From Caldifarciminota bacterium (GTDB lineage: Bacteria; Hydrothermota; Hydrothermia; Hydrothermales; JAJRUZ01), in assembly GCA_024277525.1 (NCBI GenBank), contig JAJRUZ010000022.1, forward strand, positions 1 to 63,697: a stretch of 63,697 bases of DNA, written 5' to 3'. Shown one piece after another: positions 1-63,697 of the stretch. Positions within the stretch are counted from its first letter, which is position 1; each line of letters opens with the position of its first letter. The position numbers and the translations under genes were made by a program. A model generated the notes under the pieces. That model was not told the DNA's origin. It made no database searches and saw only the letters and a program-made list of their open reading frames with translations.

Positions 1-1728
1 AAATCTTTTTTCAGGTTTCAACCAGAAGGATTCCTTTTTATTTACAAAATTTAAAGGGGCTCTGAACCAGGTGTAATGAGGGGTATCTTCATACATAAGA
101 TGGGAATATCTAATTTTATATCCCATAAATTCTGCTTCCTGTCCTGGTTTCAAGGTGATTTCTGCTTCTTTTTTGAACGCACTGGAAAGAATAATTCCGA
201 TTGCTGTGAATATAACGCCTATATGGACGATAAATCCTCCGTATCTCCTTTTATTTGATAAAAGAAGTCTGGACAGGGATGTTATGTAAGGTAGATTTTG
301 AACTTTGCTTTTTATATGGGCTGTTCTTAAAATCTCAAAAATTATAATGTAAAAAACCAGTATGGAAAGGGAAACAGCTGTAAGAGGTAAGAGACGTGTG
401 ATTCCTCCGAAATATAAGAAGGGTGCTGTAATAAGGGTTAATAAAAGGGGAATGAGCATTGTTTTTATTATTCCTTTAAGTGTGGCTTTTCTCCAACCGA
501 TAGAAGGACATATTCCCATGATTAAAAGTAGAATTAAAAAGAAGGGAATTGTGACCTGTTCATAGAAGGGTGGTCCCACGGTGATTTTCACTCCACGAAC
601 AATTTCCGCTATTATAGGGAAAAGGACACCCCAGAAGATTGCAAAGGCAATGATGACGAGAATCCAGTTATTTATATAGAAGGTTCCCTCCCGTGATACA
701 ACATTTTCAATCGGAATTCGGGATTTCAGCTTCTTCCAGCGTAGAAATAAAAGGGTGATGAATAATATACTCCAACCTCCGATAAAGGCTGTAAAGAAAG
801 GTCCCAAATTACTCTGGGCAAAGGCATGAACGGATGACAGGACTCCGCTTCGCGTTATATATGTTCCGAAAATTGTAAGTGCGAATGTGAGCATTATGAG
901 AACGAGATTCCATATCTTCAACATACCCCTTTTTTCCTGCATCATAACCGAATGTAAAAAGGCGGTTCCTGTTAACCAAGGCATAAGAGATGCATTTTCA
1001 ACAGGGTCCCATGCCCAGTATCCACCCCAGCCCAGTTCCACATAAGCCCATTTTCCTCCGTAAATTATTCCTATGGTCAGAAAAATCCAGGAAAGAATTG
1101 TCCATTTTCTGACCTTTGTTATCCAGTGGATATCAATTTTTCCTGTAATTAATGAAGCCATTGCATAGGCAAAGGGGATTGTAAAACCCACATAACCCAG
1201 ATATAGAGTGGGAGGATGAATTAACATACTTATATTCTGTAAAAGAGGATTAAGACCCCTTCCATCAGCGGGTGTAAAAGGGAGGGTTTTAAAGGGATTT
1301 GAAAGGAAGACAAGCAGTGTGTTAAAGAAAAATAGGACTCCCAGATTGAAAATCATAGCCCATACATGTATTTTCCTGTAGTCCTGTCTGTTTTCAATCC
1401 ATAACCATAATATAAGTATTGCTAAGGTAAGAGCCCAGAAAAGCAGACTTCCTTCCATTCCTGCCCAGAAGGCAGAGATTTTATATAGAAGAGGAAGTGT
1501 TCTGTCGGTATAACTTGCCACGTATTCAATTGAGAAATCACTTGTTACAAGTGCATAAAGCAGGGATATAGAGGAAATAACAATAAAGGAGAATATAAGA
1601 ATTACACCTCTCTGCGCGGAAATAAAAAATCTCAGGTCCTTGGTCTTTAAAAAAAACAGGTAAAAAATTATTGTTAATGGGGTCAGAATAAATGAAAAAA
1701 TAAGAGAAAATTTTCCCAGTTCAATCAT
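1..1728 (-). CDS. ccmF: Cytochrome c maturation haem lyase subunit CcmF (3' end outside window)
   Basis: The ATG lies at 1728 and the frame stays open to the left edge, so 576 codons are visible and the C-terminus is missing; family members usually run about 630-680 residues. The translation is a many-helix membrane protein. Near residue 230 it carries the tryptophan-rich haem-handling motif WGGYWAWDPVENASLMPWL, preceded by GMEGSLLFWAL and an IHPPTLYLGY segment. CcmF is known as the membrane haem lyase that attaches haem to CxxCH motifs of apocytochromes outside the cytoplasm. Its start overlaps the stop of the upstream CxxCH protein by 8 bases, so the pair is probably co-translated. NrfE is a close alternative; the long N-terminal part argues against CcsA. 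Confidence 0.93.
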   Translation of the reverse strand, partial: MIELGKFSLIFSFILTPLTIIFYLFFLKTKDLRFFISAQRGVILIFSFIVISSISLLYALVTSDFSIEYVASYTDRTLPLLYKISAFWAGMEGSLLFWALTLAILILWLWIENRQDYRKIHVWAMIFNLGVLFFFNTLLVFLSNPFKTLPFTPADGRGLNPLLQNISMLIHPPTLYLGYVGFTIPFAYAMASLITGKIDIHWITKVRKWTILSWIFLTIGIIYGGKWAYVELGWGGYWAWDPVENASLMPWLTGTAFLHSVMMQEKRGMLKIWNLVLIMLTFALTIFGTYITRSGVLSSVHAFAQSNLGPFFTAFIGGWSILFITLLFLRWKKLKSRIPIENVVSREGTFYINNWILVIIAFAIFWGVLFPIIAEIVRGVKITVGPPFYEQVTIPFFLILLLIMGICPSIGWRKATLKGIIKTMLIPLLLTLITAPFLYFGGITRLLPLTAVSLSILVFYIIIFEILRTAHIKSKVQNLPYITSLSRLLLSNKRRYGGFIVHIGVIFTAIGIILSSAFKKEAEITLKPGQEAEFMGYKIRYSHLMYEDTPHYTWFRAPLNFVNKKESFWLKPEKRF

Positions 1729-2104
1729 TTTTCATTTTTCTTTTTTTAATATAGAATAGAACTGTAATTATAATAATTGAGAATAAAAAGGTTAAAATCC
1801 AAATACTTATGGATCCGGATTTTTTTTGAGAACCCGGAAAATCGGCGGGGTCACCCGGATTTGTCCCTTTCTCTATTTCTATCCGGTTTATAAAGCCGTC
1901 TCCGTCAGAATCCATATTCATAATTTTTTCCATTCCAAAATTCTCAAAATCTTTTCCGAATGCATTATAACCCTTTCCTCCCCGTGTGAGATGACAGGTT
2001 TTGCATTTTTTTAACTCAGGGGGAAGTTCTTTCAGATAAAGGGGTCTTGCAAAGAGAAATGTCGGATAATAAAGGATTATCAGTTTTAAAAAAATGGCGC
2101 TCAA
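1721..2104 (-). CDS. Membrane-anchored CxxCH protein with EF-hand/thrombospondin-3-like calcium loop
   Basis: 127 residues. An N-terminal hydrophobic signal (about residues 3-18) is followed by one c-type haem motif, CKTCH near residue 34, then a calcium-loop-like segment DSDGDGFINRIEIEKG near residues 65-80. A transmembrane helix (about 99-118) and a basic tail end the protein. This suggests a small monohaem cytochrome anchored with its haem domain outside the cytoplasm. It directly precedes and overlaps ccmF, which would mature it; that functional link is inference. The start is uncertain: TTG at 2104 is the only plausible start in frame and has no clear Shine-Dalgarno, so translation may be coupled to the upstream Spy-like gene, whose stop is 16 bases away. 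Confidence 0.75.
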   Translation of the reverse strand: MSAIFLKLIILYYPTFLFARPLYLKELPPELKKCKTCHLTRGGKGYNAFGKDFENFGMEKIMNMDSDGDGFINRIEIEKGTNPGDPADFPGSQKKSGSISIWILTFLFSIIIITVLFYIKKRKMKND

Positions 2105-2120
2105 CCCGAATACATGATAT

Positions 2121-2711
2121 TCATTTGTTATGTGAGGGTGACATAGTTCCTTTGGGATGCATTCCTTTCATCATTTCACAGCCTGCTTCTTTTGGAGTTC
2201 CTGAAAAGAGTTTTTTAAAATTATCCTTTCCTATGGCTTTTTTTAAGTTTGAGAGGGCGTTTATGTAGTATTCTTTAAGTTTATATTCTTTATCTGTTAT
2301 GGATTTCAGAAGTTTTTTTGCATCAGATGCATTAAAATCAGGTGATTTCAGAAGTTCGGAGAGTTTCATTTTTTCTATTTTAATTTCTGTCTTCTGTCTG
2401 AGAGTTTTTTCTATGAGTTCCATTCTCAGGGCTTTTACCTTTGATTTCAGATTCTCAGGCACTATATTTTCTGCTTTGTAAAATATTTTTTGAATATGTC
2501 CCATTTCCATTCCTTCCATCATTCCGTGCATTCCGCCCATCATTCCACACATTCCACCCTGCATCATACCGCTGTGCATCTGCATCATTCCGCCACCCAT
2601 CATCGGTGACTGCTGGGAGCCCTGTGAGCCCCCCATCATTCCCATCTGGGAAAATAGAGGATAAAAACCTATTATTCCTCCAACTATAAGGAGAGAAAGT
2701 AATTTTTTCAT
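2121..2711 (-). CDS. Met/His-rich secreted Spy/ZraP/CpxP-like protein
   Basis: 196 residues with a signal peptide (about 1-21). Residues 22-72 are strikingly rich in Met, Gly and His (repeats of GMMGG and HGMM), and the C-terminal helical half resembles periplasmic heavy-metal-responsive Spy/ZraP/CnrX-type proteins. Methionine-rich segments are known to bind Cu(I) or Ag(I), so a copper-binding or envelope-stress role is inferred. The gene has its own promoter (TTGAAT, 17 bases, TATAAT at 2771-2799), and its leader carries the conserved AGGG-TTCAATT-CCCT hairpin. It sits just upstream of the cytochrome/ccmF pair. The metal specificity cannot be told from sequence. Confidence 0.72.
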   Translation of the reverse strand: MKKLLSLLIVGGIIGFYPLFSQMGMMGGSQGSQQSPMMGGGMMQMHSGMMQGGMCGMMGGMHGMMEGMEMGHIQKIFYKAENIVPENLKSKVKALRMELIEKTLRQKTEIKIEKMKLSELLKSPDFNASDAKKLLKSITDKEYKLKEYYINALSNLKKAIGKDNFKKLFSGTPKEAGCEMMKGMHPKGTMSPSHNK

Positions 2712-2736
2712 TTTTAACTCCTTTTTTGAAGTTTTC

Positions 2737-2751
2737 AGGGAATTGAACCCT
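2737..2751 (-). promoter_or_regulatory. Leader hairpin motif, Spy-like gene copy
   Basis: Minus strand AGGG-TTCAATT-CCCT, 19 bases after the TATAAT box and 25 bases before the ATG at 2711. It is the clearest copy: exact loop, full four-base stem and a strong promoter upstream. Confidence 0.65.
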
Positions 2752-2770
2752 TTTACTATGGTATGTAGTA

Positions 2771-2799
2771 ATTATAAAATAAAGTTTAAAAAAATTCAA
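2771..2799 (-). promoter_or_regulatory. Promoter of the Spy-like gene
   Basis: Minus strand TTGAAT (2794-2799), 17 bases, TATAAT (2771-2776). It starts directly after the stop codon of the SHOCT gene. Confidence 0.72.
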
Positions 2800-2801
2800 G
2801 T

Positions 2802-3050
2802 TCATTTGAGCTCTTTTTTCAGGGTTTCAAATTCACTTTTTGAAATTTCACCTTTTGCAAGTCTGAGTTTCAGAACTTCAAGGGGGTCTTCTCTTGTTAT
2901 CTTTGTCTCATTCGGTTTGTTTTCTTTTATAAGGTATTTTACAAGATAAACTATACCCAGAATTAAAAGAGCATAGAAAAGTATCATAAATACAGAACCG
3001 AATCCAAAAAGTCCGAATGAATTTCCCATTCCCATCATTCCTCCCATCAT
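2802..3050 (-). CDS. Small membrane protein with C-terminal SHOCT domain
   Basis: 82 residues. A short Met/Gly-rich N-terminus precedes one membrane helix (about residues 15-40). The C-terminal amphipathic motif EDPLEVLKLRLAKGEISKSE is the signature of SHOCT domains, known as short oligomerisation or tethering segments at the ends of membrane proteins. An AAGGAG Shine-Dalgarno lies just upstream of the ATG. The Met/Gly opening echoes the next gene downstream, the Met-rich secreted protein, so the two may act in the same envelope response (inference). Its 3' end overlaps the promoter of that gene. Confidence 0.75.
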   Translation of the reverse strand: MMGGMMGMGNSFGLFGFGSVFMILFYALLILGIVYLVKYLIKENKPNETKITREDPLEVLKLRLAKGEISKSEFETLKKELK

Positions 3051-3074
3051 GATATTTTCTCCTTTTTCATTTAT

Positions 3075-3090
3075 GTGCGATAAATCGCAC
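3075..3090. repeat. Perfect inverted repeat GTGCGAT-AA-ATCGCAC
   Basis: A perfect 7-bp inverted repeat with a 2-base spacer lies in the 41-base gap between the OsmC stop and the SHOCT start. No T-run follows on either strand, so it is not a typical intrinsic terminator. It may be a REP-like unit or a processing hairpin. Confidence 0.5.
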
Positions 3091-3091
3091 C

Positions 3092-3601
3092 TTAAACAAT
3101 TTTTGATTCAAAGGGAATTTTATTCTGAACAGTGAAAGCAGCAGGGCATTTTCTGTCAGCTTCTTTTCTTATTTCTTCAATAATATTTTTATCAGCTTCA
3201 CTTTCTATTTCAAGTTCAATCCATACCTTCTCAACGATAGGACCTTCTTCCACTTCAAATACGGATCTCATATTTACCTCTGATGCTCCTTTTGCTTTTA
3301 GCTTTTTTATTTCAACACCCTTTGAAGCTGCTATTGTCATGAATGTTGTTGCATAGCAGGAAGTCATTGCAAATACACAGTATTGAACAGGGTTTGGAGC
3401 ATTTCCGTTTCCTCCTGAAGGAGGAGGTTGATCGGTTATTAGAGTTATTTTGCCTTTGGAAAATTCAAGTGTTCCTTTAAACTGTCCTTCCTCTGAAAAA
3501 ATCCATTCGCCTTCTGCTATGAAAGGTTTTCTTTCAGGAAATTCTCCTTTTGTTACGGCTTCTTTTGTTTTCTGTATATTTTCAAGGTTTATGTTGTTCA
3601 T
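3092..3601 (-). CDS. OsmC/Ohr family peroxiredoxin-like protein
   Basis: 169 residues, OsmC fold. The two conserved cysteines of the family are visible in MTSCYAT (near residue 81) and RKCPAAF (near 152), spaced as in thiol peroxidases that reduce organic hydroperoxides. The segment PSGGNGNAPNPVQY before the first Cys is also typical. The start has an AAGGAG site and a strong promoter (TTGAAA, 17 bases, TATAAT, 3637-3665) with a roughly 30-base leader. It neighbours other redox and metal-stress genes. The subfamily (OsmC, Ohr or YhfA) is not resolved. Confidence 0.88.
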   Translation of the reverse strand: MNNINLENIQKTKEAVTKGEFPERKPFIAEGEWIFSEEGQFKGTLEFSKGKITLITDQPPPSGGNGNAPNPVQYCVFAMTSCYATTFMTIAASKGVEIKKLKAKGASEVNMRSVFEVEEGPIVEKVWIELEIESEADKNIIEEIRKEADRKCPAAFTVQNKIPFESKIV

Positions 3602-3636
3602 TTTTTTTCTCCTTTTACAGGGTACATGTATAAGGT

Positions 3637-3665
3637 ATTATAACATCAAATTTTGAATTTTTCAA
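3637..3665 (-). promoter_or_regulatory. Sigma-70-like promoter of the OsmC gene
   Basis: Minus strand reads TTGAAA (3660-3665), 17 bases, TATAAT (3637-3642). The predicted start site is followed by a leader of about 30 bases containing the palindrome TACATGTA and then the AAGGAG ribosome site of the OsmC gene. Confidence 0.75.
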
Positions 3666-3751
3666 GATTTAGAATTTTTATTTTTTGAATTTATTCTTCA
3701 ATATTTCATATTCATTTGAATCCTTTGCTGTTTTTACAAGTTTTATCACAT

Positions 3752-4054
3752 TTAATGATTTTTATTCAAAGGAAATTTCTCTTTTAACATCCTGTAAAAT
3801 TCATCTCCGCAGAACCATGGGAAATCAGGGACTCCCTCAATCTTTATTTCTCCATCTATAATTATTGTGGGCACTGCTTTAATTTTGTATTTCACAATCT
3901 TTTTTTTTAAGGATTCATCAATTTTATTTATGTCATAAACAACAAGTTTACAACTCCCGCATTTCCCGAGTTCTACAATATTTATTGCATCAATGCACAG
4001 TGGACAACCTGAAGAAAAAATTTCAATAACATGTCCCTTTGTTGGAATTTGCAT
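3752..4054 (-). CDS. Small thioredoxin-like disulfide protein (CPLC)
   Basis: 100 residues with a redox motif CPLC at about residues 17-20, a second pair CGSC near 32-35, and the cis-proline region KAVPTIIIDG typical of thioredoxin/glutaredoxin folds. The extra cysteines, including one in FCGDEF, are unusual for plain thioredoxin and recall small glutaredoxin-like proteins of thermophiles and archaea. Substrate unknown. The ATG is only five bases after a perfect TATAAT (4060-4065), so the mRNA may be leaderless. Nothing lies immediately upstream except the remnant region 4055-4490. Confidence 0.75.
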   Translation of the reverse strand: MQIPTKGHVIEIFSSGCPLCIDAINIVELGKCGSCKLVVYDINKIDESLKKKIVKYKIKAVPTIIIDGEIKIEGVPDFPWFCGDEFYRMLKEKFPLNKNH

Positions 4055-4129
4055 AATTAATTATAAAATGATTTACTTAAAAAATAAAAACAACAAAAAT
4101 TTAATATTACAATGATATGCCACCTATTT

Positions 4130-4297
4130 TTAGACAAATTTAAAATTAGTGTTTTTATTATAAAATATTTCATTGGGGGTTTTAAAATTTAGGCTTGAGT
4201 GTAGTCTTTTTGAGTTATAGAACCAGGTGTATTTTGAAAGGAGTTTATTCAGTTCTATTTTATATTTTCCTTCCCTTTTTATTTTATAACCATAATC
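4130..4297 (-). pseudogene. Transposase/integrase-core C-terminal remnant (IS3/IS481-like)
   Basis: On the minus strand 55 codons end at TAA (4130-4132) and include LNKLLSKYTWFYNSKRLHSS followed by LNFKTPNEIF. This matches the end of DDE integrase-core transposases of IS3/IS481 type, where a YN-KR-H-SL-TP-E pattern follows the catalytic Glu region. The frame is closed just upstream by TAA at 4298-4300, and nothing recognisable of the catalytic D-D-E domain remains before the smc stop. It is therefore a dead fragment, probably the scar of an old insertion downstream of smc. Confidence 0.75.
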
Positions 4298-4417
4298 TTA
4301 ATTTTGTCCAATTTAAGGGAGTCCCTTCAATAAAAGAACGGTGAAAGAGATTATAAGGATGAAATAAAGAAGTTATTATTTTTTCACATGGATTCGGGAT
4401 CAGGGAAATTTTGTTGC

Positions 4418-4445
4418 AGTCAGGAAACCAAACCGCGAATTGTAA
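4418..4445. repeat. Worn copy of dispersed GCGG repeat
   Basis: The segment CCAAACCGCGAATTGTA matches the right half of the dispersed element seen at 58729-58758, but the left GCGGTTT arm is degraded. It lies beside the transposase remnant. Confidence 0.45.
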
Positions 4446-4490
4446 GTATCCTAAATTCGGGAAGTAATGAATAAAATGAATGATGCAAAT

Positions 4491-7400
4491 TTACACCCTT
4501 TCAAACTCCACTCCGTAAACCCGTGAAATTCCGTTCTCCATGGTTATGCCGAAAACCCTGCTTGCTATCTCCATTGTCCTCTTATTATGTGTTATTAATA
4601 AAATTTGAGAAGTTCTTGATATTTTTTCAAGATATACCCTGAACCTCAATGTATTTGAGTCATCAAGAGCTGCATCAACCTCATCAAGCGCAAATAAAGG
4701 TGAAGGAGAAAGGTTTGCAAGGGTGAATAATACGGATAAAGCAAATAAACTCCTCTCACCTCCGGAAAGCAAAAGAACAGACCTGACTTTTTTTCCACTC
4801 GGCGATACATCTATATTTAAGGGAGATTCAAGTATGTTTTTCTCATCCTCAACTTTAATCTTTATATCTCCACCCAATAGAAATTGAGAAACTTCCTTCA
4901 AACCTTCCCTGAATTCCTCTATAAAACTTGTATAATCTTTTATCGCCTTTTCCTCCATCAATTTTATTGATTCTTTTAAATTTTTGATACTGTCTTTTAA
5001 ATCATGATATGCGTTTACCTTTTCATAGTAATCCTTTTCAAGAGCCTTATACTCCTCATCTGCAAGCAGATTCACATCCTGCATTGCATAAATTTGCTTT
5101 TCCAAATGCTCAATTTCCTCTTTTAATCTTTTAATTGAAATATTTTCTTTTATAAACTCTACACCTTCCGGATAAAGAGAAATTTCCTTATTGATCTCTT
5201 GAATGTCATTTTTCAATTTTAAAATCCTATCCATCAATCTATCTATCTGTGATTTTTTTGAAAAATATTCACTTTTCATTTTCTCAATCCCGGCATTGAA
5301 TTCTTCAATATCCTTTATAATATTCTCCTCGGTTTCTGAAATTTCTTCCAATATCTTATCCAGTTTTTTTCTTTTTTCTTCAAGTTCACCTATTTCCTTA
5401 TTTGTTTCCGAAATTCTTAAACTCACTTCCTCTAATTCTTTTTCTCTCTCTTTTAAAGAATTTTTGTAAATCAAGAGTTTATCCTCAAGATTTTTTCTTT
5501 GCATATATTTCTCCCTCAATTTTCTTAATTCTTCCAATTTACTGAACTCATTTTCTTTTAATTTCCTGATTTCTTCAAGCTTTCCTTCTTTATTTTTCAA
5601 CTCTTCCGAAACCCTTTCTATATAATCTTCCGAGTCCTTAACTTCTCTCTCCAACTCCTTAATCTCCTCCTCTAATCCCGAAAGTCTCCTTTTATCAAAT
5701 AAAAACTCCGATTCAATTTCAGATTTTTTCATCAATTTTTTTCTTAATTCTTCGGATAGTTCTTTTTTTTCTTTCTCTTTGATTTCTAATCTCTCATTTA
5801 ACTCAAAAATAAACTTATCTATCTCTTTTAACTTTTTCTCATTTATTGATTTCAAATTCTCAATTTCTGACAATCTTTTCTCCCTTTCAATTTTTTCTTT
5901 TAAAATTTTTCTCAAAATTCCATCTTTTGTTATTAAAAATCCATCCTCTGTTACACAAATATCACATTCTTTGTTCTTCCAAGAATTCAGAGCTTCCTTT
6001 AAATTCTTAAATTTTTTCAGATTTTTAAACCTCTGATTTATAAAATTAAAAAGCCCCTTTTTATTTTTAAAGATTAAAACATCATCAAAAACATTATTAT
6101 CCCTATCAATAATCAACTTTCCTCCTTTTTCAAGATACTCAATAATTTCCTCTTTAAGATTAAAATTTGAAGCAACTTTTGCATCAATGACATCATCAAT
6201 TAAATAAATCAAAGAATCAGCATTATTATAATCTATAAAATCGGACAAAAAAGGGTATTCATTTAAAAGATTCTCATCAACTCCTCTTAAAGTTTTAAGT
6301 TTTATCATCTCTCCCTCTATCTTGCTTGTTTCATTTTTTATCAGGTTTCTCTCCTTTTCTTTTTGAGATAAATCGTTATTTAAATCGTTTATCTCCTTAT
6401 CAAGACTTATAATTTTTTCTTCAACAGTTTTTTCCTCGTTTTTTAATTGTGAAAGAATCTTCTCATTTTGAATTATTTTTTTCTCTATCTCCTCTTTTTC
6501 TCTTAAGATTTTTTCAATTTTCTCTTCCCCGTAAGTTTTTTTCTTTTTAAATTCTTCAAGCTTTAAATTCAGTACCATAATTTCTTTTTCTTTTTCCTTT
6601 TCCTCTTTTTCTATGCTTTTATAATACGCTTCTGATTTATCAACTTCATTCAATTTATTCTCATCTATCACGGTTTCTTGCTCCAAACTTTCTTCTATTT
6701 CCCTTATTTTTTCTTTCAAATCCTTTATCAGGCTTATAAGATTTTCTTTTCTTTCCTTTAAAATGTTTATTTCTCCGTAATTTTTATTTAACTCGGATAG
6801 GATTTCTTCTCTTTTCAAAAGTAATGGGCTTTTTTCCTCCCTTAATTTTTTAATTTCTTCCTCTTTTTGTCTCTTTTTATTTTCTGTTTCTTCTATCATT
6901 CTCTTTATTTTTGCTGTTTCCTCTTCTAATATTTTTAAAATTTTTTCATTCTGGGAAATCTCATTTTTCTTTTTTATTTTATCTTTTATTAATTTTGAAT
7001 ATTCCACTTTATAAAGCAATTCTCTTTTTTCTCTCAGTATCTCCTGTAATTTCTTATATCTCTCTGCCCTTTTTCTTTCTTCTTCAAGAACTTTTAATCT
7101 TTGCTCTTTGTCCTTTATAACAATATCAAAAGCCTGAAGTTCCTTTTGGGATTTTTCCAGTCTCCTTTCCATAATTCTTTTTTTATGTTCAAAATCCGAA
7201 AGCTCGCATGCCTCAAGAATCATCTCTTTTATTCTTTCTTTCGGTTTTCTTGCCAATTCCTCAACATCTTCCCATTGGAAATGAGAATAACTTTTCTTTC
7301 CGAAAATTTTTTCAATTTCTTCCTTATATTTTCTTTCCGAAGCCCTTTCTCCGGAAATGAAAAATTCCTGTGAATTATCCCTATAAACTCTTCTTGTAAA

Positions 7401-7676
7401 AATTTTTTCTTTACTTTGAATATCAAAAAATATGGAAACTTCTGCAAAAGGAGAGGCTCTTTTTTCCTTTGTTCCGGAAAAAATGATTTCTCTTAATTCC
7501 TTAACTCTCAATCTGGACAGTTTTGATTCCCCGAGAACAAACCTCACTGCTTCAAAAATATTTGTCTTCCCACATCCGTTCGGTCCTACCACAAGGGTAA
7601 TGTTATCCGACAATAAAATTTCGGTATTTTCTGCAAATGATTTAAAACCGTTTAAAACAATTTTTTTAACTTTCAT
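4491..7676 (-). CDS. smc: Chromosome segregation/condensin ATPase SMC
   Basis: 1061 residues, shorter than the usual 1150-1200. Walker A GPNGCGKT is at residues 31-38; two long coiled-coil arms surround a central hinge (about 470-600). The ABC signature LLSGGERSL is near 968 and Walker B LFALDEVDAALDD near 995. SMC is known to form a homodimer that, with ScpA/ScpB, organises the nucleoid. The hinge region (VTEDGFLITKDGILR) lacks the glycine cluster (GGxxTGG-like) common in bacterial SMC hinges. The gene overlaps the upstream flavin reductase by 11 bases and is presumably transcribed from that gene's promoter. Confidence 0.95.
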   Translation of the reverse strand: MKVKKIVLNGFKSFAENTEILLSDNITLVVGPNGCGKTNIFEAVRFVLGESKLSRLRVKELREIIFSGTKEKRASPFAEVSIFFDIQSKEKIFTRRVYRDNSQEFFISGERASERKYKEEIEKIFGKKSYSHFQWEDVEELARKPKERIKEMILEACELSDFEHKKRIMERRLEKSQKELQAFDIVIKDKEQRLKVLEEERKRAERYKKLQEILREKRELLYKVEYSKLIKDKIKKKNEISQNEKILKILEEETAKIKRMIEETENKKRQKEEEIKKLREEKSPLLLKREEILSELNKNYGEINILKERKENLISLIKDLKEKIREIEESLEQETVIDENKLNEVDKSEAYYKSIEKEEKEKEKEIMVLNLKLEEFKKKKTYGEEKIEKILREKEEIEKKIIQNEKILSQLKNEEKTVEEKIISLDKEINDLNNDLSQKEKERNLIKNETSKIEGEMIKLKTLRGVDENLLNEYPFLSDFIDYNNADSLIYLIDDVIDAKVASNFNLKEEIIEYLEKGGKLIIDRDNNVFDDVLIFKNKKGLFNFINQRFKNLKKFKNLKEALNSWKNKECDICVTEDGFLITKDGILRKILKEKIEREKRLSEIENLKSINEKKLKEIDKFIFELNERLEIKEKEKKELSEELRKKLMKKSEIESEFLFDKRRLSGLEEEIKELEREVKDSEDYIERVSEELKNKEGKLEEIRKLKENEFSKLEELRKLREKYMQRKNLEDKLLIYKNSLKEREKELEEVSLRISETNKEIGELEEKRKKLDKILEEISETEENIIKDIEEFNAGIEKMKSEYFSKKSQIDRLMDRILKLKNDIQEINKEISLYPEGVEFIKENISIKRLKEEIEHLEKQIYAMQDVNLLADEEYKALEKDYYEKVNAYHDLKDSIKNLKESIKLMEEKAIKDYTSFIEEFREGLKEVSQFLLGGDIKIKVEDEKNILESPLNIDVSPSGKKVRSVLLLSGGERSLFALSVLFTLANLSPSPLFALDEVDAALDDSNTLRFRVYLEKISRTSQILLITHNKRTMEIASRVFGITMENGISRVYGVEFERV

Positions 7677-8271
7677 ATTTTCTGGGTTTTAAAGGAGAAA
7701 ACCAAAAATTTCTATCAATTTCTTTTGTTCTTTTTATTGTTTCAATCATATTCTTTGCAATTCTCTCGCATTCTTCATATACATCAAAGTTTTTTTCTAT
7801 TGGACCTGTTGCATAAGTAATTGAATAAGGGGGGATAATTGCTCCCATGAAGTTTAACGGTATTAAAATTGCCGAAGCTGCGGAAGTTGCACCGTCTTCT
7901 TCTGCTGACACAACACAGGAGACGACCTTACCTGCAAGAAGAGGCTCCATATTTTCAAAAGCAGTTAAAAGGTCAATAAAATTTTTCATAAGTCCTGACG
8001 GACCGAACCAGTAAACCGGTGTCCCGAAAACAATTCCATCCGATTTTATTATTTTATTATAAAGTTCAGGAAGCATCTCTTTAAAAACTTCGGGTGTGCA
8101 TAAGGAAGGGTCTTTTGAATAACATCCCATACAATAGGAAACAGGATGGTCAACCAAAAAGATAAGTTCTGTTTTCGCACCCAAACTTTCCGACTTCTCA
8201 AGAACGGTTTTCAAAAGTATTGTTACTTTTCCACCTTTAATTGGAGAACCGGAGATCCCGAGAATATGCAT
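7666..8271 (-). CDS. NADPH-dependent FMN reductase / flavodoxin-fold protein
   Basis: 201 residues from ATG 8271. The opening ILGISGSPIKGG is the phosphate loop of NADPH-dependent FMN reductases and iron-sulfur flavoproteins. A CMGCYSKDPSLC segment near 46-57 offers cysteines as in that group, and GIVFGTPVYWFGPSGLMKNF is the second FMN-binding region. Function is likely flavin or quinone reduction in the cytosol. I chose 8271 over an upstream in-frame ATG because the fold starts there and a promoter (TTGAAA, 18 bases, TAAAAT) ends five bases before it, predicting a leaderless mRNA. It overlaps smc downstream. Confidence 0.85.
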   Translation of the reverse strand: MHILGISGSPIKGGKVTILLKTVLEKSESLGAKTELIFLVDHPVSYCMGCYSKDPSLCTPEVFKEMLPELYNKIIKSDGIVFGTPVYWFGPSGLMKNFIDLLTAFENMEPLLAGKVVSCVVSAEEDGATSAASAILIPLNFMGAIIPPYSITYATGPIEKNFDVYEECERIAKNMIETIKRTKEIDRNFWFSPLKPRKYES

Positions 8272-8276
8272 AAAAG

Positions 8277-8306
8277 ATTTTAAGTTTAAAATCGGCATAG
8301 TTTCAA
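8277..8306 (-). promoter_or_regulatory. Promoter abutting start of the flavin reductase/smc unit
   Basis: Minus strand TTGAAA (8301-8306), 18 bases, TAAAAT (8277-8282), then CTTTT and the ATG at 8271. Transcription would begin at or next to the start codon. It is divergent from the six-gene plus-strand operon starting at 8323. Confidence 0.65.
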
Positions 8307-8322
8307 TTTAAAATAATATCTT

Positions 8323-9639
8323 ATGGAAGAAAAAAGAATATGTATTAATTGCGGAAAATACATAGGGGCAAGGGAGGTTTGCCCTTATTGCGGTGAAGAA
8401 CAGCCCAAACCGATAGGAATTGAATTTCTGAAATGGACAAGTATCATAATTGCAACAGGAGGACTGATTTTTCTTTTCATATCCGCAAGAGTAAGCGAGG
8501 CTCCTCTTATAAAAATTAAAGATTTAAAACCGACCATGAACTTTGCAAAAATCAGTATGAAGGGAATTGTTGAATCTTCACCTTATTATAATGAAGAAAG
8601 AGGAGGCTATTTTTCATTCTGGCTCAATGATGGTACCGGAAGTATAAAAGTGAGAGCATTTAAGAATGTTGCCAGGGAGTTAATTGAAAAAGAAACTTAT
8701 CCATGCCTCGGAGACTCAGTTTATGTAACGGGAATACTTTATACAAGGGAAAACTTCTTATTAACAATAAATGACATTAATGATATTAAAGTTAAAATTC
8801 CGCAAGCAAAAAAATTATTAATAAAAGATATTACAGATACATTGGAAGGACAGAGAATAGAGACAGAGGGAACTGTTTTTTATATAAGAGAATACAGAAA
8901 TAAATCCATTGGAATGAGAATTGGAGATAAGGGAAGTTTTATCACTGTTTACATTCCTTTTTATTATAAAAATAAGGAAAAAGTTCTGGCTCTTGAAAAA
9001 AGAACTGTAATAAAGGTAAAAGGTGTGGTTCCAATTTATAAGGAAAAACCGGAGATAATTCCTCATTATGTGAGTGATATTAAAATAATAGGAAGGAAAG
9101 AAATAAAAGTTGAAGGAAAAATTTTAAAAGGTGAAGTTAAAACCGGATATGCATTTAAAAAAGGAATAAAAATCAAAATAGAAACCGAAGAAGGAGAAAA
9201 AGAAGTTCTTTTATGGAAAAAAACTTTTAAGAGATATAAAAGGAATGTGCAAAATTTATTAACAGGAGCGGTTGTTGAATTTGAGATTTATGAGAAAGAA
9301 TATAAAGGAAAAGAGGAATATGTTGTAAGAAAATTTAATATACTTTCGTATCCTGAAAAAATATTGAAAATAAAAGAATTATTGGAAAGGAATTATGGTG
9401 AATTTTTAAAAACAAAGGGCAAGATAGTGGATTTGAGAGAATTTAAGCCCGGAGCAAAAATAACAATAGAGGATAATACGGGTAAGCTGACCGTATGGAT
9501 ATGGAGGGATATATGGGAAGAGGTTAAAGATTTTTTAAAATTCGGTAAGACTCTTATAATTGCAGGAGAATTTAAGGAATTCAGAGGAAAACCCGAACTC
9601 GTGCCAAGAGTTTCTGAGGATATAATCATTTCGGAATGA
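8323..9639 (+). CDS. Zinc-ribbon, membrane-anchored OB-fold protein
   Basis: 438 residues. A four-Cys zinc ribbon opens the protein (CINCG and CPYCG, residues 5-22), followed by one membrane helix (about 34-52) and then tandem OB-fold-like segments (for example GSIKVRAFK, and FGKTLIIAGEFKEFRGKPEL at the end). OB folds of this type bind nucleic acid in RPA/tRNA-anti relatives, but the membrane anchor makes the topology and ligand unclear. It is the first gene of a tight operon and its stop overlaps the next start by 4 bases. I do not recognise a named family. Confidence 0.7.
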   Translation: MEEKRICINCGKYIGAREVCPYCGEEQPKPIGIEFLKWTSIIIATGGLIFLFISARVSEAPLIKIKDLKPTMNFAKISMKGIVESSPYYNEERGGYFSFWLNDGTGSIKVRAFKNVARELIEKETYPCLGDSVYVTGILYTRENFLLTINDINDIKVKIPQAKKLLIKDITDTLEGQRIETEGTVFYIREYRNKSIGMRIGDKGSFITVYIPFYYKNKEKVLALEKRTVIKVKGVVPIYKEKPEIIPHYVSDIKIIGRKEIKVEGKILKGEVKTGYAFKKGIKIKIETEEGEKEVLLWKKTFKRYKRNVQNLLTGAVVEFEIYEKEYKGKEEYVVRKFNILSYPEKILKIKELLERNYGEFLKTKGKIVDLREFKPGAKITIEDNTGKLTVWIWRDIWEEVKDFLKFGKTLIIAGEFKEFRGKPELVPRVSEDIIISE

Positions 9640-10949
9640 GTATCCTTTACGCACTGCTTATATCCGTGGGAGGCACATTTATAGGTATACTGTTTTCATG
9701 GATACCTGCTTTGCATATATACAATATACTTGCGCTTTTTGTATTCATACAGGCTGAAACAAGCTTAATACCTTCAAATTTGATTCCTTTTTTCTTTGCA
9801 GGTTGTATAACCGGCTATGCATTTGCCGGAACACTCCCTGCTATTTATTTTTCAACAAATGATGATACTACACTTTTTTATTTATTGCCTGCGCAAAAAT
9901 TTTTGATGTACGGTAAAGGGCATGAGGCAGTGCTTCTTTCACTGACAGGTTCTCTCGGAACATCCTTGTTAATTTTTTTCTCCGCATTTTTTCTTCCTTA
10001 CATCCTTCCTCCTCTTAAAGACCTTTTAATTTCGCATGTACCGTGGATTTTGGCTTCTATCGGAGCTTTTATGATTTTATCGGAATGGCCGAGAACAACT
10101 GACAGACCGAAAACAAAAATAGGAAGGTTAAAAGAGGCATGGGGTTCACTTTTTATGGGTGTGATTGTATTTTTTCTATCCGGCTTCCTGGGATACATTG
10201 TCATGAGAGGAGGAGTTCTTGCTCCGGAAACTTCCTTTCAGAATTTAATGCCTTTATTTTTGGGATTGTTTGCAATACCTTGGTTAATATTAAATATTGT
10301 ATCAAATCCCATATTACCGAAGCAGGAAATAGAAGATAAAATTATGACAACCTATCCTAAAATTTTAAGGGGAATATTTGCGGGTTCTTTAGGAGGTGGT
10401 CTCGCTGCCTTTTTCCCCGTAATAACAGGAGGAATAGGAGCTTTTCTTGCGGGTCATGCAACTGCACAGAGAGGAGATGATGTATTTATAATAGGTCAGG
10501 GGGCAAACAGATTTTTATATTATGTGGGAGGCTTTCTTTTGTTTTTTGTTCCTTTTTTGCATATCCGAAGGGGAGGAGCCGCTTGGATGCTTAATATTTT
10601 TTACTCACCTACTTCATTTTCCGAATATTTCTTAATGGTAGGAATTATTTTAATTTCTTCTGTTTTATCTTTTTATCTCACTTTGCAAATTTCAAAAACT
10701 ATTGCAAAAAATCTGACCAAAATTCCTTACGGGACACTTTCCGTAATTATAATTATTTTTATTGTATTATTAACATTCTTTATAATGGGTATAAAAGGTA
10801 TTATTGTCCTGACAGTGGCAACAGGTATCGGATTATTGCCGCCTCTTTTCGGAACAAGGAGATTAAACTGCCTGGGTGCATTAATTCTTCCTTTAACGAT
10901 TCAGATGAGTTCTTTTTCAGGCTCAATATCAAAGATTATCGGATTTTAA
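9636..10949 (+). CDS. TctA-like (COG1784-type) integral membrane permease
   Basis: 437 residues with about 11-12 membrane helices. The repeated glycine-rich segments GGGLAAFFPVITGGIGAFLAG and an N-terminal ISVGGTFIGILFSWIPALH recall the TctA/DUF112 permease fold, especially the archaeal-type stand-alone members (COG1784). TctA proteins are known as the large membrane subunit of tripartite tricarboxylate transporters, but no TctB or TctC gene is nearby, so the substrate is open. The stop TAA is directly followed by the ATG of the next gene, indicating co-translation. Confidence 0.6.
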   Translation: MSILYALLISVGGTFIGILFSWIPALHIYNILALFVFIQAETSLIPSNLIPFFFAGCITGYAFAGTLPAIYFSTNDDTTLFYLLPAQKFLMYGKGHEAVLLSLTGSLGTSLLIFFSAFFLPYILPPLKDLLISHVPWILASIGAFMILSEWPRTTDRPKTKIGRLKEAWGSLFMGVIVFFLSGFLGYIVMRGGVLAPETSFQNLMPLFLGLFAIPWLILNIVSNPILPKQEIEDKIMTTYPKILRGIFAGSLGGGLAAFFPVITGGIGAFLAGHATAQRGDDVFIIGQGANRFLYYVGGFLLFFVPFLHIRRGGAAWMLNIFYSPTSFSEYFLMVGIILISSVLSFYLTLQISKTIAKNLTKIPYGTLSVIIIIFIVLLTFFIMGIKGIIVLTVATGIGLLPPLFGTRRLNCLGALILPLTIQMSSFSGSISKIIGF

Positions 10950-12011
10950 ATGTCTGTTATAAAAAAAGGAAAAATTAAGATAAATTTAATATGGTCAGAT
11001 TCTCTCGGAGCAAAATCTTTTTGTTTTTTTATTAAAACACCTGACATTAAACTTCTTGTTGATCCGGGTGCTGCGATTATGCAACCGGGTTATCCTTTGT
11101 CCTCTTATAAGAAAAAAAAATTAAAAATTGAAGCAATCAAAAAAATTTCAGAACTTGCGGAGAAAAGCGAATATATATTTATATCTCATTATCACTATGA
11201 CCATCACATAAGACCTTCAAAGTTACCGAAAAATATAAAGAATTTTTATCTTAATAAAACAATTTTCATGAAAGATCCGAATAAGTTTATTAATTATTCT
11301 CAATACAAAAGAGCACGGATATTTTTAAAAGAGCTTATAAAAGATTTGAAATTTAAAGAGCCGGAAGAGGTGCAAACAAAATTTATTGAAAAGGGTTTAA
11401 AAATGGCTTTTAATAAAGATTACGGAGATTACAATGAAAGGAAGGAAGAGCTACTTACCAAAGGTAAAAACTGGCTTTTAAAGATGAAAAAATTTTGGGA
11501 AACCAACAAATGGGTAAAAGAAACAGAGAAAAGAAATTTAAAAATTATTTTTGCAGACGGAAAGAAAATAAAAATAGGTAAAACCGAAATTTGCTTTACA
11601 AATCCTTTGTTCCATGGTGTTGAATATGATAGAATCGGTTGGGTTATCGGTCTTACTTTAAAATATGAAAATTTTAAACTAATATATACATCGGATATAC
11701 AGGGTCCTCAGATTGAAGATTATGCCCAATGGATAATAAGGGAAAATCCTGATATTTTATTTCTTGACGGTTTTCCGATTTATTTATTGGGTTATATAAC
11801 AAATCGGATAAACTTTGAAAGGGCGAAAGAAAATTTACTCAAAATCCTTAAAGAGACAAAAGCAAATCCCGTTATTTTTGATCATCACCATCTCAGAAAC
11901 GAAAAATTTTTGACATATTATGAAGAAATCTACGAAAATTTTCCGAATAGAGTCTTCACCTTCGCGGAAATCATGGGTAAGAAACCTTTAATAATTGAAT
12001 TAAAATCATGA
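10950..12011 (+). CDS. UPF0282-type metallo-beta-lactamase-fold hydrolase
   Basis: 353 residues. The zinc-binding motif SHYHYDHH (about residues 77-84) and the opening SLGAKSFCFFIKTPDIKLLV followed by DPG match the UPF0282/COG2248 group, known mainly from archaea. Further ligand candidates are FHGVEYD (near 215), TSDIQGP (near 249) and FDHHHLRNE (near 310). The reaction is unknown; MBL-fold enzymes hydrolyse phosphoesters, thioesters or lactones. It lies between a TctA-like permease and a geranylgeranyl-reductase-type flavoprotein in a tight operon, which adds to the archaeal flavour of the block. Confidence 0.8.
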   Translation: MSVIKKGKIKINLIWSDSLGAKSFCFFIKTPDIKLLVDPGAAIMQPGYPLSSYKKKKLKIEAIKKISELAEKSEYIFISHYHYDHHIRPSKLPKNIKNFYLNKTIFMKDPNKFINYSQYKRARIFLKELIKDLKFKEPEEVQTKFIEKGLKMAFNKDYGDYNERKEELLTKGKNWLLKMKKFWETNKWVKETEKRNLKIIFADGKKIKIGKTEICFTNPLFHGVEYDRIGWVIGLTLKYENFKLIYTSDIQGPQIEDYAQWIIRENPDILFLDGFPIYLLGYITNRINFERAKENLLKILKETKANPVIFDHHHLRNEKFLTYYEEIYENFPNRVFTFAEIMGKKPLIIELKS

Positions 12012-13018
12012 AAAAAATTTTGAACTACAATGAAGTAGTTGATGTAATAATTGCAGGTGCAGGACCTGCAGGATTATCCGCAGGATTGGAATTGTCAAGA
12101 AAAGGGATAAAAGTTTTTATATTTGAAAAAAAGAAAACAGTGGGTAAGCCTCTAAAATGCGGTGAATTAACAAGGGAAGAAATTTTCAAATTACTTGACA
12201 TAAAAAATTACGAAAAATTCGTAAGGAGAAAATATTTCGTTTCCCAACCCGCAAACATTGTTATTTCAAGATTTAAATTTGAAAATTATCTTGCACAGGA
12301 AATTGAAAAAAATGGAGGTAAAATTTTCATAAACAGTTTTGTAGAGGATGTCAAAAGGGAAAATAACATTTTGATATTAAAAATTATGCATGACAAAGAA
12401 GAATACTTTATAAGTGCAAAAATTTTAATTATTGCAGAAGGCATTGATTCATATCTTGCAAGAAAAGCAGGATTTGATACTTTTATACGCCCTAAGGATT
12501 TTGCCTCATGTTACGGAGCCATAATGAAAAATGTAGATATTCCTGATCCGAATAGAATATATATAATAAGAGACAAAAGAATATATCCGGGATATTTATG
12601 GGTTTTTCCTAATTCTGAAAATTCAGGAAACATAGGGCTCGGGTTATTGGGAATAAACGGAAAAAGAGCAAAGTTTTTATTCAAAAAATTAACCTCGGAA
12701 ATAAAATGGCTTAAAAAAGGAGAAATTGTGGAGGAAATCGTGGGATGTATAAGTGTTGCTTTACCCGAGCAAAAACCTTATAAGGATAATATTTTACTTA
12801 TAGGAGGTTCTGCTAAACTCGTAGATTCTATCTCAGGAGAAGGCATATACCAGGCAATTTATTCAGGCAAAATGGCAGCTGAAACTGCACTAATTGCATT
12901 AAGTCAAAAAGATTGTTCTGAAAATATTTTAAAAACATATAGAGAAAAAATTGATTTTTTATATCCTGAACTTATAAAGAGTTATTTAATGAAAGAAAAA
13001 TTAATTAAAGGGAGATGA
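12008..13018 (+). CDS. Geranylgeranyl-reductase family FAD-dependent oxidoreductase
   Basis: 336 residues. The FAD-binding GAGPAGLSAG motif is at about 17-26, then FEKKKTVGKPLKCGE, which carries the conserved Cys of the geranylgeranyl reductase/FixC group. A second flavin motif ILLIGGSAKLVDSISGEGIY sits near 258-277. These enzymes are known to saturate isoprenoid chains of archaeal lipids, menaquinones or chlorophyll. The next two genes encode a two-cluster ferredoxin and a membrane polyferredoxin, a plausible electron supply. Whether the substrate is menaquinone or an isoprenoid lipid cannot be told. It overlaps both neighbours by 4 bases. Confidence 0.8.
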   Translation: MKKILNYNEVVDVIIAGAGPAGLSAGLELSRKGIKVFIFEKKKTVGKPLKCGELTREEIFKLLDIKNYEKFVRRKYFVSQPANIVISRFKFENYLAQEIEKNGGKIFINSFVEDVKRENNILILKIMHDKEEYFISAKILIIAEGIDSYLARKAGFDTFIRPKDFASCYGAIMKNVDIPDPNRIYIIRDKRIYPGYLWVFPNSENSGNIGLGLLGINGKRAKFLFKKLTSEIKWLKKGEIVEEIVGCISVALPEQKPYKDNILLIGGSAKLVDSISGEGIYQAIYSGKMAAETALIALSQKDCSENILKTYREKIDFLYPELIKSYLMKEKLIKGR

Positions 13019-13317
13019 AAAACAAAAGAAAGTTTTTAAGAAATATTTTAAGAGTCTTTGTATCCTTAATCATAGGATTAAGTGTTTTTAAGAATATCCG
13101 TGTATACGGAGAAGCAATTAAAAATAAAAGGAAATTTAAGATAGAAGTAAATAATAACTGCACTGCTTGTGGAGGCTGTATAGCTGTTTGTCATACTCTT
13201 GCAATTAAAAATATATATCCCAAACTTCTGATAGATAAAAATAAATGTACTTTTTGCGGATATTGTGAACAGGTGTGTCCTGTAAAAGGAATAAAAATAT
13301 ATGTTAAAAAATCTTAG
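13015..13317 (+). CDS. Membrane-tethered 2[4Fe-4S] ferredoxin
   Basis: 100 residues. A basic start KNKRKFLRN and a hydrophobic stretch (about 10-27) look like a signal anchor or weak Tat-like signal. Two cluster motifs follow: CTACGGCIAVCH (about 43-54, with His in place of the usual Pro) and CTFCGYCEQVCP (about 75-86). It probably carries electrons between the flavoprotein encoded upstream and the NapH-like protein encoded downstream, which it overlaps by 17 bases. The direction of electron flow is inference. Confidence 0.82.
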   Translation: MKNKRKFLRNILRVFVSLIIGLSVFKNIRVYGEAIKNKRKFKIEVNNNCTACGGCIAVCHTLAIKNIYPKLLIDKNKCTFCGYCEQVCPVKGIKIYVKKS

Positions 13318-14641
13318 AAAAGCTCCTTTATACACTACGCGGGTAATTATTGCTTTTATTTCTATCACTTTTTTCATATCAATTTTTTTTATTCCGTATC
13401 CTTTTTTAATAAAAAATATTTATTTTTTTACAAATCCGTTCCTTGCTATAACATTTACTTTAACTACAAGGACATTCAATTTTTTATTTCTTTTTTCAAT
13501 CATAACAATCTTTCTGACTTTATTTTTCGGAAGATTCTACTGCTCATTCATTTGCCCATGGGGAATAACTTTGGATATTATTTCAAATATTTTCGGATAC
13601 AGAGAGGTTTCAAAATTAAAAAGAATTAAAGGGATTATTCTTTCAATTTCCCTTTTGCTTGCAATTTTTGCTTTACCTTTTTCTTATGCAGGCGACCCTA
13701 TTCTTTTTTTATACTGGCTATACGGAGATTTTATTTTGAATAAAAATATGATTGCCGGTTTTATCATAAGGTATCACTTCTTTTTAATCGTTCTTATTTT
13801 TCAAATTGTATTTTTAATATATGCACGAAGATTTTACTGCACCCATTTGTGTCCTTTGGGAGGTATATATTCCATAATTGCAAAATTCTCTTTTTTTAAA
13901 AGAAAAGTAGATAAAAAATGTAATTACTGTAATCTATGTGTAGAAAATTGCAGAATGGGAGCAATTGCCTCTGATCCTGAACTTTACAATCCAGGAGAAT
14001 GTTCCTTATGCGGGTATTGTGAGAAAATATGTCCTCAGAATTCAATCAGATTCAATTTCTTTGATTTTGAAAATTTTTCCGAAAAGAAGGTAGATAGGAA
14101 AAGAAGGGAAGTAATAAAAGATAAATTACCGTTTTTAATTCCTTTGCTCTTTATAAGAATAAAAAACAAAAAAACGATAAGACCTCCCGGGAGTGTAAGT
14201 GAGGATAAATTTGTATTGAAATGTATAAGATGTGCTGAATGTATAAGGGTCTGTCCTACAGGTGTTTTAGAGCCTCTTTATTTTGAAAACGGAATTTTAT
14301 CCTTTTATACACCTTATGTAAACACGAAAAAAAGTTATTGTAAGCCTGATTGTAACCTATGTTCAAAGGTATGCCCCACCGGTGCAATAAAGCCCTTTGA
14401 GATAAAAGACAAGATTAAATTAAAAATAGGTATTGCGAAAATTGACAAAGGAATTTGTTATGCATTTAACAAGAAGCCCTGTTTTTTATGTGTTGTAAAA
14501 TGTCCTTACTATGCAATTGCTCTTGATTTCAGGTATAATCCCTCGCGTCCCTTTGTTATAGATAAGCGCTGTCCGGGTTGCGGAATTTGCGAAAATGTTT
14601 GTCCTACCGAACCCGTTGCAATAAAAGTTTTCGCTCTTTAA
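13301..14641 (+). CDS. NapH/NosR-like membrane polyferredoxin with six cluster motifs
   Basis: 446 residues. The N-terminal part has about four membrane helices with the paired CSFICPWG (near 81) and CTHLCPLG (near 180) motifs of the NapH/CcoG family. The C-terminal part carries six cysteine clusters, including CNYCNLCVENC, CSLCGYCEKICP, CIRCAECIRVCP, CKPDCNLCSKVCP and CPGCGICENVCP. It resembles a fusion of NapH with a NapG/MauM-like ferredoxin. Such proteins move electrons from quinol or a cytosolic donor across the membrane. It ends the operon, converging with the JAMM gene with a 5-base gap. Confidence 0.85.
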   Translation: MLKNLRKAPLYTTRVIIAFISITFFISIFFIPYPFLIKNIYFFTNPFLAITFTLTTRTFNFLFLFSIITIFLTLFFGRFYCSFICPWGITLDIISNIFGYREVSKLKRIKGIILSISLLLAIFALPFSYAGDPILFLYWLYGDFILNKNMIAGFIIRYHFFLIVLIFQIVFLIYARRFYCTHLCPLGGIYSIIAKFSFFKRKVDKKCNYCNLCVENCRMGAIASDPELYNPGECSLCGYCEKICPQNSIRFNFFDFENFSEKKVDRKRREVIKDKLPFLIPLLFIRIKNKKTIRPPGSVSEDKFVLKCIRCAECIRVCPTGVLEPLYFENGILSFYTPYVNTKKSYCKPDCNLCSKVCPTGAIKPFEIKDKIKLKIGIAKIDKGICYAFNKKPCFLCVVKCPYYAIALDFRYNPSRPFVIDKRCPGCGICENVCPTEPVAIKVFAL

Positions 14642-14646
14642 TGTTC

Positions 14647-15168
14647 TCAGATGCCAGTGGCAAAAGAAGCATACACCGGTATTTTAACAAATTTATATTC
14701 TTTTAAAAGCCGAAATGCACCAATTTCAATAACATACCCTTTGATAGAACCCTTGAGTGTTAAATTCTTTGTGTTGTGCCATTTTACACATTCTTCTCCG
14801 CATTCATTTATAGCCAATATGAGATAAACTTTGTTTCTTTCCATTGAAGCGATATCTTCTCCCGAGGGTTCAGGTAACCCAGCCGATGAGCCCAATTGAG
14901 TGTGAGAGTGAAAATCACCTATGATTTCAAAATAGGTATTGAACCTTTCTGCAAGTTCCTTAACCCTTTCAAGTCTTTTTTCAGGAATTTCAGCCCACAC
15001 AAATCCTCTTTTTGCTGTTTGAAAAGGAATAGCATGTTCAACAATAAAAAGTTTATTAGTTTTATATCCGATAAGATATCCAATTGCCTCTTTTTTATAA
15101 ATTTCAACAGAAGCAAGTACCATTGTGAGAAAAGCATCTTTTTTCAAAATACAGGAAAATTTTTTCAT
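14647..15168 (-). CDS. JAB1/MPN (JAMM) metalloprotease-like protein
   Basis: 173 residues. The JAMM zinc motif is visible as an upstream Glu (KEAIGYLIGY) and HSHTQLGSSAGLPEPSGED (about 92-110), giving H-x-H and S-x2-D, though the spacer is longer than the usual seven residues. Bacterial JAMM proteins cleave isopeptide bonds, process ubiquitin-like sulfur carriers or repair DNA (RadC). No ubiquitin-like partner is seen next to it. It is the last gene of a minus-strand series including an HMA protein and an M20 peptidase. Confidence 0.8.
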   Translation of the reverse strand: MKKFSCILKKDAFLTMVLASVEIYKKEAIGYLIGYKTNKLFIVEHAIPFQTAKRGFVWAEIPEKRLERVKELAERFNTYFEIIGDFHSHTQLGSSAGLPEPSGEDIASMERNKVYLILAINECGEECVKWHNTKNLTLKGSIKGYVIEIGAFRLLKEYKFVKIPVYASFATGI

Positions 15169-15248
15169 TTTAATTTTTATTTCCTTTAATTTCCTTCATT
15201 ATTTAAGAACTTTTTTATCCTCTATTTTATATTCAAGACAAACAATAT

Positions 15249-15452
15249 TCATAAATTTACCTTATATCCGAGAGTCTCTATCTCTTTCTTTATATTCTTA
15301 ATTTTTTCCTTGTCTTCAATTTCAAATTCTGCTTCACCTTTTTCAAGATACACTTTAATATTCTTTCCTCCCATTCTTTCAATAACCTTTGTAACACTTC
15401 TAACACAACCTTGACAGGTCATTCCTTCAATTTTTAGCAGAATTTTCTCCAT
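15249..15452 (-). CDS. Heavy-metal-associated (HMA/CopZ-like) protein
   Basis: 67 residues, a single HMA domain with the metal-binding GMTCQGC motif (residues 10-16) and the usual beta-alpha-beta-beta-alpha-beta pattern ending TLGYKVNL. Such proteins are known cytosolic Cu(I) chaperones. No copper ATPase is in the window. A TATAAT box (15458-15463) ends five bases before the ATG and overlaps the stop of the upstream M20 gene, suggesting an internal promoter and leaderless start in addition to read-through. Confidence 0.88.
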   Translation of the reverse strand: MEKILLKIEGMTCQGCVRSVTKVIERMGGKNIKVYLEKGEAEFEIEDKEKIKNIKKEIETLGYKVNL

Positions 15453-15465
15453 TCTTTATTATAAT

Positions 15466-16560
15466 TTATACCTCCTTTAAAAATCTTAAAAATATCTCTT
15501 TTAATTCATAAAGTGAAGACATAAGAACCCATTCTTCTTTTCCGTGAATTCCGTCTCCTATAGGGTAGGTCATTATTACTGGTACCCCTTTCTCAGCAAA
15601 AAACCTCCCATCTGTTGCACCGTAAATCTTTCCGAATTCAGCCTTACCTTTTACCGATTCCACTGCTTTTTTAAACTTTTCAACATAGGCATTGTCCTGC
15701 GGAGTAAAGACAGGTTCTCCATAACTCATTTTTTCCATCTCAATATCTTTTCTGTCCTTTATAAACTCTCTTAATTTATTCTCAAAGTCCACACATTTCC
15801 AAGGAGGCGGAAATCTGAAGTCAAGCTCCATTTCAGCCTCGGCAGGCACAATATTCACTGCTTTTCCTGCATTAAATTTACCGAGTGAAAGCGTGATTTT
15901 CCAGTTCGGTTCTTCTTCGGGTCCTTTATCCGACTCAACCCATTCTTTATATTTTTTATATAATTCAATGAGCTTCTCTGCAGCATTGTCTCCTTCCCAA
16001 GGGGTGGAACCATGTGCAGACTCACCCTTTGCTTTGAATCTCACATGCAAAACTCCTTTTCCCTCATTCATTAACTTAAATCCTATTCCTCCGTCAGGAA
16101 TAAGTGCAAATTCAGGGATCAGTTCCTTTTCTCTTACCCATACCTCTACCCCATCTTTGCTTCCAACTTCCTCATCCGTAGTAAATAAAAATCCCACATT
16201 CTTTTTGATATTTTCTTCAATCATTGTAAGAATTAGATCCATCATTACAGCACAAGGTCCTTTCATATCAAGCGCGCCTCTTGCATAAATTTTTCCTTCT
16301 TTTTCAACAGGAATAAACTGTTCTTCGGAATCAACAGGAACAACATCAAGATGTCCCACAAAAAGAACTTCGGGATTTAAATTTTTCCTGAATGAAATAT
16401 AAAGTGAAGGTTTTTTATTTACTTCAATTTTCTCTAAATATAAGTCTTTGTTCCTTAAAATCTTTTCTATATATTCAATAATTTCTTTTAAAGCAGGAAT
16501 ATTATCGCTTACGGACCGAATCTTTATTAAATCAAATAAAATCTTCTTTATTCTTTCCAT
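15466..16560 (-). CDS. M20 family metallopeptidase/deacylase (ArgE/DapE/Acy1 type)
   Basis: 364 residues. Zinc ligands and catalytic residues of the M20 family are in order: GHLDVVP (about 70-76), ARGALDMKGP (near 95), TTDEEVGSKDG (near 131), a dimerisation domain in the middle and GIHGKEEW near the C-terminus. The family cleaves N-acyl amino acids or small peptides, so the exact substrate (acetylornithine, succinyl-diaminopimelate, acyl amino acid) is open. I prefer ATG 16560 over TTG 16566 because it follows the stop of the upstream gene by two bases. Confidence 0.87.
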   Translation of the reverse strand: MERIKKILFDLIKIRSVSDNIPALKEIIEYIEKILRNKDLYLEKIEVNKKPSLYISFRKNLNPEVLFVGHLDVVPVDSEEQFIPVEKEGKIYARGALDMKGPCAVMMDLILTMIEENIKKNVGFLFTTDEEVGSKDGVEVWVREKELIPEFALIPDGGIGFKLMNEGKGVLHVRFKAKGESAHGSTPWEGDNAAEKLIELYKKYKEWVESDKGPEEEPNWKITLSLGKFNAGKAVNIVPAEAEMELDFRFPPPWKCVDFENKLREFIKDRKDIEMEKMSYGEPVFTPQDNAYVEKFKKAVESVKGKAEFGKIYGATDGRFFAEKGVPVIMTYPIGDGIHGKEEWVLMSSLYELKEIFLRFLKEV

Positions 16561-16562
16561 TT

Positions 16563-16979
16563 TCAAGGATTCATATAAAAAAGGTGACTTTCATAAAAAT
16601 TGTTATCTAAGTAAATTTCAACAGCCCATTCTCCGTCAGGGTCATAAGACCTGGTAATTACAGAAAAGGTAGTGACAACAACTCCTGAATCCGATTTTGC
16701 AAAAACAGAATCCTTTGCAAAAACTTTACCGTTTGGCTTCACCCAGAAACAGCTTATTTTATGCTCTTTTATCATTCCCATCCACAATATCCAGAGATTC
16801 ACAGTATCGCCGAGAAAGAAGTCGTTTGTAATACCATAAGGTCTTCCGTCAACAATTTTTGTACATAATACACTTTCCACAATATAGGGACCTTCCGGAT
16901 AAACAACTTCCCTTATCGTCTCCACCTTTTTTTCACAGAAATAAAGAATTAAGAAAATTAAAATAAAAAATTTTCTCAT
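16563..16979 (-). CDS. Unrecognised secreted or lipoprotein-like protein
   Basis: 138 residues. A basic start and hydrophobic core (about 2-14) end in LILYFCEKK. The Cys at 15 could be lipidated, but residues before it do not fit a standard lipobox, so plain secretion is also possible. The rest is beta-rich with several aromatic residues and two further Cys. No family recognised. It ends two bases before the M20 start, so the two are probably co-transcribed and it may act in the envelope. Confidence 0.6.
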   Translation of the reverse strand: MRKFFILIFLILYFCEKKVETIREVVYPEGPYIVESVLCTKIVDGRPYGITNDFFLGDTVNLWILWMGMIKEHKISCFWVKPNGKVFAKDSVFAKSDSGVVVTTFSVITRSYDPDGEWAVEIYLDNNFYESHLFYMNP

Positions 16980-17020
16980 TCTTAAAATTAAAGCAAAAAA
17001 TGGTAAAAAATCAAAAATTA

Positions 17021-17614
17021 TCAGGATAAAACTAAGGTCAAAATTCTGCTCTTCTCTCCTGTCCTTCGGTAAGAAGGTAAAAAATCACTCTCAAAGGTGC
17101 AGGGCAAAAAGTCATAAATTTTTTTTATTCCATACCTTAGAATTTCTTCTTTTACAGCGCCTTTTAAATCAAAATATATTTTACTGTTTTTTTCGAAAAT
17201 AAAGGTTTTAAAAATTTTTTTAAATTCTTTCCCTACTTCATAACATCTTCTACAAATTGAAGGACCCAGAAAAGCAATAAGATTTTGAGATTTAAACCCG
17301 TAAGAATTAAAAATATAAATACATTTTCTTACAATTCCTTTTTTAAAACTTCTCCATCCCACATGAAATACTCCATAAAAAAGGGGATTATATGTTAATA
17401 TAACAAGAGGAATGCAATCCGCGGTTTTTACACCTATTATTTTCCCGGATTTTGTTATTAATCCGTCTCCTTTTTCATTTCCCTTTACATTTTCTGCAAA
17501 ATGGATTGTATTTCCGTGTTCCTGGGTCAAGGATATAAATTTTAAATCCGGACTTTTATTTATAAATAAAAGAATTTTATTGTTCTGAATTTTGTATATT
17601 TTTCTAATATTCAC
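17021..17614 (-). CDS. pgeF: PgeF/YfiH (LACC1-like) purine nucleoside phosphorylase family protein
   Basis: 197 residues. The family's zinc-site residues are visible in QEHGNTIH (His, near 33), TADCIPLVIL (Cys, near 80) and VFHVGWRSF (His, near 98), followed by GPSICRRCYEVG. Members were long called multicopper polyphenol oxidases; they are now known as purine nucleoside phosphorylase/adenosine deaminase or peptidoglycan-editing enzymes. The protein lacks about 40 N-terminal residues found in most homologues. Its start directly follows the stop of the HD-domain gene, so the short form appears genuine rather than an annotation slip. Confidence 0.85.
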   Translation of the reverse strand: MNIRKIYKIQNNKILLFINKSPDLKFISLTQEHGNTIHFAENVKGNEKGDGLITKSGKIIGVKTADCIPLVILTYNPLFYGVFHVGWRSFKKGIVRKCIYIFNSYGFKSQNLIAFLGPSICRRCYEVGKEFKKIFKTFIFEKNSKIYFDLKGAVKEEILRYGIKKIYDFLPCTFESDFLPSYRRTGEKSRILTLVLS

Positions 17615-18154
17615 TTAAAAAAATTCTTCTTCCTTTTTAGAAAGAACATCAAGTATAAACTTTACATGTTCTTCCATCTCGAGTCCCGCCTCCTCAACAA
17701 ATTTTTCTACCTCCTCCCTTTTTACACCTTTTGCAAATGCTTTGTCTTTCCATTTTTTCTTAAAAGATTTATATTTGATTTCCTTAAATGATTTATTCGG
17801 CATTACAAGTGCAACAGCAATCAAAAAACCAGTAAGTTCATCTATTGCAACAAGATACTTTTCGATTTCGGTTTCCCTTTTTTCATCAATCAAAGCATGC
17901 TTTTTTATTGCGGAAAGAACATCCTGAGAGACTTTATCTTTCAGAAATTCAATTGCTTTTTCAGGGTGTTTATCAGGATATTTTTCATAATCAAGGTCAT
18001 GTAAAAGACCTGTTATAAACCATTTTTCTTGATTTTTACCCAGTTTCTCCGCATATGCTTCCATACAGTAAGCAGTAGCATAAAGATGTTTTTTCAAATT
18101 TGGACTTTTTATCCATTCATCCAAAATTTTGATTGCATTTTCTTTATTCAGCAT
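17615..18154 (-). CDS. HD-domain metal-dependent phosphohydrolase
   Basis: 179 residues. The HD metal motif appears as FITGLLHDLDYEKYPDKHPE (about 45-64), with an upstream His (KKHLYATAYCMEAYAEKLG). These small HDIG-type proteins hydrolyse phosphate esters or nucleotides; the substrate is unknown. It begins the minus-strand series leading to PgeF. A TAAAAT box (18161-18166) sits six bases before the ATG, and the divergent methyltransferase gene starts only 22 bases away. Confidence 0.8.
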   Translation of the reverse strand: MLNKENAIKILDEWIKSPNLKKHLYATAYCMEAYAEKLGKNQEKWFITGLLHDLDYEKYPDKHPEKAIEFLKDKVSQDVLSAIKKHALIDEKRETEIEKYLVAIDELTGFLIAVALVMPNKSFKEIKYKSFKKKWKDKAFAKGVKREEVEKFVEEAGLEMEEHVKFILDVLSKKEEEFF

Positions 18155-18176
18155 GAAATAATTTTAATATAAAATG

Positions 18177-18986
18177 ATGGAAATTTTAAATGAATTAAAT
18201 GAAAGAAAAAGAAGGGACATAGATGATTTTTTGTCCTTTATAGGTATTTATGAAGATACAAAAAGAGAAAAGGCTTTGAAAAAACTTCTTCATAAAGAGA
18301 AAAAATACATTAAGGGCAAAACATGCGTAGAAGCAGGGGCAGGATCGGGAATTTTTTCAATATATATGGCTGAACTCGGAGCGAAGAAAGTATATGCAGT
18401 GGAAGAAAGCAAGACAATTTTTAAATTGCTTAAGAAAAATGTAGAAAATTTTAAAAATATTATTCCGATTAATAAAAGAATTGAAGAGTTTGAGCCGGAT
18501 GAAGAAATAGACTTTTTGTTTCACGAATTTTACGGTTCACTTTTATTTGATGAATCAATTTTTTCTCTTTATGAACTAAGATTCAAACCTAAAAGGATAG
18601 CACCCGATGGAGGAAGACTATGGTGTATGTTTATAAGAGATGAAGAAATTTTAGAAAAAGATAAAATTTACAGAAGGGAATGGAAAGAAATATTAAAAGG
18701 AGCATTGGTGCTTGACCTTTTTCCTTGGGTAAAATTCAGAAATGACAAGAAAATTATTGGATGGAATTACAAAAAAGACATAAAGAAAGAATTCATAATT
18801 GAATTGAAAGAAAAAGCAGACTTTATCGGCTTTGCGTCCGAGATAGTTCATGATGAAGAAAGCGTTTTGAAAACATGGGAAGCAAAAAACTGGGCAATTG
18901 TCTTTACTCCGAAAGTGAGTGACAAATTCAGGTTAAAATTTAGTTATAAAGGGGGATATACAGAAGTGAAATTTGTGTGGATTTAG
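18177..18986 (+). CDS. PRMT-like class I SAM methyltransferase
   Basis: 269 residues. Motif I reads VEAGAGSGIFSIYMAELGAK (51-70) followed by KKVYAVEES, very like protein arginine methyltransferases. A double-E loop is present, E117-FYGSLLFD-E126 (Glu, eight residues, Glu), and a C-terminal KNWAIVFTP recalls the PRMT THW loop. The C-terminal half is beta-rich like the PRMT barrel. PRMTs methylate arginine side chains and are mainly eukaryotic, so the assignment of substrate is tentative. I chose ATG 18177 over 18174 because it leaves six bases after a TAATAT box; the region is divergent with the HD gene. Confidence 0.7.
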   Translation: MEILNELNERKRRDIDDFLSFIGIYEDTKREKALKKLLHKEKKYIKGKTCVEAGAGSGIFSIYMAELGAKKVYAVEESKTIFKLLKKNVENFKNIIPINKRIEEFEPDEEIDFLFHEFYGSLLFDESIFSLYELRFKPKRIAPDGGRLWCMFIRDEEILEKDKIYRREWKEILKGALVLDLFPWVKFRNDKKIIGWNYKKDIKKEFIIELKEKADFIGFASEIVHDEESVLKTWEAKNWAIVFTPKVSDKFRLKFSYKGGYTEVKFVWI

Positions 18987-18987
18987 T

Positions 18988-19017
18988 TTGAAAATATTAT
19001 TTTTGTTTTTTTATAAT
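18988..19017 (+). promoter_or_regulatory. Promoter of the CRP-like regulator
   Basis: TTGAAA (18988-18993), 18 bases, TATAAT (19012-19017). A leader of about 25 bases with AGGAGG (19037-19042) then leads to the ATG at 19051. Confidence 0.75.
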
Positions 19018-19050
19018 ATAAATTACTAAGCAAAAGAGGAGGTGTTAAAA

Positions 19051-19686
19051 ATGGAGGAAAAAGTTTATAAAAAAAATGAAATAATATTTAAAGAAGGTGA
19101 ACCTTCCGACTTTATGTATCTCATAAAGGAGGGGAAGGTTAAAGTTTACAGGGAAATTAAAGGAATTGAAAAAGTTTATGCAATTTTGGGACCCGGGGAT
19201 ATCCTCGGGGAGATGGGTGTTCTTTCAAAAACACCAAGAAGCGCATCCGCAATAGCAATTGAGGATTCTATTTTGAATAAAATAGAGGAAAGGGAAATAA
19301 TAGATGTGCTACGCTCAAATGAAATATTAAATTCAATCGTTCAATCCCTTATTGTTAAAATAAAAAATATGAATGAGATATTGAATTTTCTTTCAATTTG
19401 TCATCAGGAATTGAGACTGTGTACATTTCTCGGTATGAAATTCATGGAGGAAAAGGTAAGTAAAGTCAAAATAGAAGAAATCAAATATTACACAGACATA
19501 CCCGAGGATAAATTAAAGGGTTTTTTTGAAAATTTAAGGATTCAGAATATAATAGATGTAAAAAAAGACTATATACTTATAAAAAATCCGATTACCCTTT
19601 TTGAATACACAAAGTATATCTTTCTTCAGGAGAAGTTCAAAAAAAAGGAAAAATTAAAAAATATTTTTATGTATCCTGAAATTTAA
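19051..19686 (+). CDS. Crp/Fnr-like cyclic-nucleotide-binding-domain regulator
   Basis: 211 residues. Residues 1-110 form a cNMP-binding beta roll with the hallmark glycines: EGEPSDFMYLIKEGKVKVYR and GDILGEMGVLSKTPRSAS, the latter matching the phosphate-binding cassette. The C-terminal part (KIEEIKYYTDIPEDKLKGFF) looks like a winged helix but is diverged, so DNA binding is likely but not proved. ATG 19051 is chosen for its AGGAGG at 8 bases; an upstream GTG overlaps that site. It overlaps the convergent phosphatase gene by 4 bases. Confidence 0.8.
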   Translation: MEEKVYKKNEIIFKEGEPSDFMYLIKEGKVKVYREIKGIEKVYAILGPGDILGEMGVLSKTPRSASAIAIEDSILNKIEEREIIDVLRSNEILNSIVQSLIVKIKNMNEILNFLSICHQELRLCTFLGMKFMEEKVSKVKIEEIKYYTDIPEDKLKGFFENLRIQNIIDVKKDYILIKNPITLFEYTKYIFLQEKFKKKEKLKNIFMYPEI

Positions 19687-21134
19687 GTCAAGAGTGAGGA
19701 TCCGTCCGTATCTGAAGGAATATCGATTTTAAAAAACTGAAGAACAGTAGGGAAAACATCCATTATATTGGCTCTTTTTTTATTAATTTTTAATTTTCTT
19801 CCTTTTTGTGAAATTATGAGAATTCCCTCAATTTCATGGTCACCGGTTTTTTCTGTCATTGAAGGACCGAAATAATTAAAATCAGGGAAAGGGACCCAGG
19901 AACTTACAAAAGAAAAATTATCTATGGAATAGATTAAATCAGGAAATTTTTCAACATAAGAGCCCTTATATATTTCCTCTTTTCTCCATACTTCAACCTT
20001 CTTTACAAATTTGCCTTCTATTTCTTTTAATGAACATATAAGTGATTCAACAATTTTATCCTTTTCTTTTAAATCAATTTTTCCAAAATTAAATCTTACT
20101 TTATCAGGAACATACAAAAACCCGTAATAGCCAAAACCGAAGGCAAAGGTTTTTCCCCAGTCAATATCAGCATAAGAAAATCCGACCTTTGAAGCAGTTT
20201 TTCCGATACTTTCCTTATCTTTTTTGATAAATTTCTCAAGTCTTAATTTAAATATAATTTGGGATAATCTTAAAGGTGAAAGACCTGTTTTATAGCTTAT
20301 GAATTTTAGCAAATTTTTACCCTTTGTTTTAAGTTTTAAAAAGCCTTTATTTAACAAAAAAGAATTTATATAAAAATGCCCTTTTAATTTTTGAAATCCG
20401 TGATCAGACATAATTATTATAAGTGTCCCTTCCGGAAGGTTTGATATTATCCTTCCCAGCTCCTCATCAACTTTTTCATAAACTTTCTCAATCTTCTCCT
20501 TATCATACCAGAACCAGTGCTGAGCATGGTCAATTCCCATAAAAACACCCATAAAGAAATCCCAGTCTTTATTTTTAATCAAGTATTCCATAACTTTGCT
20601 GTGAATCTCTGTCAGATTTAGAATATCATTTAAAAATATATCGGGATTTTTCCTGTTAAATCTTGTATTTTCCGAAATTCTATAATTCGGAAATTTTTTC
20701 AATAATTCTTCTTTTAAATCAACGGGGTAAGTAAATTTAGCTTTGAGGGAAGGAGTTAAAAAACCCGAAACCATTATTCCTTTAATCTTCTCCGGGGGAT
20801 AAGTAAAAGGAACAAAATAAACAATTGAATTCAAATTATTTTCCGATAAAATGTTCCATAATTTTTTTTGTTTTTTTAATTTAAAAGATGAAATTTTGTA
20901 ATTAAAATTATTGTCAAGTTCATAAAAATCAAGAACACCGTGTTTTCCCGGGTTTTTTCCTGTCATAAAAGAGGACCAGGCGGATGGGGTAAGAGGAGGA
21001 AGGGTTGTAATTAGAGGCATCTTTTCTCCGCTTTCTATTAAATTTTTAATATTTTTTAATTTACCTTTTTTAATTAAGACATCAATAAATTTAAAAGTTG
21101 CTCCATCGATTCCGATAATGCATACGGGATTCAT
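19683..21134 (-). CDS. Alkaline phosphatase superfamily phosphodiesterase/nucleotide pyrophosphatase
   Basis: 483 residues. The metal-binding start GIDGATF (about 8-14) and the nucleophile region PPLTPSAWSSFMTGKNPGKHG (Ser/Thr near 46-49) match type I phosphodiesterase/nucleotide pyrophosphatases of the AlkP superfamily. GIDHAQHWFW (near 205) and IIIMSDHGFQKLKGH (near 243) supply further zinc ligands, and GDHEIEGILI is the C-terminal ligand. No signal peptide is seen, so it is probably cytosolic. The substrate (phosphodiester, nucleotide sugar or 2,3-bisphosphoglycerate-like) is open. Confidence 0.83.
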   Translation of the reverse strand: MNPVCIIGIDGATFKFIDVLIKKGKLKNIKNLIESGEKMPLITTLPPLTPSAWSSFMTGKNPGKHGVLDFYELDNNFNYKISSFKLKKQKKLWNILSENNLNSIVYFVPFTYPPEKIKGIMVSGFLTPSLKAKFTYPVDLKEELLKKFPNYRISENTRFNRKNPDIFLNDILNLTEIHSKVMEYLIKNKDWDFFMGVFMGIDHAQHWFWYDKEKIEKVYEKVDEELGRIISNLPEGTLIIIMSDHGFQKLKGHFYINSFLLNKGFLKLKTKGKNLLKFISYKTGLSPLRLSQIIFKLRLEKFIKKDKESIGKTASKVGFSYADIDWGKTFAFGFGYYGFLYVPDKVRFNFGKIDLKEKDKIVESLICSLKEIEGKFVKKVEVWRKEEIYKGSYVEKFPDLIYSIDNFSFVSSWVPFPDFNYFGPSMTEKTGDHEIEGILIISQKGRKLKINKKRANIMDVFPTVLQFFKIDIPSDTDGSSLLT

Positions 21135-21178
21135 ACCTTAATTATTAAGTATTAAAATGCTAAGTTTCTATTATCATT

Positions 21179-21207
21179 TTGAAATTCGGTTTATTTTTTC
21201 CTATCAT
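21179..21207 (+). promoter_or_regulatory. Promoter abutting the rpe start codon
   Basis: TTGAAA (21179-21184), 17 bases, TATCAT (21202-21207), then six bases to ATG 21214. This supports 21214 rather than an upstream in-frame ATG and predicts a leaderless transcript. Confidence 0.65.
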
Positions 21208-21213
21208 TTTTTA

Positions 21214-21864
21214 ATGAAAATCCGGATAGGCCCTTCTATAATTGCGGGTGATTTCTCTGATTTAAAAAAGACCATAAGAAAAATAGAAAACTCAGGCTCT
21301 GATTTCATCCATGTGGATGTTATGGATGGAGTGTATGTAAAAAATATAACATTCGGACCGATGATTGTTGAAGCAATAAGAAAACTCACGAATATGCCTC
21401 TTGAGATACATTTAATGATTGTTGAGCCTATAAGATATATAAGAAGGTTTAAAAATTCTGTTCCTGCTTTAATATCTTTCCATGTTGAGGCAACAGAAAA
21501 AATCTCTGAAACAATACACGAAATACAGCATTTCACAAGGGCAGGAATTGCTGTAAATCCTGAAACCCCTATTAATGAAATAGAAAAATATCTTCATAAG
21601 ATTGATCAGGTTCTTGTGATGACAGTTTATCCCGGATTTTCGGGTCAGAAATTCAGGGAGGATGCCTCTTATAAAATAAAGGAGTTAAAGGAATTAAAAC
21701 AAAAGAAAAAATTGAACTTTGAAATTGCGGTTGACGGAGGTTTGAATAAGGAAACTATTCCCTATGTAATTGAACTGGGTGCAGAAGTTTTATGTATAGG
21801 TTCATTTTTCTTTAAATATAAAAGAATAAATAAATTTATTAAAGAACTCAAACAGCAGGGTTAA
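21214..21864 (+). CDS. rpe: Ribulose-phosphate 3-epimerase
   Basis: 216 residues, TIM barrel. Family motifs are IGPSIIAGDFSDL (about 4-16), DFIHVDVMDGVYVKNITFGP (about 31-50, with the catalytic Asp and metal His), LEIHLMIVEP and VDGGLNKETIP (about 175-185). It interconverts ribulose 5-phosphate and xylulose 5-phosphate in the pentose phosphate pathway. The upstream extension seen in frame (19 residues) is rejected because the barrel and the promoter both point to ATG 21214. Confidence 0.95.
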   Translation: MKIRIGPSIIAGDFSDLKKTIRKIENSGSDFIHVDVMDGVYVKNITFGPMIVEAIRKLTNMPLEIHLMIVEPIRYIRRFKNSVPALISFHVEATEKISETIHEIQHFTRAGIAVNPETPINEIEKYLHKIDQVLVMTVYPGFSGQKFREDASYKIKELKELKQKKKLNFEIAVDGGLNKETIPYVIELGAEVLCIGSFFFKYKRINKFIKELKQQG

Positions 21865-21950
21865 ATTATTCTACGCAGATTGTTGGGACTTTTTGGATGT
21901 TTTCCTCCTTACGGTAAATACTTTGTTCTGAATTAATATAAAACACAAAA

Positions 21951-21980
21951 TTGATTATATAAAAAATTTTATTTTACAAT
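21951..21980 (+). promoter_or_regulatory. Promoter of lpd
   Basis: TTGATT (21951-21956), 18 bases, TACAAT (21975-21980), followed by a short leader with AGGAGG (21993-21998) before the ATG at 22007. Confidence 0.65.
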
Positions 21981-22006
21981 GAAATTCTAAAAAGGAGGTG
22001 GATGGA

Positions 22007-23407
22007 ATGGATTATAAAACAATTGTAATCGGTGCAGGTCCTGGTGGATATGTTTGTGCTATAAGGCTCGGACAACTCGGAATTAAAACACTTGTTGTTG
22101 ATAAAAAATATGTGGGTGGAGTGTGCCTTAATGTAGGATGTATTCCAACAAAAGCACTTATTCATGTCTCACATATTATAGAAATGAACAAAAAGGCTCA
22201 AAAAGAAATCGGATTTGAATTTGATAATTTCAAATTTGATATTGAGAAAATCCGAAAATGGAAAGACGGTATTGTCAAAAGACTCACAACAGGAATTATG
22301 AATCTATGGAAAGCAAACGGTGTTGATTTCATAAAAGGTGAAGCAAAAATTCTTGACAAAAATACGGTAGAAATTAAAAAAGAAACCGGTGAGGTTGAAA
22401 GATTTAAAACCGATGATATTGTAATTGCAACAGGCTCGAGTCCTTTTATTTTAAAAGGCTTTGAACCCGATGGTGAGACAATATGGACAAGTGATGATGC
22501 TGTTTCTTTGAAAAAAATTCCGCAAAAACTTTTAATTTTGGGAGGAGGAGCGATCGGACTTGAGTTTGCTTATGTTTATAGGAATTTGGGAAGCGATGTG
22601 GTTGTTATTGAACTTATGCCTCAAATTTTACCCGGAATGGATAAGGAAATGGTGAATGAACTTGCGAAGGTTCTCAGAAGAAAAGGAATAAAAATCTATA
22701 CCGAATCAAGGGCAAAAGAGGTCAATAAGAAAAACGGAAAAATTGAACTTGTTGTTGATATTAAAGGAAAGGAGCAAATTTTTGAAGGCGATGTTCTTTT
22801 GGTCTCGATCGGAAGAAAGCCGAATTCAGCAAATATGGGAATTGAAAATATCGGGGTCAAATTGGATGAAAAAGGATTTATAAAGGTAGATAAAAAGAGA
22901 AGGACAAATATTGAAAATATTTTCGCAATAGGGGATGTAACAGAGCCTCCTTTACTTGCACATAAAGCATCGAGGGAGGGAGTTGTTGTGGCAGAAGTGA
23001 TAGCAGGTAAAGATTCTATTTTTGATCCCAAAACAATTCCCGGAGTTGTTTACACTCAACCCGAATTTGCCTCATGCGGATTAACAGAGGAGGAAGCAAG
23101 AGAGAAAGGAATTGATATAGAGGTGGGGAAATTTCCCCTGATTGCGAACGGAAGAGCATTATCTTATGGAGAGTCGATGGGTCTTGCTAAGATTATTGTA
23201 AATAAGGAAAATGATGAGATACTGGGTGTTCACATTTTATCTCCTGAGGCTTCTTCAATAATAGGAGAAGGCGCGCTTGCAATAGAGATGTCTGCAAAGG
23301 CAAAGGATATAGGACTTACAATTCATCCTCATCCTACATTCGGTGAAATTCTGATGGAGGCAGCGGAGAATGTTCATAAAAAGGCAATTCATATTTTAAA
23401 TAGATAA
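22007..23407 (+). CDS. lpdA: Dihydrolipoyl dehydrogenase (E3)
   Basis: 466 residues. FAD motif GAGPGGYVCAIRLGQLG near the N-terminus, redox pair in GGVCLNVGCIPTK (about 35-47), NAD motif LGGGAIGLEFAYV near 178, FAD motif NIFAIGDVTEPP near 305 and the active-site HPHPT at the C-terminus (near 440). E3 reoxidises lipoamide in 2-oxoacid dehydrogenase or glycine cleavage complexes; no E1/E2 genes are in the window. ATG 22007 is preferred to GTG 21998, which overlaps the AGGAGG ribosome site. Confidence 0.95.
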   Translation: MDYKTIVIGAGPGGYVCAIRLGQLGIKTLVVDKKYVGGVCLNVGCIPTKALIHVSHIIEMNKKAQKEIGFEFDNFKFDIEKIRKWKDGIVKRLTTGIMNLWKANGVDFIKGEAKILDKNTVEIKKETGEVERFKTDDIVIATGSSPFILKGFEPDGETIWTSDDAVSLKKIPQKLLILGGGAIGLEFAYVYRNLGSDVVVIELMPQILPGMDKEMVNELAKVLRRKGIKIYTESRAKEVNKKNGKIELVVDIKGKEQIFEGDVLLVSIGRKPNSANMGIENIGVKLDEKGFIKVDKKRRTNIENIFAIGDVTEPPLLAHKASREGVVVAEVIAGKDSIFDPKTIPGVVYTQPEFASCGLTEEEAREKGIDIEVGKFPLIANGRALSYGESMGLAKIIVNKENDEILGVHILSPEASSIIGEGALAIEMSAKAKDIGLTIHPHPTFGEILMEAAENVHKKAIHILNR

Positions 23408-23450
23408 AGAATGATTGCAATATGCGATTCATACGCTTTTATTGGGTAAA

Positions 23451-23481
23451 TGTAAGAGCGGTTTTCAAACCGCAATTAATT
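23451..23481. repeat. Dispersed GCGG repeat, copy A
   Basis: The core GCGGTTT-TC-AAACCGC is a perfect 7-bp inverted repeat flanked by TGTAAGA on the left and AATTAATT on the right. It is closely similar to copies at 25021-25060 and 58729-58758. Confidence 0.7.
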
Positions 23482-23510
23482 GGGTTTATCGGGTTTATTA
23501 GGTTTATTGA
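23481..23510 (+). repeat. Three-unit 9-base tandem repeat
   Basis: Three near-identical units (GGGTTTATC, GGGTTTATT, AGGTTTATT) directly follow repeat copy A, just upstream of the YjbQ gene. They lie outside any coding region. Confidence 0.6.
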
Positions 23511-23543
23511 GAATTTCCTTAAAAAATAAAACGGAGGTAAAAT

Positions 23544-23942
23544 ATGGAGATTTTAAATGTTCAAACAAAAGAAAGAGAGCAATATGTGGAGATAACGGAT
23601 GAGATAAAAAGGCTTATAAAAAATAAAAAAATTGAAAACGGAGTAATATTCTTGTATGTTCCTCATACAACATGTGGAATAACAGTAAATGAGAGTTACG
23701 ATCCTGCGGTTGCCGAGGATATCATGCACTCGCTTCATTTAATAGCACCACCCAAAGGTCCTTATAAGCATACAGAAGGAAATGCGGATGCTCATGTAAA
23801 AACAACAATCACAGGAAGCACTTTATTTTTATTCGTTGAGAATGGGGAACTTGCCTTAGGTAGGTGGCAGGTAGTATTCCTTGCAGAATATGACGGACCC
23901 AGGACAAGGAAAGTTTATGTTAAATTCTTTAAGGAGGTTTGA
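23544..23942 (+). CDS. YjbQ/UPF0047 family protein (secondary thiamine-phosphate synthase type)
   Basis: 132 residues, the usual length. Conserved motifs are YVPHTTCGITVNE (about 34-46), DAHVKTTITGSTL (about 88-100), and GRWQVVFLAEYDGPR with the terminal KVYVKF strand. Some members can replace thiamine phosphate synthase, but the true role is unsettled. A GGAGGT ribosome site precedes the ATG. It overlaps the following short gene by one base (TGATG arrangement). Confidence 0.9.
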   Translation: MEILNVQTKEREQYVEITDEIKRLIKNKKIENGVIFLYVPHTTCGITVNESYDPAVAEDIMHSLHLIAPPKGPYKHTEGNADAHVKTTITGSTLFLFVENGELALGRWQVVFLAEYDGPRTRKVYVKFFKEV

Positions 23943-24127
23943 TGAGGAGAGAAAAGGGACATGAAGAGTGGTTAAAACAGGCTGAGTATGATTTGAAAAC
24001 AGCAAAAGCTATGTTTAAATCAGGAAAAATTATGGATAAAAGAAAAATTAAAAAAATAATTAAGTATGTGGAAAAAAGAGAAGCCGATCCTTATAAAAGG
24101 TCTAAAAAAGGAAAAAGCTTACTATGA
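23942..24127 (+). pseudogene. HEPN-domain N-terminal remnant or very short HEPN-like protein
   Basis: 61 residues. The first 30 (EEWLKQAEYDLKTAKAMFKS) match the opening helix of HEPN domains, which are normally about 120-140 residues and partner with nucleotidyltransferases in toxin-antitoxin-like pairs. After residue 30 the sequence changes to a basic segment (KIKKIIKYVEKREADPYKRS) unlike HEPN. The GGAGG site within the end of the YjbQ gene and a 4-base overlap with the next start show that it still sits in translational register. It is most easily read as an internally deleted HEPN gene. Confidence 0.6.
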
Positions 24128-24972
24128 AATATAAAAGAATTTTCAATCTCGGTGATTTGGTCATAATACATCTTTCCTTCGGAACTTTCAAACTTGATGG
24201 TGGTGCAATGTTCGGTGTTGTGCCTAAGATTCTGTGGTCAAGGAACGTAAAACCTGATAAAAGGAATAGAATAACATTGGGTCTTAATCCCCTTTTGATA
24301 ATCGGAAAAAATTTTAAAGTTTTGGTAGATAACGGGACAGGGAGTAAATATTCTGAGAAAGAGATTGATATTTACGGAATAAGATTAAAGAGAAACCCCT
24401 TTAAAATTTATGGAATAAAAAAGGAGGACATTACCCATGTAATATTGACCCATCTTCATTTTGACCATGCGGGAGGTTCAACCGAATATGTTAACGGTGA
24501 ATTAAAAAGAACTTTTCCGAATGCTGAATATTTTGTTCAAAAAGCAGAATTTGAGGATGCAATAAATCCTAATGAAAGAACAAAGGCTTCTTATAAGAAA
24601 GAAAATTATGAGCCGATTTATAAAGAAGGAAAATTGCATTTACTTGAAGGAAATACGGAAATTGTAAAGGGAGTTAAAGTTATTCATACAGGCGGGCATA
24701 CAAGGGGGCATCAATTTGTAATGATTGAAAGTAGAGGAGAAAAGGCAATATATTTCGGGGATATTGTTCCTACGAGTTATCATGTTCCGCTTCCTTATAT
24801 AATGGGTTATGATACGCATCCTCTTGAAACACTTGAAATAAGAAAAAAGTATTATGATATAGTTTCAAAAGAAAAATGGCTTTGTTTTTTTGAACATGAT
24901 CCAGTGCCGAAGGCGGGTTTTATAAAAAGGGGAGAAAAAGGAAAGTTTATATTTGAGGAGGTAAAACCTTGA
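24124..24972 (+). CDS. Metallo-beta-lactamase-fold hydrolase (lactonase-like)
   Basis: 282 residues. Zinc ligands appear in THLHFDHAGG (about 114-123), HTGGHTRGH (near 190), YFGDIVPTSYH (near 216) and FFEHDP near the C-terminus, the arrangement of the YtnP/AHL-lactonase-like branch. The N-terminus LDGGAMFGVVPK also fits this branch. It would hydrolyse lactones or related esters in the cytosol; the substrate is unknown. It overlaps the HEPN remnant by 4 bases and follows YjbQ in one unit. Confidence 0.83.
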   Translation: MKYKRIFNLGDLVIIHLSFGTFKLDGGAMFGVVPKILWSRNVKPDKRNRITLGLNPLLIIGKNFKVLVDNGTGSKYSEKEIDIYGIRLKRNPFKIYGIKKEDITHVILTHLHFDHAGGSTEYVNGELKRTFPNAEYFVQKAEFEDAINPNERTKASYKKENYEPIYKEGKLHLLEGNTEIVKGVKVIHTGGHTRGHQFVMIESRGEKAIYFGDIVPTSYHVPLPYIMGYDTHPLETLEIRKKYYDIVSKEKWLCFFEHDPVPKAGFIKRGEKGKFIFEEVKP

Positions 24973-25020
24973 TAACCGATTTAAATGCAATCACAGGCTT
25001 TATCTTGCAAAAATATAAAT

Positions 25021-25060
25021 CTCAATTGTAGGAGCGATTTCCAAATCGCGATTGATTGAG
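25021..25060. repeat. Dispersed GCGG repeat, copy B
   Basis: The core GCGATTT-CC-AAATCGC is a perfect inverted repeat. It is nested in an outer inverted repeat CTCAAT...ATTGAG, and TGTAGGA precedes the core. Compared with the other copies both arms are changed together (GCGGTTT to GCGATTT), so pairing is preserved. Confidence 0.75.
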
Positions 25061-25131
25061 AGGCTTCATTTTTAATTTTATACAAGCAATCGATTTTTTC
25101 TCATCACGAGATTTTGAAAACTAATTACCTT

Positions 25132-25161
25132 TTGTAAAAACCTCATTAAAATCTTTATAAT
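25132..25161 (+). promoter_or_regulatory. Promoter of the DASS transporter gene
   Basis: TTGTAA (25132-25137), 18 bases, TATAAT (25156-25161), then 14 bases to ATG 25176. This gives a very short leader without a Shine-Dalgarno. Confidence 0.65.
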
Positions 25162-25175
25162 TTATTCTGAAATCG

Positions 25176-26537
25176 ATGAATCTGAGGAAATTTATAATTT
25201 TTCTCTTAATTCTTTTTATTCCTTTATTTTTTCCCTTTAAATACAATAAACTTATCTCCGTGACGCTTGCAATGGCTTACTCGTGGATATTTGAAATGGT
25301 TCCGATTGAGATAACCGGTCTTTTTCCTCTTTTTTTATTCCCTTTATTAGGGATACTGAATATAAAAGAAACAAGTATTTCTTACGGTAATCATCTAATT
25401 TTTTTATTTCTCGGAGGATTTTTCATAGCAAAAGCAATAGAGGTATCGGGACTTGCAAGAAAAATATCTTTATTTTTTGTTTCAATTTTCCCGAAAACTC
25501 CTTTTTTTCTTTTGACCGGAATTTCCCTTGCAACCTTTCTTTTATCGGGCTGGATTTCAAATACAGCAACTACAATAATTTCATACACAATTGCCCTTTC
25601 AATAATCCAGGGATTATCTTTAAAGGAAAATTCAAATTTTAAAAAAATACTTTTCATTTCAATAGCATATTCCGCATCACTCGGAGGAATATTAACACCG
25701 GTAGGTACTCCTCCGAATGTAATATTTCTCGGTATTACCGAAAAGGTATTCGGAGAAAAATATGCTTTCTCCTTTTTGGAATGGCTCAAATTTGCCTTTC
25801 CTTTAGGAATTGTAATTTTTGTTTCAATGTTATTATTTTTTTATATTTTTTTCCTCAAAAAAGAGAGATTTGAAATTCGAACCGACTTAGAAATGCCTCC
25901 TTTAAACACATATCAGAAAAGGGTTCTTTTTATATTTATTATCACCGCTGTTCTGTGGATAACAAGACCTTTCTGGCAGAAATTTTTTTATTTTAAATTT
26001 TTAAAGGATTCGGGTATTGCAATTCTCTGCTCATTTTTATTGTTTTTAATTCCGAGAAATAAAGAGAATTCAAAGCCTCTTTTAACATGGAAGGAAGCAA
26101 GGGAAGTTCCGTGGGGAATACTGCTTGTTTTCGGAGGCGGACTTGCACTTGCAAAGGTTTTTGAAAAAACGGGATTTACAGAATTCATCGGAAATTCATT
26201 TAAGGGAATTTTTATATCCTCGCATCCATTTTTAATGCTTTTGATACTCGTTTCTTTCGGAGTATTCTTCACAGAAGTAACATCAAATACCGCATCTGCT
26301 TCTTTGCTTTTACCGATAATTGCGGAATTTTCAAAAGTGATGAATCTTGAACCTTCATATCTTATGTTCCCGCTTACTCTTTCCCTTTCATTTGCATTTA
26401 TGCTTCCTTCCGCAACTCCGCCGAATGCAATTGTTTTAGGGTCAGGATTTTTAAAAGTGAAAGATATGGCAAGAATAGGATTTTTTATGAATATATTTGC
26501 AATACTCTTAACCGTGCTTTGGTTCAGAATGGTATAA
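25176..26537 (+). CDS. SLC13/DASS-type sodium-dependent dicarboxylate/anion symporter
   Basis: 453 residues with about 11-12 helices. The two substrate/sodium signatures of the DASS family are clear: SNTATTIISY (near 127) with GTPPNVIFLG (near 180), and SNTASASLLLPI (near 370) with SATPPNAIVLGSG (near 410). DASS proteins such as CitT and VcINDY import C4-dicarboxylates, citrate, sulfate or phosphate. The substrate is not predictable here. The next gene converges from the minus strand 11 bases away. Confidence 0.9.
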   Translation: MNLRKFIIFLLILFIPLFFPFKYNKLISVTLAMAYSWIFEMVPIEITGLFPLFLFPLLGILNIKETSISYGNHLIFLFLGGFFIAKAIEVSGLARKISLFFVSIFPKTPFFLLTGISLATFLLSGWISNTATTIISYTIALSIIQGLSLKENSNFKKILFISIAYSASLGGILTPVGTPPNVIFLGITEKVFGEKYAFSFLEWLKFAFPLGIVIFVSMLLFFYIFFLKKERFEIRTDLEMPPLNTYQKRVLFIFIITAVLWITRPFWQKFFYFKFLKDSGIAILCSFLLFLIPRNKENSKPLLTWKEAREVPWGILLVFGGGLALAKVFEKTGFTEFIGNSFKGIFISSHPFLMLLILVSFGVFFTEVTSNTASASLLLPIIAEFSKVMNLEPSYLMFPLTLSLSFAFMLPSATPPNAIVLGSGFLKVKDMARIGFFMNIFAILLTVLWFRMV

Positions 26538-26548
26538 TTACTTTAAGT

Positions 26549-27187
26549 TTATTTTCTTTTAAAAAACCCGAAAATTCCCTTATCTTTTTTTTCTTCCTTT
26601 TTAACTGGTTTCTTTTCCGCTTTCTCTTCTTTCTTTTTGTCAGGAATCCTCTTTATTCTCACAAGACCAGAACCGATCAATCCGAATAAAATCTTGGCAG
26701 TCTCAATCTCTCCTATTTTTAAAAGATTTGCAATTTCTTTTATATTCTTTTTTCCATCTATTTGAGATAAAACCCTCCATTCATCCGCATTTAAATTAAT
26801 AACTTCAATATCGGTATTAGGATTGGGTTCGAGTTCAAATATTGTGTCCAAGGAAGGAATTACTTTTTTTATTCTGTTCCATTCATCAATTTTTCTGGCT
26901 GCTTCCATTATAAGTGTGGGTATGGGAAGATTTATTGTTTTTTTATCCGATTTTTCTCCCACGATGAATTCAAATTTTCCCTTATTCCACTCAAAAATTC
27001 TTGCAATTGCAAGGTCCCCTGTTTCACCCCCGCATTCCGCATGCACAACAATTGATTTCTCCACATAAAGATATGCCTTTTCACCAGAAGGGTGCTCTAT
27101 TTTTAATACGCCATCTTTGTTCCCCATCTGAATGATTTGTAAAATGTCGGTTAATTCAAAATCGTCAAGTGTTCCCTGTAGTGCCAT
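26549..27187 (-). CDS. DUF4388 (PATAN-like) domain protein
   Basis: 212 residues. The N-terminal [20 protein letters not shown] and GVLKIEH are hallmarks of DUF4388 domains (about 1-110), known from two-component and gliding/social behaviour regulators. A winged-helix-like part follows (about 125-180), then a charged Lys/Glu-rich tail ending FGFFKRK. The molecular role is probably protein-protein interaction in signalling. It overlaps the accA 3' end by 23 bases, with a GAGGT ribosome site inside accA. Confidence 0.83.
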
Positions 27188-28133
27188 TTTTTACCTCTTT
27201 GTATATTCCTATTTTAAGGTATTTCTCTTTCCTTTTTCTTAATAGTTCATCAATTTTGATCTTTTTCAATTCTTCATATGTTTCCATTATCTTTTCTTTT
27301 ACTCTTTCAAATATTTCCTCTTTATTCCGATGTGCTCCTCCTTTCGGTTCTTTTATTATCTCATCCACGATACCGAACTCAAGCAGGTTCTTTGCTGTCA
27401 GTTTCAAATGTTCTGCAGCTTTTGATGCCTTTGAAGAATCCCTGAAAAGAATCGCAGCACAACCTTCGGGTGAAATGACGGAATATATGGAGTATTCAAG
27501 AGCAAAAACCTTATCTCCTACACCGATAGCAAGTGCTCCACCTGACCCTCCTTCTCCTATGATGAAGGTAATTATAGGAACCTTCAGTCCAATCATTCTG
27601 TAAATGCTCATTGAAATTGCCCATGCTTGACCCCTTTCTTCCGCTCCTATTCCGGGATATGCACCGGGAGTGTCAACAAATGTAATTACAGGAAAACAAA
27701 ACTTTTCTGCAATTGAAAAAGCCCTCATTGCCTTTCTGTAACCCTCGGGATGAGGCATCCCGAAATTTCTGTCAATTTTTTCTTTTGTGCTTCTTCCTTT
27801 CTCTTGTCCTACAATTACGAATTTTGTTTTATCAATCTTTCCGATTCCGGCAATTACGGAGGAATCATCCCCGAAAAACCTGTCTCCCCTTATTTCAAAG
27901 AACTCACCACATATTCCATTTATAAAATCAATTGAATGAGGTCTATCAGGATGTCTTGCTATTTGAACAATCTGCCAGCTTGAAAGATTTTTGTAAACAT
28001 CTTCTTTCACTTTTTCAAGTTTTTTCTCGAGCCTTGTAATCTCCTCAAGTAATTCGGGTCTTGATTTTGATAAAATTTTTAATTCATTTATCTTTTTTTC
28101 AAGTTCATAAACCGGCTTTTCGAATTCGAGCAT
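27165..28133 (-). CDS. accA: Acetyl-CoA carboxylase carboxyltransferase subunit alpha
   Basis: 322 residues, the normal length (about 315-320). A coiled-coil N-terminus leads into the carboxyltransferase domain with [14 protein letters not shown], the oxyanion-hole glycines [17 protein letters not shown] (near 190) and [15 protein letters not shown]. With AccD it transfers CO2 from carboxybiotin to acetyl-CoA to make malonyl-CoA for fatty acids. No accD, accB or accC is in the window. It follows the barrel-protein gene with one base between and sits in a long mixed operon. Confidence 0.95.
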
Positions 28134-28134
28134 T

Positions 28135-29001
28135 TTAAAATTTTATTTTTAAAGAAAAAGAGTTTATATCTTCAAATTCTTTTGATGGTCTGAATGAATA
28201 AGTGAAATGAATCAGATTCTTTATTTTTAAATCAAACCCGATTCCGAAATTTCCTATTTCATCCTTTTTACCGAATCCGCAAAATATTTTAAACATATCC
28301 TTTATGCCCTTTTCTACGGAAATCCAGTATCCTTCATATATTTCCTCCGATTTCCATAATCCTCTTTTGTATAAAAACCTGATATTTAAAGCATAATTTT
28401 CAATATAAATGAAGTTTTTAACATCCAAATAAACGGGAATTCTTATATATTCTCTTTCGTATCTCGGTTTTGTTCCCGCATTGTTTAAGGATAGTTCAAA
28501 ATTTAAATTTTCAAAAATGTTTATGAAAATATAAAGATTTGCAGTATAATTTCTTGTTCTGTATCCGAGAAATCTTTCCTCATTATAAAACAGGGAAATT
28601 GCAAACGGGAAATGTTCGGAAAAAAATAAAAACGGTGTAATACCAATAGAATAAGCAAAAGGATTGTATGTTAAAAGAGGCTCCTCCGAAGGTTTCTCGT
28701 AATAGTAGAATTTTCCGTAATCAAAATATTTGAAAGAAATAAGAAATTTAAACTTTTCATTATAAATACTCACTTTTTCTATCTTAGAGCCTGCTATCCA
28801 TTTTATGTAATTCACAGAAATAAAAGAATTTTTATCAAAATAAGGTAATATAACCGAGGTAAATGATTTATGAAGAAAATTTTCAACTATCTGTGTGAAT
28901 TCTGTTTTAGAAAGAATATCTTCTTCGGGTGAGAAAGGAATAAATAAGTGTTGAAACCCGAAAGAGGAAAGATAAGAAAAGATTAAGATTTTTAAAATCA
29001 T
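28135..29001 (-). CDS. PorV/PorQ-like outer membrane beta-barrel protein
   Basis: 288 residues. A short signal peptide (about 1-15) is followed by many alternating aromatic/polar beta strands, ending in a terminal strand (SFSLKIKF) with an aromatic last residue as in outer-membrane barrels. The overall look fits PorV/PorQ-type proteins, which in known type IX systems shuttle sorting-tail proteins. The C25 peptidase at 45326-49336 would be such a client (inference). It overlaps the M42 gene by 4 bases. Confidence 0.6.
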
Positions 29002-29993
29002 TTCATTATCTCCTTTATGAAATATATTAAAAGTTTTTTTGTTCTCTTTAAGTCCCTCAAGTCAATTACTTCTGTAGGAGAATGCATATATCTTAAAGGG
29101 ATAGACACAAGAGCAGAAGGAACCCCTCCGTCCCTTGAAAAGAAACCATCAAGGTCCGTTCCCGTGTATCTTTCAAGAACTTCAATTTGATAAGGTATTT
29201 CCTCTCTTTTTGCTACCTCAATTAGTAAGTCCGAAAGTTTACCGGAAATGAACGGACCTTTTGCAATAACCGGTCCTTTATTAAGTTCTATATGGGTATC
29301 CGGGTCTCCGAAAGCCTTTGCAAATGTAACATCAAGACATATTGCAAGATCGGGCTTAAATCTTTTCACAATAACTGAAGCACCAAGCCCGCTTATTTCC
29401 TCCTGAACGGAAAAATAAAGGATTATTTTTCCTTTAAAAGGGATATCTTTTAATTCTTTTGAAAGTTCAAGCAACACACACACCGATGCCCGATTGTCAA
29501 GGGATTTTGCAGAAATTACATTTTCGGATAAATTCTTCTGTTTTGAAGCAAAAACCACTGTATCCCCCGGTTTTACGCCGATTTCTTCGGGTGAGTAAAA
29601 ACCCACATCCACATATAAATATTCGTCCTTATCTTTTCCTTTAAGATGAGGGGGAATCATTCCTATTATTCCTTTAAATTTACCTTTTCCGGTTATGAGA
29701 TAAACTTCCTTTCCTTTTAAAAAATTTTTATTTGTCATTCGTGTATCTATGAGTATATACCCTTTATCAATATTTTTAACATAACATAAAATTTGGTCAA
29801 TATGAGCAGTAAAAAGAAGTGTTTTTCCTTTTCCTTTTTCAATTATTCCTGCAATATTATCAAAGTAATCCCTTTGGGTATGTAAATTGCTATTTTTCAG
29901 GAAATTTTCTATACGGTCAGTTATCTGTTTTTCCCTGCCCGAAGGTGCATCAATGGAAGATAGCTCCGAAATCGTTTTTAAAAATTCATTCAT
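28998..29993 (-). CDS. M42 family metallo-aminopeptidase
   Basis: 331 residues. Zinc-binding motifs of the M42 (tetrahedral aminopeptidase/glutamyl aminopeptidase) family are present: TAHIDQI (about 61-67), SLDNRASVCV (near 166), FSVQEEISGLGA with the catalytic Glu (near 199), DVTFAKAFGDP and the C-terminal YMHSPTEV His. These self-compartmentalised enzymes trim peptides in the cytosol. It overlaps the genes on both sides by 4 bases. Confidence 0.92.
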   Translation of the reverse strand: MNEFLKTISELSSIDAPSGREKQITDRIENFLKNSNLHTQRDYFDNIAGIIEKGKGKTLLFTAHIDQILCYVKNIDKGYILIDTRMTNKNFLKGKEVYLITGKGKFKGIIGMIPPHLKGKDKDEYLYVDVGFYSPEEIGVKPGDTVVFASKQKNLSENVISAKSLDNRASVCVLLELSKELKDIPFKGKIILYFSVQEEISGLGASVIVKRFKPDLAICLDVTFAKAFGDPDTHIELNKGPVIAKGPFISGKLSDLLIEVAKREEIPYQIEVLERYTGTDLDGFFSRDGGVPSALVSIPLRYMHSPTEVIDLRDLKRTKKLLIYFIKEIMK

Positions 29994-30787
29994 TTTAAAA
30001 GCTCCTCCATTAAAAATTTAAATTCTTCTTCATTTTTAAAAATAAAAATAATTTTTCCTTTTTTTCCTCTTTTTGTTATTCTGACATCTATTCCCCATTT
30101 TTTCTTTAATATTTTCTCTTCTTCGGTCGGTTCTTTTTTATCTTTTTTCCTTTTTATTCTTCTTTCTAACTCCCTTACCGAAAATTTTTTATTCACCACC
30201 TGTTCTGCCATCTTAACCATCTCTTTTTCATCATTCAAGGACAACAAAACCCTTGCATGCCCTTCACTAATTTCTCGATTTTCAATTTTTTGTTTAATAT
30301 AATCGGGTAATTTTAAAAGACGCAGTATATTCGTAACATAAACCCTTGACTTACCTATCTTTTTTGCTACTTCTTCATGAGTAAGTCTGAATTCTTCGAT
30401 AAGTTTTTTAATAGCAAGTGCCTCCTCTATCGGGTTTAAATTTTCCCTCTGGATATTTTCTATTATTGAAATTTCTGCTGCTTCTCCGTCATTTACTTCT
30501 TTTATTATACACGGAACATCCTTTAAACCGATTTCTTTTGCTGCAAGAAACCTTCTGTGTCCTGCTATTATTTCATATCCTTCATCCACGGGTCTTACAA
30601 TCAAGGGCTCTATTATACCTTTTTCTTTTATTGAATTTATAAGGTCTTTAAGTGATTCGGGGGTAATTTTCTTTCTGGGCTGAAATTTTCCTTCTCTTAA
30701 ATTTTTTATAGGAATATTAATAATTTCCTCTTTTTTTCCTAAGAGTTCAGTTAAAGACCTTCCCAACGGATTTCTTCCTGCTTTCAA
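29990..30787 (-). CDS. parB: Chromosome partitioning protein ParB/Spo0J
   Basis: 265 residues. The ParB CTPase domain shows PIKNLREGKFQPRKK, LIVRPVDEGYEIIAGHRRF (with the GxRR motif) and ENIQRENLNPIEEA. It is followed by the HTH (THEEVAKKIGKSRVYVTNIL) and a C-terminal dimerisation region. ParB loads on parS sites and works with ParA and SMC. The start is TTG with a near-perfect GGAGG at nine bases. It overlaps parA by 41 bases. The smc gene is also in this window at 4491-7676. Confidence 0.95.
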   Translation of the reverse strand: MKAGRNPLGRSLTELLGKKEEIINIPIKNLREGKFQPRKKITPESLKDLINSIKEKGIIEPLIVRPVDEGYEIIAGHRRFLAAKEIGLKDVPCIIKEVNDGEAAEISIIENIQRENLNPIEEALAIKKLIEEFRLTHEEVAKKIGKSRVYVTNILRLLKLPDYIKQKIENREISEGHARVLLSLNDEKEMVKMAEQVVNKKFSVRELERRIKRKKDKKEPTEEEKILKKKWGIDVRITKRGKKGKIIFIFKNEEEFKFLMEELLK

Positions 30788-31505
30788 TTTTTATCACCTC
30801 CTTTGCAAGATTCAAATAACTCTGAGCTCCTGAAGATTTTGGGGCATACTCAAAAATTGATTTACCGAAAGAAGGAGCCTCTGCCAATCTTACATTTCTC
30901 GGAATAACAGTTTTAAAAACTTTTTCACCAAATGCCTTTCTCAGTTCATTTTCTATATGTTTTGAAAGTAACAATCTTGAATCATACATTGTTATTAAAA
31001 ATCCGAGAATCCTCAAATCAGGATTGTATTTAGCTTTTACATGTCTTATTGTCTCCAGAAGGGAAACAAGACCTTAAAGTGCAAAATATTCACTCTGAAC
31101 AGGTATGATACATGAATTTGAGACAGAAAGAGCAAAAATTGAGTTTTCACCCAGAGAAGGGGGGGTATCTATCAGAATGTAGTCAAAATTTGTTCTTTTT
31201 AATTCCTCCAAAAAAAAATTTATCTTTTTTGTATCAAAATCAAAATCAAGTTCTCTTGAAGAGGGTATTATATAAATTCTTTCTCTTTTTTTAATTACAT
31301 TCTCGATTTTAAGTTTCTGATCCAAAAATTCAATAATTCCTTTTTTATTTTCTCTTATACCCAGACCGCTTGTAAGATTTCCTTGAAAATCAAAGTCAAT
31401 CAGTAATACTCTTTTTTTTAAGAGTGAAAGAGCAAAACCGAGATTAATACAGCTTGTTGTTTTTCCGACCCCGCCTTTTTGATTGCAGAATGAAATTATT
31501 TTCAA
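30747..31505 (-). pseudogene. parA: ParA/Soj partition ATPase interrupted by one in-frame TAA
   Basis: The frame runs 253 codons from ATG 31505 to the stop at 30747 and encodes a complete ParA with deviant Walker A KGGVGKTT (about 10-17) and IDTPPSLGENS. At codon 144 (31074-31076) it has TAA where the family has Glu: VQSEYFAL-stop-GLVSLLETI, matching the usual EYxALEGL. A single G-to-T change from GAA would explain it. The 108 codons after the stop still match ParA, including the C-terminal AEAPSFGKSIFEYAPKSSGA. It is either a recent nonsense mutation, a sequence error or a site of read-through. It overlaps hutU by 4 and parB by 41 bases. Confidence 0.9.
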
Positions 31506-33196
31506 TCTTCCTCCCTCAGCATCGGAATTTTTATATTTTTCCTCTTTGCAATTTCTATTGCTTTTTCATATCCTGCATCAGCATGTCTTGCAATTCCTAT
31601 ACCGGGGTCATTTGTCAAAACTCTTTCAAGTTTTTTCTCGGCAAGTTCTGATCCATCTGCAACAATTACCTGTCCTGCATGAATAGAATAACCGATTCCG
31701 ACCCCGCCTCCGTGATGCACCGAGACCCAAGAGGCTCCGGAGGATGTATTGAGAAGTGCATTAAGGATGGGCCAGTCTGCAATTGCATCGGATCCGTCCT
31801 TCATTCCCTCTGTTTCCCTGTTCGGAGAAGCAACGCTTCCTGCATCAAGGTGATCTCTTCCTATGACAACAGGAGCTTTTAATTTTCCCTTTTTAACGAG
31901 ATGATTAAAAAGTACCCCTGCCTTATCCCTTTCACCATAACCGAGCCAGCAGATTCTCGCAGGCAATCCTTGGAAAGGAACTTTTTCTTCCGCGAGTTTG
32001 ATCCATCTTGCAAGGGTCTCATTTTCAGGGAAAAGTTCCAAAATTGCCTTATCTGTCTCGTAAATATCTTGTGGATCTCCTGAAAGTGCAGCCCATCTAA
32101 AGGGTCCTTTACCTTCACAGAATAAGGGTCTTATATATTCAAGAACAAATCCAGGAACTTTAAAAGCATCCTCTACTCCTGCTTCCTTTGCCCTTCCCCT
32201 TATATTGTTTCCGTAATCAAAGGCAACCGCTCCTCTTTTCTGCATTTCAAGTATTGCTTCCATATGTCTTGCAATAGATTCATAAGACCTTTTTAAATAT
32301 TCTTCGGGATTCTTTTTTCTTAATTCAAGAGCTTCTTCAAGGGTCATCCTGCCCGGAACATACCCGTTTAATGGGTCATGTGCAGATGTCTGGTCGGTCA
32401 CAACATCAGGTATTATTCCTCTTCTTACAAGCTCGGGATGAATATCAGAAGCATTTCCGACAAGCCCTACTGACCTTGGTATTTTCTTTTTAACTGCCTC
32501 ATCAACAAGTTTCAAGGCTTCATCCAGGTCATAAACCATGAATTCACAGAATCCTTGTTTTAATCTTCTTTCAATTCTTTTCGGATCAACCTCAACATTG
32601 AGAATTACTCCTTCATTCATTGTAACAGCAAGGGGTTGAGCTCCTGACATTCCTCCCATTCCTGCTGTTAGAATAAATTTACCCCTTAATGAACCCCCGA
32701 AATGTTTTCTTGCACACGCTGCAAATGTTTCATATGTTCCCTGTATTATTCCTTGTGTCCCGATATAAATCCATGAACCTGCTGTCATCTGTCCGAACAT
32801 TATGAGTCCCTTTGCTTCAAGTTGAGTAAAATAATCCTGAGTAGCCCATTTCGGGACAAGTAAGGAATTTGCTATGAGAACCCTGGGTGCCCATTCATGA
32901 GTCTTGAAAACCCCGACCGGTTTACCGGATTGAATAAGTAAAGTTTCATCATTTTAAAGGTCCATGAGTTCTCTTACAATTGCATAAAAGGATTCCCAGT
33001 TTCTTGCTGCCTTTCCTGTTCCTCCGTACACAATGAGCTTTTCGGGTTTTTCGGCAACTTCTGGGTCAACATTATTCATAAGCATTCTCATTGCAGCTTC
33101 CTGAGCCCAGCCTTTTGCATGAAGTTTTGGACCCCGGGGAGCACAAACCTTACCGGGTTCCATCTTAAAAAGTTCAATTAATTTTTTCTTTTCCAT
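31502..33196 (-). pseudogene. hutU: Urocanate hydratase (HutU) interrupted by one in-frame TAA
   Basis: The frame is 565 codons from ATG 33196 to 31502 and aligns with full-length urocanase (about 550-560 residues). It includes [11 protein letters not shown] near the start, [17 protein letters not shown], the NAD-binding GMGGMSGAQ, and the C-terminal [16 protein letters not shown]. Codon 81 (32954-32956) is TAA: RELMDL[16 protein letters not shown], where homologues have Lys (KDDETLLVQSGKP). A single A-to-T change from AAA would explain it. Everything after the stop remains in frame and conserved. Other histidine-degradation genes are not in the window. The promoter and leader hairpin lie at 33215-33244. 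Confidence 0.9.
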
Positions 33197-33214
33197 TTTT
33201 ATAAAGTCACATCA

Positions 33215-33229
33215 AGGGAATAGGACCCT
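33215..33229 (-). promoter_or_regulatory. Leader hairpin motif, hutU copy (variant loop)
   Basis: Minus strand reads AGGG-TCCTATT-CCCT, nine bases after a TATAAT box (33239-33244) and 18 bases before the hutU ATG. The four-base stem is kept while the loop differs from the TTCAATT seen in other copies. Confidence 0.6.
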
Positions 33230-33321
33230 GAGTTATTAATTATAAAGAATTAAATCCAGAAATTTCACAGAAACCCATAAAACCGCATACTACCCGACAT
33301 GGATTTGAGTTAATACCTATG

Positions 33322-34155
33322 CTAAAATTCAAGTTCATAGGAAGGAATAAGTATCACACCTTTATTCTCTGCATATTTTTTAATTTCGGGAGTAAATATG
33401 TAAGAGACAATTATTTTAATAGATTCTTCTGCTATTTTGTTGCATTTTTTAACGAAATTATCAATTATTCTCTTTGATACTTTTGACTTTGCTTCCCCTA
33501 CAAGAGTATATTCTATATTATTTTTCTTTACTTTTCCGTAAATATTGACTTCAATATACTCTCCGTTAATAATAAGATAATCTCTTCTAAGCTTACCTAT
33601 AACTTCAATATTGTAATTTTTCTTTAAAATATCGGGTAAGGATTTAATAGCCCTATCTTCCAATACATAACCGAATGCATGAGAGAGACTGCCGAGCTGT
33701 TTTCTTGTTTTTCTGTGTTCTTCCGTAAGTTTTTGTAAATCACGGGTCAAATTTCTTACCTCAATTGTAAGCTTTTCTACCTGACCCGCCAGATCTTTAA
33801 CTTTTTCATCGGTTCTTTTCTGAGCCTGAGCAAGCTCTTCAACCCTTTCTTCGGTCCTCTTCTGAGCCTGAGCAAGCTCTTCAACCACCTTTTCCAGTCT
33901 TGTAACCCTTTGTTCCGTTCCTTTTTGAGCCTGAGCGAGCTCTTCAACTGCCTTTTCCAGTCTTGTAACTCTTTGTTCGGTCCTTTTTTGAGACTCGGTG
34001 AGCTCTTTTATTGCCTTCCATACTTCCTTTATTTCATTCCTGATTTCCTGCAAATCTTTATGAATTATGTCTTTTTGAAATACCTGAAATGCTTCATATA
34101 TAGGAAGCCGTATATCTTCCGGAAGTTTTTCAATTATTTCTTCAATTGTTTTCAT
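33322..34155 (-). CDS. DUF3782-like coiled-coil protein with PD-(D/E)XK-type nuclease fold
   Basis: 277 residues from ATG 34155. An N-terminal helix is followed by a long coiled coil (about 30-150) built of repeated ELAQAQKRTEERV-type units. The C-terminal domain shows GEYIEVNIYG and VGEAKSKVSKR (an E-x-K pair), as in restriction-like nucleases. Such repeat coiled-coil/nuclease proteins (DUF3782-like) are common in thermophiles but of unknown function. I chose 34155 over the longer start because promoter TTGATT-17-TAAAAT ends seven bases before it. The protein stands alone between the hut/par operon and plsY. Confidence 0.7.
   Translation of the reverse strand: MKTIEEIIEKLPEDIRLPIYEAFQVFQKDIIHKDLQEIRNEIKEVWKAIKELTESQKRTEQRVTRLEKAVEELAQAQKGTEQRVTRLEKVVEELAQAQKRTEERVEELAQAQKRTDEKVKDLAGQVEKLTIEVRNLTRDLQKLTEEHRKTRKQLGSLSHAFGYVLEDRAIKSLPDILKKNYNIEVIGKLRRDYLIINGEYIEVNIYGKVKKNNIEYTLVGEAKSKVSKRIIDNFVKKCNKIAEESIKIIVSYIFTPEIKKYAENKGVILIPSYELEF
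33806..34010 (-). repeat. Degenerate tandem repeats inside the coiled-coil gene
   Basis: Four imperfect direct repeats of about 42-63 bases encode ELAQAQKRTEERV-like units. Two longer units share the insertion that encodes TRLEKVVEELAQ. The near-identity at DNA level suggests recent slippage-driven expansion or contraction. Confidence 0.7.
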
Positions 34156-34162
34156 CGTTAAT

Positions 34163-34191
34163 ATTTTAACATAACCATCTAAAAAAATCAA
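34163..34191 (-). promoter_or_regulatory. Promoter abutting the DUF3782-like start
   Basis: Minus strand TTGATT (34186-34191), 17 bases, TAAAAT (34163-34168), then seven bases to ATG 34155. Confidence 0.65.
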
Positions 34192-34197
34192 GCTTCT

Positions 34198-34764
34198 CTA
34201 AATATTCACCCTATTTCTTATCCTTAATACTTTGAAACTCATCACTAAAAACAGGGAAGAAGGAATCAGTAAAAAAGATAGAGATACCCTGTTTATTAAA
34301 AGCAAAATACTTAAAGTAAGAACTACAAATAAAGTGGATTTAAAGGTATTTTTTGTGTAAAAGAAAAAAAATAAGCCCAAAAGTAATGAAATTACAAGAA
34401 AAAAAGGAAATAAAGCAAAGAGAATCCCGTACATACACGCTGCTCCCAATCCTCCTTGAAATTTCAAAAATATACTCCAGTTGTGCCCGGTAATAATTCC
34501 TAAGGAAAGAATAAGAATCAAATAGGGATTTAAATTATTCTTAAAAGAAATAAAAACAGGAACAAAACCTTTAAAAAAGTCAATTAAAGCAACAAAAAAA
34601 CCGGGGATTGTGCCGAGATACTTTATTGCGAAAGAAGTTCCTATATGCCCATCACCGAATTCTTCTATTACATTTCTTTTTAATAATTTTCCAATAATAT
34701 ACGCTCCGTTTATTGAACCGCATAAGTATCCTATTAAAAATATATAAACCTTTTCAGAAAGCAT
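34198..34764 (-). CDS. plsY: PlsY-like glycerol-3-phosphate acyltransferase with altered motifs
   Basis: 188 residues with about five helices. The overall PlsY plan is clear: YLCGSINGAYIIGKLL at the start, a loop FGDGHIGTSFAIKYLG where PlsY has GSGNxGATN, and GHNWSIFLKFQGGLGAA where PlsY has GHxFPxxLxFKGGKGVAT. PlsY transfers acyl from acyl phosphate to glycerol 3-phosphate. Here the conserved Asn residues and the GGKG lysine are replaced, so activity or substrate may have changed; a second, canonical plsY may exist elsewhere. It overlaps htpX by 11 bases. Confidence 0.75.
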   Translation of the reverse strand: MLSEKVYIFLIGYLCGSINGAYIIGKLLKRNVIEEFGDGHIGTSFAIKYLGTIPGFFVALIDFFKGFVPVFISFKNNLNPYLILILSLGIITGHNWSIFLKFQGGLGAACMYGILFALFPFFLVISLLLGLFFFFYTKNTFKSTLFVVLTLSILLLINRVSLSFLLIPSSLFLVMSFKVLRIRNRVNI

Positions 34765-35719
34765 GAGCCATCTGTTTTAAAAGTTGTATTCTTTTTTGAA
34801 TCGGTGGATGAGTTGACATTATATCCGCAAACAATCCCTCTTTTTCACCGAGCTTCGACTTTAAAGGACTAACAATACACATATGGGAAACTCCTTTCAT
34901 TTTCCATTTTTTAGGATGCTGATTACCTGCAATCTTTTCAAGTGCTTTTGCAAGACCCAAAGGATTTCTTGTAAGTTCTGCTGAACTTGAATCAGCAAGA
35001 TATTCCCTTGACCTGGATATGGAAAAGAATACAAGGCGTGCAAAAAGTGGACCCAAAATGGAAAGAATCAAGAGAATCACTATAATAATCAATAAACCAC
35101 CTCCGCCAGCTGTTCTTCTCCTTCTTCTATCCGATTCTCCGAAAATTAATCTATATCTCAACAACCGCCAGGCAAGGTCGGAAAGCAAAACAATAACACC
35201 TACAAGGGTTGCTGCAACCGTCATAACAAGGATGTCTCTGTTACGAATGTGAGATATTTCATGTCCTATAACACCTTGTAATTCCTCTCTATTCAACATG
35301 TCAAGAAGTCCTTTTGTTACCACAATTGAGGAATTTTCAGGGTTTCTTCCTGTTGCGAATGCATTGGGAACATCTGTATCCAAGATATAAACATCAGGCA
35401 TGGGAAGTCCGGACGCAATTTTCATTTCTTCAACAACATGTAAAAGTGTTTTTTCTTTTAAATCATTCAGATTAGGCTTTCTTACACCTATCATCTTCAG
35501 GAGCATCTTATCTCCCCATCTGTAAGAGATAAAGGAATTTATTGTTGAAATTAAAAAAGCGAAAATTGTAAATACAGGAATCTTTGTTGTCTCAGGAAAT
35601 CCGATATAAAAATAATCGAGAAAAAAACCGAAAAAAGTGGCAAAAAGAACAAAGAGGAAAATTAAAATCTTAGTTTTTCTTACATTTTTTTCCTGTATAT
35701 CGTAAAAACTTACAGGCAT
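34754..35719 (-). CDS. htpX: HtpX-like M48 membrane zinc protease
   Basis: 321 residues. Two N-terminal helices (about 17-65), the zinc motif GHEISHIRNRD (about 147-157), two further helices (about 160-230) and the third-ligand region SREYLADSSSAELTRNP (near 240). HtpX cleaves misfolded membrane proteins with its active site in the cytosol. It follows lemA after four bases, a common LemA-HtpX pairing, and overlaps the plsY-like gene downstream. Confidence 0.92.
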   Translation of the reverse strand: MPVSFYDIQEKNVRKTKILIFLFVLFATFFGFFLDYFYIGFPETTKIPVFTIFAFLISTINSFISYRWGDKMLLKMIGVRKPNLNDLKEKTLLHVVEEMKIASGLPMPDVYILDTDVPNAFATGRNPENSSIVVTKGLLDMLNREELQGVIGHEISHIRNRDILVMTVAATLVGVIVLLSDLAWRLLRYRLIFGESDRRRRRTAGGGGLLIIIVILLILSILGPLFARLVFFSISRSREYLADSSSAELTRNPLGLAKALEKIAGNQHPKKWKMKGVSHMCIVSPLKSKLGEKEGLFADIMSTHPPIQKRIQLLKQMAHAF

Positions 35720-35723
35720 TTAA

Positions 35724-36290
35724 TTAAAAATTTAAATCAACTTTCGGAACCTCTTTTTCTTTTTCCGGAGTTTCAAAGAAATCAAAGGGTCTAAAATTGA
35801 AAATACCCGCAATTATATTCTGAGGAAAGACTTGAATAGCAGTGTTATATCTCATCACAGAGTCATTATAATGTTGTCTTGCGAAAGCAATGTTATTTTC
35901 AGTATGCGTAAGTTCTTCCTGCAATTTCAAAACATTCTCATTTGCCTTTAATTCCGGATAATTCTCAAACAGAGCAAATAATCTTGCCAGAAGACCTCCG
36001 AGTTCTCCCTCTGCTTCAGCAATTTTTTTAACATCTCCTGCTTTAACAGCACTCACTGCCTTTGCTCTTGCTTCAATAACCTTTGTTAAGGTCTCCTGCT
36101 CATACTTCATATAACCTTTTACCGCATTAACAAGATTCGGTATTAGGTCATGCCTTCTTTTCAGTTGCACATCAATCTGACTCCAAGCATTCTGAACTCT
36201 CATTTTTAATTTAACAAGCTTGTTATAAATACCCACCACGAAAAGGACAATAATAATAATTAAAGCCAATATTATTAAAATAGCAGACAT
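35724..36290 (-). CDS. lemA: LemA family membrane protein
   Basis: 188 residues, typical LemA: an N-terminal helix (about 3-23), then a helical bundle with RRHDLIPNLVNAVKGYMKYE, ARAKA, and the C-terminal NSVMRYNTAIQVFPQNIIAG-like segment (here DSVMRYNTAIQVFP). Function is unclear in general. GGAGG lies seven bases before the ATG. The promoter TTGAAA-18-TATATT (36331-36360) and the conserved leader hairpin (36312-36326) lie upstream; htpX follows. Confidence 0.92.
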   Translation of the reverse strand: MSAILIILALIIIIVLFVVGIYNKLVKLKMRVQNAWSQIDVQLKRRHDLIPNLVNAVKGYMKYEQETLTKVIEARAKAVSAVKAGDVKKIAEAEGELGGLLARLFALFENYPELKANENVLKLQEELTHTENNIAFARQHYNDSVMRYNTAIQVFPQNIIAGIFNFRPFDFFETPEKEKEVPKVDLNF

Positions 36291-36311
36291 TTAAACCTCC
36301 TTAAAAATATG

Positions 36312-36326
36312 AAGGATTTGAACCCA
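36312..36326 (-). promoter_or_regulatory. Leader hairpin motif, lemA copy
   Basis: Minus strand TGGG-TTCAAAT-CCTT, four bases after the TATATT -10 box, so it would sit at or next to the predicted transcription start. The loop differs by one base from TTCAATT. Confidence 0.55.
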
Positions 36327-36330
36327 TCTA

Positions 36331-36360
36331 AATATAACTTTTGAAAATTGATTTTTTCAA
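36331..36360 (-). promoter_or_regulatory. Promoter of the lemA-htpX-plsY unit
   Basis: Minus strand TTGAAA (36355-36360), 18 bases, TATATT (36331-36336). Confidence 0.7.
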
Positions 36361-36401
36361 CCATTTTTTCGTACTATTTAACTTTAAAAAGGAGAAAAAA
36401 A

Positions 36402-37148
36402 TTGGGTTTTGATAATGAAACTTTGAATAAAATCCTGGAACTGCAGGAGGTGGATAGGGTTTTGTTTTCTTTTAAGGCAAAATTAAAAAAATTGCCGGAT
36501 GAAATGGAGGAGAGGAAAAAGAAAATAAAAGAAATTGAAGAAAAAATAAAAACAGAAGAGGAAGAAATTAAAGTTATTGAAAAAGAAATTAAAAGTTTAA
36601 CCCTTGACCTTGAAGAGGAAGAAGAAAAAATCAAAAAATTTTCAAAGGATTTAATGAATGTAAAGACAAATGAGGAATACAGAGCATGCCTTAAAGAGAT
36701 TGAATTTGCCAAAAAAAGGAAAAATGAAATAGAGGAGGAGATTTTGGAAAGAATGGAAAAACTTGAAGAAAAAAAGAAAATTTTTAAAGAACAAAAAGGA
36801 AAATTGGAAGAGGAGATAAAGAAAGAAAAAAAAGTTCTTGAGGACTTGGAAAGAGAAATAAAAGAAATACCGCAAAAGATAAAGGAGGCAGAAGACCTGA
36901 GGAAAAGAAGGGCTTACGTAATTCCTGCACACGCTTTAGAAGAATATGAAAGGATTTTAAACGGAAGGGGATTTCCGGTTGCCTGCGAAATTGAAATTTC
37001 AGATGAAAAGGGTGAGAAAAAATTCTTCTGTTCAGGATGCCATTCTCAAATTCCTTTTCTTACCGTAGATGAAATAATAAAAACTGAAAAAACAGCAAGA
37101 TGTCATAATTGCGGAAGGATAATTTTTGTCAAAAAGGATAAATTATGA
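36402..37148 (+). CDS. Coiled-coil zinc-ribbon protein (COG1579/CT398-like)
   Basis: 248 residues starting at TTG 36402, chosen because AAGGAG lies at 36389-36394 and the upstream extension is hydrophobic nonsense for this family. A long helical hairpin (about 10-175) of Lys/Glu-rich coiled coil is followed by a C4 zinc ribbon, CSGCHSQIP (near 212) and CHNCGRI (near 236). Homologues are proposed to act as adaptors for nucleic-acid or secretion machinery. It overlaps the HIT gene by 4 bases. Confidence 0.85.
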   Translation: MGFDNETLNKILELQEVDRVLFSFKAKLKKLPDEMEERKKKIKEIEEKIKTEEEEIKVIEKEIKSLTLDLEEEEEKIKKFSKDLMNVKTNEEYRACLKEIEFAKKRKNEIEEEILERMEKLEEKKKIFKEQKGKLEEEIKKEKKVLEDLEREIKEIPQKIKEAEDLRKRRAYVIPAHALEEYERILNGRGFPVACEIEISDEKGEKKFFCSGCHSQIPFLTVDEIIKTEKTARCHNCGRIIFVKKDKL

Positions 37149-37639
37149 AAAAATTGTGGGCTCCGTGGAGGATTGAGTATTTGAAAAATGTTGAAAAGGA
37201 AAAGGGGTGTATCTTTTGCATAAAGCCTAAGGAAAAAAATGATAAAAAAAATTTCATTTTAAAAAGAGGGAAAAAAACATTTATTATTTTAAATAAATTT
37301 CCTTATAATTCAGGACATTTAATGGTTGCTCCTTACAGGCATGTGGGAAGAATTGAAAGCTTAAATAAAGAAGAAATGATAGAAATTTTTGAATTTTTAA
37401 AAATTTCGGTTTCCGGATTGAAAAAAGCAATAAAACCGCATGGATTTAATATAGGATTGAATCTCGGTAAAATAGCAGGGGCAGGTTTTCCGGGGCATCT
37501 CCATTTTCATATAGTTCCGAGATGGAGCGGAGACACGAATTTTATGCCTGTAATAGGTGAAACAAAAGTCATTTCTCAGGAAATAGAAAGAACTTTTGAA
37601 ATTTTATACCCTTTTTTCAATGAAGGAAATAAAAAATAG
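37145..37639 (+). CDS. HIT-family nucleotide hydrolase/phosphorylase
   Basis: 164 residues. The opening WAPWRIEYL with CIFC (a zinc-site element) and the HIT motif HLHFHIVPRW (about 118-127) place it with Ap4A phosphorylase-like HIT proteins of bacteria. It acts on dinucleoside polyphosphates or nucleotide adducts in the cytosol. The genes before and after overlap it (4 and 20 bases), so it belongs to the zinc ribbon/HIT/kinase/NtrC unit. Confidence 0.9.
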   Translation: MKKLWAPWRIEYLKNVEKEKGCIFCIKPKEKNDKKNFILKRGKKTFIILNKFPYNSGHLMVAPYRHVGRIESLNKEEMIEIFEFLKISVSGLKKAIKPHGFNIGLNLGKIAGAGFPGHLHFHIVPRWSGDTNFMPVIGETKVISQEIERTFEILYPFFNEGNKK

Positions 37640-38630
37640 GCTTATAAGGATTGTTAAAAAGTTTAAAAATAAAAAAATAAAAGTTATAGGAGATATAATT
37701 CTTGATGAATATATTTTCGGTGATGTAGAAAGAATTTCTCCTGAGGCACCTGTACCCGTAGTTGTTGTTAAAGAAAAAAGATATAACCTTGGAGGAGCCG
37801 CAAATGTTGCGTGGAATATAAAGGCACTCGGAGCAGAAGTTGAACTTTACGGTGTTTTAGGAAACGACGAAGCAGGGAAAATAGTACTTGACATTCTCAA
37901 AGAAAAAAATATTAACAGTGAAGGAATTATTAAAACCGATTCAAGACCTACGACCAAAAAAACAAGAGTTATAGGACAGCATCAGCAGATCGTCAGAATT
38001 GATGAGGAAATAACAGACCCCCTTCATAAAAAAGAGAAAAAAGTTTTGATGGAAAAAATATTAAATAGAAATGATGGGGATTCTGTAATATTTGAGGATT
38101 ATGAGAAAGGAACAATAACGAAAGAAATTGCTTTTGAAATAATAAAAAGGAATAAGAATAAGATAATCACATGTGATCCCAAGAAACATAATTTTTCTTT
38201 TTATAAAAATATAAATGTATTAAAGCCGAACAGAAAAGAACTTGAATTTGTTTCAAAAAGAGAATTTAAAAACAAAAATGATATGATAAAAGAAATTAAA
38301 AAACTTTCAAGGACTCTTAAAATACCTATAATTCTTTTAACACTCGGAAGCGAAGGAATGATTTTAAAAGATGAAGAAAAAATTTATCATATTCCTTCTT
38401 TAAAGGTTGAAGTCTATGATGTTACAGGTGCGGGTGACACGGTAATTGCTTCTTTTACACTTTCTCTTATTTCGGGTGCTTATCCTCTTGAGGCGGCAAT
38501 AATTTCAACTATTGCAGCAGGCATAGAAGTTACAAAACTCGGTGCATCCGCGGTATTTCCGGAAGAGATATTTGAGATGATTGGAGAAAGAGCACAGGAA
38601 ATTTTTGAAAGAACAAAGATTCTAAAATGA
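37620..38630 (+). CDS. rfaE1: PfkB-type heptose-7-phosphate kinase (HldE N-domain/RfaE1)
   Basis: 336 residues from ATG 37620. GDIILDEYIFGDVERISPEA (about 22-41) is the RfaE/HldE signature, followed by YNLGGAANVAWNIKALGAEV (about 54-73). The PfkB catalytic VTGAGDTVIASF is near 270. It phosphorylates D-glycero-D-manno-heptose 7-phosphate on the way to ADP-heptose for lipopolysaccharide, which supports an outer membrane. The nucleotidyltransferase domain of HldE is absent and would be a separate gene elsewhere. It overlaps the NtrC-type gene by 4 bases. Confidence 0.9.
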   Translation: MKEIKNRLIRIVKKFKNKKIKVIGDIILDEYIFGDVERISPEAPVPVVVVKEKRYNLGGAANVAWNIKALGAEVELYGVLGNDEAGKIVLDILKEKNINSEGIIKTDSRPTTKKTRVIGQHQQIVRIDEEITDPLHKKEKKVLMEKILNRNDGDSVIFEDYEKGTITKEIAFEIIKRNKNKIITCDPKKHNFSFYKNINVLKPNRKELEFVSKREFKNKNDMIKEIKKLSRTLKIPIILLTLGSEGMILKDEEKIYHIPSLKVEVYDVTGAGDTVIASFTLSLISGAYPLEAAIISTIAAGIEVTKLGASAVFPEEIFEMIGERAQEIFERTKILK

Positions 38631-39940
38631 AAATTCTTATAGTTGAGGATGAAGAAAGTCAAGGAAAAACACTTGAAAGTATTTTAAAAGAAAAGGGATT
38701 TAAAGTGAAATACACTGCAGAACCTGATAATGCAATTTATTTATTCAGAAGGGGATATAAGACGGTCTTAATGGATTTAAAAATGCCGGAAACTGATGGG
38801 ATAAGCTTAATGAAAAAGATGAAAGAGCATGGAGAAGGAAATTTTATAATAATCACTGCACACGGAACGATTGAAACAGCAGTATCTGCGTTAAAGGAGG
38901 GAGCGCTTGATTACCTTCTGAAACCCATTGATGTAGAAAAACTCATCAATCTTTTGAATCAGATTAAAGAAAAAGAAGAAATGAGGAAAGAGATTGAGGT
39001 TTTGAAAGATGAGTTAAAAAAATTGAGAAGGGAAGATTTTCTTATTTTGAGTTCCAAAATGAAAAAAATTTTCTCGGATGCAAAAAAGGTAGCAAATACA
39101 GATGCGACAATTTTAATAACAGGAGAGAGCGGAGTAGGTAAGGAAGTACTTGCAAGATTTATTCATAAAGAAAGTAAAAGGAAGGGAAATTTTGTTGCAA
39201 TTTCATGTACCGCAATTCCTTCAGAACTTCTTGAAGCAGAACTATTCGGTTATGAAAAAGGTGCTTTTACGGGTGCGGATAAGAGTAAAAAGGGAAAATT
39301 TGAGCTTGCGGACAACGGAACACTCTTTTTGGATGAGATTGGGGATTTGCCTCCTAATCTTCAGGCAAAACTTTTGAGATTTTTACAAGAAAAACAATTT
39401 GAAAGACTGGGGGGCATTGAGAGGATTGAGGTTAATACAAGAATTATATGTGCAACGAACAGGAATCTGGAAAAAATGGTCAAGGAGGGGGAATTCAGGG
39501 AGGACCTGTTTTATAGAATAAATGTCATAAGGTTTGAAATACCTCCTTTAAGGGAAAGAAAAGAAGAGATTTTACCCTTATTTGAATATTATCTTCAAAA
39601 ATTTTCCGAGAAATATCATCTTGAAAAACCCCTCCTTACCCAGGAGATTAAAAATAAACTTTTGGCTTATGATTTTCCCGGTAATGTGAGGGAACTCATA
39701 AATCTGGCTGAGAGATTGGTTCTGTTAAAACACGGAGAGAAGATATCAAGGCTACCGGAGATAGAAAAGGAAGAGGAAATTTTGTCTTTAAAATTAGAAG
39801 ATGTTGAAAAGAAACATATTGAAAGAATAATGAAGATAACAAAAGGTAAAATAGGTAAAGCGTCCGAAATTCTGGGAATTCACAGAAATACATTGCGGGA
39901 AAAATTGAAAAAATATAATATAAAATTTGAAGAAGATTAA
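38627..39940 (+). CDS. NtrC-family sigma-54-dependent response regulator
   Basis: 437 residues. Receiver domain with phosphoacceptor D50 in MDLKMPETDG. The AAA+ domain has Walker A GESGVGKE (near 165), the sigma-54 contact loop GAFTGAD (near 215) and FLDEIGDLP (Walker B, near 240). A Fis-type helix-turn-helix closes the protein (GKASEILGIHRNTLREKLKK). It activates RNA polymerase with sigma-54 after phosphorylation. A hybrid kinase with a HELNNPL box lies nearby at 43328-45124 and could be its partner (inference). Its target promoters are not evident in the window. Confidence 0.95.
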   Translation: MKILIVEDEESQGKTLESILKEKGFKVKYTAEPDNAIYLFRRGYKTVLMDLKMPETDGISLMKKMKEHGEGNFIIITAHGTIETAVSALKEGALDYLLKPIDVEKLINLLNQIKEKEEMRKEIEVLKDELKKLRREDFLILSSKMKKIFSDAKKVANTDATILITGESGVGKEVLARFIHKESKRKGNFVAISCTAIPSELLEAELFGYEKGAFTGADKSKKGKFELADNGTLFLDEIGDLPPNLQAKLLRFLQEKQFERLGGIERIEVNTRIICATNRNLEKMVKEGEFREDLFYRINVIRFEIPPLRERKEEILPLFEYYLQKFSEKYHLEKPLLTQEIKNKLLAYDFPGNVRELINLAERLVLLKHGEKISRLPEIEKEEEILSLKLEDVEKKHIERIMKITKGKIGKASEILGIHRNTLREKLKKYNIKFEED

Positions 39941-40815
39941 GAACCGGAAAATATATAAGAAATAAATAAAAGAATTATTGTTCCTGTAAGAGCGCTTAAA
40001 ATACCGAAACCTCTTTTCAATTTTATTCTTTCTTTATGGAAAAACATTGCAATTATAGAACTGAAAATAGGAGATGTTGCAGAAATCGGAATCACAATAA
40101 AAAGGGGAGCAAGGGAGATGGATTTAAAATAAAAAAATACTACAACCACATCTCCGAGTAAACCCGAAAACACGATAAAGAGTAAATCTTTTTTCTTTAT
40201 TTTTCTTTTCTTACAAATAAAATACAAAACAACAGGTGCTGAAAAGGGTAAAGTAAAAAGAAGTCGGAGATACGATAAAAACAAGGGATTTATGTTCTTT
40301 AATATTATTTTAAAAATAAAAGAGTTTGTACCCCAAAGAAAGGCAGTTAAAAAAGCAAAAGGTAGCCCCTTTTTGGATGAGTGTTTTGTTTCTTTATCTT
40401 TTGTGATAAAACAGAGACCGACTATTATAAAAAAATAGCCGAGAATCGAAAAAACAGAAGGTTTAACACTGAAAAAAATAAAATCATAAAGGATTGCATA
40501 AGCAGGATAAGTTCCCATTACAGGATGGACAAGAGAGACATCGGATTTAGAAATTGCATACATATAACTTGACCATGCAACAAAAGGTCCCGAAAAAGAG
40601 ATAAAAAGTATAAATAAAAATATTTTTAAAGGAATAGAAGGAAAAGGATGCGGAATAATAAAAGGAAGGAAAAAAGAGAAAATTATAAGTGCGGACAAGA
40701 TTTTTAAGCAATTCACATATAAAGGATGTATTTTTCTTGTGATATTCCTTAGAATGTTGGGTGTTATTCCGGATAAGACAGCAGAAATAAGAGAAAATAG
40801 AGAACCGAGGAACAT
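39937..40815 (-). CDS. EamA/DMT-family ten-helix transporter
   Basis: 292 residues with ten predicted helices in two EamA repeats. Markers are PFVAWSSYMYAISKSDVSLVHPVMGTYPAY in repeat one (an Ala/Ser-rich helix ending in Pro-x-x-Pro-like pattern) and LFIVIPISATSPIFSSIIAM in repeat two, followed by FHKERIKLKRGFGILSALTG, the usual DMT end. Such carriers export or import small metabolites. The substrate is unknown. It overlaps the NtrC stop by 4 bases and is divergent from the GlmU-like gene 17 bases away. Confidence 0.85.
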   Translation of the reverse strand: MFLGSLFSLISAVLSGITPNILRNITRKIHPLYVNCLKILSALIIFSFFLPFIIPHPFPSIPLKIFLFILFISFSGPFVAWSSYMYAISKSDVSLVHPVMGTYPAYAILYDFIFFSVKPSVFSILGYFFIIVGLCFITKDKETKHSSKKGLPFAFLTAFLWGTNSFIFKIILKNINPLFLSYLRLLFTLPFSAPVVLYFICKKRKIKKKDLLFIVFSGLLGDVVVVFFYFKSISLAPLFIVIPISATSPIFSSIIAMFFHKERIKLKRGFGILSALTGTIILLFISYIFSGS

Positions 40816-40832
40816 AGTTCTTATAATAAGAA

Positions 40833-41960
40833 ATGCAAAAAATAATTTTCATTGAATCTCAAAAAAGTATTAAAAATTTCTATTTTCTTACCTTTCTTAA
40901 TTCGGTTTTTGAAATTAATCCCTTATTTGAGTTTATTTACAAAGAATTTAAACCTTTGTTGGTTGCAAGAAGAAAACTTTTGTTTAAGTTGAAAAACAGG
41001 GGATATAGTATTTCTGATGAAATTCTTTTGAAAGAAAATACTTATATATTTGATGCCCTTTTTATCCCCTTCAGTGTCCCCTCTGTAAAAACAGAGACGT
41101 TGTTTGTTAATAAGGGAAAAATTGTGGGAATTCTGCTGAAAAAGGGAAAATTAAAAGCCCCTTTTGATTTTGAAAAATACAAAAATTTTGATGCAAAAGA
41201 AATAGAAGGGATTTATATAGAAAGCTTTTATAATTTACCGGATTTGATAGGAAATTTTGTTGAATATATTTTGAGGACTCAAAAGGTATACAAAAAGTTA
41301 AAAAAGGGATTATATTTGAAAAGAGGAAGGGTTAAAAAAGGTATATACATAGATACCTCTGACGGACCTGTAATTATTGAAGAATTAAAAAAAATTAATC
41401 CCCCTGTTACACTTGTCGGTCCTTTATACATAGGTAAGGATGTTCATTTATTCAGAAGTTTTATAAAAAAGTCATTTTTAAAGGATATTTTAAGATTGGG
41501 AGGAGAAATTGATTCATCTGTTTTTTTCGGATATTCAAATAAGGCTCACGAAGGATACATAGGACATTCAATTATCGGGAAATGGGTTAATCTCGGTGCA
41601 TTAACAACAACAAGTGATTTAAAGAATACTTATTCAGAAATAAAGGCATATGTAGGAAATAGAAAAATTAATACAGGAAAAATAAAATTCGGTGTTTTAA
41701 TATGTGATCATGTGCAAACAGGTATAGGAACACTTCTCTCATCAGGGACTGTTGTTTCTTCTTTTTGTAATCTATACGGAGGTATTTTTTTCAGTAAGTT
41801 TATAGAGCCTTTTACATGGTGGGGACCGGAGGGTAAAAAAATTTACAAATTGGAAAAGGCAATTGAAGTGGCTAAAAAAATGATGAAGAGAAGAAATATT
41901 AAGATGGATGAGGATTATAAAAAATTGATTGTTGAGTATTATAATGAGGTTAGAGGATAG
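40833..41960 (+). CDS. Alternative GlmU-like sugar nucleotidyltransferase/acyltransferase
   Basis: 375 residues. The N-terminal half lacks the standard GlmU nucleotide-binding LAAGxGxRM loop but has the opening of the alternative bacterial GlmU group (putative sugar nucleotidyltransferases of Bacteroidetes type). The C-terminal half is a left-handed beta helix (GPLYIGKDVHLFRSF, IGHSIIGKWVNLGALTTTSD, FGVLICDHVQTGIGTLLSSG). It probably makes UDP-GlcNAc or a related nucleotide sugar for the cell envelope. The next gene starts 17 bases before its end. Confidence 0.8.
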   Translation: MQKIIFIESQKSIKNFYFLTFLNSVFEINPLFEFIYKEFKPLLVARRKLLFKLKNRGYSISDEILLKENTYIFDALFIPFSVPSVKTETLFVNKGKIVGILLKKGKLKAPFDFEKYKNFDAKEIEGIYIESFYNLPDLIGNFVEYILRTQKVYKKLKKGLYLKRGRVKKGIYIDTSDGPVIIEELKKINPPVTLVGPLYIGKDVHLFRSFIKKSFLKDILRLGGEIDSSVFFGYSNKAHEGYIGHSIIGKWVNLGALTTTSDLKNTYSEIKAYVGNRKINTGKIKFGVLICDHVQTGIGTLLSSGTVVSSFCNLYGGIFFSKFIEPFTWWGPEGKKIYKLEKAIEVAKKMMKRRNIKMDEDYKKLIVEYYNEVRG

Positions 41961-43341
41961 TTTCAAAGAAATCATAATAAAAGGAGATAAAATTGAAAAA
42001 GTTAAATTAAAAAAAAGAAATTTTGAGATAAAAAATTTGGAAAATAAAGTTATATTGCCGGGATTTATTGATTCTCATACCCATTTAATTCATGAAGGTT
42101 TAACTCAGATTTTTCCGGATTTATATAATACAGAATCAATTGAAGAAGCCCTTTCAAAAGTAAAAGATTTTGAGTTTAAAGAAATCCCTTTTATTATAGC
42201 ATTGAACTTTGATGAATCTAAGTGGAAAGAAAAAAGATTACCGAAGAAGAAAGAACTTGATAAAATATCAAGGGACAAAATTGTTGTTTTCAGAAGAATA
42301 TGCGGACATTTAGCCGTGACTAACTCCAGAGGAGTGAAATATTTTTCGGCTTTCGGAGATGTAGATAAAGATACAGGGACGATGATAGAAAATATTCCTT
42401 TGAGGCTTTTCAGCATTTTAAAAATCCCGGATGACTTATTTTTATTATCACTTGAGAAAGGGATTAACAAAGCTATAAAGGAAGGAATAACCTGTGTTCA
42501 TGAAATGGTCGGTAAAAAAGGATTTTATTATTTTTTAAAACTGAAAGAAAAAAACAAACTGAAAATCAGGGTAAGGTATTATGCACCGGTGGAATTACTT
42601 GAAGAGTTAAAAAAACTTGGAATTTTAAGAGGATTCGGTGATGATTTTTTTAAATTTTGCGGTATAAAGATTTTTACAGATGGTTCAATCGGTTCCAGAA
42701 AAGCTGCGATAAGTTTTTATTATAAAAATGAAAAAAGAAAAGGGGAAATGCTTATAAAAAAGAAAAAATTTCAGAGAATTTTAAGAGAGTGTGAAAATGC
42801 TGGATTCCAACTTGCAATCCATGCAATAGGAAACCGGGCGATCAAAAATATCTTGGAATGGAGTAAGAAGATTATAAAAAAAACAGAACTGAGACATAGA
42901 ATAGAACATGCCGAAATGATAGAACCTCATTTAGCAGAGGAGTTAAAGGAGATGGGATTTTGTCTCTCAATACAACCAAATTTTATTTTAAACTGGCAAC
43001 TTGAGAAAGGATTGTATGAAGAAAGGTTGGGTAAGAATTGGATTTATAAAATGAATCCCTTGAAAACTTTGATGAAGATAGGCATAAATATGGGGTTCGG
43101 TTCTGATTGCATGCCTTTATCTCCTTTAAAGGGATTAAAGGGTGCTATGAGCCATCCTGATTTAGAGGAAAGACTGGATTTAAAGGAGGCTATAAGTTTA
43201 TATACAAAAGGAAGTGCATATCTTTCTTTTGATGAAAATATTCTGGGAGATTTAAAAAAAAGAATGAAAGCAGATATCGTGATTATATCAAAAAATAAAA
43301 TTAAAAAGGTAATTATAGACGGTAAATCTATTTGCCTCTGA
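41944..43341 (+). CDS. Amidohydrolase-family protein (YtcJ-like)
   Basis: 465 residues from ATG 41944, preferred to an upstream TTG. The metal motif PGFIDSHTHLIHEGL is near 43-57. Further ligands are in FTDGSIGSRKAA (near 245), LAIHAIGNRAI (near 282), RHRIEHAEMIEP (near 318) and FGSDCMPLSPLKG (near 385), matching the YtcJ/amidohydrolase-3 branch. Substrates in this branch are N-acyl or cyclic amides; the specific one is unknown. It overlaps the GlmU-like gene by 17 bases and converges on the kinase gene, overlapping it by 14 bases. Confidence 0.85.
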   Translation: MRLEDSFKEIIIKGDKIEKVKLKKRNFEIKNLENKVILPGFIDSHTHLIHEGLTQIFPDLYNTESIEEALSKVKDFEFKEIPFIIALNFDESKWKEKRLPKKKELDKISRDKIVVFRRICGHLAVTNSRGVKYFSAFGDVDKDTGTMIENIPLRLFSILKIPDDLFLLSLEKGINKAIKEGITCVHEMVGKKGFYYFLKLKEKNKLKIRVRYYAPVELLEELKKLGILRGFGDDFFKFCGIKIFTDGSIGSRKAAISFYYKNEKRKGEMLIKKKKFQRILRECENAGFQLAIHAIGNRAIKNILEWSKKIIKKTELRHRIEHAEMIEPHLAEELKEMGFCLSIQPNFILNWQLEKGLYEERLGKNWIYKMNPLKTLMKIGINMGFGSDCMPLSPLKGLKGAMSHPDLEERLDLKEAISLYTKGSAYLSFDENILGDLKKRMKADIVIISKNKIKKVIIDGKSICL

Positions 43342-45124
43342 TATGAAGTATAATCTGGGGTAAATCAGCAATAGTTAAGGGCTTATAGTACACAGGAACA
43401 TTTAAGTCTTTAATCTTTTTCTCTATTCTCTCATCTGCAATAACTCCTGTAATAAATACTGTTTTATTTTTATATTCCGGAAAATCCTTAATAATTTCTT
43501 CATATATTTCGTCTCCTCTTTTTCTCGGCATAAAAATATCGAAAATTAAAATATCAAACTTTTCTTTCTTCAAGATATTAAAGACCTCAAGGGGGTTATT
43601 TGTTACCCAGGGTGTATGTCCGAGAGCCTTAAATCCTGATTTTAAAAACTCTGTCATAAATTTTTCATCATCACATATAAGTATTTTCAATTCCGCACTT
43701 TCGTTCTTTTTTTCGGGGATATAGTCTGTTTTAATGGGTGTTTTTTCGGGCAGAGGGAAGCTAATTTTAAATTTAGTTCCTTTTCCTACCTGCGATTCAA
43801 GTTCTATCTCACCTTCATGTTCTTCTACAATGTTTTTAACAAAAGCAAGTCCTAAGCCCGTGCCTTTTCCGGGTCTTTTTGTTGTAAAAAAGGGTAAAAA
43901 TATCTGATTTCTTATTTCAGGGGGAATTCCTTTTCCCGTATCTTCAACCTCAAGAAATACTTTTCCCTTCTTTTTATATGTTCTTATCCATATGTTCCCT
44001 CCTTCTCCTTTTTCCCTTATTGCGTCTTTTGAATTTGTTAAGAGATTAAGTACGACTTGCTGAAAGAGGCTTCTGTTTCCGAAAATATACAAATATTCTT
44101 CCTTTTTTTCAAAAGACAATTTTATTCCTTCTTTTTCTATAAAGACCTTAATGAAATTTAAGACTTCATTTATAGCAGCGTTAATTTCAAAATTTTCCTT
44201 TTCCTTTTGCGATATACTTTCTCTTGCAAATCTTAAAATTGATTTAATAATCTCGTCACTTTTCATTGCTGCTTCTTTAATTTTGTTAACCAATTTTTTA
44301 ACATTATCATTCAAGTCTTCTCTCAGAAGCAGAATTTCGGATATTCCGAGGATGGCTGAAAGCGGGTTATTTAATTCATGGGCAATAGCAGATGCCATCT
44401 CTCCGAGAAATACCATTCTTGAAGATTGTGCAACTGTTCTTTTTGATTCTACAACATCGGTTATGTCCCTTATCATTCCTATAACATATTCAATTTCTTC
44501 ATTTTCTATCAAAGGATAATGGGTTATTTCAAAAAATTTTTCAAAATTCCAGTCATAGATTTCTCTTTTTATCATCTTTTTTTCTTTTATTACATCATCA
44601 AATAAACAAAAAACCGGAGGGTAATTTGTTTTGTGAACCACTTCATAGCAGTTTTTGCCAATAATATCTTCTCCGAAGAAATCCTTTGCTACCTTATTTG
44701 CAAATCTGAGTATTCTTTTTCTGTCCATCATAAACACAGGAAAATTAAGGGAATTTACAAGACCTTCAAGAAAATTTCTTGCTTTTTTTTCTTTTTCCAT
44801 CAAGAGAAGAAGTTCAAAAATTTTTTCTATCCCGTCGCATAGAAGTTTGAGTGTTTCTTCTCTCTTTTGGGTTTCTTCGGTTTTATTAAAAATAAGGGAG
44901 ACCGTTCCGTTTTTTGAATTAAAGATTAAGAATTTTTCCTTTTCAAGTTCAGCATGTGATTCACTTATTCCGAGCACCCTGAGATTTCTGTATTCTATCC
45001 CGTAACCGTTTACAATTACCCCGCATCCTGCATTTTTGCCGAGCCAATCAATAATGTTAATAAAATCAGAGAAATTGCTAACTTTTAAAATTCTATCAAC
45101 AAACAGAGGTATTAAATTTTCCAT
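43328..45124 (-). CDS. Cytosolic PAS hybrid histidine kinase with C-terminal receiver
   Basis: 598 residues from ATG 45124. No membrane helices. A GAF-like N-terminal part (about 1-120), a PAS domain (about 125-230, FPVFMMDRKRILRFANKVAK), the HisKA box AHELNNPLSAILG with phospho-His near 250, the HATPase domain (NLLTNSKDAIRE, EDTGKGIPPE, GKGTGLGLAFVK) and a receiver domain with D near 527 in FDIFMPRKRG. HELNNPL-type kinases often pair with NtrC regulators such as the one at 38627-39940. The start is set by promoter TTGATT-17-TATATT ending six bases before the ATG. Confidence 0.92.
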   Translation of the reverse strand: MENLIPLFVDRILKVSNFSDFINIIDWLGKNAGCGVIVNGYGIEYRNLRVLGISESHAELEKEKFLIFNSKNGTVSLIFNKTEETQKREETLKLLCDGIEKIFELLLLMEKEKKARNFLEGLVNSLNFPVFMMDRKRILRFANKVAKDFFGEDIIGKNCYEVVHKTNYPPVFCLFDDVIKEKKMIKREIYDWNFEKFFEITHYPLIENEEIEYVIGMIRDITDVVESKRTVAQSSRMVFLGEMASAIAHELNNPLSAILGISEILLLREDLNDNVKKLVNKIKEAAMKSDEIIKSILRFARESISQKEKENFEINAAINEVLNFIKVFIEKEGIKLSFEKKEEYLYIFGNRSLFQQVVLNLLTNSKDAIREKGEGGNIWIRTYKKKGKVFLEVEDTGKGIPPEIRNQIFLPFFTTKRPGKGTGLGLAFVKNIVEEHEGEIELESQVGKGTKFKISFPLPEKTPIKTDYIPEKKNESAELKILICDDEKFMTEFLKSGFKALGHTPWVTNNPLEVFNILKKEKFDILIFDIFMPRKRGDEIYEEIIKDFPEYKNKTVFITGVIADERIEKKIKDLNVPVYYKPLTIADLPQIILHIRGK

Positions 45125-45130
45125 AAATAA

Positions 45131-45159
45131 AATATACAAAAAAATTACATAAAAATCAA
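45131..45159 (-). promoter_or_regulatory. Promoter abutting the hybrid kinase start
   Basis: Minus strand TTGATT (45154-45159), 17 bases, TATATT (45131-45136), then TTATTT and ATG 45124. This predicts a leaderless mRNA and argues against the longer in-frame start at 45190, which lies upstream of the promoter. Confidence 0.7.
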
Positions 45160-45325
45160 CCGAATGAATTTTTTTTAAATTTTTGTCCATTTATCAAGAA
45201 TGTGTCAAAAAAATTTTACATTTGTAAAAAAATTTAGAAAATAAAATTATTGTGTTGCAGAGGTTTACATAATTTTGAAAGGTGGAATGATATTTGCTTT
45301 TATTTTATATAACAAGGAGGAAAAA

Positions 45326-48300
45326 ATGACTGCTTTGATAATAATTGGACTTGCTTTAAACATAAGCTTAAATAACCTTCAAAAGGTTAAGGGTCTTTTG
45401 CCGGTTAAAAAAGACTTACCCTTTTATATGGGGAAATTTGAAATAGGAGAAAATTTAGAAGCAGAGGTTTTAGATTTTTATCCTGTAGATTCTATTGTTT
45501 TTCCTGATACGGTTAAAGAATTTGAAGGACCTTATCCCTTATCCGGCGAAATTTTTGAAAAACTTGAAAGAATAAAGAAATATCCAATATATAATCTGAA
45601 AATCGAAAAACAGAGAAATAAAGTGTATGTATCTTTTGTTCTTTATCCTTATAGATTTCAGAATAAAAAAATTATAAAATATACACGTTTTGTGATAAAT
45701 ATTCATACCCGAGCCCGAAATGAGAGGAAATCTTTGTTTAATGTTCCTTTTTATGCTGCAACCTTAGATGAAATTGTAATATCAAAAAGAAAATATTTTT
45801 ATATTTTAGAAGAATATAAACATTTCAGAGAAAAATTCGGCTTCAGAATAAAGCTTTTTGATGTAGATTCAATACTTGAAAATATCGAAGGCTCGGATGC
45901 TCAGGAGAAGGTAAGAAATTTTATAAAAAAGATATATCTAGAAAACGGCATTTCTTATGTTTTCATTGTAGGAGACATAAACGAAGTTCCGATCAGATAT
46001 GTTCTCCATAATTCATTTTGGTATCGCGGTTATTTGCCCACAACTTTATATTATGCAGATCTTGATGGAACCTGGGACGGAGATAAAGATGGTATTTACG
46101 GGGAAGGGAAAACGGATAGCATTGATGGCATGCCGGATGTAATAGTGGGATGGTTACCTGTATCTCAAGTGAGTATACTAAAGAATTATATTCACAGATT
46201 AAAAGAATATGAGAATTCTTATAATGCCGAATATATAGGAGGGAACTTTTTATTTGTAGGTTCATCAATCACTTATCCTACTGACGGATACGGTCCTCAA
46301 GTCCTTGAATGGATAGAAGATAGTGCTTTCACGGATGATCAAAGTATTTATAAACTTTACTATCCAGATTCCGGTGGTAGATGGCTTGCTGATGAAGAGT
46401 TATCAAAAATTTCATTTATGAATCAAATGCAGCTTTCAAGATATGCAGGTGTAATCCATTATGATCACGGCAGTTTTATGCTTCTCGGTACAGGATGGTT
46501 GAATAGCCAGATATTAAATATATTTGATATACACTCTAACTCTGTTTCCGCAAACATTCCTTTTTTCTTTTTATCACCTTCATGCGATATAGGAGCATTT
46601 GATCAAGAAAGTATTATAGAAACGTGGCTTGAGGCAACCGGAGGACCTATTGCTTCAATTGTAAATGTGAGAACCGGTTGGACGATACAGAACTATCAAC
46701 TTTTAAATATTTTAACTTCACTTATAAAGAAAAAAGTCTTTACAGTAGGAGAAGCATGGTTAAGCGCAATGGCGGGATATTTATATTTTCGAGAAAACTT
46801 TATTTTAATGGGTGATCCATTAGTGAGAATTTGGACACAAAAACCAGAAAGCCTAAATGTATCTTTTGAGATAGAGAAGGATAGCATAATATTCTATGTA
46901 AAAAACAAAAATAATACGCCTGTAATACATGCAAAAGTTTCAATTTTTAATGATACCGAGAAAAAAACAGGTTTTACTGATAAAAAAGGATATTTAAAAC
47001 TTCCTTGTATAAAAGAAGGCAATGTGAAAATATCTGTATTTCACCCTGATTATTATTTATTTTATGACTCATTAAGAAGTGATTATGGATTAAAAATTGT
47101 AAGAATTCAAACTGATTCTGATATTCATAAATATGACACAATTTCTATCTACATATATTTAAAAAATGAAGGAACAGAAGGAATATCTGGAATAACAATA
47201 AAAGCTGACTCGGCTGAAGGAATAAATTTTCTTCGGGATGCTACAGTGATAGAAACAATAAATCCGAAAGAAATTAAAAGAAGTAATATCCCTTTGAAAG
47301 CTATAATTCAAAATGAAAATGCTCATTTTATTTTAAAAATTACAACCAAAAAACCTTATATTAAGAAAAATACTTTTGTTACCCTTCCCGTGATAAGTGA
47401 TTCATTTGTCATACTCGGAGGTAAATTTTATGTAAATAAAAAACCAAAATTTACAGTAATTGATTCTTTGACTTTTGTGAATTTTTCAAGCAAAACAAGA
47501 AGTGTGGAGGTCGAATTTATGGGATTTAGATTTCCTGTAACCATTGAAGGAAAAAGTGTAAAATTTCTTGACAGAAAAGAGATTCCTATATTACTTAAAG
47601 AATTCAAATTAAATGTTTATGAAAAAGGAAGAAAAATATATGAAAAAAGTTTTAATATTTCAAAAAATTATTCCGATGCCGATATTTTTATTAAGGATGT
47701 GAAAAATGAACTCAATCTTACAACAATTTTCCTAAATTCAAACATTCCTTTCAATTGTGTTGTAATTATCAAAGATAGAAAAAATAATTTTGTCTATCCC
47801 GAGCTTTTTAATCAAACGATTATCAGTTTAAAAAATTTACCAAACAACTTTGTGGCAGAGATAATTCTTGCTGATATATCAGGGAATTTAATTAAAAAAA
47901 TCACAACGGATACATTATATCCGGTATATGTTTATAAAAATTTAAATATTCCTATGGAGAGTTATATAAATATAGACGGCTTCAAACTTTACGCAGTCGC
48001 ATCTCCTAAAATAGGAGACTTGGATGGAGATGGTTTAGATGATATAGTAATCCCTTCTCAAGCGGGGGAAATTTTTGTCTTATACGGAAGCGGTGAATTT
48101 GACACATTTGATATAAGCGGAAACAAAATTGAAGGAACCCCTGCTATATATGACGTAGACGAAGATGGGAAAGAGGAGGTGATTTTGGGTAAACTTAAAG
48201 GTAATTCTGAATGTATTTTGATATTAGATAGAGGAAATATGAAAATTTCGAAAGGAAAAGTTAGCACCGATGTTTCAATCATAAATGACTCCTTTCCTAT

Positions 48301-49336
48301 TGTTTACTCTACACAAAGTAGAATACATATTATAAATGAAAATTTCTCGGAGAAGCCTGGATTTCCTGTGAACATTGAATACAGTGGTACAGGAGTTGCA
48401 ATTAATGATATTAACAAAAATTATGAAGAAGAAGAAATCATATACACTGCATGGCTTAGTTATGTAGGGATAATTTCTCAAAATGGAGAAAAAATACGCT
48501 CGATTGATTTGCCTGGAATAAGCGAGATTCCGCCTGTAGTAGGCGATATTAACTCTGATAGTGCGTCTGAAATAATAATAGCCACAAGAGATAAAGGGAT
48601 TTTTATTCTTGATAAAGATTTGAATATATTAAAAAATATCTCAAATATAAATTCTGTATCTCAACCAGTAATTGCGGATATTGACCTTGATTCAAAATAT
48701 GAGATACTTGTTTATGCAGCTGATGGGAAACTTTATGCTATCAATGAGGAAGGAGAAGTTATTTTTACCTTCAACACCTATAAATATTGGTCCAGAATTT
48801 CCCCCCTTGTTGTTGATATTTATGGAGATAAGAAAAAAGAGATAATATTGCTTACATCGGATGGTGAACTTTATGTTTTAAATGCATATGGAATACCTTA
48901 TACAGGATTTCCTGTAAGGCTTTTTGGTTATACAAATTCAACTCCTCTTATAAAAGATATTGACCAAGACGGAAGAATTGAGATAGCTTTAAAAGCCGGG
49001 GGTAATTTTTATATATTAAAACTCGGAAATTATAAGCAATCATATGACTGGGGTGAAAAGTATCAGAATAAAAGGAATACCTCTTCAATTTACATTGATA
49101 AAAGAAACCGGCAGGCTCCCGGGATTCAAGGAACCTTTAACTCACATACTCTTTTATGGAAATTTAATGAAGTTTCGGTTTTTGATGTTTCGGGAAGAAA
49201 GATTTTGAAAATTGTGTGTAAAAATCCGGGCTTATTATGTACTAAGGAATTTAAAAGATTAAAAAAGGGAGTTTATTTTATAAGATTAAAAAGTGAAAAA
49301 GGAGAAAGAAAAATAAAAATTGTTAAAATAAAATAA
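45326..49336 (+). CDS. Secreted C25 (gingipain-family) peptidase with FG-GAP repeats and sorting tail
   Basis: 1336 residues from ATG 45326 (AAGGAGG six bases upstream). Signal peptide about 1-14, a propeptide-like region, then the C25 caspase-fold domain (about 150-510) with catalytic His in VIHYDHGS (near 380) and Cys in FFLSPSCDIGAFD (near 420). Ig-like/CARDB-like parts follow (about 540-860), then five FG-GAP/VCBS-like repeats (IGDLDGDGLDDIVI, YDVDEDGKEEVI, VGDINSDSASEI, IADIDLDSKYEI, IKDIDQDGRIEI). The tail ends in a type-IX-like sorting domain (FDVSGRKILK, GVYFIRLKSEKGERKIKIVK). A cell-surface or secreted protease is expected. Confidence 0.9.
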   Translation: MTALIIIGLALNISLNNLQKVKGLLPVKKDLPFYMGKFEIGENLEAEVLDFYPVDSIVFPDTVKEFEGPYPLSGEIFEKLERIKKYPIYNLKIEKQRNKVYVSFVLYPYRFQNKKIIKYTRFVINIHTRARNERKSLFNVPFYAATLDEIVISKRKYFYILEEYKHFREKFGFRIKLFDVDSILENIEGSDAQEKVRNFIKKIYLENGISYVFIVGDINEVPIRYVLHNSFWYRGYLPTTLYYADLDGTWDGDKDGIYGEGKTDSIDGMPDVIVGWLPVSQVSILKNYIHRLKEYENSYNAEYIGGNFLFVGSSITYPTDGYGPQVLEWIEDSAFTDDQSIYKLYYPDSGGRWLADEELSKISFMNQMQLSRYAGVIHYDHGSFMLLGTGWLNSQILNIFDIHSNSVSANIPFFFLSPSCDIGAFDQESIIETWLEATGGPIASIVNVRTGWTIQNYQLLNILTSLIKKKVFTVGEAWLSAMAGYLYFRENFILMGDPLVRIWTQKPESLNVSFEIEKDSIIFYVKNKNNTPVIHAKVSIFNDTEKKTGFTDKKGYLKLPCIKEGNVKISVFHPDYYLFYDSLRSDYGLKIVRIQTDSDIHKYDTISIYIYLKNEGTEGISGITIKADSAEGINFLRDATVIETINPKEIKRSNIPLKAIIQNENAHFILKITTKKPYIKKNTFVTLPVISDSFVILGGKFYVNKKPKFTVIDSLTFVNFSSKTRSVEVEFMGFRFPVTIEGKSVKFLDRKEIPILLKEFKLNVYEKGRKIYEKSFNISKNYSDADIFIKDVKNELNLTTIFLNSNIPFNCVVIIKDRKNNFVYPELFNQTIISLKNLPNNFVAEIILADISGNLIKKITTDTLYPVYVYKNLNIPMESYINIDGFKLYAVASPKIGDLDGDGLDDIVIPSQAGEIFVLYGSGEFDTFDISGNKIEGTPAIYDVDEDGKEEVILGKLKGNSECILILDRGNMKISKGKVSTDVSIINDSFPIVYSTQSRIHIINENFSEKPGFPVNIEYSGTGVAINDINKNYEEEEIIYTAWLSYVGIISQNGEKIRSIDLPGISEIPPVVGDINSDSASEIIIATRDKGIFILDKDLNILKNISNINSVSQPVIADIDLDSKYEILVYAADGKLYAINEEGEVIFTFNTYKYWSRISPLVVDIYGDKKKEIILLTSDGELYVLNAYGIPYTGFPVRLFGYTNSTPLIKDIDQDGRIEIALKAGGNFYILKLGNYKQSYDWGEKYQNKRNTSSIYIDKRNRQAPGIQGTFNSHTLLWKFNEVSVFDVSGRKILKIVCKNPGLLCTKEFKRLKKGVYFIRLKSEKGERKIKIVKIK

Positions 49337-49349
49337 TTTGTGATATAAT
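49320..49349 (+). promoter_or_regulatory. Promoter of the phosphate transport pair
   Basis: TTGTTA (49320-49325, overlapping the end of the peptidase gene), 18 bases, TATAAT (49344-49349). The leader hairpin follows 11 bases later. Confidence 0.65.
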
Positions 49350-49360
49350 AAAATTTCACT

Positions 49361-49375
49361 GAGGTTCAATTCCTT
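49361..49375 (+). promoter_or_regulatory. Leader hairpin motif, phosphate transport copy
   Basis: Plus strand GAGG-TTCAATT-CCTT between the -10 box and the DUF47 ATG (49394), with an exact TTCAATT loop and an AGG/CCT stem. Confidence 0.6.
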
Positions 49376-49393
49376 AAAAATCTTATTTTTAAA

Positions 49394-50068
49394 ATGAAAC
49401 CTGCTTGGTTGAAGCTTTTCAGAAAATCTCCCTTTAAGCCCCTATTAAATCATATGAAAAAATCTATTGAGGTGGTGGAACTTCTTAAACCGCTGTTTGA
49501 ATATGTTCTTGAGGGGAAAAAAGAGGAAATTGAGAAAACGGTTGAAGAAATTTATAAAAAAGAACATGAATGCGATGTTTTAAAAAATGAAATAAGGGAC
49601 CATCTTCCGAGAACGTTATTCATGCCAGTTTCAAGGGAGGACTTTCTTAGGTATCTCCATGAACAGGACGGTCTTCCCGACAGGGTTGAAGACATTGCTG
49701 TGCTTATATCTTTAAAAGACCTGAAATTCCCCCCGGAGTTCAAAGAAGAGTTCTTTATTCTTTTGGAAAAATCAATTGAGTGTGCAAAACTTGCCTATCA
49801 AATTACGGAAAAACTGGATGAACTTATGGAGACCTCGTTCGGAGAAAAAGAAGTTAAGGAGGTGCATCAGATGATTGATAAATTAAGTGAGCTTGAATGG
49901 CGAACTGATAAAAAAGCATACCTTGCTGCAAAGAAACTTTTCTCTCTCGAGGACAAAATTTCCCCCGGTGATTTAGTGTTATGGTTTAACATAATACATG
50001 AGGTTGCAGGAATTGCTGACCATGCGGATTCTCTCGGAAAAGCATTAAGATTAATGACCGCAAAATAA
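49394..50068 (+). CDS. DUF47/PhoU-like protein, partner of Pit
   Basis: 224 residues, helical, with the TIGR00153/DUF47 pattern: SPFKPLLNHMKKSIEVVELL, EHECDVLKNEIRDHLPRTLF, SREDFLRYLHEQDGLPDRVE and the terminal HEVAGIADHADSLGKALR. Known members are encoded next to Pit phosphate transporters and are thought to regulate them. Here pit follows after 25 bases. No Shine-Dalgarno precedes the ATG; the leader instead contains the conserved hairpin. Confidence 0.9.
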   Translation: MKPAWLKLFRKSPFKPLLNHMKKSIEVVELLKPLFEYVLEGKKEEIEKTVEEIYKKEHECDVLKNEIRDHLPRTLFMPVSREDFLRYLHEQDGLPDRVEDIAVLISLKDLKFPPEFKEEFFILLEKSIECAKLAYQITEKLDELMETSFGEKEVKEVHQMIDKLSELEWRTDKKAYLAAKKLFSLEDKISPGDLVLWFNIIHEVAGIADHADSLGKALRLMTAK

Positions 50069-50093
50069 AATTAAAAAAAATAGCAATTAAAGA

Positions 50094-51308
50094 ATGATAA
50101 TTTTAATCCTTGTAATCTTGGCAGCTTTTTATATGGCATATTCGCTTGGGGGAAATGATGCTGCGAATGCGATGGCAACATCTGTCGGTTCAAAGGCTAT
50201 AAATTACAGAGAAGCCGTGCTAATTGCAGCAGTTGCGAATCTCTTTGGCGCTCTTCTTGTCGGAGGACATGTTAGTTTAACAATCGGAAAAGGAATTGTA
50301 TCTCCTGATTTTTTTCATCTTCATACGCAGAGGTTCATTATAGGAATGTTTGCCTCTCTTATAGCAGCCGGATTCTGGGTTCAGGTTGCAACACATTTAG
50401 GACTTCCAATTTCTACAACACATGCAATTGTTGGAGCGGTAATAGGATTCGGCATTTTTGCAGGAGGATTACCTTTTGTAAAATGGTGGAAAGTTTTAAA
50501 AATTGTGCTTTCATGGATTACTTCTCCTATCTTAGGTGGGCTTATTTCTTTCTGGATTTTCAGATTTATAAGAAGATTTATTCTTGAAGATAAGGTTCCG
50601 CAGAAAGCAGCAAGAAAATTCGGACCTGTTTTTTCGGGTCTTGTTTTTTTTATCATTGTTATCTCAATTATTTATAAAGGATTGCATTTAAAAATATCCT
50701 TTACTCAAAGTTTTTTAATCTCTTTATCAGGTGGTTTTTTAGGGTTTCTCCTTACTTGGGCTTTTTTAAGAAAAAGAAGAAAAGGAAAAAGTAAATTTGA
50801 AGAAGTGGAATGGTTATTTGCAATCTTGCAAATTTTAACAGCTACTTACATGGGTTTTGCGCACGGTGCAAATGATGTAGCAAATGCAATAGGTCCTGCT
50901 GCAGGAGTATGGATGGTATTGAAAAGAGGCACAATAGGAGGGGAGTCCATACCGATGTGGATTTTGCTTATAGGAGGTGTGGGACTTGCTTTGGGGACGG
51001 CACTGTTCGGATATAAAGTGATAAAGACACTCGGAGAGGAAGTCACCGAAATAACTCCGACAAGAGGGTTTTCTGCAGAATTTGGAGCAGCAACGACTGT
51101 TTTATTATTTTCAAAACTCGGTATACCTATCTCTACAACTCATACCATTGTAGGTTCTGTAATAGGGATAGGTCTTGCCCGGGGAATAAAGGCGTTGAAT
51201 TTAAAAGTTATAAGGAATATTATTATTTCTTGGCTCTTAACTTTGCCTATTGCGGGCATAACTGCTGGTATTCTTTACTGGATATTGAGAATTATCTTCA
51301 GAGTTTAA
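50094..51308 (+). CDS. pit: Inorganic phosphate transporter, PiT family
   Basis: 404 residues with about ten helices and the duplicated PiT signature: GGNDAANAMATSVGSKAI (about 17-34) and GANDVANAIGPAAGVW (near 259). Each repeat also has an ISTTHAIVGAVIG or ISTTHTIVGSVIG segment. PiT proteins import phosphate or metal phosphate with protons or sodium. It forms a two-gene unit with the DUF47 gene upstream. A CCCTT/AAGGG hairpin lies just after the stop. Confidence 0.95.
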   Translation: MIILILVILAAFYMAYSLGGNDAANAMATSVGSKAINYREAVLIAAVANLFGALLVGGHVSLTIGKGIVSPDFFHLHTQRFIIGMFASLIAAGFWVQVATHLGLPISTTHAIVGAVIGFGIFAGGLPFVKWWKVLKIVLSWITSPILGGLISFWIFRFIRRFILEDKVPQKAARKFGPVFSGLVFFIIVISIIYKGLHLKISFTQSFLISLSGGFLGFLLTWAFLRKRRKGKSKFEEVEWLFAILQILTATYMGFAHGANDVANAIGPAAGVWMVLKRGTIGGESIPMWILLIGGVGLALGTALFGYKVIKTLGEEVTEITPTRGFSAEFGAATTVLLFSKLGIPISTTHTIVGSVIGIGLARGIKALNLKVIRNIIISWLLTLPIAGITAGILYWILRIIFRV

Positions 51309-51332
51309 TTTCCTTTGCCTTCTTGAAAATTT

Positions 51333-51350
51333 CTCCCTTGGTGAAGGGGG
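51333..51350. repeat. Hairpin CTCCCTT-GGTG-AAGGGGG after pit
   Basis: A seven-pair stem (one or two G-T pairs) with a four-base loop lies between the convergent pit and S2P genes. It has no T-run, so a rho-independent terminator is doubtful. A repeat element or bidirectional stop/processing hairpin is possible. Confidence 0.45.
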
Positions 51351-51447
51351 ATTGGAAAACTCAAAAAAGGAATATATTTTATAAAAACAGACAAAAAAAA
51401 CTTTAAAATAATAAAGATAAAATAAAAAAATTTTATTGAAATTGGGG

Positions 51448-52512
51448 TTAAGTCTTTATGCTGAAGGGAACAGGATGAAAGGTGAGTATAAGCACAATCA
51501 TGCAGATGATTCCTATTATTTTGTCCTTCTTTTCAAGAGGAGTGAAATTATCCATCGGCGGAGGGTGTCTTAAACCGAAAATGAGAAGCAAAAAACCCCA
51601 CAGAAACCATCCGGGCCATAGAAAACCCATCATAATCAGAACAGGAAAGAGAATAAGTGATAAAGTATGAGATTTTTCTCCGAGTAAAGCATATATTATG
51701 TGTCCTCCATCCAATTGTGAAAAAGGCAAAAGATTCATTGCGGTAACAAAAAACCCTATCCATCCGGCAAATGCAACAGGATGAATTGCAACAGTGTAAC
51801 CTTCCGGTATATCGGGTAAGAGGATTTTTATTAGAATATTAAATAATAAAGGATCTCCGAGATATAAACCACCTGCTCCTTGTTCGGGTATTATTCTTGA
51901 ATGCATAATCCCCCATATTGTAAAAGGAATTGAAACAACTATACCCGCAAGGGGTCCTGCTGCTCCTATTCTCAGAAGTGATTTTTTATCCGGAATTATT
52001 GATTTTATTTTTATAAAAGCACCGAATGTTCCTATTAAGGGGTGAGGAACAGGAATAAAATAAGGCAAAGTTGCCTGCACCCCGTATTTTCTGCTTGTTA
52101 AAAAATGCCCCATTTCATGAGATAAAAGAATTGAGAGAAGAGAAAAAGAAAAAGGAAAACCATAGATAAGAGAACCGGGAAATGTTTTTATAAACTTATC
52201 CAAACTTCCAAGATAATGGAGAGAACCCGCAAACATTGTAGTCAAAACCGTAAGAAAAAAAAGAATCAGGGGAACTCTTAAATCTTTGTAAGAAAATTTA
52301 TGTTCCGGTAAAACTTCAAGTGCGTAATAAGGTTCCCTCAATTTATGCAAAGACGGAACAAAACCTATTTCTTTTAGTCTTTCTTTCAGATACTCAAGTC
52401 CTTCTCTTACATCCGGTGTTACAAAAATTCCGATATATATTTTTCTTCCCTTTTTTTCATAAATATCATGAATAACGAAAATGTCCGAAACTCGCTCGGT
52501 GATTTCATCCAT
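51448..52512 (-). CDS. Site-2-protease-family (M50) membrane metalloprotease
   Basis: 354 residues. A soluble N-terminal part (about 1-75) precedes six or more helices. The zinc motif SHEMGHFLTSRKYG (HExxH near 128) and the distal ligand SQLDGGHIIYAL (near 270) define the S2P/M50 family, which cuts substrates within the membrane. The PxP-rich FIPVPHPLIGTFGAFIK loop is typical of the plant EGY/cyanobacterial-like branch. No PDZ domain is visible. It overlaps folD by 8 bases. Confidence 0.88.
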   Translation of the reverse strand: MDEITERVSDIFVIHDIYEKKGRKIYIGIFVTPDVREGLEYLKERLKEIGFVPSLHKLREPYYALEVLPEHKFSYKDLRVPLILFFLTVLTTMFAGSLHYLGSLDKFIKTFPGSLIYGFPFSFSLLSILLSHEMGHFLTSRKYGVQATLPYFIPVPHPLIGTFGAFIKIKSIIPDKKSLLRIGAAGPLAGIVVSIPFTIWGIMHSRIIPEQGAGGLYLGDPLLFNILIKILLPDIPEGYTVAIHPVAFAGWIGFFVTAMNLLPFSQLDGGHIIYALLGEKSHTLSLILFPVLIMMGFLWPGWFLWGFLLLIFGLRHPPPMDNFTPLEKKDKIIGIICMIVLILTFHPVPFSIKT

Positions 52513-53362
52513 TTTTTAAACTCATCTCAGCTGCTTTACAGGTATTTGCAAGCAATCCCGCAACCGTCATTGGACCTACCCCTCCCGGAACAGGGGTTAT
52601 ATATTCTACTATTTCCTTTACACTCTCAAAATCTACATCTCCGACCCATCTATCTTCCTCTCTGTGAATCCCGACATCTATAACTACTTGCCCCTTACAA
52701 ACATAATTTTCTGTGATAAGTCTCTTTTTACCTGCAGCTACTATCAATATTTCTGCCTCCTTTGTTATCTTTTCAAGATCCTTTGTTTTTGAATGACATA
52801 CTGTAACTGTTGCGTCTTTGCCCTTTAAAAGCAACGAAAGCGCCATTGGCTTTCCTACAATTGTGCTTCTCCCAACAATCACCACATGCTTGCCTCGCAA
52901 ATCAATTCCGTAATGATCAAAAATTTTTAATATTCCGTAGGGGGTTGCAGGGATAAAGTAAGGCTCTCCCCTTACCAATTTGCCTAAGTTATAAGGAGAA
53001 AAACCGTCAACATCTTTTTTAAAAGGAATACAGGAAGCAATTTCCTCAGGATCAATATGTTCGGGAAGGGGTAATTGAACGATGATTCCGTGAACATTCT
53101 TATCACAGGCTTTCTTTTTAATCTCCTCTTTTAGTTTTTCTGGAGAAATATTTTCATAATGAATAACCTCACATTTCATACCGAGCTTCTCTGCGGACCT
53201 TTTCTTGTTTCTTACATAAATCTCGGAGGCAGGGTTATGACCCACTAAAAAAACATTCAAAAAGGGTGTAACTCCGTTTTCTTTAAGCTCTGAAACCTTT
53301 TTTTCTATCTCTTTTTTCCACTCCTTAGAAACAACTTTACCGTCCAAAATTTTTGCAGTCAT
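52505..53362 (-). CDS. folD: Bifunctional methylenetetrahydrofolate dehydrogenase/cyclohydrolase
   Basis: 285 residues. Catalytic Tyr/Lys region EIYVRNKKRSAEKLG (about 48-62), IVQLPLPEHID (near 94), the NAD(P) loop VGRSTIVGKPMA (near 163) and the C-terminal YITPVPGGVGPMTVAGLLANT. FolD interconverts 5,10-methylene- and 10-formyl-tetrahydrofolate in one-carbon metabolism. It sits between divIC and the S2P gene in the enolase unit, with one base separating it from divIC. Confidence 0.95.
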   Translation of the reverse strand: MTAKILDGKVVSKEWKKEIEKKVSELKENGVTPFLNVFLVGHNPASEIYVRNKKRSAEKLGMKCEVIHYENISPEKLKEEIKKKACDKNVHGIIVQLPLPEHIDPEEIASCIPFKKDVDGFSPYNLGKLVRGEPYFIPATPYGILKIFDHYGIDLRGKHVVIVGRSTIVGKPMALSLLLKGKDATVTVCHSKTKDLEKITKEAEILIVAAGKKRLITENYVCKGQVVIDVGIHREEDRWVGDVDFESVKEIVEYITPVPGGVGPMTVAGLLANTCKAAEMSLKNG

Positions 53363-53363
53363 C

Positions 53364-53585
53364 TTAATAATATCTTTTTAGTTTCTTTCCGATTTCAGAA
53401 TTCAAAAATTTGATTCTTTCTTTAAAAAGAATTTCTTTTGCAACAAGTTCATTTCTTTTTTCATTCAATTTTTTAAGTTGATAATTTAAAGATATATATT
53501 TCAAAAGACCGTAATCATCAAATATAAAGATATAAATCAAAAACAAAAAAATAAAGATGAAAAAGATAAATTTTTTATTTTCCAC
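53364..53585 (-). CDS. FtsB/DivIC-like septum formation protein
   Basis: 73 residues. One N-terminal membrane helix (about 5-22) and a coiled coil (about 33-66), ending KKLKRYY, as in FtsB/DivIC (septum formation initiator family). These proteins bridge FtsL and FtsQ in the divisome, with the coiled coil outside the membrane. Position directly after enolase, overlapping it by 11 bases, is the usual eno-ftsB arrangement and strengthens the call despite short length. Confidence 0.82.
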
Positions 53586-54855
53586 GGAATTTTTTGAAAA
53601 ATTCGCCGGGATAAAAGGGAGAATTCATTTCTTCTTCAATTTCAAGCAATCTGTTGTATTTGCATGTTCTTTCACCTCTTGCAACTGCACCTGTTTTTAT
53701 AAACAGAGCATTAGATCCAACCGCCAAGTCTGCAATAAATGTATCCTCGGTTTCCCCTGACCTGTGTGAGATAACGGTATTGTATCCGTTTGCCTTTGCA
53801 ATATTTATTGTTTCAAGTGTTTCCGACAATGTTCCTATTTGATTCAATTTTATAAGAATGCTGTTTGCAACCTTCTCTTTGATTCCTTTTTCAAATCTTT
53901 TGGGATTTGTAACAAATATATCATCTCCGATAATCAATATCTTTTCACCCAATTCCTGAGTCAGCATTTTCCAACCTTCCCAGTCTTCCTCTGCAAGAGG
54001 ATCCTCAATTGAATAAATCGGAAAATTCTCAATGAGCTTTTTATAAAATTCTATCATTTCTTCAATGCTCATCTCTTTTCCTTCCAAATGATAGGTATTT
54101 TTTTCATCATTCCACAATTCGGTAGCAGCAACATCAAGCGCAAGTGCGATTTCCTCACCCGGTTTATAACCCGTTTTTTCAATTGCTTCCATTAAAAGAG
54201 AAAGTGCTTTTTCGGTACTCTCTATTTGCGGTGCAAAACCTCCCTCGTCCCCTACAGAAGTAGTTAACCCTTTTTCTTTTAGTATTTTTTTTAAAGTCTG
54301 ATATATTTCAGAACCTGCTCTTAAAGCATCCCTGAACTTTTTGAAACCGAAAGGAATTATCATAAATTCCTGTATATCGAGGGGATTATCCGCATGAACT
54401 CCTCCATTGATAAAGTTCATAAAAGGAACAGGAATTGAATTTGAATTTAACCCCCCTATATACCTGTAAAGGGGTATCCCGTGAACATGAGAAGCTGCTC
54501 TTGCAGCAGATAAGGAAACACCGAGAATTGCATTTGCGCCGAGTCTGCTTTTATTCTCCGTTCCGTCAAGTTTTATGAGAAATTCATCAATTTCTTTTTG
54601 TTCAAGGACACTCATGTCCTTTATTCTGGGGGCTATTTCATTTTCAACAGAACTTATGGCTTTCAATACACCTTTTCCGTGAAATCTTTTTTTATCACCG
54701 TCCCTTAATTCCAGCGCTTCGTATGTTCCGGTCGAGGCACCCGAAGGCACAAATGCAGAACCTTTCACTCCATTCTCTAAGATGCACACAACTTTTAAAG
54801 TGGGATTTCCCCTTGAATCAAGAACTTCATATGCTTTTAAATCTTTGATTTTCAT
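53575..54855 (-). CDS. eno: Enolase
   Basis: 426 residues, normal length. [10 protein letters not shown] at the N-terminus, substrate loop [17 protein letters not shown] (about 38-54), metal ligands in [25 protein letters not shown] and [12 protein letters not shown]. The catalytic Lys is in [14 protein letters not shown] and the closing [17 protein letters not shown]. It interconverts 2-phosphoglycerate and phosphoenolpyruvate. Its 34-base upstream gap contains the leader hairpin (54874-54888), so it may have separate control although it follows five co-directional genes. Confidence 0.96.
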
Positions 54856-54873
54856 CCGAATTTAAATTTTAAA

Positions 54874-54888
54874 AAGGAATTGAACCTT
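54874..54888 (-). promoter_or_regulatory. Leader hairpin motif, enolase copy
   Basis: Minus strand AAGG-TTCAATT-CCTT, an exact loop and a perfect four-base stem, abutting the upstream gene's stop and 18 bases before the eno ATG. No strong promoter is seen directly upstream. Confidence 0.6.
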
Positions 54889-54889
54889 C

Positions 54890-55624
54890 TCATATTCCGG
54901 GTCGTTTTGTTTTCCCATCGGGGAAATCTCCGAGCTTCTCAAAATAATTCGGGGTTAATAATGCTAACGGAGCAGGCAACTTTATATCAACCTCTTTTAA
55001 AAAAGGCAGTAGTCCTTTATTCTTAAATTCCTTTATCTTTTCCATATCGGTTTCCCTTGCATAACAAAATATAAAAACGGGATAATTTATGTTCTTTATC
55101 CATTGGACTATTCTCCTTAAATGAACTACATCAAACCTGTAACTTGCTTCCTCAAGCAAAAGAAAGAATCTGTTTTTTTTCTTATATCTTACAAGAAATA
55201 CGGCATTAGGAATTGTAAAAATCCTCCTTTTTTTTAAAAAGTTCATAAAATCTATATTATCAATCCTTTCTATTGTAAAAGTCTTTTTTCTCCATCCGGT
55301 ATTAAAATGAAGATAAACGGTTTTTTCTGCCTGGGGTTCACTTACAATATTTTTTAACTCCGCAAGTTCAACCGTCTCTATTCTCTCCAACCCCTTAAGG
55401 GTATCCGCTTTAAATTCAAGGATTTCCTTCCTGAATTTTTCGCTCTCCATCCCGAACTTTTCCATATCCTCCTGAAACTTGAGCATCCTTTTCTCAAATT
55501 TTGCAAATCTTTCGGGAAGTTCCATTAAGTCATGTGTTAAAACAATTTTTCTTATTTCTCTTTGAAACTCCTTATCTTTCTCCAGGAGTTCAAGAAATTT
55601 TCTTTTTAAGTCAAGGGGAACCAT
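54890..55624 (-). CDS. Unrecognised protein with N-terminal coiled coil
   Basis: 244 residues. Residues 10-100 are helical/coiled-coil (ELPERFAKFEKRMLKFQEDM), and the C-terminal 140 residues form an alpha/beta domain with YLHFNTGWRKKTFTIERI, FLLLEEASYRFDVVHLRRIV and PVFIFCYARETD. The layout (short coiled coil plus globular domain) resembles the DUF3782-like protein in this window, but no nuclease motif is clear. A promoter TTGAAA-18-TATAAT ends five bases before the ATG and overlaps the stop of the upstream ABC gene, so it may be expressed separately as a leaderless mRNA. Confidence 0.6.
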   Translation of the reverse strand: MVPLDLKRKFLELLEKDKEFQREIRKIVLTHDLMELPERFAKFEKRMLKFQEDMEKFGMESEKFRKEILEFKADTLKGLERIETVELAELKNIVSEPQAEKTVYLHFNTGWRKKTFTIERIDNIDFMNFLKKRRIFTIPNAVFLVRYKKKNRFFLLLEEASYRFDVVHLRRIVQWIKNINYPVFIFCYARETDMEKIKEFKNKGLLPFLKEVDIKLPAPLALLTPNYFEKLGDFPDGKTKRPGI

Positions 55625-55629
55625 AATTT

Positions 55630-55659
55630 ATTATACTTTCTTTATCTCCTCCCTTTCAA
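55630..55659 (-). promoter_or_regulatory. Internal promoter at the end of the ABC ATPase gene
   Basis: Minus strand TTGAAA (55654-55659), 18 bases, TATAAT (55630-55635), five bases, ATG 55624. The -10 box overlaps the stop codon of the ABC ATPase gene. Confidence 0.65.
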
Positions 55660-56317
55660 CTTTTCCGTCTCTTAAATAAATAATTCTTTTTGCTCTTTTT
55701 GCTATCTCCGGGTCGTGTGTAACAACAATTATTGTCTTACCGTTTTTATTTAATTTATCAAAAATGTTCATTATTTCGTTTCCTGACTTGGTGTCAAGAT
55801 TTCCGGTAGGTTCATCTGCAAGCAAAATTTCTGCACCTGTAACAAGCGCCCTTGCTATTGCTACTCTTTGCATTTCTCCTCCCGAAAGTTCGTGAGGCTT
55901 GTGATTTGCTCTATCTTGGAGTCCTACTTCTTTTAAACATTTAAAAGCAAGTTCTCTTCTCTTATGAGAAGGAATTCCGGTGTAAATGAGAGGTAATTCC
56001 ACATTATCTATAGCTCTTATTCTCGGAATTAAATGAAAAGCCTGAAACACAAATCCTATTTCCCTGTTCCTTATTTTCGCAAGGTCATCCTCCGAATAAT
56101 TGGAAACATCCTCTCCTTTAAAGACATATCTGCCCTCTGTGGGTCTGTCAAGGAAGCCGATTATGTGAAGTAATGTACTTTTGCCCGAGCCGGAAGGACC
56201 CATTACCGCAACATATTCTCCTTTATCAATTTTTAAAGTGATTCCGTTTATTGCCTTCACAATTGTTTCACCCATTTTATAAATCCTTTTTACATTTATA
56301 AGCTCGATCAATTTCAT
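55631..56317 (-). CDS. ABC transporter ATPase, MacB/LolD type
   Basis: 228 residues. Walker A GPSGSGKST (about 37-45), Q-loop FVFQAFHLIPRI, signature LSGGEMQRVAIARAL (near 142), Walker B ILLADEPTGNLD and the switch His VVTHDPEIA. This is the stand-alone ATPase of a MacB-type exporter. The permease is a separate gene (58762-60021) in the same series, so MacB is split here. It overlaps the adaptor gene by 4 bases. Confidence 0.93.
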   Translation of the reverse strand: MKLIELINVKRIYKMGETIVKAINGITLKIDKGEYVAVMGPSGSGKSTLLHIIGFLDRPTEGRYVFKGEDVSNYSEDDLAKIRNREIGFVFQAFHLIPRIRAIDNVELPLIYTGIPSHKRRELAFKCLKEVGLQDRANHKPHELSGGEMQRVAIARALVTGAEILLADEPTGNLDTKSGNEIMNIFDKLNKNGKTIIVVTHDPEIAKRAKRIIYLRDGKVEREEIKKV

Positions 56318-57456
56318 TTCTTCTTTTTTCTTTCCTGTTTCTTCTTTATTTTTACCTTGTCCCCTTCCTTAAGTTTTTTAAGGATATCCTCCGGTCCTGT
56401 TATTACGGTGTCGTTTTCGCTCAAACCCTCTTTTATCTCTATCCTGACAAGTCCCTTAATTCCGAGTTTTACATATCTTTTTTTTGCCTTTCCTTTTTTA
56501 TAAATATATACATAAAATTTTTCTTTTTCTTCTTTCTTTTCTTTTCCTATTGCCGAATACGGCAGAGTCAAAGTATTTTCTTTTGAAGCAGTAATTATCT
56601 CACAAGAAGCACTCATCCCCGGAAGTAATAGGGAATTATTACCTTCTATTTCTATCTCAACGGGAAAAGTAGGTGTAGTTTCGATTGTTTGAGCCATACT
56701 TTGTGATTTTATTCCTCCTATCCTAACCACTTTTCCCTCAAAAACAGTATCAGGAAATGCGCCAATTTTAATTTTTACCTTTAATCCCTTTTTAATTTTC
56801 GGAATCTCGATTTCATCAACATCACATTTAACAAGCATTTTACTTCTATCCGCAATAATCATTATTTGAGAGGCAGGATTGTTTATTGTTCCCGGAATCA
56901 CTGTCTCTCCCTCTTTTTTGTAAATTTCCATTATCTCTCCGTCAATCGGAGAACTTATATAACACTTGGATAGTCTTTCTTCTGCTTCTTTTAGATTGAA
57001 ACTGTCCTGTTTTACTTTAAATAAAACCCTTTTATAGTTTGCCTCTGCCTGTTCAAATTCTTTCTGCGAGATTAATCCTTTCTCAAAAAGTGTCTTCTCT
57101 CTTTCATAGTTTTTCTTTGCGAGGGATAATTCATAGAGGTCCTGTTCAAGCATAACCTTGATTCTATCCCTCTGAGCTTTATATTCCGAAGGTTCTATTA
57201 TGCACAAAAGCTCTCCTTTTTTAACAAAGTCACCCTTTTGAAAAAATATCTTTTTTATCTTTCCTATGACCTCTGAACTTATCTCAACCTGTTTTTTTGC
57301 CATAAGTATCCCATCTACTTTAACGCTTTCGGTAATTTTGCCTTTTTTAATTACTTCAATTTCAACCCCCTTCACTTTTTTCCCTGTTTTCAAATTAAGC
57401 ATCACTATTATTATAAAAATAAGTATTCCAGCTCCTATGAAGAAAAACTTTTTCAT
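56314..57456 (-). CDS. MacA-like periplasmic adaptor (HlyD/RND-type membrane fusion protein)
   Basis: 380 residues. N-terminal anchor helix (about 4-20), a lipoyl half (SSEVIGKIKKIFFQKGDFVK), a helical hairpin (about 95-165), the second lipoyl half (ISSPIDGEIMEIYKKEGETV) and a beta-barrel/membrane-proximal part (PFPVEIEIEGNNSLLLPGMS-like region), ending in a Lys-rich tail. It links the MacB-type ATPase and permease to a TolC channel. GGAGG lies upstream of the ATG, and tolC precedes it by three bases. Confidence 0.9.
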   Translation of the reverse strand: MKKFFFIGAGILIFIIIVMLNLKTGKKVKGVEIEVIKKGKITESVKVDGILMAKKQVEISSEVIGKIKKIFFQKGDFVKKGELLCIIEPSEYKAQRDRIKVMLEQDLYELSLAKKNYEREKTLFEKGLISQKEFEQAEANYKRVLFKVKQDSFNLKEAEERLSKCYISSPIDGEIMEIYKKEGETVIPGTINNPASQIMIIADRSKMLVKCDVDEIEIPKIKKGLKVKIKIGAFPDTVFEGKVVRIGGIKSQSMAQTIETTPTFPVEIEIEGNNSLLLPGMSASCEIITASKENTLTLPYSAIGKEKKEEKEKFYVYIYKKGKAKKRYVKLGIKGLVRIEIKEGLSENDTVITGPEDILKKLKEGDKVKIKKKQERKKKK

Positions 57457-57459
57457 AAT

Positions 57460-58713
57460 TCACCTCCTGCTTTTGAATTTTAAATTCCCTGATAAATAAA
57501 GATAATAACTTATAGAAAGTTTATAATCATAAAGGGAGCTTATATAATCAACCTGAGAATTTATGTAATTTTCCTCTGCCTGCATTAATTCAAGAGATGA
57601 AATTTTACCGAGCTCAAAACTTTCTTTTGCAATTTTATAACCGAGTTCCGCACTTTTCAATTTCTCGGATGCAGCTTCAAGGGCAGATTTTTGAACCTCA
57701 ATTTCCTTTCTTGCCTTTTCAAGATTTATTTTTGAAATTAAAAAAACTTTTTTCAAATTCTCTTTTTCAATATCCAGAGAATTCTTCCCTTTCCACATAT
57801 TAAACGGATAATCCCAGAATCTTAAAGAGAATGTAAGATATAAACCCTGAGTTCTCTCGGGCTTCCTGAAGAGACTTCCGAACATTGAATCGGAATAGGA
57901 ATAATAATAGGAAAAATAAACTTCAGGCAAAAAAGAAAATATGTTGTAAAAGAAATTGAGCCTGTTTAATTTACTTGATACTTTTTCTGCTTCATATTGA
58001 TATAATGTTTTCTTCTCGGGTTCTTTAAATTCCTGAATTTCCTCCCTTATCTCCTGAGGAATAAAAATTGTATCCCCTTTTATTCCGAGAATTAATTTAA
58101 AGTCATAGAGCGCCGTGATGTAATTTTTTTCTGCTCTTTTGTAATTTAAAAGTGCATTTTCTTTCTGAACTTTTATATTTAGATAATCAAAACGTGAAAT
58201 CAAACCCTCTTTATATTTTTCCTCTGCAAGTTTGAAATTTTCTTCTGCCCTTTCCAGACTTTTCTTCATAACATCGAAGACTTTTTTTGCTTTCAAAACA
58301 TTAAAATAGAAGCTTTCCACATTATATACAAATTTCATTTCATAATTTATAAGTTCAAGTTTGTATTTTTCTTTTGAATAATAATTACTCAAAATATTTG
58401 TAAGACCCGAGGGTGAAAATATTTTTTGATTTATTGAAAAGGTGAAAGTATAGCCTCTTTTAGATGAGGTGTAGATGGGAGAGGGAACCCCCGGTAAGAA
58501 AGCGGGTGTCTTTGTTTCCGTGTTTGTATAACTTCCCTCAGCCCTGAGAGAAGGAAGATAACCGAAGACAGAATTTAAAAAATCAATTTTTCTTACTGTG
58601 TTCTGTTTATACTGAATCTGCATATCAGGATTATTTTTAAAAGCAATCAAAAGGGCTTTGTTTAAATCAACTTTTACTGTATCAATTGATATAAGAAAGA
58701 TAATAAAAAGCAT
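57460..58713 (-). CDS. TolC-family outer membrane efflux protein
   Basis: 417 residues. Signal peptide (about 1-12), then two outer-membrane-efflux repeats: LNKALLIAFKNNPDMQIQYK (near 16) and the second with long helices (YKEGLISRFDYLNIKVQKEN, and FELGKISSLELMQAEENYIN near the end). It forms the trimeric exit duct of the MacA/MacB pump. AGGGAGG lies upstream of the ATG, with the dispersed GCGG repeat (copy C) directly before it. Confidence 0.9.
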   Translation of the reverse strand: MLFIIFLISIDTVKVDLNKALLIAFKNNPDMQIQYKQNTVRKIDFLNSVFGYLPSLRAEGSYTNTETKTPAFLPGVPSPIYTSSKRGYTFTFSINQKIFSPSGLTNILSNYYSKEKYKLELINYEMKFVYNVESFYFNVLKAKKVFDVMKKSLERAEENFKLAEEKYKEGLISRFDYLNIKVQKENALLNYKRAEKNYITALYDFKLILGIKGDTIFIPQEIREEIQEFKEPEKKTLYQYEAEKVSSKLNRLNFFYNIFSFLPEVYFSYYYSYSDSMFGSLFRKPERTQGLYLTFSLRFWDYPFNMWKGKNSLDIEKENLKKVFLISKINLEKARKEIEVQKSALEAASEKLKSAELGYKIAKESFELGKISSLELMQAEENYINSQVDYISSLYDYKLSISYYLYLSGNLKFKSRR

Positions 58714-58728
58714 AAAACACCTCCCTTT

Positions 58729-58758
58729 GTAGGAGCGGTTTCCAAACCGCGAGTTGTA
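58729..58758. repeat. Dispersed GCGG repeat, copy C
   Basis: TGTAGGA-GCGGTTT-CC-AAACCGC-GAGTTGTA, a perfect 7-bp inverted repeat core. It lies inside the exporter operon between the permease and tolC genes, right before the tolC ribosome site. Confidence 0.75.
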
Positions 58759-58761
58759 GAT

Positions 58762-60021
58762 TTATTCATATCTCAGACATTCAATCGGGTCCTTCTTTGC
58801 TGCGAGTGTTGCAGGGTATATTCCGAAGAATATTCCTATGACAGAAGAGAAAACAATGGCAAGAAGAACACTCCACAAGGGAATATGTGATGGGAGGGGT
58901 GTAAGTATATCAACAAGTTTTCCGATTATAACGCCTAAGAGAAAGCCCAGAACTCCCCCGACTCCTGTCAGGAAAATTGATTCAAGTAAGAACTGATATA
59001 AAATATCCCTCCTCTTTGCTCCTACAGCCATTCTTATTCCTATTTCCTTTGTCCTTTCAGAGACAGAAACTAGCATAATGTTCATAATTCCTATACCCCC
59101 GACTATTAAAGCAAGCGAGGCAATACCTATCATGGCAGCAAAAATGGCGCCCGTTATCGATTTATACATGGAGATAATCATTTCCGAAGTATTAAGGAAA
59201 AAATTATCTTCATCGGTAAAAAACAACTGTCTCCTTTTTCTTAAAAATTTTCGTAATTTTTCCATCGCATTTTCAATTGTTATCCCTTTTTTAATTTTTA
59301 CGACCAGTGTCGGAGACAAAAAAACTTTTTGCCATTCCATCTTTGGTTTCCCTGAAATCAAATTGCCTGTTGAAAAAGGAATCATTATGATATTATCCAG
59401 ATTATTTCCCAAGATTTTACCTTTTTCTTTAAGTTCTCCTATGACAATAAAATTTTTGTCTTCAATTCTAATTTCCTTCCCGATAGGGTTCTCTCCTTCA
59501 AATACATTTTCGGAAATGTATTTTCCTATGATACAAACCCTTCTCCTGAAAAATTCGTCCTCTTCATCCAATCTCCTTCCTTTATCAACCTGATAACCCA
59601 TTATATCGAAATATTCGGGAGAAACCGCAATAACATTAACATTATTAAGGGATTTATCCCTGTATTTTATTTTTTCAAAATTAAAAAGTTTTTTATAAAT
59701 TGCTACACCTTTTACATACTCAAGATTTTTTATTGCCTCTGCGTCTTTTTCTGTAAAATCTGGATAATTCTTATACTTTTTCCACCATCCTCTTGTGCTT
59801 CCTGTGCTAAAAACCAGCCATTTATATTTCTGCACATAAATAACATCGGTTCCTATACTTCCAAAAACCTTATAAACATAGTTATTAATTCCTTCAATAA
59901 TTGACATCATTGAAATGACCGTTCCCACACCTATAATAATTCCGAGTGTCGTGAGAACGGATCTCAATTTGTGAGATTTTATTCCGTAAAAGGAAATTCT
60001 TATTAAATCAAAAATTTTCAT
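58762..60021 (-). CDS. MacB-type ABC transporter permease
   Basis: 419 residues. Helix about 20-40 after KSHKLRSVLTTLGIIIGVGT, a large periplasmic MacB core domain (about 45-270), then three C-terminal helices of the FtsX fold with GGIGIMNIMLVSVSERTKEI and GIRMAVGAKRRDILYQFLLE. The protein ends GIYPATLAAKKDPIECLRYE. It is the membrane half of a mechanotransmission exporter. The ATPase half is a separate gene three genes downstream. A TATAAT ends five bases before the ATG, and a second, palindrome-bearing promoter lies further up (60103-60132). Confidence 0.92.
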   Translation of the reverse strand: MKIFDLIRISFYGIKSHKLRSVLTTLGIIIGVGTVISMMSIIEGINNYVYKVFGSIGTDVIYVQKYKWLVFSTGSTRGWWKKYKNYPDFTEKDAEAIKNLEYVKGVAIYKKLFNFEKIKYRDKSLNNVNVIAVSPEYFDIMGYQVDKGRRLDEEDEFFRRRVCIIGKYISENVFEGENPIGKEIRIEDKNFIVIGELKEKGKILGNNLDNIIMIPFSTGNLISGKPKMEWQKVFLSPTLVVKIKKGITIENAMEKLRKFLRKRRQLFFTDEDNFFLNTSEMIISMYKSITGAIFAAMIGIASLALIVGGIGIMNIMLVSVSERTKEIGIRMAVGAKRRDILYQFLLESIFLTGVGGVLGFLLGVIIGKLVDILTPLPSHIPLWSVLLAIVFSSVIGIFFGIYPATLAAKKDPIECLRYE

Positions 60022-60102
60022 AATTTATTATAACGGAAACTCCTATATTTTTGTTTCAAATCAATAATTTTATCCGCGATTTCAAAAGTTTTATCTTTGT
60101 GC

Positions 60103-60132
60103 ATTATACCTTATTTATTGTCTTTTAGACAA
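60103..60132 (-). promoter_or_regulatory. Promoter with palindromic operator candidate before the exporter operon
   Basis: Minus strand TTGTCT (60127-60132), 18 bases, TATAAT (60103-60108). The -35 is one arm of a perfect inverted repeat TTGTCT-AAA-AGACAA (60118-60132), well placed for a repressor or activator. No T-run follows, so terminator function is unlikely. Confidence 0.6.
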
Positions 60133-60188
60133 GGAGAAAACCTTTACACAACTTGAATTTCTCAATACTATCTTCTTAAAAATAAAAA

Positions 60189-62018
60189 CTAAAACCTGTA
60201 AAGTTTAATCTTTTTCTCTTTTTTAAATAATGGCAAAAATACTCCCCTGATTTTTTCTCCGGGACCGACCTTTATCTCTATTCCCTTTTCTAAATATATA
60301 TACTCAAAAGGAGCATTTATTATTTTGAGAAAATATGTTCCGGGTCTAAGCGCGGTAAAGTAAAATCTACCTTCCTCATCCGTTATTGTTGAATAGCCAT
60401 TTAAACTGACAATTATATTGGGAATCCCTTTTTCATTTTCATCTTTAATACCGTTTCTGTTTTTGTCCACAAACACATAACCCGAGAGTTCCCCGAGCTC
60501 CTGAATCGGAATAATAAATATTTTCTTCCCGAATAAACCTGTCTCAAACTCAAACTTCTCCCCTTTTGCACTTCCGAGTTCGGCAGGAAGCGCACCGTAT
60601 CTTATCTCAATACGATGTTTCCCCGGTTTCAAAAATTTAAAAGAAAACCTCCCCTTTTTGTCAGTTTTTACTTTTTTTTCATTATCCAATATAACCTCCA
60701 TACCTTCCATAAATCTGTCGCCCTCATCAAGTGTAAAGTTTTTATTTTTATCATAATAAATTACACCTTCACATATTGAAAACCCTATCTCTTTGGGTTT
60801 TAAAGCAGTGGATAAAGAAAAGCTTAAATTATGATAATTCTTTTTTGAAAAGTTTGACAAAAAATAAGATAAACCAAGACTTAAAAGACTGAATTTTGAA
60901 TAAATTGAAATCCCCAAAAATCTCTTATAGATATTCTTTAATTCCTCTCCGAAATAGAACCCCGTTCTTATGATACTGTTCTTTATATACCTTATTTCAT
61001 ATTTTGCTGTCCTTCCATCAGAATAAATTAAATATGCATTAAAAAGAAAAGGATAAATATTTATTCTAAGATTAAAATTGTTACTTTCAAACATTGATTT
61101 TAAATGAGTAAATCTTATATTAAAAATCTTTTTGTCGTAAACAATTTCAAAACTTCTTTTAAAAATCATTTCATAATTTATGAAATTTATACCCCCTGAA
61201 AAGGAAATTATAGGAAACTTCGGAATAAAAAAAGTGGACCTCGTATTTACTCGGAATATCCTTCCTGAATAGTTCTGCGAAAAATTAATCGAGTACGCGG
61301 TAGCATATGAAAATTTTTTCAGATTAAACTTATAAAATCCCCGGGTTCCGAAATTAAGGGAAAATTTTTGTTTTCTTAAACTTAAATTACAAAAATTAGG
61401 AGTGTTAATTCTCAACCTGAAATTTATTCCTTTTTCCTCTTTTATAAATTCACCGTAAATTTCATCTGCCAATCCGAAACCCGATTCAAAAACAGAAAAT
61501 GCAAATTTATTTTCCACACTCAAGTATGCACCCGAATATCTTGAATATAAAGAATTTAAAAACCAAGGGGACATTTTTTTATTTTTTTTGATAACCAAAT
61601 CATAGTTGATATTTAAATTCGTTGATTTGCTGTAATTGTATTCAAATAGGGAAAAAAAATCGTTTCTCTTAAAAGATGGCACATACCCGCTGTATTCTCT
61701 TTCCTTTCCGAACTGGAAAATAAAATTACTCCCCTGAATTTTGACTCCCCGCAGATAGACAGAAATTCCGAAAGGAATATCTAAGTAAAAATAATTATCA
61801 CCCACAGATACCGAATATGACTTAAAGGGAAATGCATAATTAAAATGATATAAAGAAAATGTTCTATCAAATTTTGATATTTTTAGAGAATAAGAGTAAT
61901 TTTCATTTGAATAAAAGTTTGAAAAATAGTAGGTACTTTTTTTATTTCCCGGATAAAAATAATTGTTTCCGTATATTGAAAAAGTAAAAGAATAGGAAAT
62001 AATAAGAAATATAATCAT
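60189..62018 (-). CDS. Usher-like outer membrane barrel with two SdrD/CarboxypepD-reg-like domains
   Basis: 609 residues. A signal peptide (about 1-18) precedes a long aromatic-rich beta region (about 20-410). Two Ig-like regulatory domains of SdrD_B/carboxypeptidase-regulatory type follow: YYDKNKNFTLDEGDRFMEG to GRFSFKFLKPGKHRI (about 425-485) and VFVDKNRNGIKDENEKGIPN to GRFYFTALRPGTYFLKI (about 520-580). The last part is a short basic tail. The genes directly upstream encode a pilus-chaperone-like protein and two secreted subunit-like proteins, so an usher or assembly barrel is inferred. It is smaller than classical ushers (about 800) and no plug domain is evident. Confidence 0.6.
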   Translation of the reverse strand: MIIFLIISYSFTFSIYGNNYFYPGNKKSTYYFSNFYSNENYSYSLKISKFDRTFSLYHFNYAFPFKSYSVSVGDNYFYLDIPFGISVYLRGVKIQGSNFIFQFGKEREYSGYVPSFKRNDFFSLFEYNYSKSTNLNINYDLVIKKNKKMSPWFLNSLYSRYSGAYLSVENKFAFSVFESGFGLADEIYGEFIKEEKGINFRLRINTPNFCNLSLRKQKFSLNFGTRGFYKFNLKKFSYATAYSINFSQNYSGRIFRVNTRSTFFIPKFPIISFSGGINFINYEMIFKRSFEIVYDKKIFNIRFTHLKSMFESNNFNLRINIYPFLFNAYLIYSDGRTAKYEIRYIKNSIIRTGFYFGEELKNIYKRFLGISIYSKFSLLSLGLSYFLSNFSKKNYHNLSFSLSTALKPKEIGFSICEGVIYYDKNKNFTLDEGDRFMEGMEVILDNEKKVKTDKKGRFSFKFLKPGKHRIEIRYGALPAELGSAKGEKFEFETGLFGKKIFIIPIQELGELSGYVFVDKNRNGIKDENEKGIPNIIVSLNGYSTITDEEGRFYFTALRPGTYFLKIINAPFEYIYLEKGIEIKVGPGEKIRGVFLPLFKKEKKIKLYRF

Positions 62019-62749
62019 TTTATTTCTATAATTTTTTCTCCTTTTAAAATTTCTTCTGTTCCGTAATCAATCTCACAGATTAGTTTATATTTCCCCTTTT
62101 TTATATTGTTACCTATTTTAAATTTGTACCTTCTTTTCTGAAACGGCAGTATGACAAAATTGAGAAAGGGTTTTTCCCATATAATTTTGCCTTTTTCTTC
62201 AATATATACCTTACCTTTTGTTCTTATGTGAACAGGAGATAAGTTATACACAACAAAATATGGCTCATTGCTTTTAAATCCCATATCTAAAAGTTCAGCA
62301 GATTTTACATTTCCCTGGGGTAAAATTGCATAGATAGGAACCCCTATTTCTCTTACAATTCTTATTTGCGGTACCCTCTCCAATCTCGGGTATCCCCTGA
62401 ATATTATCATACACCATTTTTCGAGTGTTCTCATCGTATCGGGTAATGTAAAGCTCACCCTTACTTCCTTTTTTTCATTTGCTTCTAAATCAAACGCCCT
62501 GGGTGAAATCTTTACAAAATTCTTTAATGAGTATCCTTTCAATTTTTTCTTAAATTCTGCTTCCCCTTTTTCATTTATAATAAAATCTTCTGCATAAACT
62601 TCAATATGTGAAGGTGCTTCCCTTGATTCAACCATAAAAACTTCGGTATATACTTTTCCTTTTAAATAAAATTTCTCAACCCTGGCAGGCTCAACAAAAA
62701 TCCTGGGAGATTGAGAAACCGTTAAAATTATAAGTAATTTACTTAACAT
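62015..62749 (-). CDS. Periplasmic pilus-chaperone-like (PapD-fold) protein
   Basis: 244 residues. Signal peptide (about 1-13), then two Ig-like beta domains. The first resembles the PapD/archaic chaperone N-domain, with the G1-strand region VKISPRAFDLEANEKKEVRV (about 84-103) and EKWCMIIFRGYPR. The second domain runs about 145-240. Chaperones of this fold hold surface subunits for usher-driven assembly. The evidence is fold pattern and position; sequence identity to known chaperones looks low. It overlaps the usher-like gene by 4 bases and the upstream secreted gene by 11. Confidence 0.6.
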   Translation of the reverse strand: MLSKLLIILTVSQSPRIFVEPARVEKFYLKGKVYTEVFMVESREAPSHIEVYAEDFIINEKGEAEFKKKLKGYSLKNFVKISPRAFDLEANEKKEVRVSFTLPDTMRTLEKWCMIIFRGYPRLERVPQIRIVREIGVPIYAILPQGNVKSAELLDMGFKSNEPYFVVYNLSPVHIRTKGKVYIEEKGKIIWEKPFLNFVILPFQKRRYKFKIGNNIKKGKYKLICEIDYGTEEILKGEKIIEIK

Positions 62750-63200
62750 TTATCCTGAAAGAAATGTTTAAATTTATAGGCTCAATATCATAAATGTTAT
62801 CATCCTGTTCAACTTTTAAAATAATTGTAAAAGGTACAACTATTTCACCTTTTTCTTTATCAATTTTGAACCTGGCAAGATATACATATTTATCAGACAA
62901 AGGAGTAAAACCTTCGGGCGGTTTACCTTCAATATATTTCTTATTTATTGAAACCAAAAACTGATTAAACTCAATTCCGTAAGGAAGATTTCCTTTGCCT
63001 TTTATATATATCTCTATAAATTTTATATTTTCATCCTTTGCTTTTTCATATTCAATTTTTAAAAAATGATTACTTTTATATGCGGTGGTGTAATAGCAAG
63101 GAAAAGTGGAAGGAGGATAATAAGGGCTGTTTCTCAAATCAAACACAATAGGGGGACTCAGATCAAGAGAAATTATAAAAGAAATAATAAATAGAAGCAT
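62739..63200 (-). CDS. Secreted beta-rich protein, possible minor surface subunit
   Basis: 153 residues. A short hydrophobic signal (about 1-12) is followed by an all-beta domain ending PINLNISFRINVK. That terminal alternating strand resembles the end of the next protein upstream (TLTFRLYAQ), as in subunits that donate or accept strands. No family recognised. It follows the partial subunit gene after a gap containing the leader hairpin, and it overlaps the chaperone-like gene by 11 bases. Confidence 0.55.
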   Translation of the reverse strand: MLLFIISFIISLDLSPPIVFDLRNSPYYPPSTFPCYYTTAYKSNHFLKIEYEKAKDENIKFIEIYIKGKGNLPYGIEFNQFLVSINKKYIEGKPPEGFTPLSDKYVYLARFKIDKEKGEIVVPFTIILKVEQDDNIYDIEPINLNISFRINVK

Positions 63201-63223
63201 TTTCCCCCGAAAATGAAGGGGGT

Positions 63224-63238
63224 AGGGAATTGAACCCT
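63224..63238 (-). promoter_or_regulatory. Leader hairpin motif, surface-cluster copy
   Basis: Minus strand AGGG-TTCAATT-CCCT, identical to the Spy-gene copy. It lies between the partial subunit gene (stop at 63250-63252) and the 153-residue gene (ATG 63200). A CCCCC/GGGGG hairpin follows it at about 63203-63222. Confidence 0.6.
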
Positions 63239-63249
63239 ATAAAATTTTT

Positions 63250-63697
63250 TTATTGAGCATATAATCTGAAAGTAAGGGTAATGGTTGAGGTAGTGGGTTC
63301 ATCATCGGGTTCTGCCTGGAAGACGAAGTCTTTGCTGTAATCAGCCCAGCCGGTGGTAAAACCTCCTGAGTCCAAATTGATGGAAGTTGTAGAAAGTGAA
63401 GTCCAGGGAGCAGGGGGCGGATCCGTTCCCTCTGCGGGTGCAGCAGTGCCGTCAGGAGCAATATAAAGCTGGTCAATGAGTACCGTGGTTGAGAAATCTC
63501 CGCTTCCGAATACATCAAGATACCATGTTAAAGTTGTAGAGTTTGAGAATATCTCTACCACCACACCTTCCGCATTCGTTGCACTTGCAGAAGTAGGGTA
63601 ATAGTATCCGGGAAATACATCAGGAGGGTATGCAAGTGAAGGGCCAACAGGTGAATTGAGGTCAAAAGTTAAATCAGCGTCAACATAAAGACCAATT
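63250..63697 (-). CDS. Secreted beta-rich surface subunit-like protein (5' end outside window)
   Basis: The frame enters from the right edge, so 148 residues plus the stop are visible and the start is missing. The translation begins IGLYVDADLTFDL and ends STITLTFRLYAQ. It is all-beta, rich in Ser, Thr, Asp, Pro and Gly and poor in Lys, unlike its neighbours, and its DNA is visibly more G+C-rich (a segment encoding PPPAPW, for example). These traits suggest an abundant, exported structural subunit. It is first in the visible chaperone/usher-like cluster, which fits a main pilin-like component (inference). Confidence 0.6.
   Translation of the reverse strand, partial: IGLYVDADLTFDLNSPVGPSLAYPPDVFPGYYYPTSASATNAEGVVVEIFSNSTTLTWYLDVFGSGDFSTTVLIDQLYIAPDGTAAPAEGTDPPPAPWTSLSTTSINLDSGGFTTGWADYSKDFVFQAEPDDEPTTSTITLTFRLYAQ

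Follow-up and report, generated by a model that had tools for sequence, protein, structure and literature searches.

Can a chaperone–usher (CU) system make do with a much reduced usher? The question is raised by four genes at the right-hand end of a 63,697-nucleotide stretch of DNA (the window) from an uncultured WOR-3 bacterium. Our answer is that this cluster probably encodes a divergent CU fibre-assembly system, in which the usher has kept a barrel and two C-terminal domains.

A gene cluster that keeps its order

The original prediction had read four adjoining or overlapping minus-strand genes here, laid out as in a CU operon. All four open reading frames are present, tightly packed:

63250..63696, minus strand: subunit 1 gene, 3' part (148 aa), running off the end of the contig
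62739..63200, minus strand: subunit 2 gene (153 aa)
62015..62749, minus strand: chaperone gene (244 aa), two-domain PapD superfamily by profile match, presumably periplasmic
60189..62018, minus strand: gene for the usher-like outer-membrane (barrel) protein (609 aa)

The chaperone and barrel reading frames overlap by 4 nt, and those of subunit 2 and the chaperone by 11 nt. The window is the entire contig, so the subunit 1 gene is truncated at its end. Among 29 single-chaperone loci (28 from WOR-3 relatives plus the window), 24 have chaperone and barrel as neighbors in the same order as in the window. The chaperone was present, accompanied by that gene order, in 12 of the first 60 genomes, including the window's own. 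Profile searches of 147 WOR-3 genomes found it in 41, with strong matches in 30, and 29 of those 30 also have the barrel. Because the same order recurs with the chaperone in other WOR-3 genomes, the cluster is no accident of one contig. The CU-like order of subunit, chaperone and barrel is kept across many families of the phylum.

A chaperone outside the sampled groups

Sequence similarity to classical systems had been called weak. That is true of the barrel and of single sequences: the window's chaperone and subunits matched nothing in single-sequence Pfam, NCBIfam and PDB searches, Pfam gave nothing convincing in the chaperone or either subunit, and a scan of genome contigs with the single chaperone sequence returned no matches. 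It is not true of the chaperone as a profile. Aligned by hhalign with 10 archaic CU chaperones, the chaperone profile matched over 228 columns, through both domains, with E = 6.7e-21; the control, classical against archaic chaperone profiles, gave 4.6e-15. HMM–HMM comparison, the check that accompanied the original prediction, gave 1.3e-5 for EcpB/EcpE of the alternative systems and 1.1e-4 for classical chaperones. The fold rests on these profile comparisons, by which the protein is a two-domain member of the PapD superfamily. One member of the chaperone family has a PapD_N match above the cut-off, and a tblastn search with a relative's chaperone matched a plasmid-borne CU chaperone adjoining a true usher (E = 8e-5). 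The wide chaperone alignment held no conserved stretch; a closer subset led to four named loci.

Three functional features can be placed on the gene:

62501..62503, minus strand: codon of Pro83, equivalent of the invariant proline of the CU superfamily (EcpB Pro60; PMC4654587)
62327..62371, minus strand: putative G1-type donor strand, residues 127–141, with I129, I131, I135, V137 and I139 alternating
62222..62224, minus strand: codon of Arg176, which corresponds to the carboxylate-anchoring Arg148 in EcpB and Arg174 in CsuC (PMC4654587)

Pro83 is kept in all 28 aligned chaperones. The five listed positions of the G1 strand have mean KD values of 3.3–4.4, against a mean of −0.8 at even positions, and the strand aligns with the archaic 'xSVPxF' motif. 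The Arg176 column holds Arg in 20 of the 28 and Lys in two. The equivalent of Tyr196, an archaic anchor, is not conserved in this set, and the column of the Arg89-type carboxylate anchor of non-classical chaperones is Met/Val, with Arg in 0/28. We dropped an N-terminal candidate, K/R23, as the counterpart of PapD Arg8; the alignment sets the FimC arginine near Glu25.

In an unrooted tree, a 100/96 branch sets the WOR-3 chaperones apart from every archaic, classical or alternative chaperone sampled. The original prediction had offered a divergent archaic branch. Its divergence stands, but the tree does not place the chaperones within the archaic group as sampled. What backs a divergent CU branch is the match of 6.7e-21 and the gene order, joined by an in-register pair of usher-like domains and by subunits with a pilin-like predicted fold and a free N-terminal extension, to which I now turn.

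A probable usher without NTD or plug

The barrel protein is where the most serious rival reading has to be met: that a genuine CU chaperone works with an unrelated outer-membrane protein in place of the usher, any likeness in the C-terminal domains (CTDs) reflecting a generic transthyretin-like fold. The protein divides as follows:

60783..62018, minus strand: signal peptide and β-barrel region, residues 1–412; usher N-terminal domain (NTD) and plug not found
60495..60782, minus strand: first SdrD-type domain, residues 413–508, CTD1 equivalent
60192..60494, minus strand: second SdrD-type domain, residues 509–609, CTD2 equivalent, with a C-terminal K/R-x-F tail

Pfam finds SdrD_B twice at the C terminus (2.7e-19), as predicted, and also CarboxypepD_reg; these labels suit the rival. 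The domains had been described as extras. Their alignment speaks otherwise: the C terminus matches archaic ushers at E = 4.3e-7, in register with CTD1 and CTD2 together. The pair aligns over 122–143 columns with scores of 47–68, against 22 for generic SdrD domains and 13–16 for shuffled columns; by E value, generic WOR-3 SdrD domains reach 0.058 and column-shuffled controls 0.38–0.72. Taken singly, generic SdrD domains also give weak matches to the usher CTD region, the best at 0.003; this is a point for the rival and makes the specificity modest. As far as profiles can tell, the two domains are the equivalents of CTD1 and CTD2, and in view of this alignment we gave up the idea of an adhesin module added to the barrel.

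Ahead of CTD1 the median length is 436 residues, compared with 630 in archaic ushers. The difference, about 195 residues, is roughly the combined size of NTD and plug, and a protein sized like an usher minus these two parts counts against an unrelated replacement. By profile, neither NTD nor plug has a match, and the barrel comes right after the signal peptide, which leaves no room for them. The short, plugless barrel protein of the original prediction is borne out; what sets it apart from known ushers is the loss of NTD and plug, not the presence of the C-terminal domains.

The barrel region itself is the rival's best ground. Usher family PF00577 is found in 0/147 WOR-3 genomes, and the region shows no sequence similarity to the usher profile (E = 0.04), whereas classical and archaic usher profiles match each other at 1.9e-55. 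Against this, FimD and PapC are the top outer-membrane matches of the barrel model in Foldseek (9e-9 to 6e-7; LptD, 1e-3). With a mean pLDDT of 52 and TM-scores of 0.2–0.3 the model is of low quality, so the usher match is a hint only. The model has 13 consecutive strands in residues 222–404; amphipathic strand counts in the barrel hardly differ from those of shuffles. Taking the CTD register, fold matches and size together, we regard replacement of the usher as unlikely and keep to a CU system with a reduced usher.

Two kinds of putative subunit

The 148 residues left of subunit 1 are 65% identical to the full-length homologue (203 aa) from Ca. Hydrothermus pacificus; the contig end has cut off the N terminus, with its signal peptide and putative donor extension. 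An AF2 model of the complete subunit (pLDDT 81) leaves residues ~30–55 unpaired. CU pilins are abundant among its Foldseek matches (CfaB, PapA, CsuA/B, FimG), with E values of only 0.006–0.1 in a list that also holds integrin and CBM matches. The subunits have no Pfam family match, SCPU (PF05229) included, and their profiles show no similarity to Escherichia coli pilins and a weak one to SCPU (2.7e-4 over 60 columns; 0.005). Subunit 2 belongs to the same family (subunit profile, E = 6.4e-6). In 11 loci subunit 1 has an N-terminal extension of ~30 residues that subunit 2 lacks. The extension resembles a donor strand, which suggests that subunit 1 is the major fibre subunit and subunit 2 a tip or cap.

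Might the cluster instead be a Gram-negative relative of WxL/WxLIP, its two-Ig protein stabilizing small surface proteins with no fibre passing through a pore? WxLIP_PGBD matches occur in 7 of 28 chaperone family members (best 2.3e-7; two genomes above cut-off), EfmWxLIP1 is the best PDB sequence match (E = 6e-4), and AF2 predicts strand insertion by WxLIP into WxL (PMC10599100). Yet the chaperone matches archaic CU chaperones much more strongly, the host is diderm, and the barrel partner is nearly constant in the strong genomes. There is no WxL domain match and no C-terminal transmembrane helix, the proteins ending at domain 2. We consider this reading very improbable. An unrelated porin or adhesin operon with a fortuitous CU likeness, which the subunits' want of a Pfam family and the low-confidence barrel model would allow, is barely credible given the chaperone's homology and functional residues and a gene order kept in many families of the phylum.

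How the system might work

In the CU fibre system that we favor, signal peptides would send the subunits to the periplasm, where the two-domain chaperone would lend its G1 strand to each incomplete Ig-like subunit. The chaperone–subunit complexes would then dock on the barrel protein, and there, on the periplasmic side, each incoming subunit 1 would use its N-terminal extension to displace the chaperone's strand. Every replacement would add a link to a chain of subunits passing out through the barrel. Subunit 2, lacking an extension, would exit first and end at the fibre tip. The sequences themselves establish that the cluster is conserved, that the chaperone is homologous to CU chaperones, that the C-terminal domains resemble CTD1 and CTD2, that an NTD and plug would not fit, and which subunit carries the extension. 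From these we infer a periplasmic location, the size and strand number of the barrel, the lending and exchange of donor strands, the order of subunits in the fibre and display of fibres on the surface.

FimD and PapC rely on the NTD to recruit chaperone–subunit complexes and on the plug to gate the pore (PMC8410936). An usher with neither capture domain nor plug would have to use its two C-terminal domains for both recruitment and hand-over, with gating by these domains or by barrel loops. A natural protein of this kind would reveal a minimal assembly platform and make the need for NTD and plug directly testable. It would also extend CU assembly to a phylum where ordinary family searches detect no usher. 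Electron microscopy showed pili on the diderm WOR-3 isolate sy37 (PMC12285271). The cluster is a candidate source of these uncharacterized pili on the first WOR-3 isolate, and may explain them.

A bolder proposal, which we put forward tentatively and would not ourselves bet on, is a fourth deep branch of the CU superfamily, with an usher that has neither NTD nor plug and leaves capture, hand-over and gating to its CTDs, and with a chaperone sharing ancestry with the WxL-interacting protein of Gram-positives. If true, strand-lending surface assembly would have arisen before one- and two-membrane bacteria diverged.

Relation to known systems

The archaic (sigma, Csu-type) systems share with the WOR-3 cluster the order subunit–chaperone–usher, the strongest chaperone match, the xVPxF/Y end of the G1 strand, the CsuC Arg174 equivalent (20/28) and CTD1 and CTD2 in register. 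Unlike them, the WOR-3 cluster has no SCPU match, Arg89 equivalent or conserved Tyr196 equivalent, its usher-like protein lacks NTD and plug, most loci have no tip gene after the usher, and the chaperones fall outside the sampled archaic group.

With the alternative (alpha, ECP/CFA-I) systems the chaperone has in common the NxGNxxLR motif of EcpB/EcpE, and CfaB is the best pilin fold match of the subunit model; the WOR-3 system differs in lacking the Arg89 anchor, in its reduced usher and in subunits without a sequence match. The classical (Fim/Pap) systems also have a two-domain chaperone, a tip subunit with no extension, the part proposed here for subunit 2, and a barrel followed by two C-terminal domains. 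Here the differences are that the lysine of FimC IKLFWRP aligns with Gly136 and that the WOR-3 barrel has neither usher sequence similarity nor NTD and plug. Compared with WxL/WxLIP of Gram-positives, the WOR-3 system has no WxL domain or membrane anchor and does have an outer-membrane barrel; what the two share is a two-Ig partner protein with WxLIP_PGBD similarity.

A four-gene cluster in WOR-3 bacteria

The genome that holds the window (2.34 Mb in 102 contigs, the window being one complete contig, C10) has as named relatives Candidatus Hydrothermus pacificus JdFR-72 and further genomes from candidate division WOR-3. Four minus-strand genes had been predicted at the right end, and all four ORFs are indeed present, spanning 60189–63696:

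63250–63696, minus strand, subunit 1 (ORF, 148 aa, open at contig end)
62739–63200, minus strand, subunit 2 (ORF)
62015–62749, minus strand, chaperone (ORF)
60189–62018, minus strand, barrel protein (ORF)

There is a 4-nt overlap between the chaperone and barrel genes and an 11-nt one between those for subunit 2 and the chaperone, of the sort seen in a translationally coupled operon. A subunit profile search of the window's genome found neither a further subunit copy nor the missing N terminus of subunit 1. Directly downstream on the same strand (55631–60021) are export genes, MacA/MacB/TolC-like from reading of their ORFs; no such set adjoins the cluster in the relatives' loci.

Of the first 60 genomes, 12 carry the chaperone, counting the window's genome itself, and the chaperone profile matched 41 of 147 WOR-3 genomes, 30 strongly. 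Full or partial barrel copies, counted where matches went beyond a lone SdrD match, occur in 29 genomes, every one within those 30. We read the gene surroundings at 29 loci (28 relatives and the window). The barrel gene directly follows the chaperone in 24, usually with one to three subunits alongside. Of the other five, two run into a contig end, one has a subunit separating the chaperone from the barrel, one is a second copy that lacks a barrel, and one (L078) is divergent. Neighboring genes vary from family to family, so the cluster stands as an independent unit.

Some loci depart from this plan. At L078:1663–7392, two subunits and a chaperone precede proteins of 662 aa (DUF11, CarboxypepD_reg) and 587 aa that replace the usual barrel. 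At L070:2–4769, the subunits are enlarged to 269 and 280 aa, one lying between the chaperone and a 760-aa barrel protein. ORFs of about 515–530 aa carry two chaperone copies in tandem (L074:261–1805, L075:5984–7558, L076:5494–7047 and L077:5065–6654; hhalign to the chaperone family, 8e-32 and 1e-27), with similar ORFs in genomes G041, G109, G111 and G115. In all four loci read, the next gene encodes a secretin (PF00263, E 1e-40 to 1e-46), possibly giving a 'double chaperone–secretin' cassette.

The chaperone

The window chaperone has no good match to any family model. Family-wide, there are matches to PapD_N (1.4e-5 at best) and WxLIP_PGBD (2.3e-7 at best), above curated cut-offs in one and two genomes, respectively. 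Against the PDB, a first profile came closest to EfmWxLIP1 (6e-4); a larger one reached EcpB and FaeE only near E=0.9. The control genome Thermotoga maritima also has a WxLIP_PGBD match above cut-off, and a WxLIP-like Ig protein in this additional thermophile, which has an outer sheath, would be relevant to the WxLIP connection.

A tblastn search of plasmids with a relative's chaperone matched an Acinetobacter chaperone (8e-5) adjoining a true usher (PF00577, 1e-29). Against archaic (Csu-type) profiles built from that locus and nine more of the same kind, the WOR-3 chaperone profile scored 6.7e-21 over 228 columns; classical (Fim/Pap) versus archaic chaperones score 4.6e-15. Pro83, found in 28/28 chaperones, aligns with EcpB Pro60, the sole proline invariant throughout the chaperone superfamily (PMC4654587). 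Arg176 (20/28) aligns with EcpB Arg148 and CsuC Arg174 (PMC4654587). Arginine is absent from the Arg89-equivalent column of the 28-chaperone alignment, which has Met or Val instead. Residues 129–139 alternate between hydrophobic and polar, with a single exception at 133, as would be expected of a G1 donor strand. By these sequence tests, the protein is a member of the chaperone–usher superfamily. In an LG+C20 tree (unrooted, with several long branches), a 100/96 branch divides all WOR-3 chaperones from every archaic, alternative and classical row sampled.

Subunits and barrel protein

The two subunit families are mutually related (hhalign 1.1e-13). AF2 gives a good model of a complete subunit 1 homologue (pLDDT 81), in which residues about 30–55 are unpaired. 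Foldseek matched it to CfaB, PapA, CsuA/B (from the CsuC complex), the FimH pilin domain and FimG at E about 0.006–0.1, a range in which integrin and CBM domains are intermixed with the pilins. Profile matches to SCPU, the archaic spore coat U subunit family, are weak (2.7e-4 and 0.005). Across 11 loci, subunit 1 has a conserved extension before its first core strand (type GGPGDRxxGFAPGDTLxDTLxVTV; shorter in L025 and L027) and subunit 2 has none, paralleling shaft and tip subunits of chaperone–usher pili.

Ushers are described as comprising an NTD, a 24-stranded barrel with plug, CTD1 and CTD2 (PMC8410936). The SdrD-type domains originally taken for extras align instead with CTD1 and CTD2 of archaic ushers (4.3e-7, a match of modest specificity because single generic SdrD domains can reach 0.003). 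The alignment starts near the last barrel strands and includes a common pattern, 'TD..G ... ID ... (L/I)P'; controls gave 0.058 (a profile of generic SdrD domains taken from other WOR-3 proteins) and 0.38–0.72 (shuffled columns). Profile comparison of the barrel region by itself gives no similarity to ushers (0.04, versus 1.9e-55 between classical and archaic ushers), so the predicted weak similarity to classical systems stands here but not for the chaperone as a profile. A poor AF2 model (five sequences, pLDDT 52) has 13 consecutive strands at residues 222–404; Foldseek ranked FimD and PapC (9e-9 to 6e-7) above all other outer-membrane proteins, at low TM-scores. The median length ahead of the CTD1 core is 436 residues in the WOR-3 proteins, against 630 in archaic ushers. 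The gap approximates one NTD plus one plug of the sizes in FimD. A K/R-rich tail lies past the second C-terminal domain (window 60192–60212), with Phe last or last-but-one in 21/23 homologues.

A probable variant chaperone–usher system

In sy37, an isolate of the same phylum, an outer membrane is present and negative staining shows pili (PMC12285271). The most economical account of the cluster is that it would work like a chaperone–usher system: the chaperone would lend a strand to a subunit, recruitment to the barrel would run through the C-terminal domains, and subunits would exchange strands and be threaded through the pore with subunit 2 at the tip. With NTD and plug missing, recruitment and gating would necessarily differ from FimD/PapC. 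The original prediction of a divergent archaic branch survives in the superfamily membership of the chaperone and falls on the archaic placement, which we withhold because of the missing Arg89, the weak SCPU matches and the tree. The barrel protein appears to be a partial usher, with the CTDs and without usher-like barrel sequence, NTD or plug.
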